A DNA stretch of 64,000 nucleotides from Symbiodinium natans (Eukaryota; Sar; Dinophyceae; Suessiales; Symbiodiniaceae). A model generated the notes under the pieces. That model ran no database searches. It was not told the origin of the DNA and saw only the letters and a program-made list of their open reading frames with translations. Positions 1 through 64,000 of the stretch are shown piece by piece. A program made the translations under genes and the position numbers. How positions within the stretch are numbered: position 1 is the stretch's first letter; every line of letters begins with the position of its first letter. The DNA lies in contig CAJNDS010001635.1 in NCBI GenBank assembly GCA_905221605.1, positions 310,001 to 374,000 of the forward strand, given 5' to 3'.

Positions 1-84
1 GGTGGCATACAATGCCGGGATCGGTGCATGCGCGCAGGCTGCGCACTGGGTCCAAGCACTCGAGCTCCTGAGGCGTGTTGACAG
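1..84 (+). CDS. PPR protein, partial exon (runs in from the left edge)
   Basis: Reading from base 2, the frame gives VAYNAGIGACAQAAHWVQAL followed by ELLRRVD. This is the dinoflagellate PPR pattern: Y-N-x-x-I-x-A-C, then W-x-x-A-L-x-L-L. PPR proteins are helical-repeat RNA-binding proteins, mostly acting in organelle RNA processing. The fragment covers one motif. A splice donor is plausible at 85 (ACAG|GTACTG), after which the frame loses all PPR character although it stays open to 265. The 5' part lies outside the window. The motif is clear; which gene it belongs to is unknown. Confidence 0.7.
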
Positions 85-674
85 GTACTGTGGCTTTTCA
101 GGTTTTTCATTCTGGCAGGGTGTTGTAAACCCTTTACACCCTGTAAACTCTAACCCCCAAACGGCTCGTTCCATGAGTCGGAGGACGCAGCTGGGGCACT
201 CAAGCCACAAGGATTCCCGACGCCCTATACAGCCTCTAAAGCCCTACAGAAGCACCAAAGTGTAGTGTTTCAATGATGTCTCTGACAGCCAAGCCTAAGC
301 TCTGGCCATACTGTTGCTACCTTCCTTGGGAGCTTTGCAATCCGGCCTGACTTCGGGGTTTTCCGGAAACAGTGAGCATCTTAGAGCATACGCCGAAGGC
401 TACCCCAGTAGTTTCAATCAAGTTTCTGGGGAAGAATGGCTTGAACGCGCTGCGTTACCCACTGGGCCCGCTAAACCTCATGAACCTTCTGAAAATCATG
501 TTCCGAGAAAGGTTTTTTTGGATCATTCTAAGACTCAGCAGCCCTTGAGCCGCAAGTGTGGGGAGGCAGATGAGCTTTGCAGCTGTCGCGCCGACAGTTG
601 TCACCTTCAACAGCACAGTCAGTGCGCTTGCTGCAGGGGGCACCTGGGCTTAAAAATCCGGGGTTTTCGGAGTG
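85..674. other. Probable intron or intergenic DNA
   Basis: Begins with the GT donor that closes the PPR exon. Open stretches such as 314-685 exist on + but show no recognisable motif. I see no gene here. Confidence 0.4.
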
Positions 675-784
675 TATACTACTAATTACTTATAAGAACC
701 CCGAAAAAATAGAAATATTCTTCCTTATCAAGGGTATGATTGTGTTTAATTGTTTTGGGGTTCTTAAGCAAATATAGTAGTATA
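675..784. mobile_element. Short inverted-repeat element (MITE-like), single copy here
   Basis: Left end TATACTACTAATTACTTATA (675) continues with AGAACCCCGAAAA. The reverse complement of the right end (752-784) reads TATACTACTATATTTGCTTA then AGAACCCCAAAAC. About 28 of 33 positions agree with two small indels. The ends TA-TACTACT would fit a TA target duplication as in Tc1/mariner-type MITEs, which is inference. It encodes nothing. Confidence 0.6.
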
Positions 785-1074
785 GGGTTGTGGGATTTGG
801 CCATGGTCACGCTTGCAAGCTCTCGTTGTTGCGAGTGATTTTCACTTGGTGTTGTCCGGTGGTCTTCGCCTTGGAACTGACTTGGAACGTGGCTCTCAGT
901 GACCACTTGTTTGAGTTAGTGGTTGGGCTTTCGCGGGGGTCAAGTCTAAGCTGATTTGCCTTCCAAGTCCTAACCTCCCTAACCCTGGACCGCGCAGATC
1001 GAGAAGCTTACCGAGGCAAATAGGTCTTCTCACCCCGAATGGTTCTTGACAGGGCACAGCCAAGCCATGGTCAA

Positions 1075-2636
1075 ATGGCGCTGGATGTGACTTCCAAACC
1101 CTCGGATCCCTCTGTGGTCTCCGTGGAACTTGAGCCGACCCTTCTGCGGGGCATTCCGCTACACTCATGCCTGAGCGGCACGGGACATCACTGGCGCCGC
1201 CCCCGCACCACCCAGAGTTTCACGACCAGCAGCCAGCAGACCAAACAGTTCGATATTTTCTTCAGCCATGACTGGGGAAGCATCCGCTTAAGCAAGCATC
1301 TGTCGCTGCTGATTGTTTTCAATGGTCTCCCAGCTGCCGGTGCAGGTTTCGCAGCGAGTCTCGTCATGACACTGCTGGAAACCTCTCACATACTGCCCAG
1401 GTCGTTTTGGCTGCCAATCTTCGGGCACGCGGTGCAGCTGATTGTGTTGTTCTTCTGGCAGTATGCGTGGATGTGTCTGAGAGGGCCAAGAATGGCTTTT
1501 GTTGACAGCTCGTGCATACCGCAGGGTGACGAGGTGCTGAAGGCGAGATGCATACAAAGTCTGGACCAATTCCTCAGCAAGTCGAAACAGCTTGTCGCCC
1601 TTTGGTCGCCTCAATACTTTCAGAGGCTGTGGTGCTCTTATGAGCTTGGATTCTTCCTGATGAAGCAGAAGAGCGCACAGACACTTCACTTCGTACCTGT
1701 CCAGATCGGCCTTCTTTGCCTCCTTACTTTCGTGGGTGTGACGATTTTCCAAGCTCCACTAAACATTGCCCTCTATGCTTTTCAGTTGACCTGGTTTCAG
1801 AGGGTTGCCGTGGTGTGTTCCTCGTGCGTAGTTCAGGGAGCCATCGTACTTCCTCTTCAATTCTTCTTCTGGACCAACTTGTTGAAGGAGCTCAAAGAGC
1901 TACCGCAGCAACTGAGGGAGTTCCGAGTGCAGGACTCTCAGTGCACCTGCTGCACACTGCAGCATTGCCACCCAGTGACCAAGCAGCCCATGCCTTGCGA
2001 CCGCGAGCTCATCTACGCGAGGATCCACAGTGCCTTCGGAAGGAGGTTGCAGGAGTCGTCGGCTCTTGAAGCATTCAACGACTACGTGCGGCAGACATTG
2101 GCTTCTTCAGTTGAACGCAATTTCAGGCACCACAGCACGATTTTGAGGTATACATTGCTTGCTGCCGGGCCGCGTCTTCGCCGTACCTGCCCTTGCATAT
2201 ATCAGAAGCCGTCCTTTTCAGCCCACCAGGAGACTACTGGGACATGTTCCTCGAGTACAGCAACTTCCTATACTTTGACCTGGCCATGTTCTGTTTTGTG
2301 CCCATCTTCTTGCTGATTGGACAGTTCGGCGTTTATCGCTCGGGCCGCTCCAGGCGTGTGGTCATCTTGTGCGTCCAGGTGGCGATGGCTAGCTTGGCTG
2401 GCTGCTTGCTTTTGCTGCCCGGGCCAATATTCCGCCGGTGTCTTCCGACAGACTACGAAAGAAGTTGGTTGCACCTGGCGCCGACTGCTGCGATGCTTTG
2501 CCTCAGCATCTGCTTGGCCTGGCTTGCCTGCAGCTGTGGCGGCTGTGTTTCTTCTTCTGAGCAGGCCTCAGAAACATGCGGGAGAAGCTCCAAGCCCCCA
2601 TCCGACGAAGAGAATGAGTCGTGCTTTGAGGTCTGA
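1075..2636 (+). pseudogene. TIR-like multi-spanning membrane protein, copy 1, frameshifted
   Basis: Same protein as the 3212-4780 copy. The start is set at 1075 because this ATG is shared with copy 2; an in-frame ATG at 1039 has no counterpart there. The frame is open through the TIR-like half (KQFDIFFSHDWG, then FVDSSCIPQGDE, then LWCSYELGFF). It is broken at 2167-2169, where GGG replaces the GGGG found at 4304-4307. After the break the ancestral frame continues from about 2170 to a TGA at 2634-2636 and still encodes the last three membrane segments and the acidic tail; the uncorrected frame ends at 2316. Either this is a young pseudogene, or a truncated form is made, or one base is miscalled in the assembly. 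Of 21 codon differences from copy 2 before the break, 16 change the residue, so constraint looks weak. Confidence 0.75.
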
Positions 2637-3211
2637 GGTCCCAAGTCCCCGGTAGGGTGCAGGGCCTACGAGTTCGAAATATTCTCGCCAAATTTTCTTG
2701 AAGCCGCTGTTTGAATGTGAACTAGGCTTCAATGACCTCCGATGGCCTAGGGAGTACTTGAAGCCACTCCCAGTTTCGGCCCCAAATGAACTGAGACTTG
2801 CGGGTTGAGGGTGTGCCCTGAACCCTTACCCAAGATGCGGATCCATGATGAATCCCAAAATCTTAAGTCTTGGATTGCAAGCTTCAGTTTCGATTTCGCC
2901 AAGCAGCTGGGCCTCTAAAGGAGGCTCTTTTCAGCATTGTTGAAGCTGAGAATACGACCCATGGTGCGGTGAGAAAAAGCATGCTTCAGCGCTTGCTTCT
3001 TAGCCAGCATGACAAGATAAGTCGGTTGATGTTCCATTTTTTGGATGTGAGGACCGATGTTGCTTGCGTTGCATCTGATGTGAAGACTTCTCTGAGGATC
3101 GTGGTGGTGATTATCATGATCCAGAACCCTGAGCCCTAAGAAGTTTTCCAAGGCAAATAGGTCCTCTGACCCCGAATTATTCTTAGCAGGGCACAGCCAA
3201 GCCATGGTCAA

Positions 3212-4780
3212 ATGGCGCTGGATGTGACTTCCAAACCAGCGGATCCCTCTGTGGGCTCCGTGGAACTTGAGCCGACCCTTCTGCGGGGCATTCCGCTACA
3301 CTCATGCCTGAGCGGCACGGGACATCACTGGCGCCGCCCCCGCACCACCCAGAGTTTCACGACCAGCAGCCAGCAGACCAAACAGTTCGATATCTTCTTC
3401 AGCCATGACTGGGGAAGCAGCCGCTTAAGCAAGCATCTGTCGCTGCTGATGGCTTTCAATGGTCTCCCAGCTGCCGGTGCATGTTTCGCAGCGAGTCTCA
3501 TCATGACACTGCTGGAAACCTCTCACATACTGCCCACGTCGTTTTGGCTGCCAATCTTCGGGCACACGGTGCAGCTGATTGTGTTGTTCTTCTGGCAGTA
3601 TGCGTGGACGTGTCTGAGAGGGCCAAGAATGGCTTTCGTTGACAGCTCGTGCATACCGCAGGGTGACGAGGTGCTGAAGGCGAGATGCATACAAAGTCTG
3701 GACCAATTCCTCAGCAAGTCGAAACAGCTCGTCGCCCTTTGGTCGCCTCAATACTTTCATAGGCTGTGGTGCTCTTATGAGCTTGGATTCTTCCTGATGA
3801 AGCAGAAGAGCGCACAGACACTTCACTTCGTGCCTGTCCAGATCGGCCTTCTTTGCCTCCTTACTTTCGTGGGTGTGACGATGATCCAAGCTCCACTAAA
3901 CATTGCCCTCTATGCTTTTCAGTTGACCTGGTTTCAGAGGGTTGCCGTGGTGTGTTCCTCGTGCGTAGTTCAGGGAGCCATCGTACTTCCTCTTCAATTC
4001 TTCTTCTGGACCAACTTGTTGAAGGAGCTCGAAGAGCTACCGCAGCAACTGAGGGAGTTCCGAGTGCAGGACTCTCAGTGCACCTGCTGCACACTGCAGC
4101 ATTGCCACCCAGTGACCAAGCAGCCCATGCCTTGCGACCGCGAGCTCATCTACGCGAGGATCCACAGTGCCTTCGGAAGGAGGTTGCAGGAGTCGTCGGC
4201 TCTTGAAGCATTCAACGACTACGTGCGGCAGACATTGGCTTCTTCAGTTGAAAGCAATTTCAGGCACCACAGCATGATTTTGAGGTATACATTGCTTGCT
4301 GCCGGGGCCGCGTCTTGGCCCTATCTGCCCTTGCACATATCAGAAGCCATCCGCCTCAGCGCACCAGGAGACTACTGGCTCATATTCCTCTTCTACCTCA
4401 ACTTCTTATACATTGACTTGGCCGTCTTCTGTCTTGTGCCCATCTTCTTGCTGATCGGACAGTTCGGCGTTTATCGCGCGGGCCGCTCCTGGCGTGTGGT
4501 CATCCTGTGCGTTCAGGTGGCGATGGCTGGCTTGGCTTGTTGCTTGCTGCTTCTGCCCGGGCCGATATACCGGCAATATCTCCATCTACGCGACGAAAGA
4601 AGTTGGTTGCACCTGGCGCCGACTACTGCGATGCTTTGCCTCTGCATCTGCTTGGCCTGGCTTGCCTGCGGCTGTGCTTCTTCTTCTTTCGAGCAGACCT
4701 CGAACACGTGCACAGAAACAGGCGGGAGCAGCTTCAAGCCCCCATCCGACGAAGAGAATGAGTCGTGCTTTGAGATTTGA
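3212..4780 (+). CDS. TIR-like multi-spanning membrane protein, copy 2, intact (522 aa)
   Basis: Residues 59-68 (FDIFFSHDWG) match the first strand and loop of TIR-type domains. Residues 141-153 (AFVDSSCIPQGDE) match the BB-loop region, and 171-196 (KQLVALWSPQYF, LWCSYELGFF) match the later strand with the W-C-x-x-E-L signature. Between the first and second block lie two strongly hydrophobic stretches (about 76-100 and 110-133). Further membrane-like stretches lie at about 207-226, 243-262, 390-415, 428-449 and 471-488. A Cys-rich loop (290-308, CTCC, C, C) and an acidic tail follow. No intron is evident. TIR domains in general are signalling or NAD-cleaving modules; the catalytic state of this one cannot be judged. 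FFSHDWG membrane proteins recur in dinoflagellates, to my knowledge without an assigned function. Confidence 0.85.
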   Translation: MALDVTSKPADPSVGSVELEPTLLRGIPLHSCLSGTGHHWRRPRTTQSFTTSSQQTKQFDIFFSHDWGSSRLSKHLSLLMAFNGLPAAGACFAASLIMTLLETSHILPTSFWLPIFGHTVQLIVLFFWQYAWTCLRGPRMAFVDSSCIPQGDEVLKARCIQSLDQFLSKSKQLVALWSPQYFHRLWCSYELGFFLMKQKSAQTLHFVPVQIGLLCLLTFVGVTMIQAPLNIALYAFQLTWFQRVAVVCSSCVVQGAIVLPLQFFFWTNLLKELEELPQQLREFRVQDSQCTCCTLQHCHPVTKQPMPCDRELIYARIHSAFGRRLQESSALEAFNDYVRQTLASSVESNFRHHSMILRYTLLAAGAASWPYLPLHISEAIRLSAPGDYWLIFLFYLNFLYIDLAVFCLVPIFLLIGQFGVYRAGRSWRVVILCVQVAMAGLACCLLLLPGPIYRQYLHLRDERSWLHLAPTTAMLCLCICLAWLACGCASSSFEQTSNTCTETGGSSFKPPSDEENESCFEI

Positions 4781-5264
4781 GATCCCAAGTCCCCGGTAGG
4801 GTGCAGGGTATACGAGTTCGAAATATTCTCGCCAAGTTTTGTTGAAGCCGCTGTTTGAATGTGAACTAGGCTTCAATGACCTCCGATGGCCTAGGGAGTA
4901 CTTGAAGCCACTCCCAGTTTCGGCCTCAAATAAACCGAGGCTTGCGGGTTGAGGGTGTGCCCTAAACCCTTAACCCAAGGTGCAGACCCATGATGAATCC
5001 CCAAATCTAAGCATTTAAGTCTTGGATTGCAAGCTTCTGCTTCGATTTCGCCAAGCAGCTAAGCCTCTGAAGGAGGCTCTGTATTGTTGAAGCCGAGAAG
5101 GCGACCCCGTGGCGCGGCAAGAAATCAGCCTGCTTCAGCTCTTGTTTCTTAGCAACCATGATAAGGTGAGTCGGTTTGGGGTTTAGGGTTTAGGGTCTAG
5201 AGTTTGTGTAAGGTAAGTCGGTTTGACATGACGGGGGTATAAGCCTAAGCTGCTCGGTTCCTTG

Positions 5265-5372
5265 GTGCAAGGCCAGCCGGAACGCGTCCAGGAGATGCTC
5301 CTGGCTATGGCGGGGGCGGCCGTGCTTCCGAACATCATCACACTGTGCCCCGGAAACGGAAGGGAATCTTAG
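5265..5372 (+). CDS. PPR-like exon fragment
   Basis: The frame reads VQGQPERVQEMLLAMAGAAV then LPNIITLCPGNG and ends at TAG 5370-5372. The order A/E-x-x-L-L-x-x-M, small residues, L-P-N-I-I-T is the second helix and loop of a PPR motif. The fragment is flanked on both sides by telomere-type heptamers and a G run (5383-5395). It may be a real exon or a relict; splice edges are unclear. Confidence 0.45.
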   Translation: MQGQPERVQEMLLAMAGAAVLPNIITLCPGNGRES

Positions 5373-5399
5373 GGATACTTTGGGGGGGGGGGGGGTTAC

Positions 5400-5560
5400 C
5401 ATAGTTCCTAAGCCCTAAACCCTAAACCCTAAACCCTGTTCCTAAGAAACAGCTAGAATTTATCATCTTTGCTAGGGTTCGGGTCTCAGCAAGCTTTGGG
5501 AGCTTAGGAAGTTGAGAGACATTTAGTTAGGGTTTAGGGTTTAGGGTTTAGGGTCCTGAA
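5400..5560. repeat. Telomere-type heptamers in both orientations
   Basis: CCCTAAA units at about 5408-5440 and TTTAGGG units at about 5527-5554 point toward each other across about 90 bases. No gene is seen from 5373 to 5950. Confidence 0.7.
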
Positions 5561-5950
5561 GCAAAAAGGGTTAGGGCCATTTGGCGGTTTAGTGTCAAGG
5601 GCAGTCAGCAAGTCTAGCTTCAAAGAAGGGTTTGGGATAAGGATAGGGGGTTTTGGATTTTTGGATCTTCAGGGCTAAGGGCTGAATTTAAAGCACAAGA
5701 TTCTGGAGCTGATTTTGTTCCTAATTAAAGCCCCGGTAAAACTACCCATGAACTATGTGTTGCCGGAACTTCTTGTTTATTTTTTTTGGGGGGGGGGGGA
5801 GGAGAGCGGAGGGGCAGATTTTGGGGCGTTTAACATGAGATAGAGACCTACCAGTGCCCGCAAATGGGCTTCGTTTACTGACTCGGGTCGGAGATGTGGC
5901 GCAGGGGTGACGAAGAAGCCACATTTGGGTTCAGGCTTCAGGGTTATCGG

Positions 5951-6080
5951 TTTGGGATGTTCCCCCTTATACTAACAGTTACTAACATTCCTTAACAGGG
6001 ACGATCGTACTCTACTATAAACAGTCCTTAATAGGGATTCTCGTACCCCTACGATAATCCCTATTAAGGACAGTTAGTAT
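5951..6080. mobile_element. MITE family 1, copy 1
   Basis: Left end TTTGGGATGTTCCCCCTTAT followed by ACTAACAGT; right end AATCCCTATTAAGGACAGTT followed by AGTAT, the inverted complement. The right end is shortened. TATCGG stands on both sides, but part of it could be the element's own GTTAGTAT, so the target duplication is uncertain. The interior holds a second partial inverted arm. Confidence 0.75.
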
Positions 6081-7098
6081 CGGCCTTTAAGGCCCTTACA
6101 CATCCCCAACTACCACAAGAACGCTCTCCATCGCTAGCCTCCAGCAACCTGACCTTCTTCTTGGGGACTTGCCTGGGCTACAGAACCGGGTTTTCAGCCG
6201 TGAAGCTTTGAGCAGAACAACCCCTAAGCCCGTTCCTCTTGAACTCGATTTTTATTCGCTAGAAATTATGAGCCCCTGCAGTGTGAGGAGCTCGGCAGTC
6301 GACGCCAGCGCGCGGCAGGAGAGGCAGGATGCTCAGATTTTCCCTGCCGTCCATGCAGAAAGACAGTCTAGTGCAGGGCATCCTCCCAGAACCCAGTTGC
6401 AACACATGGGGCCAAAAGAAAGCATACGGCCTTTTTCTGCGCCCCCGCTAAACCCGAAACCCATCCCATGAACCACAGCCCATGAACCACAGCCCAGGCG
6501 GGGGGGGGGGGGAACCCAAAAGCCACCATGAACCAGGAAAGGGGGGAGGATTGGTATGGGGGGGGGCGCGGCTAGGCTGGCGCATATATGCCCCATTGTC
6601 GTGCCTCGAACCCCCCACCATGCAGGCAAGGAATTTGCGAGCTCACTCTGGGGTTAGGCAATCTGGGAATAATCTGGGTTTGGTGGGACACTCAAGGGAC
6701 ACGATGGGGATGCTCTGGAGCGGGATACGGGTGATGGGCGAGGAGTAGACTGGGCGAGGAGAAGAGTTGAGTTAAAATCTTACAACATCACACCGAGGGT
6801 GGGAGAAAGAACGGAATCTTGGGGATCCTACGTGGGGGAGTGAGGTTGACGGATCACGATCAGCAACATCGGTGTTTTCAAGGGGTTGCTTAATTGGCAG
6901 GAGAGGAAATCCCTAGCTCTGAGCTACGAGGCCTACATGGCGGGGCAGGCTCCCCCTCAAAGCTCGACATCTCGGGTTTAGGGATTTCCCTGAGCCCTGA
7001 AAGCCCAACCCCAGCTGACACCCTCATTGCAGGGTCCGATGCCTGTAACCTGGAATCAGAAACGATGCTTGCGCCCTCCTGCTCGCAAAAAAGCCATG
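6081..7098. other. No recognisable gene
   Basis: An open stretch at 6169-6471 (+) has no known motif. G runs occur near 6500 and 6560. The rest is scattered degenerate CCCTAAA-like text. Confidence 0.4.
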
Positions 7099-7190
7099 GG
7101 TTTAGGGTTTAGGGTTCAGGGTTTAGACTTCGGGAGTCTGGGCTCACAGAAAGGGTTTAGGGTTCAAACTTCAGGGTTTAGGGTTTATAA
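7099..7190 (+). repeat. Degenerate TTTAGGG array
   Basis: Units of GTTTAGG interrupted by short unique text such as CTTCGGGAGTC. Typical of the intronic telomere-type arrays in this window. Confidence 0.7.
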
Positions 7191-7859
7191 GGGCTCAAAA
7201 CCCAACTAAAAACGGCTCAAAACCCAACCACAAACCCTCCCTTGCCAGGTGGACCTGGGCCCTGGCAGGACTGGAGCGCTTCCCCAGGCGCCCGCGCGAA
7301 GTCCCTGCGCACTACTTAAGTGCCCACGCGGTCGGTTTTCGAGATCCGCGTTTTCTTTTCGGGAACACACTTGAAAACAACTATAAGAACACACTATTTC
7401 GCGGTGTGTTTTTGTTGTTGTGTGGATCTTCTTTCCCCTTAGAAAAATTGGCCTTAACCGCTATAAATGCAATAGGCGCGGCAGTCTCACCTCTTTTGCA
7501 CGCGTCTTGACCCTGACCGCTGTTGATCAGTACAAAATGCAGCGGTCTCCAACAGTAAAGACCCCTAAGTTCATGGCTCACTTCAATGTCAGTGCCTATA
7601 GTTCGCAGCCCTCGAATCACCACTCTGCAAAGCCGTGGACAAACGGCTCCACGCAGAAAGGAATTCGAGTTAAGCCCGAGCATGCTAGAGACCCAGGCAA
7701 AACAAACCTTAAAGTTTAAAGGCAATCCCACCCAATTCTGCCTGCTTTCAAACCCCATCATCAGAGTCATGCACCTTAGATTCCTGGAATATCCTCTGAA
7801 TGCCCCACCCTAAACCTCAAGCCCTAAACCCTATGTGCCCTTTTCTGTGCCTTCTGCAG

Positions 7860-7946
7860 ACAGCGTTTGTCGGCCCCCCTGGCTGCGCGTCGGAGCGCTG
7901 CGGCCGCCTGCGCCGGGCAATGGCGCAGGGCCGCCCTGCTGCTGCA
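7860..7946 (+). CDS. Exon-like island, family not recognised
   Basis: A good acceptor (TTTTCTGTGCCTTCTGCAG, ending at 7859) opens a GC-rich frame reading TAFVGPPGCASERCGRLRRA then MAQGRPAAA. Telomere-type repeats lie upstream. The 3' edge is unclear because TTAGGATGG text follows. The last part could be half of a PPR motif, but that is weak. Confidence 0.3.
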
Positions 7947-8846
7947 GGCTGGGAGGGCTTAGGATGGTTTAGGGCTTGGCTTCTCTGGGGCTGATGTTTA
8001 GACCCTTTTGAGGAGTCTGGGTTCCGGTGTGAAATTGCAAAGCTGGCTTTGTCGTGGCTGCTGCCGGTCGGGCTGCATGTTGCGGCTTTAGCGGTTTTAC
8101 GGTTTTTGCCTGAGTCTGGCTTGCCATGCTGGCTTCACTAAACCCTAAACCCTAAACCGTGGGCCAGGTTCTCCAGGATGGTTCTTAGATCCTTTGAGCC
8201 AATGTATCCCGAAAAGCGCAGCCCGACCTTCCAAGTCCCCTCAATGAGTGCCTACCGGAATGTAATATATCACTGGGCAGCGAGGGTGGGGGGGGGGAGG
8301 CTACTTTGGGGTACTTGGAAGTCTAGGCAGAATTCGGGGTTTGTGTCCTGTTGCGTTTGTGATGACGTTGATGCTGGGCGAGGGTCATGCTCAGAAGAAT
8401 CATGCCTAAGAACTCGAAAATCAGTCAGAGCGGGCTGATGCACCTGCACAGATGCTCAGGCGGTCAGGCACGCAACAGAACATCAAAGCATGTCAGCCTG
8501 CCCGGAACTTCACAGAACCTTGACCCCGAAAGTGCAATCATTAAGCACTAGAATATTGAGGGGTCCTGCTTAAGTGTATTGCTTGTGTCGAGACATCACC
8601 AGACGCCGCAGACACGGCTGCCATCGCGTCAGCAGCCGCTACATCAGAGCCCCTGTGAATTGCACAGGCATAGACGTGTGCGCGAGTAATTTCCCTGCCT
8701 TCACAGATAATGTCATCAACGCTATATTGTTTTGCGTGAGGTGGAAGATGATGCATTTAGGAGCCCGACTTTGCAGGTCAGCTCACCTGTAGGTTTAGAG
8801 GCCTGTAGGTAGGGTGCATTTTGATGTAGAATTCAAATATTACGGT
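7947..8846. other. No recognisable gene
   Basis: A few CCCTAAA units at about 8140-8160. Open frames at 8178-8438 and 8574-8792 carry no motif. Confidence 0.35.
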
Positions 8847-9264
8847 AAGTAGTAGTTAGTAGTAGCAAGTAGTAGGACATAGTAAGTAGTATAGTACGTA
8901 GTAGGAAGTAGCTAGTTAGCGGGTGAGTTAGTTAGATTGTAGTAAGTAGTAGTAAGTAGTAGTGAGTAGTAGTCAGTAGTAGTACGTAGTAGTACGTAGT
9001 AGTAACTAGTAGTAAGTAGTAAGTAGTAAGTACTAAGTAGTAAGTAGTAAGTAGTAAGTAGTAAGTAGTAAGTAGTAAGTAGTAAGTAGTAAGTAGTAAG
9101 TAGTAAGTAGTAAGTAGTAAGTAGTAAGTAGTAGTAAGTAGTGGTAAGTCGAAGTGAGTTGTAGTTTGTACGTAGTAGTAAGTAGTAAGTAGCAGTAAGC
9201 AGTAGTACGTAGTAGTAAGTAATAGTAGGTAGTACCAAGTAGTAGGAAGTAGTGGTAAGTTTGT
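8847..9264. repeat. GTAGTAA heptamer satellite with irregular flanks
   Basis: The core, about 9016-9132, is a regular GTAGTAA heptamer array. The flanks mix GTA triplets with variants such as GTAGTACGTA. Long open frames on the minus strand (Leu/Thr/Tyr-rich) are an artefact of the repeat and are not genes. Confidence 0.9.
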
Positions 9265-9437
9265 AACATGAGAGCAATGATGGTCGCTTTCCGGGTGCCC
9301 TACCCCAAAGCTGGGACCGTAATGTTGGAACGTGCCATGTCTTCGTGTCCTTAGGTGGTTGGCGCCTCCGCCCATGGTTCTCTTACACGCTGCGGCCGCC
9401 AGTGCTGCCACCCTGCTGAGTGCGATCAAGGCTTAAG

Positions 9438-9526
9438 ATACGAACAGTCCTTGCAAAAAGGGATGAGAATAGGGAGTACTAGAGTCCCGATTAAGGACTG
9501 TTACTATAATAAGGGGGAACGTACCA
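9438..9526. mobile_element. MITE family 1, copy 2 (left end damaged)
   Basis: Left arm starts inside the consensus (ATACGAACAGTCCTT). The right arm ATTAAGGACTGTTACTATAA continues into TAAGGGGGAACGT. No clean target duplication is left. Confidence 0.65.
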
Positions 9527-9701
9527 ATTGACAGTGCTTGGATGTCGTTTCCTTGTTCATCATAGAGGAGGCAACTTGCGAATCAAGCGCCATCCTGCAG
9601 AGGGCTGGGGCGGCTGGGGAGGGTTTTTTCACATCCTCAGCTGAGAGGAGACAGAAAAGTTGGTCCGAGATGCGCTCGATGTCTTTTGGGGGAAAGGAGG
9701 T

Positions 9702-9769
9702 GGGGTTTAGGGTTTAGGGGTTAGGGTTTAGGGTTTAGGGTTTAGGGTTTAGGGTTTAGGGTTTAGGGT
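9702..9769 (+). repeat. TTTAGGG array, about 9 units
   Basis: Nearly perfect GTTTAGG tandem repeat. The right edge is TATGCATGCAGCCATGCG. Confidence 0.9.
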
Positions 9770-12238
9770 ATGCATGCAGCCATGCGCTACGCCGCGACAT
9801 TTTTTGGGGTTGCAGCTAATTAGTGCTCCTCCTGCTTGGAAGTCGCGACGAAGCCGAGCGGTGCAGGCTGATTGTATGACATTCTGGAGTGTAAGTCGTC
9901 GAACTAGGAGACTCTGCCAGAGCAGTTTACAACAGGTTAGACCAAGACTCGTCAAGAAGGGCGTTCTCAGTTCCTACAGCAATTTCGCAGCCATGGCACC
10001 CCTGCACAACGAAATGTGGAATGCATGCTTCTGTGGAGGAGCCGGGGCGGGAGCAGAGGGGTTGACGGAGGCAGTCCCAGGTCTCAGGCAGGACTCAAGC
10101 CATCAGATGTCGAAATCCCACTCCCTTCCCCCAAAAAGGTTTGAAACCCGAACCCTAAACCCTAGACCCACAAAAAGCACCCAAAAAAGTTTTGTCTCTG
10201 GACGTTTAGGCGCCGTTCGATGTGATTAGGTGCAAAAACCTGGTCTAGCGAGTCTAGCGTTCAGGAGGGTTAAAAGGCTTCATGTAGGAAATCCTGAACT
10301 AGTTAAAGCATGGTCCTGGTTGGTTTAGAAAGTAGGGTTTCCTGCCTATGCCTTTAGTTCTATATCCAAATCGCTGGAAGCCCAATGTATGGAGTTATAC
10401 CCTCAACCCCCCCCCCCCCCCCCCCTGGACCAAAGCAAGTCGAATAATTAGCACACAACTCATGATCCGATGCCAACAGAACGCAATATATGAAAAGCAA
10501 ACTAAAACAAGCTGGCAGTTTAGCAAAGCCATCCCTTGGCAAGTATTTTGTCATACGAGGTCCTGTCAGCATGCTTATGATGCCGAAACTCTAGGAGTGC
10601 ATGGCCCTACTTACTCCTCATGGCCCATGCACCTCCAAGTACTGGGGTTTGAAAAGAGGTCTGAGCTCGAAACACATGCCATTTCTCATAGCTCTGCGCC
10701 CAAGCTCAAAGGCTTGGAGGTTTGTGAACTGCTCGGCATCCCAACTTCTTTCTGACACCCGGTGCTCGGAACATATAGTTCCAGGTAGGCCCCCCGAAAC
10801 CCTTCGGGCTTTTTTTTTGTTGCCATCAGGGCACGGAGGCACTCTGCGAACTGCTGGAGGCGAGAAAGGGGAGGGTTGTTTTGAAGATCGAAGGGCATCT
10901 TCTTAGTTGTTCGTGGATATGAAAAGAGTATTGAGCCCAAGGCTTTGGGGCTTACAAGGACTGGTTGCTTGGGATTCAGGCAGGTTTTTCCCTGTTTACG
11001 AGGATGGATGTTTTGGGCAACCTAAGTCGCCACCACCCTCGACCCTTTGGCCCTAGATCCCCAAGCCTAAAACCCTTCTGAGCCTTGCATGCCCTCCAGG
11101 CCCTTCAGGGGACAAGGGTTCTGGAGCGAATCTTCAACGATGCTGCGGTTGGGGGTACCCAACCCCGACATGCCCCAAAAAACCAAAAAGCCACCTCGAA
11201 TCAGCCTTAAGGGCTCGCAGCCAAGAGCCATGCAAGGACTGGCGCCGCCAGCCGAAAGCTGCAACTGCATGGCCTCTCGTCGTTAGATTCATGAGGCTCA
11301 TGCAGGTCTACGGAGGCTTGGGTCATCCCGGGTTATCTTGGGTTGTCGTGTTTTGGCTGTAGAGAGCCCAGGCGAGGGCCTCTCCCACAATGACGAAGGT
11401 TGCTCATATCACTCACGTTTGCCTGGGGTTCGCGAAGGGCTTCATGCATGCTATCTGCACACCCGTAGCCTGAGGGTAATGAGCTCAGAATATGCCGCAG
11501 CGCTGCCTGCAAACCATCCGACCACCTCGGAGAGGGGCCCTATAGCAGCTTCATGTTTTGCAGCGACAAATGACGCTCCTAATCCCCTAAATCGCCAAGC
11601 CCTATAGACTCCCAGGCAAGAGGGGCCCCCCAGCCCTAAGCCCCTAAACTCAACCTGAGGATTCCTTCAGACAACGCACATCACAGGTTCCATGGTCCAG
11701 ACTGCCGTCCTCTGGGCGGTAGGATGTAGAAGTTGAAAGCTTGGAGGTTGTGGGCCGGATAGGGGGCAATTCTAGTAGGCCTCAGAATGGAAATCGCGCT
11801 CCTGCGGCTCTAGAACGACTTCTACACAAGATTGCCCAATTTGTGGTTGGCTTTTGTTGGACACGCCTCCTACTCAAAACCCATATGGATTTCGGCTTCA
11901 ACTCCGCCTCGCACATGTCCTCCAAGGCTCCGCAGAGCCCCGGGCAGCGACGCCGTGGCTGCCCTTGCGGCAATGCAAAGTGCAGGCGGGGAGACGTGCC
12001 GAAGCCCTGAATTCCCTCTCTCACGTGTCTTGTTCTTCTCTAGCGTCTATCGGGTTTACGTGGGGAGTCCTCTGAAATTGCGGTCCCTTTGCAGGGTTCC
12101 CATTCTCATGCGGAGCCTAAATTTATCTATAGGGTGCCCAACTCAGAATGCCCGATATGCATATAGGACACCTGCAACGCTGCGCATCGACCACCTCGGC
12201 CCGGCCGACAAAAGTTTGTGTACAGGGTTGTCCAATTA
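9770..12238. other. No confident gene; one weak PPR-like stretch
   Basis: Open stretches at 9774-10229 and 10348-10755 show no motif. A C run lies at about 10407-10425. Around 11930-12009 the + frame gives SDAVAALAAMQSAGGE, which resembles a PPR second helix but is too short to call. Interspersed single CCCTAAA-like units. Confidence 0.35.
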
Positions 12239-12690
12239 ATATTTTCGTATTATTATTATTAATATTATTAATATTGTCAATCCTATTAATAAGATTTGTA
12301 TTAATATTATTAATAGTATTAAAATTGTTGTTAATATTATTAATAGTATTAATATTATTAATATTGTCAACATTGTTAATATTATTAATATTTCAAAACA
12401 ATTATTAATATTTTAATATTATTAATATTATTAATATTATTAACATATTAATATTATTCATATTATTAATTATTATATATTAATATTATTAATATTTATT
12501 ATATATTAATATTATTAATATATTATATTATTAATATTTATTATTAATATTATTAATATTATTAATATTATTAATATTATTAATATTATTAATATTATTA
12601 ATATTGTTAATATTATTAATATTATTAATATTATTAGTATTATTAATATCATTAATATCATTAATACAATTAATATTGTTAGTGGGGCAT
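12239..12690. repeat. AT-only minisatellite (TAATATTAT-type units)
   Basis: About 450 bases built from TTA/AAT blocks with a prevailing 9-base period, sharply bounded by normal-GC sequence. Open frames rich in Ile, Leu and Asn here are repeat artefacts. Confidence 0.9.
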
Positions 12691-12707
12691 CACACATGTA
12701 CATAGAA

Positions 12708-12815
12708 GCAGGGTTTGTATTTCTGTTTTTGGTGAGTGTATATAAGGTTCTTTTTAATATTTGTGAGTGTATACATTGGGTGTCCTTTTGGGGGCACAAG
12801 AAATATAAACCCTAC
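12708..12815. mobile_element. MITE family 6, copy 1
   Basis: Ends GCAGGGTTTGTATTTCT (12708-12724) and AGAAATATAAACCCTAC (12799-12815) are inverted complements at 15 of 17 positions. The interior (GGTGAGTGTATATAAGGTTC; GGGTGTCCTTTTGGGG) is shared with 30538-30646. It encodes nothing. Confidence 0.75.
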
Positions 12816-12925
12816 TTCGACATACCTGTGCAATGCTTTAGCGTCTCCAAAGCAAGTTGGCCACTCCAGCCGGTGTGCCATGTTGTGCCTTTGTGCCAAC
12901 CGGGTTTAGGGTTTAGGGTTTATGG

Positions 12926-12937
12926 TTTTGGCTCAAG
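12926..12937 (+). other. Relict spliced-leader 3' end
   Basis: TTTTGGCTCAAG is an exact match to the last 12 bases of the dinoflagellate spliced leader, recalled from general knowledge. The next 12 bases, TTTGGCTACGAG, resemble a second, older leader remnant (one extra base and one change). It lies 56 bases before the ATG of the intronless frame. Confidence 0.7.
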
Positions 12938-12993
12938 TTTGGCTACGAGACCCAAATGGGTAAACATTAATTCGTGATCTGCCTCGAGCTGCA

Positions 12994-13668
12994 ATGGATG
13001 CTAAACTGGCTGCGTGTTTAGGCTACTCTGTCAGATTGGCAACACGATGTGGATATATGGAGCTCCTACCACATCTTCAACAGGCTTTGTTTGCACTTGT
13101 TTCCTGTGATGCACATGTTGATTCGGCGGCAGTCCCCCAAGAATCCCGCAGGCGAAGAACAATCTCTTTGTTTCAGGCTCTTCATCCTGATGGCAGTGAT
13201 GTACCAAATGCTCAATATGCTCAGGAGGTGAAACTCGTTGACGCCCCGCAGCGACTCCTTGCAGATGCGGAGGCGCAGACATGTGAGGACATCATTTCAG
13301 CAGGTGAGTGCACCATGATTGTGGACAAGATTATGGATCAAGCGAAGGCATCTGCGGTGGCACTTGAAGAACGCTTGCGCCAACTGGAGGCCGACACATC
13401 GGATCACTTCTTGCCCACGGCCAGCTCCATTGATTCACCTGGCACTGCGGCGTGTTCTTCAGTTCCTCATGGCCTGACGATGGCATGTGACGTTCACAGG
13501 CCACAAGCCTCACGATGCCCAGGCGTGCGTGCTAGGATTCCTGACCATGACCTTGCGAGTTTGAAAGCCCAACACATCGAGCTCCGCCGAGCAATGAAAG
13601 CACAGCGAAGACTGGAACGACAAGCCCGTGAACAGCAAGGGCTGCCTAGTCACAGCTTGAACTTGTGA
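12994..13668 (+). CDS. Hypothetical protein, 224 aa, intronless, on the retroposed copy
   Basis: The start at 12994 is the first ATG after an in-frame TAA (12961) and after the relict leader. There are no internal stops. The N-terminal third is mixed (MDAKLAACLGYS, then SRRRRTISLFQAL). Residues about 110-135 (IMDQAKASAVALEERLRQLE) and about 190-216 (LKAQHIELRRAMKAQRRLER) are strongly helical and charged, likely coiled coil. I recognise no family. The absence of introns, unlike neighbouring islands, fits retroposition. It could be a functional retrogene, since the frame is intact. Confidence 0.65.
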   Translation: MDAKLAACLGYSVRLATRCGYMELLPHLQQALFALVSCDAHVDSAAVPQESRRRRTISLFQALHPDGSDVPNAQYAQEVKLVDAPQRLLADAEAQTCEDIISAGECTMIVDKIMDQAKASAVALEERLRQLEADTSDHFLPTASSIDSPGTAACSSVPHGLTMACDVHRPQASRCPGVRARIPDHDLASLKAQHIELRRAMKAQRRLERQAREQQGLPSHSLNL

Positions 13669-13858
13669 AGGAGGTCTTGCGTAATTCTTCCGATCAGTTG
13701 CATGCTTTTGCTTGATTTCTCATGAATAGCTTGAGGGATCCCTGCTTCTCTTGAAAACCTTGAGATGGTTGCTCCAATTATCAGATGCAAGTCACTGCGA
13801 TTTCCTGACCATTCCCGGCCGACTCCCCAAGCCCGGATGCAAAAAGGGTTTATGGTTT

Positions 13859-14896
13859 AGGGTTTAGGGCTCCCTGTTCCAGGAGTGCAGCCCAACGTGA
13901 TTCACACCAATGCTGCTGCCAAAGCCTGCGCACGCGGACGCCCTTCTGCAATGCAATTTCCTGACTTTGCACCCTCAGTCCTGGCCCACGAAACACCTCA
14001 ACATCGTGCTTGCGCTTAGACACGGGTGGCCCAGTTGCAGGGTACATGCTGTGTTGGCAGACGATCTCCCCCTTCACATCAAACCACCTTAGCAGTAGGT
14101 CACCTCTGATGCTAGCTATTGTCATCATTTTGAACTTTGCATTCTTGTGTGTTTTCTTGTTGCTTTACGTTGAGGATGCCGGCGTGTTTCTCAGCGCCCA
14201 CCTATGAACTATGCCTACACGTTTTTTTTATATCACGAGCAGGATGCCAGTGGTCTCTAGCAACTCTCTACACCTCTACGCAAGGGTCAGACCCTTCTGT
14301 GGGGCATTGAACATGAAGACGTCATGCATATGTGATACGTAGATGTACTGTGTGTATGTATATATAGGTCCTGGCGTACTTTGTGTCGCAGGTTTGTTCC
14401 TTGCCAGGCAAGATTTGGACTTAGGCACTCGTAGGTAAAGACATCTTCCAACACCTACGAGGTTCTCAGTGGGTTCTGGTTCTTCAGCTCCTTCGCGCGG
14501 CAGATGGGATCGAGCTTGGCCCCCAGATCCATGCTATTCCGAAATTTCATGCTCCGAAGCTCGCACCCTACAAACACACTACGCGTCAAGCCATCTACAC
14601 GTGGGCTGTCGCGATGCCAGATATGCCAGCTCAGGCAGCTTACTACAAGTAGCCCCAGGTTAGGTCACGGTGACTAGTAACCCTGCTACAGCTCCAGATA
14701 TAAACCTTCCCATGAACCCCTAAGCAGGCTGTGAGCCAAAGCACGACTAGCTTCCGCTAATTTGTGGCTCCTTCGGGTTTTGGGCTTAGGGTTCAGGGCT
14801 CGTATTTCTGTATGTTCCTTAGCGCTTGTACGGTACCTCTATAATTTGTAAGTCCCAAGGTTAGGGGAGTAGAGCCAGCGAGTGCGCCTGCGTGCA
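13859..14896. other. No recognisable gene
   Basis: Short open frames at 14010-14207 and 14469-14663 show no motif. A few telomere-type units directly follow the retrocopy. Confidence 0.35.
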
Positions 14897-14999
14897 GACT
14901 GCACATGCCTTGGTGGCCCTTCTAGGCCAGATGTCATCAGCTACAACACGGCGATTGCCGCGTGTGGCCCGTCAGGCCTTCCCTCTCCAAATGGATGAG
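14897..14999 (+). CDS. PPR-like exon
   Basis: After a possible acceptor (GCAG|ACTGCAC) the frame reads DCTCLGGPSRPDVISYNTAI then AACGPSGLPSPNG. R-P-D-V-I-S-Y-N-T-A-I-A-A-C is a near-perfect dinoflagellate PPR motif junction. The frame reaches a stop just after, so the exon probably ends before it. Same strand as the other PPR islands. Confidence 0.7.
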
Positions 15000-15013
15000 G
15001 GTGCAGGACAGGA

Positions 15014-15066
15014 TACACATGTTTGTATGCATGTATGCATGTATGTACGTATGTATGTATGTAAGG
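15014..15066. repeat. ATGT/ATGC tetranucleotide microsatellite
   Basis: Runs of GTATGCAT and GTATGTAT repeats, followed by TAGG units. Confidence 0.85.
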
Positions 15067-15515
15067 TAGGTAGGTATCGGTATGTGTATGTAAAGCGAGT
15101 TCTTTGAATGATGGGTGCCCTAAGTCAAAGAAGGCGTATGAGAGCGTGGGATGTAGACAACCCCCCCCCCCTAACCCTAAACCCTAAACCACCTTACCTG
15201 TCAGCTTTGTTTACGTCGCTGTTTTTGGGGAATTCGACCCGATTTGAGAACGTCCTTGTTGCGGCCTGGGGTTGCCATGCGTGTTTTATTGCAATCTGGC
15301 GTCGCGCCCTGCTACATCCTCAACCCTAAACCCTACTCCCTAAACCCTCAACAGCTCTGCAAGTCCGAGTCGCCACCTTCGTTCAGGGCACTGGCGCCCT
15401 GCCGTCGACCTGCTTGCCGCTGCACGATGCCACGCGCTGGCCACCGACGTGGCCCTGCAAGATTGTTGGGGGAGGGGGGCGGGAGGTTTTGAGTTGGGGC
15501 TGGCGTGAAGATGCT

Positions 15516-15669
15516 AGGAGGTTCAGGGTTCGCGGTTGCCGAAGTTGCAGAAATCAGGGTTTTAGGGTTCGATTCGGGTTTGCTTGCAGGCCAGGAGGTT
15601 CCGGGGTTCGGGGTTGCAGAAGTTGCAGAAATCTAGGGTTTAGGGTTCGATTTGGGTTTGCTTGCGGCT
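15516..15669 (+). repeat. Tandem duplication, two 77-base units
   Basis: Copies at 15516-15592 and 15593-15669 each begin AGGAGGTTC and contain GAAGTTGCAGAAATC and GGTTTGCTTGC. They differ by scattered substitutions. The + frame gives the repeated peptide GCRSCRN and GFRVRFGFAC; no family is recognised. Confidence 0.85.
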
Positions 15670-15809
15670 GGATGGGCTTTTGGGAGGTGGAGCTCTCCCC
15701 TGGCAGCTACTTGTAGGCACGGAAACAACAAAACCGCCCTGCCAGAGAATCAAGTTGGTTAAAGGGCTTAAGGGTTTAGGGTTTGGGTTTTAGCATTGCA
15801 GGATTTAAG

Positions 15810-15902
15810 GTTGGGATGTTCCCCGTCATACTAACAGTCCTTACTAGGATTTTAACCGGGGGTACTTTCATCCAAATTAAGGACTGTTAGTATAAGGGGA
15901 GG
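15810..15902. mobile_element. MITE family 1, copy 3
   Basis: Left end GTTGGGATGTTCCCCGTCAT; right arm AATTAAGGACTGTTAGTATA then AGGGGAGG, shortened at the end. The 6-base direct repeat TTTAAG flanks it (15804-15809 and 15903-15908). Confidence 0.85.
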
Positions 15903-15968
15903 TTTAAGGGTCTAAGGATTTCAGGGTTTTAAGGGTTTATCAAGGGTTGCAACTTGAGGGTTTAGGGC

Positions 15969-16040
15969 TGTGATGTTCCCCCTTATACGAACAGTACCCC
16001 CCTATGAGAAATCCCGATTAAGGACTGTTAGGTAAGTTGG
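15969..16040. mobile_element. MITE family 1, copy 4 (shortened), abutting a PPR exon
   Basis: Left arm TGATGTTCCCCCTTATACGA; right arm GATTAAGGACTGTTAGGTAA. A perfect 9-base direct repeat GGGCTGTGA lies at 15965-15973 and 16040-16048. The AG of the following exon's acceptor (16048-16049) sits at the end of the right repeat. Confidence 0.75.
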
Positions 16041-16049
16041 GGCTGTGAG

Positions 16050-16134
16050 GTGGTCAGCTACACCGCAGCCCTCAGTTCCCTGGAGAAGGGAACTTTCTGG
16101 TCGGCGGCACTCGGGGCCCCGGAGCTGCAAAGTG
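16050..16134 (+). CDS. PPR exon
   Basis: The frame reads VVSYTAALSSLEKGTFWSAA then LGAPELQS. This is the motif V-V-S-Y-x-A-A-L-S-x-x-E-K-G-x-x-W-x-x-A-L typical of dinoflagellate PPR proteins. The exon is bounded by AG (16048-16049) and a canonical donor GTGAGT (16135-16140). A MITE family 1 copy ends at its 5' edge and a long telomere-type array starts about 20 bases past the donor. Confidence 0.75.
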
Positions 16135-16155
16135 GTGAGTACGCCTTGTGCCTAA

Positions 16156-16253
16156 GTAGGGTTTAGGGTTTAGGGTTTAGGGTTTAGGGTTTAGGGTTTA
16201 GGGTTTAGGGTTTAGGGTTTAGGGTTTAGGGTTTAGGGTTTAGGGTTTAGGGA
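16156..16253 (+). repeat. TTTAGGG array, about 13-14 units
   Basis: Nearly perfect GTTTAGG heptamers inside the intron that starts at 16135. One of the longest regular arrays in the window. Confidence 0.95.
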
Positions 16254-16684
16254 GGACGCATGTGTGATTTTTGTTTATCTAAATTCTTTGAGCAAGGGGT
16301 CGCGGGCTCCCCGGCTACAAGTCCTTATCATGTTACTGGTCCTACGTAGGGGACTTGGGCAACCGGAGCCCTTTCTCAGAAAAAGGAACCCGATTCTTTG
16401 GCAACGTTTGAGGGAGGCGCGACATGGTTCGGGATGCCAGTTTCGGGGACTGAAGTGTGCCCTTGCGACTTTTAACTGCACATGGGGCTGCGAAAGCATG
16501 CATGACCATAGTTTGTCAGAGAAAGCATGTGACACGGGCCGGAGAAGTACTCGTGGCATGCCACAATAATGTGTTCAGGTGCCACCTTCCAGGATTCGGA
16601 ACCCTGAACCCGTTGAGCCCCTCAACAACTCGACCAGCCGCATTACCCTAAACCCGAAACCCTAAATCCTAAACCCTAAAGCAG

Positions 16685-16756
16685 GCTTTCCGCAGCCTCA
16701 CGGAGCAGATGCTGGAGCCCACACAGATCAGCCTCAACAGCCGCTGGAGCTCGAGG
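16685..16756 (+). CDS. Exon-like island, 24 codons, family not recognised
   Basis: CCCTAAAGCAG ends at 16684, then the frame reads AFRSLTEQMLEPTQISLNSR then WSSR, with a GT at 16757. In and out phase are both 0. The intron before it ends in telomere-type CCCTAAA units. The composition looks coding; the function is unknown. Confidence 0.4.
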
Positions 16757-18100
16757 GTAGCTTTGTTAAGTTTTTTTGTTTTCCCCGGGCTTAGGGTCCA
16801 CGCTACGCTAGACATCCAGGTCGGACATTACATAATAAGATTGCCGTGTAAAGTCTTAGATTTACCCCTGGGGGTGTCCTTCTTAGCAGGGTCACCTTCG
16901 TTTAAGTGGCTTCTTGGCTACTTAAGGTATAAGGGATGCTTAGGGTCAATGGCTTGAGGTGTAGGATTCGGGGGCGCCCCAGGAGGACAGCATCCATTCC
17001 GGTGTTGAAAGCCTATTGCCACCTCTGTATGGGTTTAGGGTGTATAGGGTTTAGGGTTTAGGGTGGTTTAGGCTGGAGTGGGAAACCTTTGCAGCAGAGT
17101 CTGCGGCGCTAAGGCAACTTCACTCAGTAGACAGACTGGGGGTGCAGCCGTACCATAGGCTTTCGATCCCTAAACCCTAAACCCTAAACCCTAAACCTCG
17201 CCTTTCGGCAGCCAGGGGTTGAACTCTAGCAGTCCGTGTTCCAAATGTCCAGACCATGAATTACCCGAAATCCAAGACAACCAAAGAACAACACAACGAG
17301 CCATGTACACATAAAGGGCAAGAACATGAAAACTGTGAGGGAAGCGCGCCGTGCACACCAATATAGACTCCACGGCAAACATTTCACAAGAAATGCCGGC
17401 ACAAACAAGGCCTTCAACCCTGAACCTAAGAAACCCCAAAGCCTTAAAGCCCGAGGCTAGGGGTTGTTAGTGTGGATCTGTTCTCATGTTGCAGAACAAC
17501 GAGTGCCAGCTGGCATCAAAACATCTTCCCTAAGCCCCAAACCCTAACCCAAGAGCTGCAAACATATGGGGTCCTTGTGCACCTTACAACAAGGCACATG
17601 TAGCCAGGTGCTGCAATGGCACACTTGTCTTGTTAAAAAATGGTGGAACAGTACCAAACCCTAAGCCCTGCAACGTGGAGGCGACAGTTCAGCCAGGCAG
17701 GCGGCAAAATGCAGAACCTGAACCTCGCAGCCTTAAACCTTAAACCCTAAACCCCCTAAAACCCTTTTTCCTTGGGTCCCAAGGCGCCTTAAGCGCCTGG
17801 GCCCGGCCGAACCACTGGCCTAGCGCGCTGCGGCTACTGTCTGCTGCAGCAGAGAAGAGGACGGGTTTAGGGTTGAAGGTCCCAAAAGGGTCCATGTACC
17901 CATGAAGTATATACTTGGGCCTTGAAGGGATTCCTATTTAGTGGCGTAAGTATAGGCTAATCCCTAAACCCTAAAACACTCGACCCAGACTGGTTTTCAT
18001 TTCGCCGCCCCCCTGCGGTTTAGGGTTTAGGGTTAGGGTTTAGGGTTTTGGATTTAGGGGTTTAGGGTGATGATTCTCACGGAGTCCATCTGCAAGCAAC
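16757..18100. other. No recognisable gene; scattered telomere-type units
   Basis: TTTAGGG units near 17030-17070, CCCTAAA units at 17168-17199 and again near 17740-17760, mixed units at 18016-18066. A 16709-16957 open frame runs on past the exon-like island without motif. Confidence 0.4.
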
Positions 18101-18316
18101 TTGAAGCAGGGTCTGTGGAGGCAGGACAGCTCACGAATGTTAGCTGAGCAGACCTGCTTTTGCCATTGGTATATCGAAGCTGGTTCTGGTAGACTTGTAC
18201 GTAGCGTTGAATTTTGTGAACACATGAGAGGTATGATTTGTCGTGTGAAGAGGATCCGGCCTGACACGGTCAGCTTTGCGACAACTTCCAGCTCAGGCGG
18301 CAGGGTGCACGTGTAG
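18101..18316 (+). CDS. PPR-like fragment
   Basis: The end of this frame reads MRGMICRVKRIRPDTVSFAT then TSSSGGRVHV, stop at 18314-18316. M-x-x-x-x-x-x-x-I-R-P-D-T-V-S-F is the loop and next helix of a PPR motif. The upstream half (RMLAEQTCFCHWYIEAG) is less typical. The true exon is likely only the 3' part, about 18225-18313. Confidence 0.5.
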   Translation: MKQGLWRQDSSRMLAEQTCFCHWYIEAGSGRLVRSVEFCEHMRGMICRVKRIRPDTVSFATTSSSGGRVHV

Positions 18317-20126
18317 TTACTTGAGGCAAGGGGGTTCTGCGTGGTCTCAATGTCCTCGTCATGGTAAAGCTCCCTGGCCTTTTGGCACCTTGCTTTGCAG
18401 CTCTTGTGACCGTCGGGCCTATTGAGCATGCAGCGGTGTAGGTGTCAGGAATTTTGGAGCAGTCAGGCATTGTGCAAGGATGCAAACGTCACTATCATGA
18501 TGGTAGGCTCGTGGCAATCCAGGTGCAAGTCTAGGGTCTCAGGTGTGTGGCAGCTTTGCCACATTGCCACAAACTGAGACTGCGTATGCGCGCTTCTGAC
18601 TCCCCCTCTGTTTTTAAACCCTGCCGTAGAGACACCAATTATACAGCTTCTACACGCACCTGTCCACGACTTTGACACACCAGTCACGACTTCTATTGGG
18701 TTTGGGGTTTCGGGTATCCTCAACTCGAAAGCGAAAGACCTCTAAATGGTGCGTGCCTCGTGGTCTGCAGCCTTCCCTAGAACCCTATTCCTCAACCCCA
18801 CAACCGTGAACCCTGGAATAAATTGCGCCCAGCTGCCCAGCTCCTTGGCAAAACGCTGGTGGCCTCCTCGCTGCGCTGCGGGTGCTGGGTCTGCGTTGGG
18901 AGGGCGCTTTGCTCGGATTTACACCTGGCCATAGGGCGCAATTCATTGAGGAGTGCTTGAATTCATATCAGGACTATTATAACCGGATGTAGACGTCATT
19001 TGTCAAAGGGGTTCCGGTCCTGCTGGGCACGCCGTGGTTCGGGTTTGTCGGGGCTTTGTCATCGGTGTTCCGCGCCCAGTGCCTTTTTGTCACTGGCCTT
19101 TGCCCAAGGAGATGGCGAGCATGTTTTCCAATATATCACAGGACCTTGCCGAATTGTTGTAGTTTTGCGGGGGTGGCCTGTTGTCGGGCCTGTGGGGTTG
19201 GTTCCTTTGCTACTTCTGACTTTTGAGGCCTTTCAGGTGACACATGGTCTTAAGCCACAGCACCAAGGAATGCCGAATCGTGGGCCGTGGCGCCTGGCAA
19301 CAGCCTGCACAACGCAGGCGGGCCACACCTCCACCATCTCCACCTTCGCTTTTCTGTTGGGCTTTGGGTCTTATACTCCCTTGCCAGCATAGACCCCAAA
19401 CTGTTGACCCTGTGAGCCCAGAAGCCCAAAGCGACGAACGTTTCGCATTTTGTGAGCCCCGCAGTCCAGAAGCAATTGCAGTTTCGGGGACGGCGAGCTC
19501 AGCCACGCCAGCGCATAGGCGAGAGTGCGATTTTTGGTCCAAGATGTGAGCAGGCTTCGGGAAAGAAACGATGGCCCGCACCGCGCAGCAGCATCTACCT
19601 ACTGTACCCCCTCTCACTCTAGAAGTTGGAACCCCCTAGAGTTGACACACCCTTGGGACATTGCCATTCCTTATGACAGGCAGATGTCGATTCTGCCGCC
19701 TTCCGGGCTGTAGCCTCCCAGCTGAGAAGCAGAAATCCAAGCGGGACGGCCGAACAGGTACATGAACCTCCCCCATCAGCCCTCTCAGGAGCGAGGATGT
19801 ACCGGACTCTACAGGTTCCCCAAGTACCCACTTCAGGTAGTTAGGTAACAGAGGGGGGCTGGATCCTGGCCTTGAGTCGGACCACCAGGGTTTTTGGGGG
19901 TTTAGGGCTTAGGGATGTAGGGGTTTAGGGTTTAGGGTTTAATGGGGTTTAGGCTTGAGATATGATTTAGGGGCTTCAGCCTCGTTCTGCTCAACCGATG
20001 CCAGGGTTGCGCTCGTGCACCTCCGGCCGGTTTTGGGGTTTAGGGTCGAGGGTTTAGGGTTTAGGAAGCCTCAAGAGTCAGCATCTCTTACCGTGGTGTT
20101 TCTCAGTCATGAGCCGACTTCGCAGG
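18317..20126. other. No recognisable gene
   Basis: Several open frames of 60-135 codons on both strands (for example 19000-19392 + and 19210-19617 -) overlap each other and carry no motif. TTTAGGG units at about 19910-19945 and 20030-20065. Confidence 0.35.
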
Positions 20127-20153
20127 AATTGGGGGGGGGGGGGGGGGGGGGGG
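20127..20153. repeat. Homopolymer G tract
   Basis: About two dozen G in a row. Such tracts recur (for example 56826-56846) and are likely places for assembly error. Confidence 0.9.
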
Positions 20154-20302
20154 ACTGTGTTTTATGGCAAGGCAATGCATTTTCATTGGGGCTATAGATA
20201 GATAGATAGATACATATATATATATATTTATATTTGTATGTATACCGTCGCATAGTCCCCGACTGACAGGGGAATGCCCGCTGTTTCGCTTGCAGCTCTT
20301 AG

Positions 20303-20368
20303 GTGCAGGCTTGTGCTGCAGAGCGCAGCTGGGAAGCCAGTGTGGCCATGTGGCGTCGCGCCCAGCAG
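20303..20368 (+). CDS. PPR exon
   Basis: Between AG (20301-20302, after CTTGCAGCTCTT) and donor GTGGGAAG (20369) the frame reads VQACAAERSWEASVAMWRRA then QQ. A-C-x-x-x-x-x-W-x-x-A/S-x-x-M is the core of a dinoflagellate PPR motif. It is the first member of the densest PPR cluster, 20.3-22.1 kb. Confidence 0.65.
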
Positions 20369-20675
20369 GTGGGAAGTTGTGAGCCTTCCCTTTGGGGAAG
20401 CGGGGTGGGCGGACGGGAATGGGAACAAGCCCAGGCAGGACCTGTGGGAAAACGGACTCGGAATCAGAAGGGAGGAGATCAGTGGTATTCCAAGAGGAGG
20501 GAAGTGGAAGCTGCCTGGCATAGAAAAGCTAAGCCCATGTAAGCCCCGGCCCCCTGTTTTGGACGCGGCATCCTCAACAAAAGCACCCCCAACAAGAACC
20601 AGCTCCACCTTGAATCACCCTGAAATCCCCCAAGCAACGACCGGAACCCGAAACTCTAAGCCCTAAACCCGCAGA

Positions 20676-20713
20676 GTGTCCGAGAGGTCAGCTAAGCGGG
20701 TGGCAAAAAAAAA
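20676..20713. repeat. Short A-tailed repeat, copy 1
   Basis: GTCCGAGAGGTCAGCTAAGC then GGGTGGC and an A run, identical over 34 bases to 59139-59172 and similar to 41623-41669 and 42950-42996. Confidence 0.75.
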
Positions 20714-20740
20714 CCCTAAACCCCCCTTTCTGCACCCCGG

Positions 20741-20840
20741 GTCGAACGCGTGAAACGGTTCTTTGAGGCCGACCTCATCACGCACAACAGCGTCCTCAAG
20801 TCCTTAGAGGACATTTGGGGGTGGTCCCAGTTGAAAGCTA
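20741..20840 (+). CDS. PPR exon
   Basis: The frame reads VERVKRFFEADLITHNSVLK then SLEDIWGWSQL. D-L-I-T-H-N-S-V-L-K followed by W at the expected spacing is a PPR motif. It follows an intron tail of CCCTAAA units and a pyrimidine stretch. The 5' edge is not clear; the frame stays open to about 20889. Confidence 0.6.
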
Positions 20841-21082
20841 TAGGCTCTTCATGTCCTTATAAAAATGGGGCAGCTTCTGTTACGACTTGACCCCTATGTA
20901 GACCCTATCTGCCCAGTAACCCAAATGGTTTGCGCCCCTCCAGAAAAATGAAAGGCCCTAAATGGCCTCATGAACCCTTTAAACCCTAAACCCTAAACCC
21001 CCAAAAGCCCCTTCAAGAAACAACTAACTAAATAGACACAAATACAAAAACAAACAAACAAACAAGTAAATAGACAAATGAA

Positions 21083-21210
21083 TATGTATATATATATATA
21101 TATATAGACAGATATTTATTATATATATATATATTGTTTATATTTATACTTATGTTTACATTTATATCTATATCTGTATGTACATATGCATATATATATA
21201 TATATGTGCC

Positions 21211-21245
<35 letters not shown>
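21083..21245. repeat. TA / TATATG microsatellite
   Basis: Alternating TA tracts with ACATAT and GTATAT interruptions. Confidence 0.9.
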
Positions 21246-21373
21246 GGCCTCATGTGGATCCTCAAGCCCTGGAGGGCCACTGGGTCCTGGCTCAGTTCTT
21301 CCTGTGCTCCATGAAGGGGGCCCACCTCCGACCGAGCGCTGTGACCAAGAGCACCATGGTGGCTCGGCCTTAG
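21246..21373 (+). CDS. PPR exon
   Basis: The frame reads ALEGHWVLAQFFLCSMKGAH then LRPSAVTKSTMVARP, stop at 21371-21373. W-x-x-A-x-x-F-L-x-x-M, K-G-A-x-L-R-P-S-A-V-T is a full PPR second helix and junction. The stop is made by the TAGGG of the following telomere-type array, so splicing before it is likely. Confidence 0.6.
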
Positions 21374-21452
21374 GGCTTAGGGCTTAGGGCTTTGGGCTTA
21401 GGGCTTAGGGTTTAGGGTTTAGGGTTTAGGGTTTAGGGTTTAGGGTTTAGGG
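21374..21452 (+). repeat. TTTAGGG / CTTAGGG array
   Basis: Begins with CTTAGGG variants and becomes regular TTTAGGG, between two PPR exons. Confidence 0.9.
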
Positions 21453-21473
21453 TTAGGCACCCCAATCCCTATA

Positions 21474-21620
21474 CAGCAGGTGAGCCACATGGCGGGAAGC
21501 AGGGGCTGGCTGCAAACGATGCAGCTGCTCAGCCGCTCGGGATCCAAAACTGCATCCATCTTTTCTGTCAACAGCGCCATCACGACGTGCCTTGACAGCA
21601 AAGCTCCGCTGACATTTAGA
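21474..21620 (+). CDS. PPR exon
   Basis: The frame reads SHMAGSRGWLQTMQLLSRSG then SKTASIFSVNSAITTCLDSK. G-W-L-Q-T-M-Q-L-L followed by S-x-N-S-A-I-T-T-C is one PPR motif and the start of the next. The frame stays open to 21668. The downstream edge is not fixed. Confidence 0.65.
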
Positions 21621-21746
21621 ACACCTTCGTGCAGTCGTGCAGATTCATGCAAGAATCGAAGTGTCTAAGAATATACTTCTGAATTGTATAAGAATATAGT
21701 ACGGTAAGATTGTTTATGCTAAGTGTAGCCCTAAGTTCTCTTCCAG

Positions 21747-21878
21747 CACACGTCGCGGCCCAGGTGTTCCCATGAACTCTGGCATGTAGCTGTCCGGCTG
21801 GTCGCACAGACGTACGACTCCCGCATGGGGCCAGATACGATAACCTACAACTCCGCCGTCAATGTGATGGAGGCTTAG
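21747..21878 (+). CDS. PPR exon
   Basis: The acceptor TTCTCTTCCAG ends at 21746. The frame then reads PRCSHELWHVAVRLVAQTYD then SRMGPDTITYNSAVNVMEA. L-W-x-V-A-V-R-L, then G-P-D-T-I-T-Y-N-S-A-V, is a textbook PPR motif. A TAG follows at 21876-21878. The real exon may end after GAG with a GC donor (GCTTAG), since dinoflagellates accept GC and GA donors. Confidence 0.75.
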   Translation, partial: HTSRPRCSHELWHVAVRLVAQTYDSRMGPDTITYNSAVNVMEA

Positions 21879-21949
21879 TGTCTTCTGTGGGTTTCGGGAG
21901 AGGTGTCCTGAAGGTCTGATATCAGAAGTGCTGCACAGGGCTGGTGTTT

Positions 21950-22080
21950 GGTCAATCAATCAACCGCATTGCAACGCCCACAATATGGCACAATTCACAG
22001 AGGATGCTGGCCAATGGCAGCTCGCAGGCTGCCTGATGCAAGAGGCTATCGAAGTGAAGCTCGAGCACCTTTGCTGCCTT
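21950..22080 (+). CDS. PPR exon
   Basis: The frame (open 21928-22155) reads INQPHCNAHNMAQFTEDAGQ then WQLAGCLMQEAIEVKLEH. N-A-x-x-x-A, G-Q-W-Q-L-A-x-x-L-M-Q-E-A is the PPR core. It follows the previous exon after about 70 bases, so the two are likely consecutive exons of one gene. Confidence 0.65.
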
Positions 22081-23182
22081 CATAAAGTGGGCTATCTGGA
22101 CGTACGCGGGGTGCTGGCCTACCACGTGTCTGGCATTGTATGGTGCAGGGTTTAATTGGATAAAGGTGTGGATACTGTTGCAGAGCGGCAGCCCATTCTC
22201 TCACGTCTGACTTTGAATATGCATCTCTCAGGTCACAAAACTGCTTGTGTAAGAACGGTTCTTTTGAATCCATGGGAAAATTGGAAGTTTGTTTGCATGG
22301 GATTGTGCTTCCCGCGGCTTACCCACACGAACCGGACATGTTCACAAGGAACGCCTGATGCTTGGCGGGAGTGGTTCCCGCTGTGGTCTTTTGGGTTTGA
22401 AGGCACAACCTTGAAGCCCACCTTGAAGCCCTAAACTCTGGCACTCTCCTGAACCCCTACTAAAACCCTTAACAGAAGCTTCAACGCGCATCCCAGGTCT
22501 ACAGCAAGCAGCTTCCGTGGGGCCATCGCTGCCACAACAAGCAGGAAGCGTCAGGGATATCCGGGTGGTGCATGGGTTGCGGGCCGACCTGTGAATCCCA
22601 AGCATGCAGCCTTGTTGAGGCTTTATAGGGTTCATCTTCATGACTTCATGGTTGAGAGGCTGTATCTTCATCTTCCCCCTGAAGGAAGGGCCGAAGTTTT
22701 CAACTCCTGGTGTATGTACCCATGAACCTCCAATTCCCTACTGCGAGTTTTGGTTCGGTCCTGGGGCTTGCGCCTGGCTATCGGGTAGCTGCACACCATA
22801 AACTCATCCCATGCTAGCAGGTCACCCAAGTCCGGCAAACGTACGCCTCAAGTCCCGAATCCTGAGCCCTGAACCCTCCAGCGAGGTAGGTGGCAAAGGA
22901 AAACCTAAAACCAGGCCCCGCAACCCCTCACCAGAAGCCTTTGGCGCCCGGCCCTGGCGCTGTGGCGCCATGCTGAGCAAGTCGGGCTGGATGGTACCCG
23001 AACTGCGGCGTTGCAGGCCCGACAGGGTGTAATCCCAGCTCTACTATTTAGCAGAGCTCTGCCCAACGCCAAGAGGTTACTGTTGTGCTCCTCATCCCAG
23101 GCCAAAGTTTATAGGGCTTAATTTCGAACCCAAAGCAGGTTGTCACTGTAAGCTCCCAAACGGGACAGAGTCAGGGTGGAAC
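22081..23182. other. No confident gene
   Basis: A frame ending at 23032 (+) reads CGAMLSKSGWMVPELRRCRP then DRV, which is faintly PPR-like. Nothing else is recognised. Confidence 0.3.
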
Positions 23183-23183
23183 A

Positions 23184-23290
23184 TTGGGGGTCGGAAGAAC
23201 TATTATTTTAATGGATATTCATAGTATTCCCTTATGGCCCCTACTTCATGCGGGCTATTATGGTATCTATATAGGAACCTCCCAATCCCC
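23184..23290. mobile_element. MITE family 3, copy 1
   Basis: Shares GGGGGTCGGAAGAA at the start and the core GTATTCCCTTATGG with copies at 32469, 33276 and 38246. Confidence 0.6.
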
Positions 23291-23692
23291 TAAATCTTTT
23301 AACTGCTAAGGCGCCCCAAGTAGGGTTTGCCGAATCTTGGCTGTTCTCAATTTCTCAATCCTAGGAATCTGGCACTGCGTCTGAAAGCATGAGGCGCACA
23401 CACATCTTAAACCCTGAGCCGACACTCCAAGGTCTCTACATATGAGCGACCGTCAAAATTAGCGTTGGGCGGAGTTTAGGGTTTAGGTTTTCGGGTTAGG
23501 GTTTATTCTTACGCGTGCTTCCTCATGGTGATATGGGTGCATAGAACAGTTTGCGTGATGTTTTGCGTGATGTGACTTCTAAGAAGTTGCATGTTTGCCG
23601 GCAGCCTCCAAAGTCCGTTGCTCAAAAGGGTTTATTCTTATTTTTTTTTTTGGGGGGGGGGGAGGGGCTAGCTGAGATTCTGTTGTTCACAG

Positions 23693-23850
23693 TTGTGGGA
23701 CGTGGCCTGCCTGTCGGGCAACTCTGCGCCAAGAGGCATGCCAAAGCGCGCAGCGGTGGCAGTGGGCATTGGCAGCATTCTCTACCTTGGAATCTCTGCT
23801 TTTAAACGACCAAAAACCTCTAAAGACGCGAGGTCCAGAGATTCAGATAT
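23693..23850 (+). CDS. Exon-like island, family not recognised
   Basis: After TTCACAG the frame reads LWDVACLSGNSAPRGMPKRA then AVAVGIGSILYLGISAFKR. Coding-like composition with one hydrophobic stretch. The 3' edge is unknown; the frame continues to 23878. Confidence 0.3.
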
Positions 23851-24004
23851 ATGTTGTAGGTTTATAATGGGGGGGTAGTATACCCGTTAGGACAGGGGGA
23901 ACCCAAGATTCAGACTTCAGGGTCCGCTTGTTGTCTTTCCCTTTACAGCTGTTATTATCACAAACTGCTTGGCTCTTCCCCCCCCCCCCCCTCCCCCCTC
24001 CCTG

Positions 24005-24072
24005 AAACCCCAAACCCCAAACCCTAAACCCCAAACCCCAACCCTAAACCCTAAACCATCCCTAAACCCTTG
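24005..24072. repeat. CCCTAAA array with CCCCAAA variants
   Basis: Degenerate telomere-type units following a C-rich tract at 23980-24002. Confidence 0.85.
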
Positions 24073-24360
24073 CTTCAAGAGGGTACCCTGAAACCTGGAG
24101 TCCTTGTCTCCCGGCCTCGGCAGTCGCCCAGGAGGCTCCCAGCCTAAGAGACTGCAATTGCGCTTTGAGCCTTTGTGCAGACAGTTCCTGGGCCCAAGGA
24201 AGAGTCTTAGAGTTTAGGATTTAGGATTTCGGGTTTAGGGTTTACGGTTTAGGGCTTAGAGGGGGTGTAGCCCTACCTAAGTAGCGAAGCTGTGCACGTT
24301 TGGCTCAGAGGGTTCAGGAATGTGCAACTTGTTGTGCACTTAGAGAAGCTCAGCCCAGCC

Positions 24361-24570
24361 TTATATACATGTACACACACATATGTATCTATATAATACA
24401 CACACAGACACATATGTGTATATATATATATATATACATATAGATACGGATTCATATACATATACACATACACATATACATGTACATATATATATATATA
24501 AAGATAAAATAGAAATATAAATAAATATAAATAAATATAAATAAATATAAATATATATATATATGTATAT
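24361..24570. repeat. Compound TA / CATA / AAATAT microsatellite
   Basis: Blocks of ACATAT, TATATA and AAATATAAATA. Tyr/Ile-rich frames here are artefacts. Confidence 0.9.
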
Positions 24571-25008
24571 ATATGTGCACATGCTTTTCTAAAGCATGTC
24601 TATATCGCATGGGCTCCAAGAAGCTTTCATTCTTTTTTAATAACGGTTCGGCTTCCTCAAGAAGCCCCCCGCATGAGACGAGACGGCGTCCCTGCCCCTT
24701 TAGGTGACCAGGATGGGCCGATTGTACCCTATAATAACCCCTTACACGTCTACCCTACAACCCCTTAAAGACATACCCTTTTACCCTTAAACATGGCCCT
24801 TTAGAGGGTGGATGATGGGGATGAGAAGGCCAAATTATAGCTCATCCTGAGGCAACTCATCCCCTTTGGCTTTGCAAGTCTTGCGGAGCATGCCGCTCTG
24901 CCAGCTGCGTCTTGGTAGGCCACCGGTACCCTTTTCCCTTTTTTTGGGTTCAAGGTTCCCTTATAAAGCAACCAACCCAAAAAAGGGTGCCCTTATAATC
25001 TGGTAGCT

Positions 25009-25102
25009 GGGCTACTAAGGCGTGCCGATGTTGTGAGCTTCAACAGTGCCATGGGGGCATGTGGGGATGGCAGCTGGCAGCTCGCCGCTCCTTGGTTCCA
25101 GG
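25009..25102 (+). CDS. PPR exon
   Basis: The frame reads VAGLLRRADVVSFNSAMGAC then GDGSWQLAAPWFQEG. A-D-V-V-S-F-N-S-A-M-G-A-C-G-x-x-x-W-Q-L-A is a clear PPR motif. A short hairpin-like element (24930-24995, inverted CCCTTTTTTTGGG / CCCAAAAAAGGG type) lies directly upstream and probably ends the intron. Confidence 0.7.
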
Positions 25103-25109
25103 AGGGCTT

Positions 25110-25217
25110 TTCATAATAGAAATAGTAGTAATAGTAGTAATTATAAATAGTAATCGTAATAACAGTAATCATAGACATAATGGTAATGATAGCAATAATA
25201 GCAATAATGGTAATAAT
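25110..25217. repeat. TAG/AAT triplet-rich tract
   Basis: Imperfect trinucleotide repeats (AATAGTAGT, AATGGTAAT) inside a likely intron. Confidence 0.75.
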
Positions 25218-25314
25218 ACACCTCTTAGAGGTATTATTGGGGCTAAATTGCGGGTGACCTGGTGCCATTGCGTCGTGAGTGTCTTCCCCTTGGCCCTGAA
25301 ACCAGGCATGGCTG

Positions 25315-25445
25315 CTGCAAGTCATGGCTGCTACATCGCTCGACCGGAATGCCATCAGCTTCGGCAGCGCCATCGACAGCTGCGGTCGATTTGCGACATG
25401 GCATGCCGCGGTGGAGCTGTGTTCACGGGCGGCAAGGCTTGGAGG
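25315..25445 (+). CDS. PPR exon
   Basis: The frame around ATG 25324 reads SLDRNAISFGSAIDSCGRFA then TWHAAVELCSRAARLGG. N-A-I-S-F-x-S-A-I-D-S-C-G-R, W-x-A-A-V-E-L is a full PPR motif. Likely acceptor CTGCTGCAAG just upstream. Paired with 25009-25102 as consecutive repeats of one gene. Confidence 0.7.
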
Positions 25446-26141
25446 GTTCCAGTTCACTGTGCTGATGGCAGAGAAGAGGGGGGAAGAGGGCTGTCACCAA
25501 GAGCAGTGATAGAGGAAAGACACGGTCACTACTACATCGTGCTTCAAGCCATTGATGTATTTAGGGTTCAACGGCTCAAGCCTTGAGTAGGATCTGCGTA
25601 GCTGTCGCGTGTGGAATGGGCAGGTCGGAAGCGCTGTTGGACATCGTCGGCAGCAGCAGCGCGATGAAAGCTTGTTCACGAGGCTTGGTTTCTCACAGTC
25701 ACGGCTCAGTCTCAGAGGTCACTCAAGCCTAGGGCACAGGACTTTCAAGCCGCAAATGCGTTGCAGCCAAGCTTTCGTCCTTTTGTAGGACTCTTCAGGG
25801 CTTGGCAGCTGGCAATACTGCGAAGATTCAAGCGCGAACGCTGCTGCAAGGCGAACAAAGTGCACACGCAAGCTGATGACGCTGACATGTATTTGTTAAC
25901 GTAAGCTTGCTTCTTACTTGTAGTTTTACTTGTGCATGACTTTGCTCCCCAATTACTGTGGTTGAGAGTTGAGCACCTATGCTCTGACAGTGTCGTGTTT
26001 TCGTGAGCGAGCCTGCACACCACTTACAGTAGCCCAAAGCTACGAAAGCAGCCGTGCCTTCAATCGCGACGTGGCGATATGCCGGAGACTGACCTGAAAT
26101 ACCTGCAGCCCAAGAGTCCACTGATTGAACCTATAGCGCAG
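25446..26141. other. No recognisable gene
   Basis: Open frames on the minus strand (25745-26121) show no motif. Confidence 0.3.
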
Positions 26142-26239
26142 AAGCAACCCACAAGCCCTTTTAAGGAAAATAGTTTCCTTACTCTATTTGAAGCAACCTA
26201 CAAGCCCTTTAACGAAAATAGTTTCCTTGCTTCATCCGG
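26142..26239 (+). repeat. Tandem duplication, two 49-base units
   Basis: Units 26142-26190 and 26191-26239 both start AAGCAACC and contain GAAAATAGTTTCCTT. They differ at several positions. The encoded peptide repeats F-K/N-E-N-S-F-L. Confidence 0.85.
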
Positions 26240-26580
26240 AACCCTGTCAATCCAAGCGCGGACCTTCATGCGAAGCGAACCAAGCCCCTGAACCCCAAAT
26301 ATGTGCACCCGCTGGGGATCAGGCAAGATTAGCACAGCACGGTTGGGCGGCTTAGGTGGTTTTGAGCTTACGGCCTCGGCCCTAAAGCCGTAAACCCAAA
26401 CCACATGTGTTGTGTAGAAAGAGTATGCTGACCGATCGTTTGCCAGAGGAGTGTGCATGTCGAAGCCCAGACCACGCCCAACACAAAGCAGAACTAGAGC
26501 CCCAACCACTGGAAACCCTTCACCCGCACCCTCCCTCCGAAAAAAAACAAAACATGGTACAGAAATCCAAGAAACTCAAA

Positions 26581-26682
26581 TGGGGGTTTGCGAAAATTAG
26601 GGGTACCTTCGGGGGGTCCTTTTTATCAGGGAATCCTACTATTTGAAGTCCATTTTGGGGCCCCCTATTTTCGTAAACCCCA
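26581..26682. mobile_element. MITE family 2, copy 1
   Basis: Left end TGGGGGTTTGCGAAAATTAG then GGG. The reverse complement of the right end (26661-26682) reads TGGGGTTTACGAAAATAGGG. The core AAGGGAATCCTACTATTTG is shared with other copies. Non-coding. Confidence 0.75.
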
Positions 26683-27996
26683 ACCCTAAAAACCCTAAAC
26701 CCTAAACCGAGAGGCCATGCCTGGCGCTACGCCATGGCGCAGCTCCTTGCAGCCCCACGACTTCGCGTGGCCGCCTCAATGCCAAGGAAGGTCACCGAGG
26801 GCACGTGGCGGCTTTTTGGGCTACAGAGGGTTTCGGGTTTAGGGCTACAGGGTTTAGGGTTCAGGGTTCATGGTTTAGGGTTTAGGGCTGCAGGGTTTGG
26901 AGTTTAGGGCTACAGGGTTCAGGGTTTAGGATTGTAGGGGCCAAATGCTGGTCCTTCAAAGTAAAGGGCTACAGGGTTTAGGGTTTAGGGTTCAGGGTAG
27001 CTTTAAGCCGTGCCTATGCTGGGATCTCGCTTCCCGAGGCTTGCTGTAAAAAGTGTTTAGGGTTCAGGAGTGAGGACTCCTGCTGCAAAAGGGCTCAGGG
27101 TTCAGGGTTAACGACTGCAACCACTGAGCAACAGCAAAAAAGGGTTCAGGGTTTCGGGGTTTAGGTTTTTTCAAGGGGAAGTGTGGACTGGTGGTCGAAG
27201 AACTCGGCTTAAGGGGTCTTAGGTATGTGGTTCAGGTGTTGCATGGTGACCTTGTTTCCCTAAACCCTAGACCCTAAACCCCGAACCCTAAACCCCCCCC
27301 TGTTCATCCCTACTCCACACATCGCATGCATCGAGTAAGCCTAAGCCCTGATCCCCGAACCCATCCCTCGACTAGCCCCTGCAGAGTGGCCTTCGTGGCT
27401 TGCCGTGGGCACAACAAAACTTAGGGTTTAGGGTTTGGGTGGGCGAAGGGGAGAAAGGAACCTTGTAGGGGGGGGGCCCACCTTAAACCCTCAACCGCCC
27501 TGTAAATCCCGTGTATTTCCTACTCTGACGCCACCAGGCAGCCTGTCTCCTAAACAAGACAGGCTTTATTTCCCCGTATGGCGTGTAGTAGTCCCCGCAT
27601 TGCTGTGGCTAGTCGGGTGGAAAAAAAACCGCCCTTGTCGGGGGTCCAGGACGAAAGGGCGTTAAGGGCCGATGCTCGCAGACTTCTCCCCAAGACCCAA
27701 AACACTGTGCACGCCTGAGGGTTTGCAGGGTTTACATGGTTTACAGGGTTTAGAGGGTGTACAGGGTTGAGGGTTTATGGGGTTTGTAGGGTTTTTAGGG
27801 TTTATAGCCCTAAGCCCTCAACCCTAAACCCTAAACCCCAGAGAGTTTCGGGCTCTACACAGATCACGCGGGCCATTGCCGGCCACAACTCCTGAAGCCT
27901 GCCACTGAAGCCCTAAATGGGTTTATAGGGTTTATAGGGTTTATAGGGTTTATAGGTTTTAGGGTTTAGGTCTAAATCTAGAAGCGTTGAAGCCCA
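26683..27996. repeat. Degenerate telomere-type text, no recognisable gene
   Basis: TTTAGGG, TTCAGGG and TTTATAGGG variants dominate 26820-27300 and 27720-27970. A GC-rich island at 26714-26815 (EAMPGATPWRSSLQ in one frame) could be a relict exon but shows no motif. A perfect 9-base stem (AGCCTGTCT, 27540-27548, with AGACAGGCT, 27557-27565) stands alone. Confidence 0.6.
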
Positions 27997-28085
27997 GAAG
28001 ATCGAACCCGTCCCAAGATCGCCGCGAACGAAGTGGCACTCAGTGCATCCATCGACAGCTGCGGCCGAGGCGCACTTGGAGGGCG
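27997..28085 (+). CDS. PPR exon
   Basis: After GAAGCCCAG the frame reads DRTRPKIAANEVALSASIDS then CGRGALGG. R-P-K-x-x-x-N-E-V-A-L-S-A-S-I-D-S-C-G-R is the PPR junction. A canonical donor GTGAGT follows at 28086. The intron before it ends in telomere-type units. Confidence 0.65.
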
Positions 28086-28551
28086 GTGAGTTTTGCGTTC
28101 ACAGAGCCAGAACTCTTCTGGAAGGGTTTCAAAGTGTCGGCACTGGGATCAGAACCGGAAACACATAATCCCACACCCAAAATCACAGGGCCTGAAACCC
28201 ATGATCGAGTATCGGGCTGGTGTGTGCAACTTGCCGGCGGCGGATCGGAGAAATTCTGTCCGGGGAAATGATCTAAGGAGAACTATGAAATAGCAACGGG
28301 AATTGAGTAGCTCACAGCTCCAAGCGGACACGTCAGTTCTTCAACCAAACAAGAAAATGAATCATCCGAAATCCCACTGTGCCCTGCCAGGCTTGGTTTG
28401 GAAGCTGGCGCTTCACATGCTGGCCCAGCCGATGCTTTGCACGCATGTTTCAGGCATGGTTCCCATTTCAAGTTGAGTCTAGCAGGTCGGTGAAGAAGTA
28501 AGCGAATTCCTCGGCCGTCCTCGACAGAGTGAGAGAATATGCACTACATGG

Positions 28552-28690
28552 ACTTAGAGAGCTCTATGCCCAGGTCAGCCGTGAATGACGGCATTTGCCA
28601 CAATGCCGTTCTCGATGCCCTCCAAGCCTGTCGACGATGGCCCTGCTGCGTTCGAGACCTACTGACGCTGAAATACTCTCTAACATTCCC
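28552..28690 (+). CDS. PPR-like exon
   Basis: The frame reads MPRSAVNDGICHNAVLDALQ then ACRRWPCCVRDLL. I-C-H-N-A-V-L-D-A-L-Q-A-C-R-R-W is PPR-like in order and spacing. The frame then runs on to a stop near 28716; the 3' splice edge is unclear. Confidence 0.5.
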
Positions 28691-28716
28691 TACTGAATTC
28701 GTTTCAACGGCGTAAG

Positions 28717-29751
28717 GCTTGAAGTGTCGAGCCCTTGTGCAGTCCCTACCTAGACCTGTGGAAAACCTAAGTCCTGAACTGAGAGGATGACGTGAGCATC
28801 CTTGCGATTCGTCAGGTGCAGCTCCTTCAGAGGATGCGGCAGCGATCATTGCAGGCTGGCCTGTTCCGTGAAAAGGGGCTCTCTGCCTTCTCAGCATGTT
28901 AAGCCGAACGTGTACGCAGAATCAGGCTGACATATAGATAGATATATATATATATATTGATATACCTTTGTTATTTACACACATACAGAAATTGTACCTC
29001 TCCCCGCCAGGTACCCAGATCTGGCTGTTTCACATGCCTGGTGAGATGTCCAAAGCTATCGTGGCACCAGTAGTGTTAGTAGTGTAGATTCACGTCTTAC
29101 TCGCTGGCCTCTGCAGACAGGTTCCTTACCCCGACCGTTTGTTGCTCCCGAAAGAGCATGCGTGAGGATCTAGAGGGGGTGGGGAAATGCAAAACGCACA
29201 TTTTAAGCCCCCAAGAGCAGTACCCTGAACCCCAAGCCCCCCCCCCCCCCCCCCAATACTTGGGGCCCTGAGTTTTGGGGTCTGTCCTTAGGCATCAGGA
29301 TTCTTGTGCTGCTCTGACGGTTGGAATGACTTCCTGCATGCCTTTTGCTCCCTGAATCCCGAAGCATCCCCTCAACCCTGGAAGCCCCTAGTCGAGAACA
29401 CTGGCGGGAGGCTTCCTTTGTGACTGGAAACTCCTTGGTCGCCGTCCTGGCTAAGACGAGCTGGGAACGGGCCCTTAGCCGCTCGAGCTGTCTTCAGAGA
29501 TGGGTTTGCTTTGATCACTCGGAAGGTTCTCTGGGGTAAACTCTATCAGGAAGTCGCGCTTGGGGTGCTGGCTTCTGCTGGTCCAGGAGCGTCCTTCTAG
29601 GCTTATCGGCTGCAGGGAGTGCAAATCGTTTTTTTGGTTGGCTGCTCCATATCATGTCTGCTGCGGCCCAATAGAAACGATTCATCCGCATTCATTCCAG
29701 GAACCAGGCAGCCTTGCTCTAAGCCCAAACCAGGCCTTGTGCCAAGGGCCA
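28717..29751. other. No recognisable gene
   Basis: A minus-strand frame (28544-28897) overlaps the PPR-like exon and is probably a shadow. A C run lies at about 29238-29254. The 29345-29539 (+) frame has no motif. Confidence 0.3.
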
Positions 29752-29860
29752 TGGGGGTATTTCCCAAATTAGGGGTACTCCTTTTATGCCCCAAATAGAA
29801 TAGAATCCCCTTAAAAGGAGATCCCCAATAAAGGCACCCCTATTTTCGGAAATCCCCCCA
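29752..29860. mobile_element. MITE family 2, copy 2
   Basis: Left end TGGGGGTATTTCCCAAATTA then GGGGTAC. The reverse complement of the right end reads TGGGGGGATTTCCGAAAATA then GGGGTGCC. The interior is itself nearly palindromic (AATCCCCTTAAAAGGAGAT). Confidence 0.75.
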
Positions 29861-29867
29861 TGAGCCC

Positions 29868-29930
29868 TAACCCTAAACCCTAAACCCTAAACCCTAAACC
29901 CTAAACCCCAAACCCTAAACCCTAAACCTC
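29868..29930. repeat. CCCTAAA array, about 8-9 units
   Basis: Regular units directly between a family 2 MITE and a PPR exon, together probably forming the end of one intron. Confidence 0.9.
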
Positions 29931-30036
29931 CTGCACTTGAAGCAGGCCACGTTGCTGTGGAAGCGTGCGGCCGGGACGTGACGACGTGCAGCACCCTGCT
30001 TGTAGCCTGCGAGAGCTCCGGCCTTCAATTGAACAA
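29931..30036 (+). CDS. PPR exon
   Basis: The frame reads EAGHVAVEACGRDVTTCSTL then LVACESSGLQLN. D-V-T-T-C-S-T-L-L-V-A-C-E-S-S-G matches the PPR first helix. Upstream intron is telomere-type repeat; downstream an AT-rich inverted-repeat stretch (30020-30130, ends CCTTCAAT / ATTGAAGG) begins inside the reading frame. Confidence 0.65.
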
Positions 30037-30537
30037 TAGTATATTTACTATCACCATTTATCACTATTAATTATTATAGAATTATAGAAAATATGCTCAT
30101 AATAATTGAGTAGTGATATTGAAGGCAATCTTACTATATACACCTCCCCCTTGCAATGGCAAACTCACCCTAAACCCTAAACCCCTGCGGAAACTGCAGG
30201 AAGGGCCAGCACCCTGCAGCCGCCGCACAGCTGCAGGAGGTGGCGGCAAAGGCTGAAGCCATCCTGTGGCAAGGAAAAAGAGTCAGAGAGAGAGAGACCT
30301 GAAGAAAAGCAGAAAGACACCCTTGCCCGATTCCCTTGAAATACAGAAAGCAAGAAAAAAGGGAGAGAGAGAGAGAGCGGATCCCGATGCTTGCTTGCGT
30401 TTGAGAACCACAAGCACACATGTTGAGCCCCGAGCTCTGACCCCGAAAGCCCCGCATGCACATGGAACATTCGGCACCCTCGACCCTGGAGCGGTCTTCT
30501 CCAGCTGGCGCTGCGGCTCAAGATGTGCCAAGCATAT

Positions 30538-30646
30538 GCAGGGTTTCTATTAGTGTTTTTGGTGAGTGTATATAAGGTTCCTTTTTAAAATTGGTTAGTG
30601 TATAGATTGGGCGTCCTTTTGGGGATACAAGAAATACAAGCCCTAC
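30538..30646. mobile_element. MITE family 6, copy 2
   Basis: Ends GCAGGGTTTCTATTAGT and AGAAATACAAGCCCTAC. The interior matches 12708-12815 nearly base for base (GGTGAGTGTATATAAGGTTC; CGTCCTTTTGGGG). Same orientation as copy 1. Confidence 0.75.
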
Positions 30647-31132
30647 ATCATGACATGAAGCCACGGAGCGAGTTCGTTAGGTCAACATCTTGGCCTCCGC
30701 TTGCTGCCTGCAATTCGGATTCAGGGTTCAGGATTCAGCCCGAAGTCCCAAACCCTAAGCCCCAAAGAAATAGGTACATATATATATATATATGTATATA
30801 TATATACACATAGCGATCAGGGTTCAGGGTTCAGGGTTTAGCAGGAGTTGGGGGTCAAGTACCAAACGCTGGGCTTTTGAGCGGCACAGGTTGTTTTAAA
30901 TGCTGCAGAGGATTCCTTAGTTCTCCCACCCTCAGAGAATCGGGCAACAAGTCCTGGAGAGTACTCCTCCTTTTTGAATTTGGTGGGCAAGCACTGTGGC
31001 AAAACAAACGTACGGCTGAAAACGAGGCTTGCGCACTCATGCGGTGAACTTTGGGGTTGCAGCTTGTCCGCTCAGGTTTGTTACTGAAGCACGTGCCTGA
31101 GACGCGGTTCAGCATCCTTGCCGTCCCTACAC

Positions 31133-31237
31133 GTTGGGATGTTCCCCCTCAGTCCTTAAAAGGGATTAGAGTACCCCCCCCCCCCCATTATTACGATCCC
31201 TATTGAGGACTGTTAGTATAAGGGGGAACATCCCAAC
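31133..31237. mobile_element. MITE family 1, copy 5 (best preserved ends)
   Basis: Left end GTTGGGATGTTCCCCCT; right end AGGGGGAACATCCCAAC, exact inverted complements. Perfect 6-base target duplication CTACAC at 31127-31132 and 31238-31243. The interior holds a C run and AGTCCTTAAAAGGG. Confidence 0.95.
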
Positions 31238-32468
31238 CTACACAGGATGCCCAAGACATACGCTTGACCCAGAACCTATCGAGACAGTGCCACTGTCAAA
31301 CTCTCCGGAACCTAAACCCTAAACAGGAGATTGTCGATTGACGTCTGGGCTCAGGGTAGGTATGGTGATACTTTGATAGTTTTGCTTGGGGGTCAATTCC
31401 TGGATTCAAGCACCACATGGAAGGATCAAAGCCCACCCACTCATACATGCCACAAAGTATAGAGATTGCGTAGGTGTCTTCATTGATTGTCGAATTTTCT
31501 CAGGGATGAGGTAAACACAAGACCCTGAAGCAGTCGATACCCCAGACGGCCAGGCCCCAATACCAGCCTCGGCGCAGATGCTGTTTTTCGGAATGCCCGA
31601 CGTGCACCTGATAGGCCGCAGGCCCTTCGGAGGGTGTGGGCTGGCGCTTTTGGTTGTAGGTGGGCTAGTCGCTCGTTAAATTCACGGTTGTTGGGTTTGG
31701 AGGTCTCAGGGAGGCTCGAAGAAGGTGAACTGTTGTTGGGACTCCTCTGCCGTTGCCTCTTGTCTTGACCCCCCATTCTGTTTCTGACCCTCATTGCCCG
31801 CCACCACCAGATTAAGCACGACAACCTCAAAGAAGATCGCATAGCTTGCCATGCAGGTCCTTAGTAGGACATGAGGCATATTTGAGCTGACTTTGGGGCA
31901 TTCATTAAACAGGCCGTCGTTTTGATAGCAGCTCAGCCTAAATCCCCAGACTTCAGGGTTTAACCGAAGCCAGCATCTGTTTGCACGCCGAGGGGCGCTG
32001 CTCCTGGGAGTGCTTGCCCCTGTGGATGCGCTGGAAGCGGTTTTGGGTCATAGCCGCAGCCTCACACGCTGCATGCCGGTTCAGGTAAAAACAGGGGTCA
32101 GTCCTTATCATGCCGATTATTTTTTTCCGGGAGGCTGTGGCCAAAAACAGGGATGAGAGTGCTTGCCCAGCTTGTATTGGCTTCCCGGCCAATGACCCCA
32201 CATGATTGTATTCAGCTCGCGGACATTCCTGTTGCACAGCACGAGAGAAAACTCCTAAGCTGTTGTCCTGTATACACACTTTGTTCTTGCCCACGGAAAA
32301 ATCCACATCCTGAATCTAGTTGCAACATGTTGCAGCTTGGATGCTTTCCAGCTGCAAGGCCATATAAACCCATATAGTCAACCCTATCAAGGGCCTTTTA
32401 GGGCAATGGTACTGAGTCCTCCACAGCGTTCTTGGGCTCAGAGTGTTTTTTCCGGCCCTGTCAAGGAA
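31238..32468. other. No recognisable gene
   Basis: Minus-strand frames at 31480-31842 and 31953-32306 have no motif and no clear splice context. Confidence 0.3.
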
Positions 32469-32583
32469 ATAGAGGGGTCGGAATAATTATACTAAGAGTT
32501 TTCCCTTATGGTCCCTTGATACGTTTGCTAGAATAACTCCGAAAACCCTGTTCTAATTCTTAAGGCCCCACTATTCGACCTGC
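32469..32583. mobile_element. MITE family 3, copy 2
   Basis: Starts ATAGAGGGGTCGGAATAATT; core TTTTCCCTTATGGTCCC; end CTGTTCTAATTCTTAAGGCC then CC. Confidence 0.6.
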
Positions 32584-32639
32584 GGTGCATATCGTAAGAG
32601 GGGGCGTGCTTCCTTCCACGACTGGGGGCTCTCTGACAT

Positions 32640-32745
32640 GAGGGTTTCCGACGACCCTTTTCAGGGGGTCCCTTTAAGGGGATTCTCTTCGCTTGGGGGT
32701 ATACAAGGGGTACCCCCTTTTCGGGAAAAGCCCATATGGTGTCTA
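32640..32745. mobile_element. MITE family 2, degenerate copy
   Basis: Core CAGGGGGTCCCTTTAAGGGG and end GGGTACCCCCTTTTCGGGAA. It overlaps the end of a minus-strand open frame (32528-33115), which argues against that frame being a gene. Confidence 0.5.
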
Positions 32746-33275
32746 AGCCTAGGCCAGCTAAGTCTCTGAGGTCATCGTTATGCTGGCAAGCGCTGCGGAA
32801 AGCTTCCACAACTTCTTCATGTCCTTGGATGCTGCGAGACATGTCTTCTTCCGAACAACTAGCTTGGTGATTTGTTAAGCTACTCAGTTGGCTGGTCTGC
32901 ACAGGGTATATCAGAGGCTTTGGGGTTGTTGACAGACAAGACGGGTGTCGAGGAGAAGGCAACCTGCATGGCATAATCGAGGATGCCGAAGCGTGCAACA
33001 AGCTAACATCGCACCCAGCGTCGGCACCAAACCAACAAGCGTGTTCACTTGTTGCGGCTGATTGTTTGGGCTTCTTGACAGCGTGGGCCGAGCAGGCCAG
33101 TAGATGATGCAGCAATCAGCTTCATGCTGAAGCGCCCAAGTGAAGCACAACTGCCTCGAGTACCGTAAGGTTGGTTGTCTAAGACAGTTTTTTGTCTTGG
33201 CAGCCCGTAAGCCCAAAACCGATGAGCCCAAAAACAACGAAGCAACAAGAATTAGGCGAAGCCCACACCCTGCCA

Positions 33276-33395
33276 ATATAGGGGTCGGACATAAATTACT
33301 AATAGTATACCCTTATAATATGGCCCCTCTATAGATATACTATAATCACACCCTCAAAACACTATTCTAATTATTGCGTCCCTATATACTAGACT
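33276..33395. mobile_element. MITE family 3, copy 3
   Basis: Starts ATATAGGGGTCGGACATAAA; ends CTATTCTAATTATTGCGTCC then CTATATA. A partial copy of the right end recurs at 33478-33515. Confidence 0.6.
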
Positions 33396-33616
33396 TAGAA
33401 TAGCCCTCCCCCCCAAAAAAAAATACTCTGATGTTTAGGCCCCTATATGACCCTCGCAACCTCAAAAGCAAACCCTCAACCCTATTCTAATTCTTGTGTC
33501 CCCTATATTTACCTCGCAACCTTAAAAGCAAACCGCAAATCACAGCCCGTGCCAAGGAGGGAGGAGCTGAAGGGGCAGCTGGCGAGTCTGGGAAGCTTGC
33601 CCCCCTCTCCGCAGCC

Positions 33617-33676
33617 AATGGGGTTTAGGGTTTAGGGTTTAGGGTTTAGCGATGTTTAGCGTTTAGGGTTTAGGGT
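33617..33676 (+). repeat. TTTAGGG array
   Basis: Regular units with one TTTAGCG variant. Upstream GC-rich text (VPRREELKGQLASLGS in one frame, 33548-33610) could be an exon; not certain. Confidence 0.85.
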
Positions 33677-34221
33677 GTACTGTGTTTTGGTGCCGAAGCA
33701 GGCGCGAACGTGTAAATGCCTGGTTTCCGGTGATTGACATGCCCTGGCCGTTTTGCTACATGACTTGCCTCAACTTATGGACGTTTGTCTTCATGGCCTT
33801 GGATGGCTGGGTTCAGGGCTTCACTTCAAACCGCCTAAACTTTGAGGTTTACGTTCTAAATAGGGGATTCGGGGCTCAGGCATCGGGAGCATAGGGTGTA
33901 GCACTTTCAGACGATTGGGACTTGACGCTTTGGTGTTTTCGCAGATCATCGGCACATCTCGTCAGGGTTCGCAGTGCGTGCTTAAGGTGTTTTCATCGGG
34001 CTGTTTAGGGCTTACTCGTCTAAGCTTCCTTGCATGTGTAACATGTGCAGACTCCTTCCCGCCTCCCGCAACAGTGCAAAAATCTTCCAAAAGCGAAAGC
34101 GGGAGAAAATTCGACGGCCTAAGACTCTACAGACAGCTAGTCGCCTGCATCTGGAAACCAGTCAAGAAACCCAACACAGTTGCACGTTGCTCGAAAATCA
34201 GGGACCCCTGGAATAGCCATC

Positions 34222-34289
34222 AAGAAATAGTAGGATTCCCTTAGAGCAAGGACCCCAACAAGGTGCCCCTAATTTCGGAAATCCCCCAA
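34222..34289. mobile_element. MITE family 2, one-sided copy
   Basis: AGTAGGATTCCCTTAGAGCA at one side and CCCCTAATTTCGGAAATCCC then CCA at the other. Only one terminal arm is preserved. Confidence 0.6.
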
Positions 34290-34613
34290 CTCAACCTGAG
34301 CCTTGAAGGATGCACCCGAGCCCTGGGTTCGAAGGTACGCCCATGAGATCACGAAGCAGCTCAGGGTTAGCATCTCCTCCCTCCAAGCGCTGGAGGCTTG
34401 TGTAGTACTTGCCGGGTATGTAACCTTTCGCGAACCCTTGTGGGTATGCTCATATCAACCTAAGGTTTGACGCCTTCTCTTCCACTGGCGAAATTCAAGT
34501 TGAAGCCATTGCAGTTCGCTGTGGTATGGGGTGCTTCTGAAGGTACCCTTGGATCTTAAGGTTTCTGAGGGTTTTACGGCCCTTTTCCCGAAATAGCAGC
34601 ATGGTCTCCGGCA

Positions 34614-34690
34614 GGTTTAGGGTTGAGGGTTTAGGGTTCAGGGTTAGGGTTTAGGGTTAAGGGTTAGGGTTTGGGGTTTAGGGTTTAGCA
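34614..34690 (+). repeat. TTTAGGG array with GTTAGGG and TTGAGGG variants
   Basis: Degenerate telomere-type units; no gene between 33677 and 34810 was recognised. Confidence 0.8.
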
Positions 34691-34810
34691 TTTAGAGTTC
34701 GGATGTACGCCCCGAAGTCGGGCAAAATGCACCGGAAGCCCTAGCAATTACCAATATGGCTCCCCTCTTGTCATTCCAAATTTCCCACGCCACTTCGACT
34801 CCATGTATGG

Positions 34811-34913
34811 CTTAGTAGCTGAGTGAGTACACTTGACACTTTTGGGGATACTATAATCCCCTACAGAACTGAAAGTGTACACTTTTTGGGGGCTTATGAA
34901 CTCAGCAACTGAG
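34811..34913. mobile_element. Short inverted-repeat element, single copy here
   Basis: CTTAGTAGCTGAGT (34811-34824) and ACTCAGCAACTGAG (34900-34913) are inverted complements at 12 of 14. Internal AGTACACTTGACACTTTTGG also pairs partly with AAAGTGTACAC. Confidence 0.55.
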
Positions 34914-35113
34914 TTGGGGAGGCGTATTGCAATCCGTCAGCTTGGCTTTTCGTAAGCTCCAGATGGCGAATCCAACTAAGACGCGCGCTGGGAAATGAGC
35001 AGCTTCTGCTGCTCGAAACCCTCTGAATCCTGTGAACCCTATTAAACCCCATGAACCCTGCAAACCCCACAAACCCCATACACCCCATCAACCCAAACCC
35101 CTATACTTTATCA

Positions 35114-35165
35114 CCCTAAACCCTAAACCCTAAACCCCAAACCCCAAACCCTAAACCCTAAGCCC
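35114..35165. repeat. CCCTAAA array
   Basis: About 7 units with CCCCAAA variants. CCCTATAC occurs on both sides, a possible short flanking duplication. Confidence 0.85.
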
Positions 35166-35195
35166 TATACCTCTACTTTACAAGCCCTTAAACAG

Positions 35196-35305
35196 CGAGG
35201 CCTTGGTCAACATAGATGAGCAGGGCTCCATGACTGAGCACTTCGACAATGTGTCGACGGCCCTGCGGGAAACCTACCAAGGCATCACTACGCTAATGCC
35301 CCTTG
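35196..35305 (+). CDS. Exon-like island, family not recognised
   Basis: After CCCTTAAACAG the frame reads EALVNIDEQGSMTEHFDNVS then TALRETYQGITTLMPLG, with a possible GT donor at 35306. It looks genuinely coding (mixed charged and hydrophobic, no repeats). The end of this island is what is duplicated around the telomere-type array 35317-35376. The function is unknown. Confidence 0.5.
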
Positions 35306-35316
35306 GTTGCATAGCT

Positions 35317-35376
35317 TAGGGTTTAGGGTTTAGGGTTTAGGGTTTAAGGTTTAGGTTTAGGGTATAGGGTTTAGGG
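35317..35376 (+). repeat. TTTAGGG array flanked by a 28-base direct repeat
   Basis: About 60 bases of TTTAGGG with variants. The sequence TAATGCCCCTTG with flanks occurs at 35289-35316 and again at 35377-35404, 25 of 28 identical. This looks like an insertion with target duplication, or a repaired staggered break. Confidence 0.85.
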
Positions 35377-35404
35377 TACTCTAATGCCCCTTGTTTGCAT
35401 TGCT

Positions 35405-36477
35405 CTGGCGCGGATTTTGACAGCAGAAGGGGACGAAGATGCATGCCGATTGCGTCGCCTCTCAGCCCTGGTTCGGCATGTTAGCCTCGTGTGACTGCAC
35501 AGTCTTGTGAACCTCCTAAGGTTGGCGCCTCAAGGCGTCATCCAGCAAGTCGCTTGGCGGCGGGCAATGTCGTTTTCTGCGAAGGGAGCAGAGCAAGTGG
35601 GGCAAACGGGGCAAATGGCAGAAACAGTTGGCGGTGAAGCACGCCCACTGTAACATTGCTTTTCCGCTATGGGTGGGTGCGGCCCCACATGGTTGGGGTG
35701 GTCGCCGCTGGCTTGTGCACAGCGGGTGAGTGATAGCTAGTCAGCTTCGGCGGGGGCTGCCCTTGTCAGGATTTAAAGCACCCACATGCGCCTAGAAGTC
35801 AGTTGCCGCCATCTCGCACGAACTTTCAGCCGCTGCACACATCCTAAAACATTCCTACAACCCTAAAAGCCCGAAAAACCTAAATGCCCCAAAAACCCTA
35901 CAACCCAATCAATCCCACAGTCCCATGGAGTGGGCTAAGCGAATGAAGGAGGTTCTGCGGTCACACTGCGCCTCCTGAGATCCTAGCCTACTCTTCGTGC
36001 CCTTGCGTAGCAAGACCCTAGGGGATGGCGCGGCAGAGAGAGAGAGAGAATCAACCCTAGAACCCTGTGAACCCTAGAACTCTAGAACCCACCCCTAAAA
36101 CCCCAAATCAAATAAATCTTTAAGCCCGAAACCCCTCAAAACTTAACACCCTATAAGCCCCTAAACAAAACCCTATAAACCCCAAACCCTAAACCCCACT
36201 AAATCCTAGAAACCCTATAAGCCCTGGAAGCCTCAAAATCCTTAAACTTCCTAATTAAAACCCCCCTAAGCCCTAGAAGCCTCAAAATCCCCAAAGCGCC
36301 TAAACCCTAAACCCTAAATCCTAAACCCTGAACCCTGAACCCTGAACCCTAAACTCTAAACCCTAACCGCGGCATCAAAAGTCCTCCAAGCGCTGTGCTG
36401 AGATCAGCCCGCTCCGGGATCGGGGCCAAGCTTTGGGACAAAAGCCTCTCGGCTCAGCTTGGCAGATGGCTTGTAGC
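35405..36477. other. No recognisable gene
   Basis: Mostly degenerate CCCTAAA, CCCTATAA and CCCTAGAA text (35840-36366). A short GAGA tract lies near 36035. Confidence 0.4.
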
Positions 36478-36567
36478 TATATCCCCTGGGAATTATTGTT
36501 TTTTTTAATGTAGAACCCAAGAGGATATTTCAAAGAATATTTTTATCAAGGTTCTAAGGGGAGTATA
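36478..36567. mobile_element. MITE family 4, copy 1
   Basis: Starts TATATCCCCTGGGAATTATT; ends AAGGTTCTAAGGGGAGTATA. Shared interior ACCCAAGAGGATATT with 38576-38658. Confidence 0.7.
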
Positions 36568-36595
36568 GGAGTAGGTTTAGGGAATCGGGTTTAGG

Positions 36596-36674
36596 GTTGG
36601 GATGTTAGGGAGTATAGTCGAGGGTACGATAATCCCTATTAAGGACTGTTAGCGTAAGGGGGAACCATCCCAAG
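36596..36674. mobile_element. MITE family 1, copy 6 (left arm with internal deletion)
   Basis: Left GTTGGGATGTTAGGGAGTAT; right AATCCCTATTAAGGACTGTT then AGCGTAAGGGGGAACCATCC. Target duplication TTTAGG at 36590-36595 and 36675-36680, so it inserted into a telomere-type unit. Confidence 0.8.
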
Positions 36675-37792
36675 TTTAGGGTCTAGTGTTTAGGGCTTTG
36701 ATGTTCTGTTTGTTCCAAGGCTTGCCCAAGCTGGTGCAATTAGTTAGGGCGTCTTTCCCGGCCGACGAACCAAACCCTAAACCCTAAACCCTAAACCCTA
36801 AACCCTAAAAGGTTTTCGGGCCAAGAAGGCAGGTGGGGTATCTGGCAGTCAGCAAGTCCAACTTCGAAAAGGGCTCACAAGGGATACCTGGAGTTACATG
36901 GCTTTGCGCTCAGGCGGCTCAACCGTGGGCACTGGGGCCCAGTGTCTTCGGGCATCAGGTACTCGGGGTTGACACTCAGGGTGTAGAAGGCTATTTGTGA
37001 GGCACAGTACCTGAAGTCGGGAATGGCAACACCCCGCTATCAAATGGAAAGGAACACACCGGTGTCCTCTGGTGCAGACGAGGTTGCTCTTACATCCTCA
37101 ACGTGGGCCGGAGGCTCTCGAGGGCATCAGGCAGAGGATGACGCAGGCCTTCGAAGGGTTTGGCTGCATTAATCGTTTTAGAGTTCTTCTTGTGGATGGG
37201 TCCAGGCTGCTGAGCTGTTGGGTTACAGGAAAGTTGGCGTTGAAACTCTTGTTGGCGCATGCCCTTGTAGAATCTAGCTTGACCTGTGGCACTTTGCGTC
37301 AAGGCTACAGTATACCTGCCTAACAGTTAACTCTAAGCAGATGCTCGCAAACCCTTTCGCAGGTCTGTAGGGTTTAAGTGCTTCAGAGCCTGATGAATCT
37401 CAGAAGCGAAGGTTTCCAAATCCTCTCGCAATGTGAATGGTGCTGCGGCCATTGCCCGGCGTCCTATCTTCACAAGCTACGCGCAGGTCACTTGCAGAAA
37501 AGTACAGTGTGCACCGGTACTGCCGAACACAAGAATCTCCAACAGAAGCAGATCTTCCCAAGGCACATCCTGCCTGCACACAGGGTACGTGCGGAGTATG
37601 GGACATAGATCGCCACCTCCGAATGCGGCACCATCAACCCAATAACCGATCAAGCCCACTAAGCTCGCACAGGGCCTCTCAGGGGGTGGCTAGGGTTTAG
37701 GGCGTGTAGGGCTTGGGGGTTTAGGGTGTTGAGGGCTTGAAGCTTTGGCATTTCCTCCTGAAAATAAAGCGGTTTGCTGTAGTAGGTCCTGA
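36675..37792. other. No confident gene
   Basis: CCCTAAA array at 36773-36810. A + frame at 37072-37323 (RGPEALEGIRQRMTQAFEGF) may include an exon but no motif is recognised. Several overlapping frames at 37378-37700 look like shadows. Confidence 0.3.
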
Positions 37793-38104
37793 ATGGTCTT
37801 GGCAAGGCTGCCATCCATGTGGTGGCACCGACCTTTGGAATTGCTGCATGAAAGACTCCTTGTTTCCGAGGAGTCATTGCCAGAAGACTGGTGGATGATC
37901 GAAGGTGTGAACTACACGCGCGCCTGGGCCCAGCTTTCGTCAGTGGATGCGAGCACACGGTTCCAATTCAAAGTCTCTCTTGTCGAGCGCTATACTACAG
38001 ATCGCGTAACGAGCTTTTGCCTGGTGGCCTGTGCATACTTCAAGACCTTTAGTCGTGAATTTTCATGTGCCCTTGAGGGGCTAGGTGGCGTCCCAGATTC
38101 TTAG
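37793..38104 (+). CDS. Uncertain coding stretch (opposing frames compete)
   Basis: The + frame reads WWHRPLELLHERLLVSEESL and later DRVTSFCLVACAYFKTF, faintly PPR-like (W-x-x-P-L-E-L-L; V-T-S-F-x-L-V-A-C). The minus strand over 37815-37856 reads VFHAAIPKVGATTW, which resembles the nucleotide-binding PKVG/S-T motif of family 2 sulfotransferases. Only one can be right and neither is secure. Confidence 0.3.
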   Translation: MVLARLPSMWWHRPLELLHERLLVSEESLPEDWWMIEGVNYTRAWAQLSSVDASTRFQFKVSLVERYTTDRVTSFCLVACAYFKTFSREFSCALEGLGGVPDS

Positions 38105-38245
38105 CACCCAGGAAATTGCTCGACACCCGAGCTGCGAAAAGAGTTCTGCTCATTTCCGGGACCTCCAGACAAGATCGGCCGACAGCCGCCCGAGCAGCAC
38201 AGAAGCGTTCTGCATGGTAGCCCGTGGAGCAGAGAGTAGCTCACC

Positions 38246-38363
38246 TAATATAGGGCTCGGAAGAATTACGAGTACTATTCCCTTCCATGGTCCCTTTATG
38301 CATATACTGTACTAGCCCCCTAAAAAACCCTATTCTAATTTCTTAAGGCCCCTATACTGCCTA
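38246..38363. mobile_element. MITE family 3, copy 4
   Basis: Starts ATATAGGGCTCGGAAGAATT; core TATTCCCTTCCATGGTCCCT; end CTATTCTAATTTCTTAAGGC then CCCTATA. Confidence 0.65.
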
Positions 38364-38575
38364 TACTACCCAGCTTACAGGGTCTCAGACCCCCAGCAGT
38401 GCCGGGCTGCGTTCCCTTAATCGACACCAATCGGCAAGAGTGCACAGCGCCTCGTTTTTTTTCCGTATTTCTTTGGGGAGCTTAGCAACCCGAGCCCGTG
38501 CCATCCAGGACATACTTCTGGGGCTTCGTGATCATGATCTCAGATTTCAAGGACCGACATGGATCTATATTCCCC

Positions 38576-38658
38576 TTGGGAATTATTTCTATTTTTGTGT
38601 ATATAAAACCCAAGAGGATATTAGGAAAATTTGTTTTAAAGGTTCTAAGGGGAGTATA
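38576..38658. mobile_element. MITE family 4, copy 2
   Basis: Starts TATATTCCCCTTGGGAATTA; ends AAGGTTCTAAGGGGAGTATA. Terminal TA on both sides fits a TA target site, resembling Stowaway-type elements; that assignment is inference. Confidence 0.7.
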
Positions 38659-39177
38659 GGGATGTAGGGTGTGTTTGCGTGGCTCTGATACCTCTGTACG
38701 TTCAGGGTGACGAAAGGCGTGAGTTGAGAACGAGCCTATGTGCATCCAGAGACGTGAGCGCAGGCTTGAAATGCTTCAACTATCTGCAACCTGCCGCCAC
38801 CCGTTGAGTTGAGACGAGTGCTTGTTGAGGGCGTGTGGGGCGCAAGCAAACCTTTCCATGCAGCCCAACATGATCTGGCCGCAGACATCTACCTGAAGAG
38901 GTGGTCGTTTTTTTGGGGGGACTAAGTCTCATTGAGCTCCCGCCTTTCAGGAAAGGGACAAGATGCAAGCAGCTTCTTGCTGATTGAAACGTTTTAGGGT
39001 TTGCATGAACCTGAGCCTAAGGCGTCAGCTCGAAAGCAGCCCCTGGGGCAACCAGCCACCGCAAGCAAGGGCATCGCAATGTCCCAAAGCAGCCTCTCAT
39101 GGCCCCCTGAGAAACTGAACAAACAGCCGCAAGACACACAAAGCGGAATCCAAACAACCTAAACCCCAACCCTAAAG
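38659..39177. other. No recognisable gene
   Basis: A short minus-strand frame at 38780-38968 has no motif. Confidence 0.3.
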
Positions 39178-39270
39178 GACCTCCTGGCGAACATCGACCT
39201 TCCAGCCTTGGAGTTCGGCGGCCATGTCATCGATGGTCGGCTCTTCAGAACGTTTCTGGGGGGATGCGGG
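39178..39270 (+). CDS. Exon-like island, 31 codons, telomere-type repeats at both edges
   Basis: The frame reads DLLANIDLPALEFGGHVIDG then RLFRTFLGGCG, phase 0 at both ends. The 5' edge is CCCTAAAG and the 3' edge is GTTTAGGG, so the repeat itself supplies AG and GT. Composition looks coding; no family recognised. Confidence 0.5.
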
Positions 39271-40865
39271 GTTTAGGGTTTAGGGATTAGGGTTGGTATC
39301 GAAACCTTGTATCGGCAACACAGTTTTATGTGGTTGAGGGCTGCGTTGCCGGAAGGTAGTGGGCGGGGAGGGTCTGGGGCTTGCTCGTCATACCCCCCAC
39401 ACCCCTAAAAACTCCAGCACAGGTTGCCCTCACGGCGCGCAGAGGCATCCTAAACTGAAGTTAGCCCCAAACCCTCTTAATTATAAACCCTAAGCCCCCC
39501 AAGTGTCTCTGGGAGTTTATGTGCCTCCGGGCTTCAAAGCCTGGCCTCCGTAAGCCTGACAGCTTAGGGCTACAGGCCTCGACATAGGAAACCACTGAAG
39601 ACCCCCAGGTCCGCCCAAAAAACCGGAAAACCTTGAACCCTATTAAACCCTATAAACCCTGAAACTCCTAAACCCTGAAACCCTAAGAACCCCCCCCCCC
39701 CCCGCCCCTTAAGCCCAAAAATCCCAAAACCTTCTAAACCCTAAAAACCCTGGAGCCCCCGCCATATGCCCTAAAAAACTCTAAACCTTCAGCCCTAAAC
39801 CCAATCGGACTTGTCTTGGGGATCGAACAGTTGTGGGTCAATGTGTCCTTTCGGAGTGGAACCTACCGGAGTCTTGCCTGCCGCAGCGTGAGAGTCGAAA
39901 CCCAATCGGAGACAGCCGGGCTTCTATTCAGGCTTTTTTGGGTGAAGAGAGGTTTAGGGTTTAGGGTTCCAGCTTCAAAAAAGGGTTTAGGGTCTAGGGT
40001 TAGGGTTAGCGTTGTAAGGGGTTGTAAGGAGGCTATCTTCTAAGCCCTACACCCTGAACCCGGTTGCTGGGCTGGTTGCACAAAAGTGGAGCCTGCCGTA
40101 TCAGAGAGTGCTTGCTGAACTCTATCGAGTTTAGGTTTTAGCGTTTTGGGTTTTGGGAACTGGGCGTCGACCTCAGTCCGAGCTTCAAAACATCAGCCCA
40201 GAAGCCCATGAGCAAGACAGAAGCACCCTGCCAACATTCGCAAGGCTCTCTTGGCACGTGTAAGGAGCAGGCAGGGTTCAAAGTTCAGAAATGAGTTGCT
40301 TCGATTTAGAGAGTCTTGAGTGTCAGATGTGCACTCTAACGGCTAGTCGGCTTCCTGGTGTTAAAAATTAACTTTACACATCGTGTATATACATATATGT
40401 ATATATGTGCACGTATTGAGCAAGGTGAAAGGCACTTTGCGTACCAGCTGCATCTTGTCTGACAATTGGTCTGGTTGAAGATGTGAAAAGGTTGGACTGA
40501 CTGAATGGGGACTCAGGGCTCTTTAGCTTAATTCACCAGGCTTAGACCAGAGAGCACGGATTCTTTGGGCGGTCGGACCCAAGTAGACAAGTTAATATTC
40601 GTCGTTGGCGATTTGCGTGGTCAAGTCAGAAGGGCTTAACCTGTGCTGGCTTGGGTCTGGAGGTTATAGCAAAGGCGATTCGGCGCCGCACAATATCGCC
40701 TCGTCTGCAAAATGTCGTGTCAGCCTTCCGCTTCCACACAAGAATCTATACACGCCAAGCCCGCCTAAACCGTACACCCTTATAATCGTGACCCCAGTAC
40801 CCGTGCAAATGCGGCGACGATCTGGCAGAGCTGCTCAAACCTCCAGTCGCTTAAACCAGACACAC
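39271..40865. other. No recognisable gene
   Basis: Degenerate CCCTAAA and CCCTATAA text at 39590-39800, a C run at about 39690-39704, TTTAGGG units near 39950-40010. Frames at 39816-40043 and 40605-40970 lack motifs. Confidence 0.35.
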
Positions 40866-41055
40866 ATATTACATATACATATATATCTATACGCGCATAC
40901 AAATGTGTATGTAATTATACACATATTTTTATGTATTCACACATGTTCGCGTATACGAAAAAATAGGTAATGAATATACATATATATATATACATAGTTG
41001 ATATACTTTCATGTTTATGTATAATTTGTTTTTTGAAATATATATATATATATGT
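40866..41055. repeat. TA / CATA microsatellite
   Basis: ACATATACATATATAT-type tracts with unique interruptions. Confidence 0.85.
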
Positions 41056-41139
41056 TCCTATTCATTTTCGTGCACGCTGAACCATCAGAACGAGCTGCAG
41101 AATGCTCGGGAATTTCTGCTTCGTGGATAACATTTCAAC

Positions 41140-41241
41140 CTTCGGATGTTCCCACTTATACTTACAGTCCTTAGTGGGGACTATAGTAGGGGTACTATAA
41201 TCCCTTTTAAGAACTGTCAGTATAAGGGTGAACATCCCAAC
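41140..41241. mobile_element. MITE family 1, copy 7
   Basis: Left CTTCGGATGTTCCCACTTAT then ACTTACAGTCCTTAG; right AAGAACTGTCAGTATAAGGG then TGAACATCCCAAC. Perfect target duplication TTCAAC at 41134-41139 and 41242-41247. Confidence 0.9.
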
Positions 41242-41622
41242 TTCAACCGCGTAGAGCGTTCAGGCCGGGCTCCAAATCGGCCAAGGTTCAGTGCCGAACT
41301 AACGCGGAGTACGCAAGAAATGCTTCTCTGGCCGCACTCGTCGCCCCTTGTCTGATACAGCATCCGGTACGTCCTCTGTGACGAAAGGTAGTTTTGCTCC
41401 TGCTTCCCTAAACCCTAAAGCTACATGGGCGCAAAGCAAGACACACTGTACCTCGCCTGGCCTGTCCGAGTGTGAGCGATGAAACCCGAAACCCCCGTCA
41501 ATTGCCGCCCTGTGCCTCCTTCCCTTGCCAGCCTTCAACGCTAAACCCTTAGGTTAGTGCCTGAGGGGAGGGGGAAACTGGAACAAAAGCAGACAGTGTC
41601 AGGAAGGAGCAGTAACGAGTAT

Positions 41623-41669
41623 TGTTCCCTGCAGTGCGTCTCTCTGAGTCAGCCAGGCGGGTGGCAAAA
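41623..41669. repeat. Short A-tailed repeat, copy 2
   Basis: TTCCCTGCAGTGCG then TCAGCCAGGCGGGTGGC and an A run. Matches 42950-42996 over both blocks, including AGTAACG a little upstream. Confidence 0.65.
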
Positions 41670-42361
41670 AAAAATCCTTTCATCTGCCCGCCCAGGACGA
41701 CAGAGCCTTTGTGGGATCCCGTTGTGGTGCCAGTGACAATCCCCGAGTATTCGATGGCCTGGTACCTGGAGCTTGCGCCCATGAGGGGTTGGGAGGCCAG
41801 TGATGTCCTAGGACCCAGAGCACCTAAACCCTAAACCCTAAACCAAACCTATGCCCTTATTCCCTTTTTAGGGGTCTCCTCGGAACTCCCCGGCTCCTGA
41901 AACAGCCCGGCAGGCGAAAAAGGGGTTTAGGTGCCCTTTCGAGCCGCTTTTATACCAAAAAGGGCACCTGTTTATTCCTAGGTTACTCTTGAGTTTAGTG
42001 TGTCTTTTTTGCTTCAGGATGGAGGTGGGGTCAAGGGTATCGGGCAGGGCTTAGGGATTGGTTAGGTGTGGCAGGGCCGGGTCCATTGCCCTTCAAGAGG
42101 CACAAAATTGACGTTCTAGGTTTCAGGATCCAGGTCACAAGTTTAGGAACAGGGCAGAAGCAGAATGCCGCTGTTATCCCTTTAACTACAGTTTTCCGTA
42201 TTCCCTTATGGTCCCTTTATAATTGTACTAAAACAACCCCCCCCCCCCCCCCCCTTGACCAGGCTTTTACCGCATCGATGGATCGGCGATTGGCTGTGAC
42301 GCCCCTCCTCGCCGTTCTTGCCTTGCTTTTTTTTTTTTGTTCGTTGTTTCTTTCGTAGAAC

Positions 42362-42464
42362 GTTGGGATGTTCCCCCTTATACTAGCAGTCCTTAATCGG
42401 GATTATACTACCCCTTACTAGAATCCCTATAAAGTACTGTCAGTATAAGGGTGAACATCCCAAG
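42362..42464. mobile_element. MITE family 1, copy 8
   Basis: Left GTTGGGATGTTCCCCCTTAT then ACTAGCAGTCCTTAAT; right AAGTACTGTCAGTATAAGGG then TGAACATCCCAAG. Flanks TAGAAC (42356-42361) and TAAAAC (42465-42470), 5 of 6. Confidence 0.9.
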
Positions 42465-42730
42465 TAAAACATGTTATTCCTTGATTTTCCCTTTTTTGGG
42501 TGGAGCCGAAAAAGAACACCTCTACCCGGGCGTGGTTGAGCTTAGGGGGCTTTCGCGCATTTTAAGGTTGCTTCTCTTTAGGCCAGGATATATTGGGGGG
42601 GGGGTTGTACTCAGCAGCGCTGCTATCGCTTGAACCCAGACTGTGATACACGCAAGCTCGGACATCAAGGCTTTCGGTTACCGTGGCCTTGAACTTGTTC
42701 CTTTCCATCGCAGCACCTTGGTTCCACAGG

Positions 42731-42851
42731 GTATGGGGGTTGCCGACATTGGGGGCGGGGGGGTGGGGGGGGGTACCTTATTGGGTCCTTCTTCTAAGGG
42801 CATCTTACTATATGGGGGTCAAAATTCGGGGTCCCCTATTACCCCCGCATG
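42731..42851. mobile_element. MITE family 2, copy with expanded G tract
   Basis: GGTACCTTATTGGGTCCTTC, core AAGGGCATCTTACTATATGG, end GGTCCCCTATTACCCCC. The left end is blurred by G runs (42750-42773). Confidence 0.55.
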
Positions 42852-42949
42852 GCGCTGGCGCGAAATTTCTGGATTGCGCTTTCTCGGGCAGCTTTGAAGA
42901 TGGCATAGAATCCTATACACTGAACCCTAAACCCTAAAACAAGTAACGT

Positions 42950-42996
42950 GTGTCTTCCCTGCAGTGCGATTCCATCAGCTAGGCGGGTGGCAAAAA
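42950..42996. repeat. Short A-tailed repeat, copy 3
   Basis: TTCCCTGCAGTGCGATTCC then TCAGCTAGGCGGGTGGC and an A run. Confidence 0.65.
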
Positions 42997-43082
42997 ACTC
43001 CCTGAACCCGAAACCACTAACCTCAACAAAGCCAGGCCGACAGCTCAACTAAATCCCTGTCTGTGGCTTTAGACACAGGGGC

Positions 43083-43132
43083 CCTAAACCCTAAACCCTA
43101 AACCCTAAACCCTAAACCCTAAACCCTAAACC
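43083..43132. repeat. CCCTAAA array, about 7 units
   Basis: Regular array ending 20 bases before the acceptor of the next exon-like island. Confidence 0.9.
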
Positions 43133-43155
43133 CCAGGTCTTGCTTGTGTGAATAG

Positions 43156-43225
43156 CCCGACTCCTGAGGTGCTGGCCAGAATCCGAAAGCAAGCCATGGA
43201 GACAGAACAGGCACACCGGCAATAA
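43156..43225 (+). CDS. Possible terminal exon, family not recognised
   Basis: After GTGTGAATAG the frame reads PTPEVLARIRKQAMETEQAH then RQ and stops at TAA (43223-43225). Short, charged and helical. The intron before it is telomere-type. Confidence 0.4.
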
Positions 43226-44006
43226 CACTTGAAACTTAGTTTTTGTCCTTAAACCCTAAACGCTAAACCCAATGTCCTGGCTTTGCAAAGGGTTTTTGGG
43301 ATTTAGGGTTGAAAAGGAAGTGTATTACGCAGCTTGGTCCAACTCCTACATTTTTCAGACTTCCTTTGTGATTCTTTTGACCAGATACTCTTGACAGGTG
43401 TCGTTCCTGAGATGTTTTCTCAGCAAGCTATTGCTCTCGTGTCTCTGTCCTGAGTACTGAGAGGGGGGGGGATAACTTTGCAGCGCCCGGCAGGCCTGGA
43501 TGCAAAAGGGTTTATGAAGTTTAGGATTTTGGGGGGTCTTGGGGTCGTTTTCATTCATCCCATGAGTCCAATTTAATTGGAGGTTGCTTGCTGCACGCCA
43601 CAGGCCCCTTTAGCACACAAAGGCCACCAACTGAAACTCTTATAATTGCCAGGCAAAGAAAGGCACCATAAACTCCAAGTCAGCCTGACCACTCCCCATT
43701 GCCCATGGTCGATTTTGGGAATGTGGGGCGTGGCTTGCAGGCGTAGTGAGGCATATAAACCCTAAACCCTAAACCCAAAACCCTAAACCCTAATATAGCG
43801 GTTCAGGCTTCGGAGAGGCTCCTGGAACTTAGTCGTATCTCTGCCCGCTGGAAGCTGTTTCGGGGAGCAGCCTTGGAATTTCGGTGCCGCGCGGCACTAG
43901 TAGGAACGCCCTTAGCGCTGCTCGCACACCGAAGGGGGAGGCAAATCCCAAACCTAAGCCCCAAGCCCCAAACCCCAAACCCTAAGCCCTTTTAAGATCT
44001 CTTCAG

Positions 44007-44093
44007 GCGCTGGAGCACCAGCGCATGGTGCACACCTGCGCCGTCGAGGCTTCGATTGCCTCCCGCCTGCAGAGCACACACACAGGCTTTTGA
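44007..44093 (+). CDS. Exon-like island, family not recognised
   Basis: After AAGATCTCTTCAG the frame reads ALEHQRMVHTCAVEASIASR then LQSTHTGF, TGA at 44091-44093. GC-rich and coding-like, between CCCTAAA text upstream and TTTAGGG text downstream. Confidence 0.4.
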   Translation, partial: ALEHQRMVHTCAVEASIASRLQSTHTGF

Positions 44094-45010
44094 GTTTGGG
44101 GTTTAGGGCTTGGGAACAGGCCCAGAGGGTCGATCCATTTGTAGTACTATTCTGTACCCAGAAGCCATACTAAATCGGGTTTTTGGTTACCTACTTCCAT
44201 AGTGGTGTGTACTAAAAATTATAGACTTTGTGGGAGGCATACGCCACGGATTCGAGGTCAGGCTGTCGATGTCGATGAAGGGTTCAGGGTTTCGCTTCGG
44301 TGCCCAAGGGTCCAATCAACCACCTGTCCCGTACTCCCCCGCCGTAACCCAGGGTACGGTGCGGTTACGGATGGCGCAGTGCGGTTCGGTTCGGTTATTG
44401 ACCGGTCTGCCAAGCGACTATAGGAGTCTCATGCATGCCGCCGGGCCTGCCATTCAGCACTGGCGCATGCGCCCGACACGAGAACCCTTTAGAACCATAG
44501 TATGAGCCTTGCTCTTGGGGACAGGACTTTTGCATTTCCAACAGACCACGTGCTTGATCTGCAGGACTCGATGGCAAATGTTCACTTCCCCTTCTGCCTG
44601 CTCTGCGTGACCGATTTCGAAGAGCTCCTTGACTGGCCGTTGAAGTGGCTGTGGGCCACGAAGAAAGCGGAACCTATGTAGTTTCAGATTGAGGAATGCA
44701 AGACAAAAGGGGCTCCGGACCCTTTCTCTATCCTCATAAACATGTCTCAAAATAGGAGGTGCCCCTTAATATACCAGATGCCTTGTCATAGGAATCCCCA
44801 ACTGTACGCCTAAAACATTCTTTTGAGGATGACACGGCCGGTGAAGATCCTGGTAGCCTTACAGAGCCCCTTCTGGCCACCCTGTGCCAAGAGTCTACTT
44901 CAGGTATCTGTGGTACTAATCCCTTCCCCCTAATACTAAAACCCCTCCCCCCCCCCCCCTCCCTAATTCTGAAATTCGCCTGGGCCCGAAAAATATTTAA
45001 AATTAGGGGG

Positions 45011-46264
45011 TCTAAATCCTGGGCTGTCTGGTTCGTGGATGATGCGCTCTGCTTTTTCCGTTCGCTCTCCCAAGCTGCTGCGTTGCTGCCACAACTGCTC
45101 GATGCTCTCCGTTGCGCCGGCCTGAGCATTGACATTCACAAATGCGCGCTGCTCTCCTTGTCGACCGTGCGCGGCCTGCCAGTGGGGCTGCGTGGCCTGC
45201 CGCAGGTGGACCACGTTAAGTTTCTTGGTGCAGTGTTGTCCCTATCGGGAACGGATGAGCCGCTGGTGTCTTCTTTGCTGTCGCGCACTTCAGCTGCCTT
45301 CATGCAGAATCGGCCGCTGCTGGTGTCTGCTGCCTCCAGCATCCCTCAGAAGCTTGCGCTGCACCACGCTTTGGTCATGTCAACAGTGCGCTGGTTGATA
45401 GGCTGTGTGAGCCCTTCTGCTGACCTTCTCCGCCAAGTGAGGGTGCATGGGGTCACGATGATGATTTGGATCCTAGGCTTGACTTGCCATCAAGAGTGGT
45501 ATGATGTTCGAATGCTGACGGAGGTGAGACATATTGCTAAGTGCTGGTGCAGGGCCTGGTATGGATGTCTGCTCGACGCGTACGTCCTCTCACAAGGTTG
45601 GGCGTGGCTTGGTCATGCTCTCCGGCATCAGCATGCTCCTCTTCTGCGCATGGTTGTAGCTTGCGAAGATTCCTTCATGGCTTGTCAGCGAGAAGGGGGG
45701 CGACGAGCACGAACTGGCCCTGACAACTCCTCCTGGCGCCGGCATGCCCGATGGTTGGCGGCTCAAGGCTTAGACATGCAGGAGGTTGCGCAAGACCGAG
45801 TTGCCTGGCGAGGCCTGGCAGAGGGTTGGCTCACGCACTGGGCAGTGGAGAGATCCGCGGCGGGGACCAACGTTCTGCAGGTGGACGAGCAGTGCCAGTC
45901 GTGGAGTAGGAGATGTCTTCTAGGGGTTGCTGCACGGTCAAAGCCTGTGTTTGCCTGCATTGGTGGCCGCTGCTGTACCTTGGCATATCATCACAGGGTG
46001 CGCGGCTGGGTGGAGCACGAATCTGAGTGGCCTTGTCCTGGGGCTGGCACGCTCTTGGGTCGGCTGAAAGATCTCGTAGCAACGGAGCTCAAAGTTGTGC
46101 ATGTCCGCCTTTTCTTGCACTTTCATGTCGAGATTGAGTTGGAGTGGCCCACTGCCTTTCGACCGCTTTGGAGCGGGGAGATGCATGTAGTGGTCGAGTG
46201 GAGCCGGCTTCCTTCCAGCTGGCTGTATTTGATGCCGGAGGCCTTTGCGCGAGCGCGCGTGTGA
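45011..46264 (+). CDS. LINE-type reverse transcriptase, 5'-truncated (C-terminal half)
   Basis: Open from the left element edge to TGA 46262-46264. The frame begins SKSWAVWFVDDALCFF: F-V-D-D is the catalytic Y/F-x-D-D motif of reverse transcriptase. SIDIHKC and HVKFLGAVLS follow at the positions expected for the palm end and the F-L-G motif. Downstream are W-L-G-H-A-L-R (residues about 201-207 counted from the GTG at 45035) and WRRHARWLAA, QDRVAWRGLA, typical of the thumb and C-terminal region of LINE proteins. The fingers, the earlier palm motifs and the endonuclease are missing, so it cannot act alone. The frame is intact otherwise, suggesting a recent insertion. Confidence 0.85.
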   Translation, partial: SKSWAVWFVDDALCFFRSLSQAAALLPQLLDALRCAGLSIDIHKCALLSLSTVRGLPVGLRGLPQVDHVKFLGAVLSLSGTDEPLVSSLLSRTSAAFMQNRPLLVSAASSIPQKLALHHALVMSTVRWLIGCVSPSADLLRQVRVHGVTMMIWILGLTCHQEWYDVRMLTEVRHIAKCWCRAWYGCLLDAYVLSQGWAWLGHALRHQHAPLLRMVVACEDSFMACQREGGRRARTGPDNSSWRRHARWLAAQGLDMQEVAQDRVAWRGLAEGWLTHWAVERSAAGTNVLQVDEQCQSWSRRCLLGVAARSKPVFACIGGRCCTLAYHHRVRGWVEHESEWPCPGAGTLLGRLKDLVATELKVVHVRLFLHFHVEIELEWPTAFRPLWSGEMHVVVEWSRLPSSWLYLMPEAFARARV

Positions 46265-46274
46265 TGTGATTAGT

Positions 46275-46366
46275 CATTCCCCGAGGTTTCTTAGCTTGAG
46301 TGAGGCTTCACTGAGGCTAGCATTCCCCGAGGTTTCTTAGCTTGAGTGAGGCTTCACTGAGGCTAG
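46275..46366 (+). repeat. Two perfect 46-base tandem copies at the LINE 3' end
   Basis: Units 46275-46320 and 46321-46366 are identical (CATTCCCCGAGGTTTCTTAG to CACTGAGGCTAG). Short 3' tandem tails are common on LINEs whose transcripts are recognised by the 3' end; that role is inference here. Confidence 0.9.
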
Positions 46367-46871
46367 CCTGAAATGTTGGCATGGCCCTCAGAGTTGCTCA
46401 CCTTTTGCATCGGCAGGCCTGGGAGGGTTTTGCGGTTTCGGCCTCGGGGGTTCGGGTTCGTGGTCTTGTTTGGGTCGGGGTTGGTGTTTTGGGGCTTTGC
46501 GGTTTGCGGTTTGGGTTGTGGGGTTCTGGGCTTTTTGGGGTGCTGGGGTTTTGGTGTCCTGGGCTTGCGGTGCAGACTTGTGTTTCACGTTGGCGCCCGA
46601 TATTCGCTCTTTGGAGATGGTGCTGCAGAAATCCTAAAACCTGAATTCCGAAACCCCTAATGGCTCAACTCAAGGGCGAAGGCCCTGAACCCCTCCCCCC
46701 CTAAATCCCAAACAGGTTTAGTATTGGGCTGGGTGCCGGCAGGGCCCGGCAAAAATAATATTTAAATTTAGGGGGGGTTTTAGTATTAGGGGGAAGGGAT
46801 TAAAGCGGTTCTCCCAAAATAGTACCCAAACAAAGGTATCTGAAACGCTAAAGCGGTTTGCCACCTACAAG

Positions 46872-47009
46872 CTACTTGGAGGTTCAGGGTGCTTAGTAAC
46901 CCATTATAGTGCCACACAAGCCCCTTAAGTGCCGTAATTGATATGGTTATAATTGGCTTAGAAGTACAGTTATAATTGGGTTAACAAGTACCATGAACCT
47001 CCAAGTACC
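46872..47009. mobile_element. Short inverted-repeat element, single copy here
   Basis: CTACTTGGAGGTTCAGGGTG then CTTAGTAACCCATTATA; the reverse complement of the right end reads GTACTTGGAGGTTCATGGTA then CTTGTTAACCCAATTATA. About 30 of 36 agree. Confidence 0.7.
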
Positions 47010-47057
47010 CTTGTAAGCCCAGAACCCGACATCCCTGTAGGTTGTTCTCTCCTTCAG

Positions 47058-47110
47058 TGCTGCGCGAAAGGTATGGTTCCCTGATCTCCTTCGAGGATGC
47101 CCGCGATCAG
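47058..47110 (+). CDS. Exon with good acceptor, family not recognised
   Basis: A strong acceptor GTTGTTCTCTCCTTCAG ends at 47057. The frame reads VLRERYGSLISFEDARDQ, ending at CAG 47108-47110. Joined past the telomere-type intron to 47230, the frame continues AVVRARVVPSRTC without a stop until about 47310. Function unknown. Confidence 0.5.
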
Positions 47111-47229
47111 GCAGGGTTTAGGGTTTAGGGTTTAGGGTTTAGGGTTTAGGGTTTAGGGTTTAGGGTTTAGGGTTTAGGGTTTAGGGTTTAGGGTTTAGGG
47201 TTTAGGGTTTAGGGTTTAGGGTTCGGCAG
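47111..47229 (+). repeat. Telomere-type array readable as a complete GC-AG intron
   Basis: Starts GCAGGGTTTAGGG, holds about 15 regular TTTAGGG units and ends TTCGGCAG. GGCAGG occurs at both edges. Nothing but the repeat is inside, so if spliced, the intron is pure telomere-type DNA of 119 bases. Confidence 0.8.
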
Positions 47230-50200
47230 GCAGTGGTGAGGGCGCGGGTTGTACCATCAAGAACCTGCAGACAAGGCATCCCCGAAGCCAGCCCTCTGTC
47301 TGAAGCCTGACCCGAAGCCCTCTGAATCAACTGAAGACTGTTGACCACTACACCCTTTACTTCCCAAGGTCCCAAAGCCCTACTCGGGAAGCCAAGCCCT
47401 AAACCCTAAGCCCTAAGCCCTAAACCCTAAACCCTAAACCCCAAACCCTAAATCCTCCCCTAACTCCCAACCCACCAAAGCGAATTCTCAAAGCCGCGAC
47501 ACAGGGCCTCCATTCGCACGTGGATGACACGCAGGAGCTGGGAAGTGAAGAAGGCGGTGGGCGGGTTTAGGGTTTAGGGTTTAGGGTTACGTAGGGTGGG
47601 TTTAGGGTTTGAGGAGGCGTCGGGAGGGCTCTCCTGGCAGTTCCAGTGAGGTCTGCAAAGTCTTTCATGGTTTCCTCAGCTCCTGGTTCAAATGGTCTCA
47701 CGGTCTAGGGCTTCGAGGCGCGTTTTTTCTGGGCTTAATTAGGGTGTCTTATAAGACAGGGACTTGGGATCTTGCGGAGCGCTTGAGTCATGGAGGGTGT
47801 GAATTGTTTCTCCAGCCAAAGCACCATCAAACCCTACTTCGTACGGAAAAGGAATCCTGACACAAAGAGCGTAGAAAGCTCGATCGTTTTTGCCAGGCGT
47901 GATCTTGGTCTGCCATGAGCGTTATCCGACCTCTGATGGCGACCCGCAAGGCTATTCTGTGTTTGCTGAAGTGTGAACCCAATCGAGGGATGCCACGTAA
48001 GTAGTACCCTTGTTCTTTTTTGATTGCTTTTCAGACTGCCCTTCAGACCCATGAAGAAATTCGGGAACCCTGAACTCTTAACCCTGGGCCTCTAAACATG
48101 TGAAGGTTCAGGAATGCCAGATTGAGGGGCCTAGAGTTTAGGGCGTTGGCTTAAGGAAATTTGTGGAGTTTCCCTACATCAGCGTCCCTTTTCTGGGTTC
48201 CTATTTCTTTAAGGAGCCTTATTTTAGGGTGCCCCCCAAGAAAGGGGCACAGAATCTAGTCTAGAGCATCCCCGCGGTAAGAATTCCTGAACCTCAAACT
48301 TCCCCTCATCGACGAAAAGCCTTGCACACTAATTGTTTACTGTTTTTTTGCAGGCACCCTGTACGCGGCAATCTGTGATGGGCTGCGTCAGATGCGGGGC
48401 CAAGGCAGGGTTGATTTTTCGCAGGTTTCGGTAGTTTAAATGGGCTCTTAGGGTCCGGAGTTCTTGATGTTTGGAAGGTCCGGGAAATCGAGATTTTGAG
48501 CTTTAGTGTGTAGAGAACTTCTGGGCCTACAGGCGCCTCCATACCCATACTGTACAGAAGAGGGTCTGCATGCTTTTTTTGTGGAGTCTTGATGCAAAAC
48601 GATCGAGTATCTGGAGTGGTTAAATTGCGGCTAGGCCTGGGACTTAGAATGCAAGTTGGTGGCAGGTGTGAGAAGGGGTCTTTTCAACACTGGCCTCAAG
48701 CTCTCAACGCCCTGCACGGATCAACAGGGGAGTTTTGTGTTGAGGAAAACTCGGAGGAGTTCCATGGCGAAGCTGGTGTATGAAAGCTTCAGCTCTGCTT
48801 TCGGTACGAAACTTGCCGCTGCCCGATGTTCTGCCACGAACGAGATGCACAAACCCTAAACCCTAAACCCTTGCAGGGATCACGTGCAACTGGCTGTGGG
48901 TGGAATTCTCTTGCATCCCACAGCTTCTGGGACAGATGCTTCGGGTTGGTTCAGGGTTTAGGGTTCAGGGTTCAGGGTTCAGGGTTTAGGGTTTAGGGTT
49001 TGGGATGTTCCCTGGTAACCTACTTACTCTGTGACCACGCTACAACCCTTCCACTCCGAACCCTCTCGGTGCGTCACTCGTCGTACTCTGCTTTCGATTT
49101 TTGGGGCTTCGAGAGGGCCCTGAAACTGGGGGCTGATTGCTATTTTGCATGGCTCAGAAGCCCATAGGCCCATACTGACGCCCTCACCTGGGCGAGATTG
49201 GTTCTTGAGGGATCGATAAAGTTGAGATGATCACACCTTGCAACGTAGAACCAGAAGCCTGTAGGTGTGTCCATAGATGTATGATTGTACACATATACAG
49301 GCACCCCAATGGGACGCTCGAGTCAGTAACAGCCATTTCTGCACGCAATGCACGCAACGGACGCTGGGCTTGAAGCCATGAAGCTCAAAAGTTGCTGCAG
49401 CGGTTTGGGGTTGGGGGTTTAGTATTGACAAAAGCATTTTCTGTTGTAGGGGGTTTGTGTCTTGTTGCACCTTCTGGGACGAATCTGAGGCGAAACTCTG
49501 TCCAGCGGCAATGTGCCATCAACTCGCTGGCGGCTTACGCGCGCTGCTGCTCATCGCTGCTGTGCATACCACGAAGTCGGCACAGCGTCCGTTCAGGCAG
49601 CTCAAACAGATTTGAGGGCTTGGCGGCGAAGGGCTTCATGGTCCTTTCTGCAGCCTAAAAAAATTATCTTGATAGCTTGGCCGCCAAATCAGAAGATATC
49701 ACCCAAAGCCCCCATAGCAATCAATCCCAAAAAGATGGTGTCTTGTCTACCGTGTGCGAGAGTGAGGGTCGAAATCAAGGGGCGGAGGGAGACGATGGGG
49801 GTCAAAGACTCAAACCATATTACTTTCGGGCCTGAGGCCTTGTAGATTGTAGACGCTTCTAGTGATTCAGGGTTTATGCACGGACAAGCCCCAGCTACCT
49901 ATGGCTCGAAAGACTCAGCTCGATTGTCATGCGCCCCACACAGTACCTTCCTATACTATACTCCTTGTACGATAGTGTCAAGCAATCCTAGCTGAGCTTG
50001 AACAGCCAAAGATCGCGAATGCATGTCGCCCTCTCCTCATGGCCCCAAGAACGCCACAGGTTTAGGAGTTAAACTGAGCTATACAGTATCGTGACACAAA
50101 GGGTCCTAAACAGCCTTGAACATCGACCGAAACCCCTTAAACTTTCGGGCCTGTGACGGTTTTGGGTTTCGGGGGGATTAGGGCTCCAAAACCCTAAGCC

Positions 50201-50332
50201 CTAACCCTAAACCCTAAACCCCCCACGTTGCTATCGAGGCGACGTCCATGGGGCAGTTCAATGGCATTCGGCCTGGGCTCGTCTTGAACGCCTCTGCCGG
50301 GCGCTGAGGTAGTGATACGAAAACAGGGATAT
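47230..50332. other. No confident gene; many telomere-type arrays
   Basis: Arrays at 47397-47455, 47561-47612 and 48953-49005. The + frame 49392-49658 contains CAINSLAAYARCCSSLL, faintly PPR-like. Other frames (47609-47860, 48589-48859) lack motifs. A half copy of MITE family 1 (TTTGGGATGTTCCC) stands at about 49001. Confidence 0.4.
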
Positions 50333-50517
50333 TGGGGGGGGGGGGTACCTTATTAGGGTTTGTAGGGCTTAGGGTCTAGGGTTTAGGGTTATCAGGGGGG
50401 GGTACCTTATTGGGGTTTGTAGGGCTTAGGGTACCTTCTTCGGGGTCCTTATGATAAGGGAATCCTACCATGTGGGGGTCTAAATTAGGGGTCCCTCATT
50501 TTCGTGAGCTCCCATAT
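50333..50517. mobile_element. MITE family 2, copy with internal duplication
   Basis: GGGGGGGTACCTTATT followed by GGGTTTGTAGGGCTTAGGGT occurs twice about 60 bases apart. Core AAGGGAATCCTACCATGTGG and end GGGGTCCCTCATTTTCGTGA are of family 2. Confidence 0.6.
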
Positions 50518-53500
50518 GGGTTCTTTGGTTTCCCAGACCCCAGCCCCAAAGTATGGAATTCTTATGCGCTCCTGGTTTTCGGGGTTGGGAAAGAACAGAA
50601 TACCCTATCTTCTACAGTCCGAGGGCTGAAGCTCTTGGCTTTGAGTTGGAGAGGAGCTTCGGGGGCTAAGCGCAAGGCGTTGGAAGATATACTTGGTCCG
50701 AAGCAGAAGCAGACCCCAAAAACCCAAGGTCTTGAAGCCTTGTTCGCAAACCCTAAGCTCTATACTCAAGCCAAGATCCTGAAACCTAAGCTCCTGGAGC
50801 CTTAGAACCTTAAACCCGCAACTCCGGGCGCGGTGATTCACTCCAGCGCATGCCCACAGTTTTGTTTGTGTGATCCATGATGTTGAAATGCGCCCGAGCC
50901 CATGCTACCATGGCTCCCGGACCATACTCACAAAAGACTACAGCCCGAAGCCCGAATGCTTTCTATCTCGAGCAGGGTTTTCGAGAAGTTGACGTGGCTT
51001 GTAGTCTCGTACCTTCTCAAGCGACCATTTGTGACAGTTTGAGGGTGGGGAGCAGGATTAAACCGGCAGCAAAGTCTAAGTTGTTTGGTTGTAAGGATCG
51101 TGTAGAGCGATAGGCAGAAGTCATTGACAGTAACGAGATTGCCCGTGGGCCCGTGGGCCCGTTGATCTTCTTTAAAGAGGCCTGCCCGTGCGACAGGGTT
51201 TTCTCGCGAGCGCGAGAGCCGAAACCCTTTTTACCCCTTTGCCCCGAAAGCCCCGACCTACCACCAGTGAGCATCCAAGGTTTTGTTTGTGGGCACCTCG
51301 AAGTGGCCGACAAGAAGGCAGGGCTGTGGCTCTTGGGCTTAAGGGTTCAAATGGGATTTGGGGGTTTATATAGGGATTTTCGGGGTTTAAAGGCATTTAT
51401 GGGGTTTAGAGGGATTTTTGGGCTTAAAGGGGCTTAGAGATTAGAGGTTTCAAGGGATAAGGGATCTAGGATTTAGGGGTTAGGCAGTACAGACTCCTCA
51501 CATGTGCAGACACGATGCCACGCCCGAACCCTTGGAGCATGCTAACCCTTGGTCTAGCTGACGAGATCCAGCAGGGTTTAGGGTTTAGGGTTTGGGGTTT
51601 AGGGAAGAGCTACCATAGCTTGGCTTCGCACACTTTTCCTGCTGGATGTCCGGGCGATACTGCCAACGGTATGCAAGAATCTCATGGATGTCGGCTTGCG
51701 TGATGTTGAGGCAGTGAGCTCTAATTACTCCGTGGCAACGAGGATTCCTTTTCTGTGCACCCTCAAAGTTCGATGGTGAAAGTACAGAACCCCTGATCTT
51801 AGACTCTTGATTGACTTTGGATGAGTTGCTTGCACTTGCTTGCTCTTGTTCCTGGCGCAAGGGCTGCTCGGGGAGCGTCGGGTGCTAATTCATCAAGAAA
51901 GAGAGTGGGTTCGGAGGAGTTTAGGGGCTTCAAGAGTCGCTTCAGATGTGTTGTGCCCTCCCTCACTGTGTGCTTCAAAGAGGGGCTTAGGGTTTGCCCC
52001 GCAACGTCATGCACGTGCCATGGCTTGAGCTTGACATGAAACGAGTTTGCCTTTCCGGCGGTGTTGGCCCTTTACGCAGACTTCGGGGACTAGATTCCCA
52101 GTCCCAATTAGCTTTAAAGGGCCAGCCTATTGATGGCAACTTAGGAAGGTGGGCTCTAGACCCTTTGTCGGTTTTTCAGGCTTCGGGTGTAAAGTTTTAG
52201 AGGATCAGAACTTCCAAGTCGTCAGCCCCGACCAGCGTATGGCAGGCGGTTGCATGCCTTGCACGCTGAGAAAAAAGCCAGGGATTGCTGGGCCCTGGTT
52301 CAGGCCCTAATCTACAAGAATGACGTGCTGGCTCTCGATGAGGGGATCTGCTGCTCCTTGGGCGACAGATTCTTTGTACTTGCATCAGGGCCCTGTATGG
52401 TCATTTCCCTTCTTCAGGGGCTGGTTGGGTGGCACAGGGGACAGCTGTGTGCCGATGATGATTTGCAAAAGCGCAGATATTCGTGTGCTTTCCACGGCGT
52501 GCCTCGCGACATGCCCACGTGTTTCCTATAGTTATGCTTCTAAACCGGCCACCTCCACCAAGAGTTCATCCGAGATTCGTTCTGTCAATGCCTGCCAAGC
52601 ACCACTCTGGCGCACGCGCGTGCCGGCGTGCGTGGGAGGGTGTGTGGGAGCAAACCTTTGGTGCTACGGTGGCACGTATGCCGGCATTCTTTTTACATTG
52701 GGCCCATGTATCTCAGGCGACGTCGACAGTTTGCTTGGCATCTACTCCGGCGGCATCTCAGACGCAGCAAAGGTGTCCAGAATCCTAAACCCGAAACCCT
52801 AAACCCTAAACCCTAAACCAAAATCCTTCGAATCCCCAAGCTTTCAGCACCAAACCGCAAGAAAAGACCAGCGCATGCCCTGGAAATCTCAAAGGATGTC
52901 TTAGGGCCTTAAGGGTTCCCGGGTCCCCCCCAAGCTTTAAAAGCCTAACTTGAAGACTTGAAGATTAGATATGCCTGTGACTCTCTTTACCCACGGTTTT
53001 ATGGGTTATACCTACGTACAAATTTTGGGGTAGTCGCTACTAAACTGCAGCTAACCAAGGTCCCAGGTGTGATTGCTTGGAGTATATGGGCTTTCCTGAC
53101 AATAGAGCCCATGCAACGTCCTGTCATTTCCTCATGCTTGTGTTTGCAAGTGCGTGGCTAGGCCGGAGGCAAAATTCTCGACACTCGAAACCCTAAAACG
53201 CGAAACCCTAGGGGTAAGGATTCCACCCCTCCGGGCACACGGCGGGCCATTGCGTGATTTGCAGGGAGTTGGGGCTTGCATTGCATTGTTTAGGGGCTCA
53301 CATCTTGGGAGATTATGTATGGTTTTAGTAAGGCAGAGGGAGGGTTCGTAAGGATTCAGGGTCCCATGTCGGTGCAACGATTCAAATTCAGAAATCGGAA
53401 TGTGGAATCAGGTTCCTTGGTTTAAGCATCTTTTGATCCGGTTCATGCGCTTGGTAGAATCAGGGGATCCTAGGGGTCTTAGCATTGCCCTGTGATGCAG

Positions 53501-54232
53501 GCTTCGAGTGCTGCGACAGTTGTCACCCAGACGGAGGCGTTTGCGACAAGCAGAGATTCTGCGGTGTTTTGGCTGCAGCTGCATTGACTCCGCCTAGCAG
53601 AGCAACGGTTTTCCGGGTGCAGCTTCGGGCCTTGCGAAAGTCGAGGCATCCCTCAATCGAGGGGCATGGGGTCACGATGCGGCGTGCAAAGAAGGGAGGT
53701 GGGGGAGTAGCATGACAAAAGAATGATCACGAAGTTGCCTGATAGGCTGCCCAAGCATCTATGGTGGCAGCCGAAAAGTTGGAAGGTGTCCATCCAAATT
53801 TTCAGCTCTTTCGAAAATGGGTCGCACACCTTCCAACTTTCAATTCTTCCAACTTGACTCTTCCACATTCGTTTCTTCCAACTTCGAGGTGAAAAAGAAA
53901 ACGAAGCACTTTGAAGGGAAAAAATAAACCTCAAAAAATAACCTTTTAAGGGCAAACAAGAGCGACCGCCGCCCAACAGTGCGGCGGTGCCAACGCAAAG
54001 TTGGAAGATTCGGGATTCCCGCACAACGAAAGTTGGAAGATTGCATTTCCGGCCATCCGTCCCAATTACCACCTTCCAACTTTCTGGCTGTCACTGTACA
54101 TCATGGCTGTTCCCTCGAGTAGAAACCGCCCCACGCGAGCACTCGGCTCCAAAAGGATTCAGTCCTTACGGTTTAACCCCTCAAAGCCCATAACACTGTG
54201 TAGCCGTAGGCTCGATATGGCCAGAAGACCCC
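50518..54232. other. No confident gene
   Basis: Open stretches at 50877-51113, 52250-52531, 52320-52802 and 53485-53715 (+) show no recognised motif. TTTAGGG at 51573-51604 and CCCTAAA at 52790-52820. Around 53760-54085 GTTGGAAG and CTTCCAAC recur about eight times in both orientations, giving a fold-back-rich stretch. Confidence 0.35.
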
Positions 54233-54337
54233 CTGGTTCTTAGTAGGGAATGAGGGAATTAGGGCCCTATATATATATATATACCCTTTGAGGATTATAT
54301 GGGGTACCTCATTCCCTCATTCCCTACTAAGAACCAG
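54229..54337. mobile_element. Short inverted-repeat element with 8-base direct repeats (hAT-like)
   Basis: CTGGTTCTTAGTAGGGAATG then AGGGAAT (54233-54259) and its exact 27-base inverted complement (54311-54337). CCAGAAGA lies at 54221-54228 and 54338-54345. An 8-base target duplication is usual for hAT elements. Four C between left repeat and arm are unexplained. Confidence 0.8.
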
Positions 54338-54941
54338 CCAGAAGATGGGACACTGAGGCGTCATGCTTGGCATGTACTGGCACTTGCTGGCGGCCCAGAA
54401 GAACAGGCTTGCTAGTTGCAACTTCTGGGAGTTTTTGCTCCTTCTTTCCTTTGTTCCTTGCTCCCTTCCTCCCGATTTCTGCATGGCCACAAAAATATAC
54501 ATGTATGTATAAAAAAAATATATATATATATATATGCGGGTGCGGCTCAAAAGTCTAGGTATGTAACTGGCTCCCGGGCGTCTTTCCGCGACATAGGGTT
54601 TGTAACAAAGCCGTTCTGCTTGCGACAAGCAGCGTCCGTGACAAATCTCCGCGGCAAGCCTTTGCGACAAGACCCTTCTTGGAACTGCAACCTTCGACTA
54701 CGCAGGCATTTAGACAGCACGCGAAACAGCCGCGACAAACCCCGCGACATACGTATGAAACAAGTGGGCGCGACATACGTACGTAACACAGGCGGGGGTC
54801 GGGACACCGCGACAAACCCGTATTTAGAGCCACAGCCATATATATATAGAGAGAGAGAGAGTTATAGACATATGCATATCCCCCTGGTTCTGTATCGTCG
54901 CGTGTTCAGCCCGTGACGTTGTGTGTAGGGTGGGTGCTTAG

Positions 54942-54988
54942 GGTTTAGGGCTTAGGGCTTAGGGTTTAGGGTTTAGGGTTTAGGTGAT
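54942..54988 (+). repeat. TTTAGGG / CTTAGGG array
   Basis: Short array followed by TGATACTGATACTGATCAG. Confidence 0.85.
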
Positions 54989-55884
54989 ACTGATACTGAT
55001 CAGTAACCCGGGCTCTCGATTGCCAATCGCTGCAACATGACATCTCAACTCCCAACCTCGAAAGCTCGACACATGCACAGGCCAACGAAGATGGGCAAAG
55101 CTCTACTGGACGCCATCCAGGACCTATGGGGTGGTCTGTCTAAGTGCCCTATAATTTTCATAGTCGCCCGTCCTGGTAGACTTCGGGGTGGTTTGCCGGT
55201 GCTGAGGGCCAAAGCTTTGGGGGTTATGTAGGGTTTGGAACGTAGAGCCCTGCAGACCCCAGCACGATACATGGCCATTCTTGTTGGTGGAGCAGAGGTT
55301 GGCTGCAAACGTTAGGTTCGAAGATTGCTGCATCTATGGACAATCTGCTGTTGCACGCTCACAGCCTCGTGCGAGGCAGACGAGCCAGCATACTTTCCAG
55401 CCGAAACTACCTACTGCTGCACCTGGGCACCATCTGACATGTGAGGATGGCGCGTACCCCACAAACCCACTGAAACCGTAAGAGGCTCACATGTCCCAGC
55501 CGAGTGCAAGACACCAAGTTTTGGGATTCAGCTTGCATTTGCCGTTCGCTGGGGTTCAATGTTCACCGTTGAGCTTGCATATCCCAAAATCCCACAGTCC
55601 ATCTGCTTGAGGTGAATCCGACACTCTCACAGTGAACTTGTTCAAGGGCTATTCGGGAGCCGCCTGCTGGCATTTGCCATACAAAGAACCCTTGAACCCC
55701 AAAGAGTGTCGTGGCAAAAAAAAGTAAAGTGCCGTTACAACATCCCCCCCCCCAAAAAAAAACCCTAACCCATCACCCTGCAGTTTCTAGGGTTGCTTGC
55801 GCACGAAACCTTAAGTTGCCATTAGCACAAGATCCGTCAGGTTGAGGGTTTCGAGTTCCAGAGGCTGAGCAGCTGGCTCCATTT

Positions 55885-56163
55885 TTAGGGTTTAGGGGGT
55901 TTAGGGGGTTTAGGGGGTTTAGGGGGTTTAGGGGGTTTAGGGGGTTTAGGGGGTTTAGGGGGTTTAGGGGGTTTAGGGGGTTTAGGGGGTTTAGGGGGTT
56001 TAGGGGGTTTAGGGGGTTTAGGGGGTTAGGGTTAGGGGGTTTAGGGGGTTTCAGGGGGTTTCAGGGGGTTTCAGGGGGTTTCAAGGGGTTTCAGGGGGTT
56101 TTAGGGGGTTTTAGGGGGTTTAGGGGGTTTAGGGGGTTTAGGGGGTTTAGGGGGTTTAGGGTT
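55885..56163 (+). repeat. Variant telomere-type minisatellite (TTTAGGGGG, TTTCAGGGGG)
   Basis: About 30 units with five G instead of three, first 9-base TTTAGGGGG, then 10-base TTTCAGGGGG and TTTTAGGGGG, then 9-base again. A homogenised array distinct from the heptamer arrays; G runs of five suggest quadruplex potential. Confidence 0.95.
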
Positions 56164-56207
56164 TTAAAAAGATAATAGTTAACGGATAAATGCGCTTTCC
56201 TCCACAG

Positions 56208-56345
56208 ACCTCCAGCTATGCAAGATGGTCCTCACCGGAGTGCCACCCATCTGACAAGGTAGTCCGCGATCTCTTCGAGTTCCGGCAAGGCGCCAGCAAC
56301 CAAAGTACGGTGTCGGATGTCACTGGACCCACAGCAAGCAAGAAG
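56208..56345 (+). CDS. Exon-like island, 46 codons, family not recognised
   Basis: After CTTTCCTCCACAG the frame reads TSSYARWSSPECHPSDKVVR, then DLFEFRQGASNQSTVSDVTG and PTASKK, with GTGTGG as possible donor at 56346. A GTAGTC donor after GACAAG is an alternative. It directly follows the variant minisatellite. Confidence 0.45.
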
Positions 56346-58847
56346 GTGTGGGGCTGGAGAGGGTTTAGGGGTGCTCCAGCTAAGATGTCTCACACTACAG
56401 CGAGACTGCCTGTGCAACGCACAGGCCATACTTGAGGATGCCTCACAATTCCCTCCCCGACAACCTATCTATACATTATATATGTCCTATATGTTGACGG
56501 TTGACTGGCCATAGGGCTAGACAATTCCTGGGAAGTATCTTGATGATTCGATGATATTGTTGCTAGGAGCATGCCCCCCCCCCCCAACAAAAAAAGCAAA
56601 AAGAGAATCCGCCAAGTTAAAACCTGTATCCTGAGCCTGGCTTTTTGCATTTTCCGACGAAAGACCTATAAGACCTTACCTTATCGGTGAATTCCAATCT
56701 GTAGTAATGCACATGTCCGGATACGCCTGGCACTACTCGGGGGTGCGAGCGGGACGAGATCTGAACGAAAGTGATCTCTGTATGGCCCGACGCCAAAAGC
56801 CCTCCGGTTAAAGAGCCAGGTGGGGGCGGGGGGGGGGGGGGGGGGAGTTTTGGAGGAGAAACACCGCCCAGCACAAACACCGCAGCCCCTAAGCACAGGA
56901 AAGACAGAGGAGGGCGAATCCCTGTGCTCTACACAATGTGGATCTGGCATCCCGCCGGCATGGCGGTGGTTTAGGCCTAAGGTTTACGTTTAAAGGTTCA
57001 ACTTCAACTTTATATAATTCGGGGGGTTATAGGGGTGGGCTTTAAGGGAAGGAGTTGACTTGTGATCTCCAGGGCGTAAGGTTGGGATCCTAATTTAAGA
57101 ACTTGCTTTAACCCCCCGAAGCCTGTAGCCTCACCCCCAACACAAGCTTGCCCCCTTCTTAGCCCTCAGACCCTGAACAACCCATTCATTCAACCTGGCT
57201 GTCGCACTGGTCTATTTTGTAAGAGCCGGCACTTCTCCGATGACTGTGAGAAACCATGGGGGGCATGTGGAAGCAGCATGAGTGGCATCACAGCATGTGC
57301 AATGGCAGCAGCGCTGAGAACCGGAAAGTGCAGCCCAAAATCCTTAGACCCTAAACCCGAAACCCTAAACCCTAAACCCTGGCGAACAAATGGGCAACGC
57401 CGAGGTCGGTCGTCCGCCAGCGTCAGCCTGTCGACGGCACTGCGCAAAGATCCGGACCCTGTGGTTAGCATCATGATGTGATGCGGCAGCGATGCGGCTA
57501 ACGCCGTTGTCAAATTGAAAAATCCCAGCATGCCCTACGAGTAGCTGGCCAAACAGAGACGTTTCTTGTGCAAGGAAACTTTTGCCCGCGTTGCCCTCAA
57601 AGAGGGCGATAGTGGATGGCTTACCCTGAGGGTTGCAATGCACAGCCTTGCTGGCCTTGTTGGGATGATGGGCCATAGTATTTGGCGATTCAGAGTTTGA
57701 ACTACTACAGCAAGGGTTTCGGGTCCTAGAGCTTCAGATAGGTTATGTCAGCGATCCGAACCACCTCTTTTGAGCCCTTTGGCTCACGATGGCGCCAGGC
57801 TACCTCACGTCTGCCCTCCTTCCATACGCCGGAGTACTCTCGCAAGAGTCGTTTATTCAAGACCTTCGCCGGCTCAACACCCAATCAGTGGAAAGCAGCT
57901 CTGGTGCTGTCATTAGACTTGCAAGTTCAGAGTTTCATGGCGCTTCAGGCAGCATAGAGTCGCGAAGACGGCCATGAGAAAACTGCACATGCCTGTGCTG
58001 AAGGGACGGTCAGCGGTGTTCTTCAAGGTACAACATCAACAAGAGTTTGCGGGCGTACTGTGCCCTTAAATCACCTTAACCAGCCTTAATCATCTGCGAA
58101 TCCTACACTCATCTACTCTCTGCTCATGCTTGGGATCGCCCTGCTGTTTGCGTTTGGGAGAGGACCCCGACCATCCGAACAGCAGTAGGCTGCAATCCCT
58201 GTTCAGACAGGGCCAAGCCAAGATTTTTCAACAGGACTGCCCCATCTCAAAAAGCACAAGAAAGTACTGTTTAAAAAAAATATTTGGAATCCTCAAGAAC
58301 CCTCAACAGGGGGTTGTAGGGCCCTGAATAGCAGGTGCTTGGGGAACAATTGAGGGTAGATGGGGGGTTTCTGCCATAGAGATCTGGGGATGTTGAGTTT
58401 TGCACCAGCATCCCCAGTTTTACAAGTGGCAGAGCTCGGGCTGCCACAGCTTCTGAGGGTTTCTGAATGCCATGGGTCGTTTAGGGTTTAGGGTTTAGGG
58501 TTTCGGAATTCCTTGGGCCCCTGTTTGGGGGTGAGGTTCTGAGGGTTTTGGGGGGCAGAAAGGGCCAAACTCTACGAGAGCATGAAATTGGATGTCTTTT
58601 TTCGGGGAGAGACTCTCAGTTGTCTAGGCAGGCCCTTAAGGGACATTTCAAGGATCATGTCAGGAATCTTTTGCAGAGGGTTTTAAGGGCTATCCCTGAA
58701 CCCTAAACCCTAAACGCTTTTAAGGGCCATCCGAGTCTTGGAGACTCTCAGAGCACAGTTTTCTTGGCGAGTGCTGGCGCTTTGCCGACCTCTGGGGAGA
58801 GCGCTGACTTCTGCCCCCTTCCCTCCCTGCCCGGCCCCTAAACGCTT
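56346..58847. other. No confident gene
   Basis: The + frame at 57278 reads MSGITACAMAAALRTG, faintly PPR-like. G tract at about 56826-56846. CCCTAAA at 57351-57379, TTTAGGG at 58480-58505. An inverted pair (TTCGGGGGGTTA near 57017, TTTAACCCCCCGAA near 57108) may be another small element. Confidence 0.35.
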
Positions 58848-58915
58848 TAGGGCTGTGTATATATATACATACATATCGAAACATGTATATATATATATAT
58901 GTGTGTGTGTGTGCG
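58848..58915. repeat. TA / GT microsatellite
   Basis: TATATATACATACATAT tracts followed by GTGTGTGT. Confidence 0.9.
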
Positions 58916-59138
58916 GAAGCTAAAGAACAACTTACAGATAAAAAACAAAAAAACATAAAGCAAAAAATGAATTAATTAATTAAATAAATAAATGAACTAT
59001 ATATATATATACATACGCGGAAGCCCAAAAGACTTGGAAGAGGGAAGCGAGGCGCTGCTCAGAACCCCAATTCACGACAAGATTGGTCGTGTGTTGGCCA
59101 GATTCTGCGGCGCCCCCTAAACCCTAAACCCTAAAACC

Positions 59139-59172
59139 GTCCGAGAGGTCAGCTAAGCGGGTGGCAAAAAAA
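59139..59172. repeat. Short A-tailed repeat, copy 4
   Basis: Identical over 34 bases to the copy at 20676. Followed, like that copy, by CCCTAAA units. Confidence 0.75.
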
Positions 59173-59335
59173 GAAACCCTAAACCCTAAACCCTAAACCC
59201 TATAGGCAAAGTGTTCTGGCCAAGGGGCTGGTTTTCCTGGGACCTTACCATCCACTCGCCCAGCCGTTCCAAGGCCATGTCGTCGTGACTAGCCCTGTTT
59301 CTCGAGGCCCCCGAAAGCTATCATACTCATATGTG

Positions 59336-59374
59336 TAGGGTTTAGGGTTTAGGGTTTAGGGTTTAGGGTTTAGA
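59336..59374 (+). repeat. TTTAGGG array
   Basis: About 5 regular units. Confidence 0.9.
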
Positions 59375-59795
59375 GTATCCCCCATCGAAATGACCCTTGA
59401 GAACGCCGAAGTCCCAGCTTCACGGGTCCCAGCCGCACGAGTTCGTGCTTCAATAAAAACCGCAAGCCTCCTGGCCGGCATCTCATCGGGTCTTCAGCAG
59501 TTGGAGTTCTGCTTCACTTTACTGTTCTCAGCGCTAAAGGGGTTCAGCTAGGAGCCCTAAACCCCTAAACAACGCACAAATATGAATATGAACTTTTCTG
59601 AACTTTGTTGGGGTTCAGCTAGAACAACTTAGAGCTTAGGACTCTATCGTCCTGGATCCCAGCACTCTGCTAATTAGGGTTTAGGGCTTAGGGTTGGAGA
59701 TGTTTGTGACAGGTGGCTTGCGGATACTTGGAGAGCGGGGCAGCATCCGGGACCACAAGAAGGGCTTGCACCAGAGAAGGGATGAGCTTGTACTA

Positions 59796-59928
59796 TGGGC
59801 TCCCCTACTACCCCCCCCCCCCCCTCTACTACCCCATTACGGCTATTTAGGGATGATCAAGCTTCACTACGTAAGTTTTTTTGGGGTGAACCTGGGGGGG
59901 TAGCAGGGTAATTAGTAGGGAAGCCCAT
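59796..59928. mobile_element. Short inverted-repeat element, single copy here
   Basis: TGGGCTCCCCTACTA (59796-59810) and TAGTAGGGAAGCCCA (59914-59928), 14 of 15 complementary, continuing as CCCCCC and GGGGGG tracts. Confidence 0.65.
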
Positions 59929-61050
59929 CTGATTGTCAGGAGAGGTGCTCTCTGGAAAGGGCAGAGGAAGCAACGACACCAGGACCCTGCACTCTCGAAA
60001 CTGTAAGCTCGAAACCCGATATGCGACGAGGGCCTGCAGCGTCAGGTCAGGAGCCGCTTAGGCTCCATGGTTTCGAGCTTTCAGTTTCGTTTGGGCTAGT
60101 TTGGGGTATTTGTGGGGTTCCGGTTGAAGGTCCCTATAAACCCTAAAATCAAAGGGGCCGGGTTGGCTTCATGGGTTGCCGCGCTGCTTCTTAGAGGACT
60201 TCGGAGGCTGAGGAAGACATAGCATATCCTTGCAGGAATTTAAGGTCGCAACCAGCTAGTAACCACTTAAGCCGCCCCAGTTTTTTCTCGTAGCTGCCCA
60301 TGACACTCTCAGTAGGGTGGTCGAGCTGATGCTGCTCCGCGAGTGGTCAATTTTTGACTTCACTCCAAGGGTGTTTTCTTCAGCGGTAGTCTGTGCATGG
60401 ACCGGGAGCACACACTGGGGAGCTGCCGATGTCAGAGAGCCCAGAAGAAACCGAGAACGTTTGTCACAAACATACCAGGATGTGCTATAGGATATTCTGG
60501 GTAGCAAGCAAAGACACCTGAACGGGATTTGGGCTGACTAACTAAAGGAAAGCCCGGAGCCACAACGTCTGGCTCGAAACCTTAAGGCTTTGGGTTTAGG
60601 GTTCGGCTTTTGTTCGGGCCCCTTGTTTTTTGTTGACAGGTGTGGCCCGGACCACCTGAGCCACAGCATTCAAGAAAACACGAGCCACACCTTTAAGCAA
60701 ACAACTCCGCCCTTTTTGTTTGGGTTCAGGGTTTGGGTTTAGGGTGGGTTTAGGGTTTAGGGTTTAGGTTTTAAGGGTTTGGGTTTAGGGCTTCAGTGCA
60801 GGGTTGAGAGCCCAGGGAAAGCTGCATTTGGCTTGGATTTCGATCTTCGGGTCAGAAGGTCAGCCCTGTAGAGGCTCACGGCCGATGTGCTTTGGTTCTT
60901 ACCTGGACTGCGGTTTAGGGTTTCGGGTTTAGGGATTATGGGACCCCGGCAGAGCTCGCGGGGTCAAAAGGGATTATGGGACCGGATATATACAACAGGG
61001 GCCCAAAGCCGGAACTATAAGTTGCAGAAGCCGGACAGGTGTGGTGTGAC
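59929..61050. other. No recognisable gene
   Basis: TTTAGGG text at 60715-60800. A short minus-strand frame at 60256-60507 lacks a motif. Confidence 0.35.
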
Positions 61051-61191
61051 TTGGGGGGTTCCCCCTTATACTAGCAGTCCAGAATAGGAATTATAGTGCC
61101 CCCTCTTATAATCCCGAATATAATCTCTATGATAATCCCTGTTATACTAACCCCTACTAAGGACTGTTAGTATATGCGGGAACTTCCCACA
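61051..61191. mobile_element. MITE family 1, copy 9 (expanded interior)
   Basis: Left TTGGGGGGTTCCCCCTTATA then CTAGCAGTCC; right ACTAAGGACTGTTAGTATAT then GCGGGAACTTCCC. AGGTGTGG lies at 61037-61044 and 61192-61199 but not directly at the left arm, so the target duplication is uncertain. The next exon-like island starts 12 bases after the element. Confidence 0.75.
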
Positions 61192-61203
61192 AGGTGTGGC
61201 CAG

Positions 61204-61302
61204 GCATTGCTTGGGTCTTCCGCGAGAACGGGGGTGGGAAGCCCAACTGGAACAGCAAGCACCGTCTCCTCGAACCGGGACCCGCCATGGCCACAGTCTC
61301 AA
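61204..61302 (+). CDS. Exon with canonical donor, family not recognised
   Basis: After GTGTGGCCAG the frame reads IAWVFRENGGGKPNWNSKHR then LLEPGPAMATVS, followed by GTAAGT at 61303. Coding-like; no family recognised. Its acceptor is next to a MITE family 1 end. Confidence 0.5.
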
Positions 61303-61513
61303 GTAAGTTAAGGCCACTCACAGGATAGGGTTTAGGGTTAAGGGTTTAGGGCTTCACCAGTGCAGCGACTTGAGCGACATCAGGGGTGGGTTCCTGGCGT
61401 GACTTTGCAAGCCAGTTGCAAAAGGGTTTAGGGTTTAGGGTTTAGGGTTTGGGTTCCAAACTCATGCGGCACCTAAGGCCTACAGAGCCCCGACGATCAG
61501 CCGCAACTCCTTG

Positions 61514-61558
61514 TGCCGCAGAACCCTAAACCCTAAATCCTAAACCCTAAACCGCAGA
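61514..61558. repeat. CCCTAAA array between direct repeats, possible GC-AG intron
   Basis: GCCGCAGA stands before and CCGCAGA after four to five CCCTAAA units. Read as GCAGAACCC to AACCGCAG it is a very short GC-AG intron. Further CCCTAAA units lie at 61810-61846. Confidence 0.6.
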
Positions 61559-63380
61559 TGACAGCTCAATAAGGGGATGCACAGGGTTTCGTCTGACGCA
61601 GCCCGCTCTGCCATCAGTGTTTCTTGGCTGCAACTGGGCAACCTACACAATAAGACCATTTAGGGTTTATAGGGTTTAGGGTTCAGGGTTTAGGGTTTAG
61701 GATTTAGGCTTCAAGGGTGTGTGGCCTCGTCACACGGTATGTCCCCGTGCAATCCGCCCGAAGATCTCCCTGTGACACCCGATGCTGGGCCATTTCGTGT
61801 CTTCCACCCCTAAACCCTAAACCCTAAACCCTAAACCCTAAACCCAGGGTCATCGCATCGGATTCACAAGCTTCGCCCACGGTGTTCTTGTCTAGCCCGC
61901 AGCATCGCCAAACCAAGAAGCATTTACAGGAAGAGCTTGGCCCGAACCTTGGCATCTTAGACAACTGCAAAGCCTTCTTGCCCAAGTTGTCCGCAAGGTT
62001 TGGTCTCATGCATCTTTGGGCATTCCCCCAAGGTTGATGATTATGCTATGGTTCCACGCCGTTCTTAGACGGTTATACCCTGTTTTATGCTCGGCATTTC
62101 TGGGGGTAACTAAAGCCCTTTACTACCGAACCTAAGCCCGAAAGGGAAAGGCACCAACAGAGAGAGGTAAGCTTCCAGATAGGGAGTAAGGGCTTTTCTG
62201 GCAACTCCAACTATTCCGACGTCGACCGGCAAAACTGACTTGCTAAATCTTGACATCCTCATGGATATGCCACAGTGTTTTAGGCAGGATCAGATTCTCC
62301 AGCGGACCGGCCGGCCCAGGTTTCGGTAGCATGGCCGACGTTCGTCACAGAGACGCGTGCCGTGGCTGTCAAAGGCGTTGCATGTGTACGTTGGTATCAG
62401 GCGGAAGTGCCCTATAGTCTAGTTGGAGGAATTCCGCTCCACTCTTCGGCTGGAAACGGGGTGAAGGATCAACAAGAATTGATAGAGATCACAAAGAAAT
62501 ACCCCGGGCCGTTAAAGAAAACATGATAGACATCAAAGAAATGAGTAAGCAGTCAAATGCTATGAAACTCTGCAGTCAGCATCTCTGGCCGTTCGCAATC
62601 TCTACTAAATGCTGAAAAAAACAGCAGTTCTGCGTGTTAGAGGGCTCCAGACGCTATTGATTGCAGCATGTCTAATTTTTCCACGGCTCCAGAGGCCCTG
62701 AAATTCCAGGATTTCTATCCGAAATGCTGCTCCCATTTGCAAAGGCTCGCATGATTGGTTTCGAAACGATTCACTTGCTTTGAAGCAAGCTTACAATGTG
62801 CGCATGATGGGTTCCAAAAAATCGAACTTTTTTTCCAGCAAGCTTTGCTTACAAAAGCATCTTCCATGTGCAAACGCAATGCTCGCATTCATATGCATGG
62901 AAGCACGCTTGCACGGGTTAAAGAAGCCGGGGGCAGGGGGGGCGGGATGCTCGCATGACACATGCTTTGATGCCTTGAAGCAAGCTTGCACAACTTGACA
63001 AAAAAGCGAGGGGGGGGACGGGTTGTAAAAGTCGGTGGTAGTACTAGTAGATTCGGGGAAATCTACGCCTGCTCACTCCGGTTCAAGGCTGCAGAGTTGA
63101 GAGTTCATGGACAACTTGGTGGAGGCTTTGTTTTGTGGAAAGCACCTCTCTAAAAGTCAGACATGGGCTTCCATGCAGTTTGCCTTGGCAGGGGGGAGGG
63201 GGCCCCGGCGGGGTTGGATGCCGCGTGGAGCAAATTTCTACATGGGGATGTCCGAGATTCGGGCTGCCTTCGTGGGGTCCGTATTGTTTCAAGGGAATCC
63301 TAGTTTTTGGGCATCGATCTTGGGGGTCCTCATTCTCTTTTTATCCCCCACGAGCCGGGGGGGAGATCGCCTTCTAGGGT
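61559..63380. other. No confident gene
   Basis: TTTAGGG text at 61660-61705, CCCTAAA at 61810-61846. A short + frame near 62331 (MADVRHRDACRGCQRRCMCT) is Cys-rich but ends quickly. A degenerate MITE family 2 copy lies at about 63243-63352 (core AAGGGAATCCTAG). Confidence 0.35.
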
Positions 63381-63584
63381 GTGGGCAGTCGTGCTTTGGT
63401 CTTATCAGTGGACGGCTATGGGCGGGACAAGCAATTTACATGTCCGAGCTGTGACATTGGCCAAGCTCCCAGGATTGTCAAACATCCCCGAATGGAGAAC
63501 TTCTGCTATCGATGCAAACCAGCCCTCAATCTAAAAACACGTGCAGAAGCGCCGCCTTTCAGTGCAGCACTCGCCAGGCAGTGA
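63381..63584 (+). CDS. Possible zinc-ribbon exon
   Basis: The frame reads DKQFTCPSCDIGQAPRIVKH then PRMENFCYRCKP. Two C-x-x-C pairs spaced by about 22 residues fit a small zinc-binding ribbon. About 30 less distinctive residues follow before a stop. Splice edges are not determined, and a chance origin is possible. Confidence 0.35.
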   Translation: MGSRALVLSVDGYGRDKQFTCPSCDIGQAPRIVKHPRMENFCYRCKPALNLKTRAEAPPFSAALARQ

Positions 63585-63912
63585 GACGGTGGAGGTTCAT
63601 GGCATGGGTAGTCATGCATTGGGACCTTGTGCCTAGTTGTAGCGGTTTACAAACTTGCATGAACCCCTCGAGCAGTGACACCCAGGTCTCACGTCCAACT
63701 TTGACTCTGGGCGGAAGTCCTTTGCCAAGCGTTCGCGAGCAAGGCCACAGGTTTGTTGGCTCATTGGGACGACGACATGCGCGTCCGCTTGTGCAGTCAT
63801 TCTAGCACTTAAGTACAGACCTGCCGAAGCACAGGCTTGTGCATTACTGCATGTAGATGCATACAAGTATGCAAATGCCTGCGTCATGCCGGTATGCATG
63901 CGTTTGTTTTTG

Positions 63913-63985
63913 TGAGTGAGTGAGTGAGTGAGTGAGTGAGTGAGTGAGTGAGTGAGTGTGTGTGTGTGTGTGTGCGTGTGTGTGT
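63913..63985. repeat. GAGT tetranucleotide then GT dinucleotide microsatellite
   Basis: About 11 GTGA units followed by GTGTGT to near the window end. Confidence 0.95.
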
Positions 63986-64000
63986 TTGTTTGCCAGTGTC

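Follow-up and report, generated by a model that had tools for sequence, protein, structure and literature searches.

The stretch at positions 12926-13845 of the window (the whole 64,000-nt piece of Symbiodinium natans DNA analyzed here, C1635:310001-374000) is probably a member of a non-autonomous, protein-coding family of mRNA retroposons that is present in multiple copies and is moved by a putative LINE-type machine preferring TTT^AGGG as its target. The copies have 5' ends derived from the leader, short A-runs at the 3' end, and unrelated flanks, and most of them sit in TTTAGGG arrays in one orientation; in the close copies, the frame is uninterrupted. The LINE-type machine itself we infer, since no reverse transcriptase or endonuclease is tied to the family.

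Structure of the window insert and its target

Read on the plus strand, the locus begins with the left part of a TTTAGGG array (12901-12928), which ends in the target duplication AGGGTTTATGGTTT (12915-12928). The truncated 3' end of a direct spliced leader, TTTTGGCTCAAG (12926-12937), overlaps the duplication with its first T's (microhomology) and leads into the start of the mRNA body (12938-12961), formed by TTTG, the motif GCTACGAG (12942-12949), and the 4-bp hairpin ACCC-AAAT-GGGT (12950-12961). The intronless frame of 224 codons (12994-13668) starts with ATG at 12994, 56 bases past the 12-mer. Downstream, a 3' terminal motif ending in CAAGCCCGGATGC (13818-13840), of a type resembling by eye the ends of other members, is followed by five A's (13841-13845), the last of them common to the target duplication, whose second copy (13845-13858) opens the right part of the array (13845-13869). 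The exact spliced-leader 12-mer, the intronless frame, the A-run, and the direct repeat on both sides, reported in a sequence-only reading of this DNA, are all in place.

TTTTGGCTCAAG has no other match with zero or one mismatch in the window, where 0.77 such matches are expected by chance, and thus the 12-mer by itself is weak evidence; given the relatives at independent sites, it is very likely leader-derived. Two other readings of this region were rejected. A second, older direct leader right behind the first would amount to the 7-nt match TTTGGCT, a score reached by 275 of 20000 random 20-mers, and was given up, this stretch being part of the conserved GCTACGAG region; the possibility that TTTT is mere target sequence was abandoned in view of the full leader at the equivalent position of L006/L009.

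The 14-mer AGGGTTTATGGTTT is exact on both sides of the insert. As arrays are very common in the window (79 perfect TTTAGGG runs 14 nt long or longer, the two strands contributing 42 and 37), it is the TATGG variant, not the array, that makes the duplication convincing: GGGTTTATG occurs five times in the window, counting both strands, and only the two flanking copies continue with GTTT. The true length of the duplication is 10-14 nt, since an A of the array and T's of the leader overlap the repeat. Excision of the insert (left flank through the repeat, then right flank) restores an in-phase array, ...GGGTTTAGGGTTTAGGGTTTATGGTTT/AGGGTTTAGGGCTCCC (here and below, a slash marks a junction). The earlier proposal, namely, that the reverse transcript of a trans-spliced mRNA entered an already existing telomere-type array and duplicated the target, is supported. 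A target-site duplication, one of the hallmarks of LINE-mediated retrocopies, is informative in the window copy only and unreadable where arrays are uniform. The succession of an A-run and GGGTTTA within the window was also considered as proof, and was rejected as weak and post hoc (5 of 167 non-internal units follow AAAA, vs. 1 of 391 permuted 7-mers).

The whole window carries a heavy load of interstitial telomere-type repeats. Just upstream of the insert lies the first copy of a 119-nt repeat (12708-12823 and 30538-30656, 87% identical). Both copies of a tandem duplication (1002-3027 and 3139-5176, 92% identical over 2052 columns) contain a long frame with a weak, below cut-off match to the TIR domain, and the second one ends beside a TTTAGGG array. 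At 43491-43515, in GGCCTGGATGCAAAAGGGTTTATG, a 3' end of the family type is fused with a telomere-type unit; neither a leader nor a family frame was found upstream, and this is perhaps another retroposon end. An insert of ~70 nt between two same-orientation arrays (61352-61423), ending GTTGCAAAA/GGGTTTAGGG, is possibly a severely truncated retro-insert. A 409-aa frame at 45035-46264 with a weak RVT_1 match (E 7e-4, below the cut-off) is perhaps a LINE fragment, and we draw no link from it to the family.

A multi-copy family and its ends

The six-frame search of the species' own assembly (759,417,921 bases, 2543 contigs) with the window protein yielded 28 matches, all of which were inspected: the window copy itself, copies at 100, 99, and 97% amino acid identity, a fragment at 75% that contains stops, and 23 distant members. 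The four near-identical copies reside on four contigs and differ in their flanks and 5' ends, and each of the three found besides the window copy is one uninterrupted frame. The earlier view of a one-off retrogene with an intron-bearing parent is not supported. No such parent of the 224-aa protein is among the 28 of 28 matches of this search, which, being based on protein, could miss very short exons; the two shortest matches, considered as exons of the parent, are both broken members beside leader remnants or the 5' motif. Flanks, 3' motifs, hairpins, and substitutions were analyzed in the first 22 members (the window copy and 21 in 20 regions) or subsets of these, and the last six members were inspected later.

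In the first 22 members, similarity stops near the leader and near the A-run or array, and the flanks are otherwise unrelated, with the exception of the tandem pair on C2211. The 3' UTR of L016 and L017 differs from that of L011, L018, and L019, although the aligned frames are 98-99% alike. The sole 5'-truncated copy, L015, has an array at the break; as the search was led by the protein, this gives no frequency of truncation. A leader or its relict is present in genomic DNA upstream of the coding frame, as is characteristic of DinoSL retrogenes. All leader-like sites in the 264 kb examined belong to family members, 200 kb of these being centred on members, so that no genome-wide rate follows.

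The near-identical copies start with TTTTGGCTCAAG (window), AAATGGCTACGGCTCAAG (L012), AAAATGGCTACGGCTCAAG (L013), and GCTACGGCTCAAG (L014). The leader is complete in one relative, where it directly follows TTTAGGGTTT; L009 has the complete CCGTAGCCATTTTGGCTCAAG and a relict. L010 and L022 begin with CCATTTTGGCTCAAG, L018 with AAATGGCTAC/AAGG, L019 with GGCTAC/TGGCTCAAG, and L027 with three leader units, the outermost one reversed.

By eye, a same-orientation TTTAGGG array adjoins the 5' side of 24 out of 28 members, namely, 19 of the first 22 (the truncated L015 and 18 whose end derives from the leader) and five of the last six (L088, L089, L091, L092, L093); in the background, 4.6% of the bases lie in exact arrays of this orientation. 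No opposite-orientation array was found at the 5' junction in the 28 members. Exceptions to this fixed orientation in telomeric repeats, a feature of TRAS/SART-like elements, are L016 with a degenerate array (a match by a looser rule), L017 with no array and AAAAGG on both sides, L025a nested in L025b, and L090 with none. At the 3' side, the same-orientation array is missing in L017, L026, and L028, and degenerate or reduced to a single unit in L009 and L023. The array, previously taken for an incidental site, is the family's recurrent target.

The 3' ends consist of A4-9 followed by GG in 23 of the 28 members (20 of the first 22, for which the pattern was drawn up with such ends already known, and three of the last six, for which it was motif-free). 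Those without are L010 (AAAAAGAGGGTTTAGGG), L025b (cut by the next copy), L088, L089, and L090. The terminal motifs AGCCCGGATGC, AGCCTGGGTTC, AGTCCGGCTGC, and AGTCCGTGCTC are alike, by visual consensus only. The 3' A tail typical of LINE-mediated retrocopies is hence present and short; runs of 4-9 nt are short for a poly(A)-primed LINE, which counts against the LINE reading. The last 29 nt before the A-run of L022 are identical to window positions 13812-13840, the proteins being only 28% identical, as if 3' tails had been exchanged.

GCTACGAG with the 4-bp stem is seen in all 21 of the first 22 members that keep the 5' end, and GCTACGAG in four of the last six, L088 having GTTACGAG and L089, GTTGCGAG. 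In ten subfamily representatives, the stems (chosen as the best ones with a loop of 3-8 nt) show standard pairs in 40 of 40 pair cells with six stem types, which is reached by two of 20000 shuffles; the shuffle ignores relatedness and is support for, not proof of, a covarying hairpin behind the leader. GCTACG is able to pair with CGTAGC of the leader, and this pairing may be of functional importance.

Nine representatives, among them the window copy, have proteins of 214-290 aa, and L009 has one of 144 aa; identity to the window protein is 22-35%. Residues M1, R14, L35, L59, L63, Q95, and T96 are invariant, and a basic C-terminal pattern like DLxxLRxQHxxxRLAxKxxRRxER is seen by eye in most representatives. 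According to the Pfam search, the window protein matches no family above the cut-off, and the family tally of ten members lists no reverse-transcriptase or endonuclease family (best E 0.0086 among the nine non-window members); Pfam thus recognizes in them neither of the two enzymes encoded by TRAS/SART-like elements. The search of solved structures with P0001 gave no match at E up to 1. The AlphaFold model, all-helical, its central helix long and its C-terminal one basic, is of low confidence (pLDDT 61, pTM 0.26), which makes it unsuited to a fold search. Database relatives besides self (ENA source) number two for P0001, at least four for A1, and at least eight for A3 (for A1 and A3, among the best 7997 candidates scored).

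Between subfamilies, pN<pS in 45 out of 45 pairs, with saturated synonymous sites. Inside subfamilies, the ratio of changes is close to neutral in small counts, e.g., five synonymous and 11 nonsynonymous between the window and L014, a frame difference near the C-terminus included. The pattern resembles that expected of source genes under selection and inserts that drift; the suggestion of a functional retrogene at the window locus finds no backing in the roughly neutral, if small, substitution counts of recent copies.

Reversed leader halves and modes of spread

In many copies, half of the leader is reversed, giving ATGGCTACGG/CTCAAG; reverse complementation of the leader's first half, CCGTAGCCAT, yields ATGGCTACGG. 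Genome-wide, the reversed leader ATGGCTACGGCTCAAG has 64 sites (none for the reversed-pattern control), and GGCTCAAG-N0-8-GGCTACGAG has 57 (two for the control). All 64 reversed-leader sites were inspected: a heptamer lies within 30 nt in the same orientation at 43 and in the opposite one at five, vs. 12.4 and 10.0%, respectively, of 26644 background points, which were drawn from member flanks and the window and may differ from the genome mean. The same-orientation heptamer accompanies 24 of 25 sites with a GCTACGAG body and 19 of 39 with other bodies, 20 of the 39 being without it. Four reversed-leader sites (L031, L054, L063, L064) directly abut opposite-orientation CCCTAAA arrays. The full leader 21-mer is found at 205 sites (control, none), and TTTAGGG lies within 12 nt of 17 distinct ones (23 listings), with SL RNA genes still in the set; the 205 probably include spliced-leader RNA gene clusters, such as that on C479 with at least six matches. 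For full-leader sites as a whole, 17/205 does not show an array preference.

If the reversed half arose by snap-back of the cDNA, the retained piece should end by AAAATGGCTAC unless the hairpin was captured. Of the 64 sites, 54 end at or inside the predicted loop, five match one or two bases further, and five run on as the full palindrome CTTGAGCCAAAATGGCTACGGCTCAAG. In L047/L049, inverted arms of 149 and 142 nt, 87% alike, surround exactly 11 nt, AAAATGGCTAC, and the longer body ends CAGGCCAGATGC-AAAAA-GGG; the arms and the loop of the predicted length fit self-primed snap-back, which we infer from these sequence relations.

Taking all this into account, we suggest the following course of events. 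A LINE-type enzyme would nick the C-rich strand next to CCCT^AAA and, by target-primed reverse transcription, copy the trans-spliced mRNA from its A tail, where synthesis is primed, to the 5' end of the leader; family transcripts are predicted to have the leader junction CTCAAG/TTTGGCTACGAG. The cDNA 3' end (...GGCTACGG-3') might be directly joined to the target; the leader is then direct or truncated, as seen in the window copy. Alternatively, it might fold back, its terminal GG pairing with CC of GAGCC and priming further synthesis. This would leave behind half of the leader in reversed form or a short extension, CTTGAG; in rare cases, an inverted repeat would be captured. Source genes would keep the protein under selection, and inserted copies would drift. 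Of the earlier claim of LINE-mediated insertion, the A tail, the duplication, and 5' truncation stand in favor, and the LINE-type enzyme itself is still putative.

Arrays might also have been struck just because they are common, if spliced-leader mRNAs were retroposed at random sites in the ordinary way known from dinoflagellates. The window is indeed rich in arrays, at 21 of 64 reversed-leader sites no unit in the same orientation lies within 30 nt, and enrichment of full-leader sites (17/205) is not shown; however, one-orientation arrays at 24 of 28 members and 43 of 64 reversed sites, against five of 64 in the opposite orientation and a background of 12.4 and 10.0%, make this improbable. 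We consider it very improbable that a single retroposition was followed by spread of the cassette at the DNA level, through recombination or conversion between telomere-like arrays: this would agree with all near-identical copies of the window's subfamily being array-bounded, but 5' ends within the subfamily are direct, reversed, or truncated, A-runs vary, L016 and L017 have another 3' UTR, L015 is 5'-truncated, and L017 lies outside arrays.

Less easily dismissed, though still unlikely, is the inheritance of the reversed half from the DNA of a source gene, copied without fresh trans-splicing, instead of snap-back each time. Protein P0003 has GYGSSLATRP, encodable by GGCTACGGCTCAAGTTTGGCTACG, and judging by the protein only, some transcripts may include the half. 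On the other hand, reversed junctions differ within one subfamily (GG/CTCAAG, C/AAGG, C/TGGCTC) and occur there beside direct leaders, the 64 sites have many bodies, and L047 combines the arms with the exact loop. Beyond the retroposon family itself, it is conceivable, and we hold it as a tentative idea, that dinoflagellate mRNA retroposition is largely due to a telomere-repeat-directed LINE-type machine that self-primes cDNA on the leader foldback, and that the family with the leader-adjacent hairpin has specialized on this machine, acting as a coding retroposon. If so, the spliced leader would both tag and finish the cDNA copy.

Comparison with known systems

Processed retrocopies and SINEs mobilized by LINEs are marked by an A tail, target duplication, and 5' truncation. 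The present family shares all three, and differs from them in being repeatedly mobile and coding, and in its conserved 5' RNA hairpin and putative snap-back 5' ends.

Thousands of leader-tagged retrogenes, most of them orphans, have been described in Symbiodinium, the type of the mediating retroelement being stated as unknown, with LTR elements favored (PMC6050394). The present family has in common with these DinoSL-relict retrogenes a leader remnant 50-100 nt before the start codon, an intronless frame, and several relicts in some copies (PMC6050394). Unlike in the present family, neither telomere-array targeting nor reversed leader ends are described in the parts of that report considered here; an intron-bearing parent with fewer leader copies, another mark of DinoSL retrogenes, has no counterpart among the 28 of 28 six-frame matches, where short exons are missable.

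The Bombyx TRAS/SART LINEs likewise insert in fixed orientation into telomeric repeats, and the TRAS1 nuclease nicks TT^AGG, according to the relevant parts of PMC7265360. These are autonomous LINEs, whereas the unit studied here has a spliced leader and no recognized reverse transcriptase or endonuclease.

No paper on telomere-array-targeted or reversed-leader retrogenes was recognized by title or abstract start among the literature matches listed. Retrogene censuses by the direct leader alone would miss the reversed type, and one-orientation array targeting together with leader snap-back ends may serve as testable fingerprints of the dinoflagellate retroposition agent, tying scattered telomere-type repeats to gene copying. 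Thus, leader-tagged retrogenes and telomere-targeting LINEs are already known, and their combination, along with the snap-back ends, looks new.
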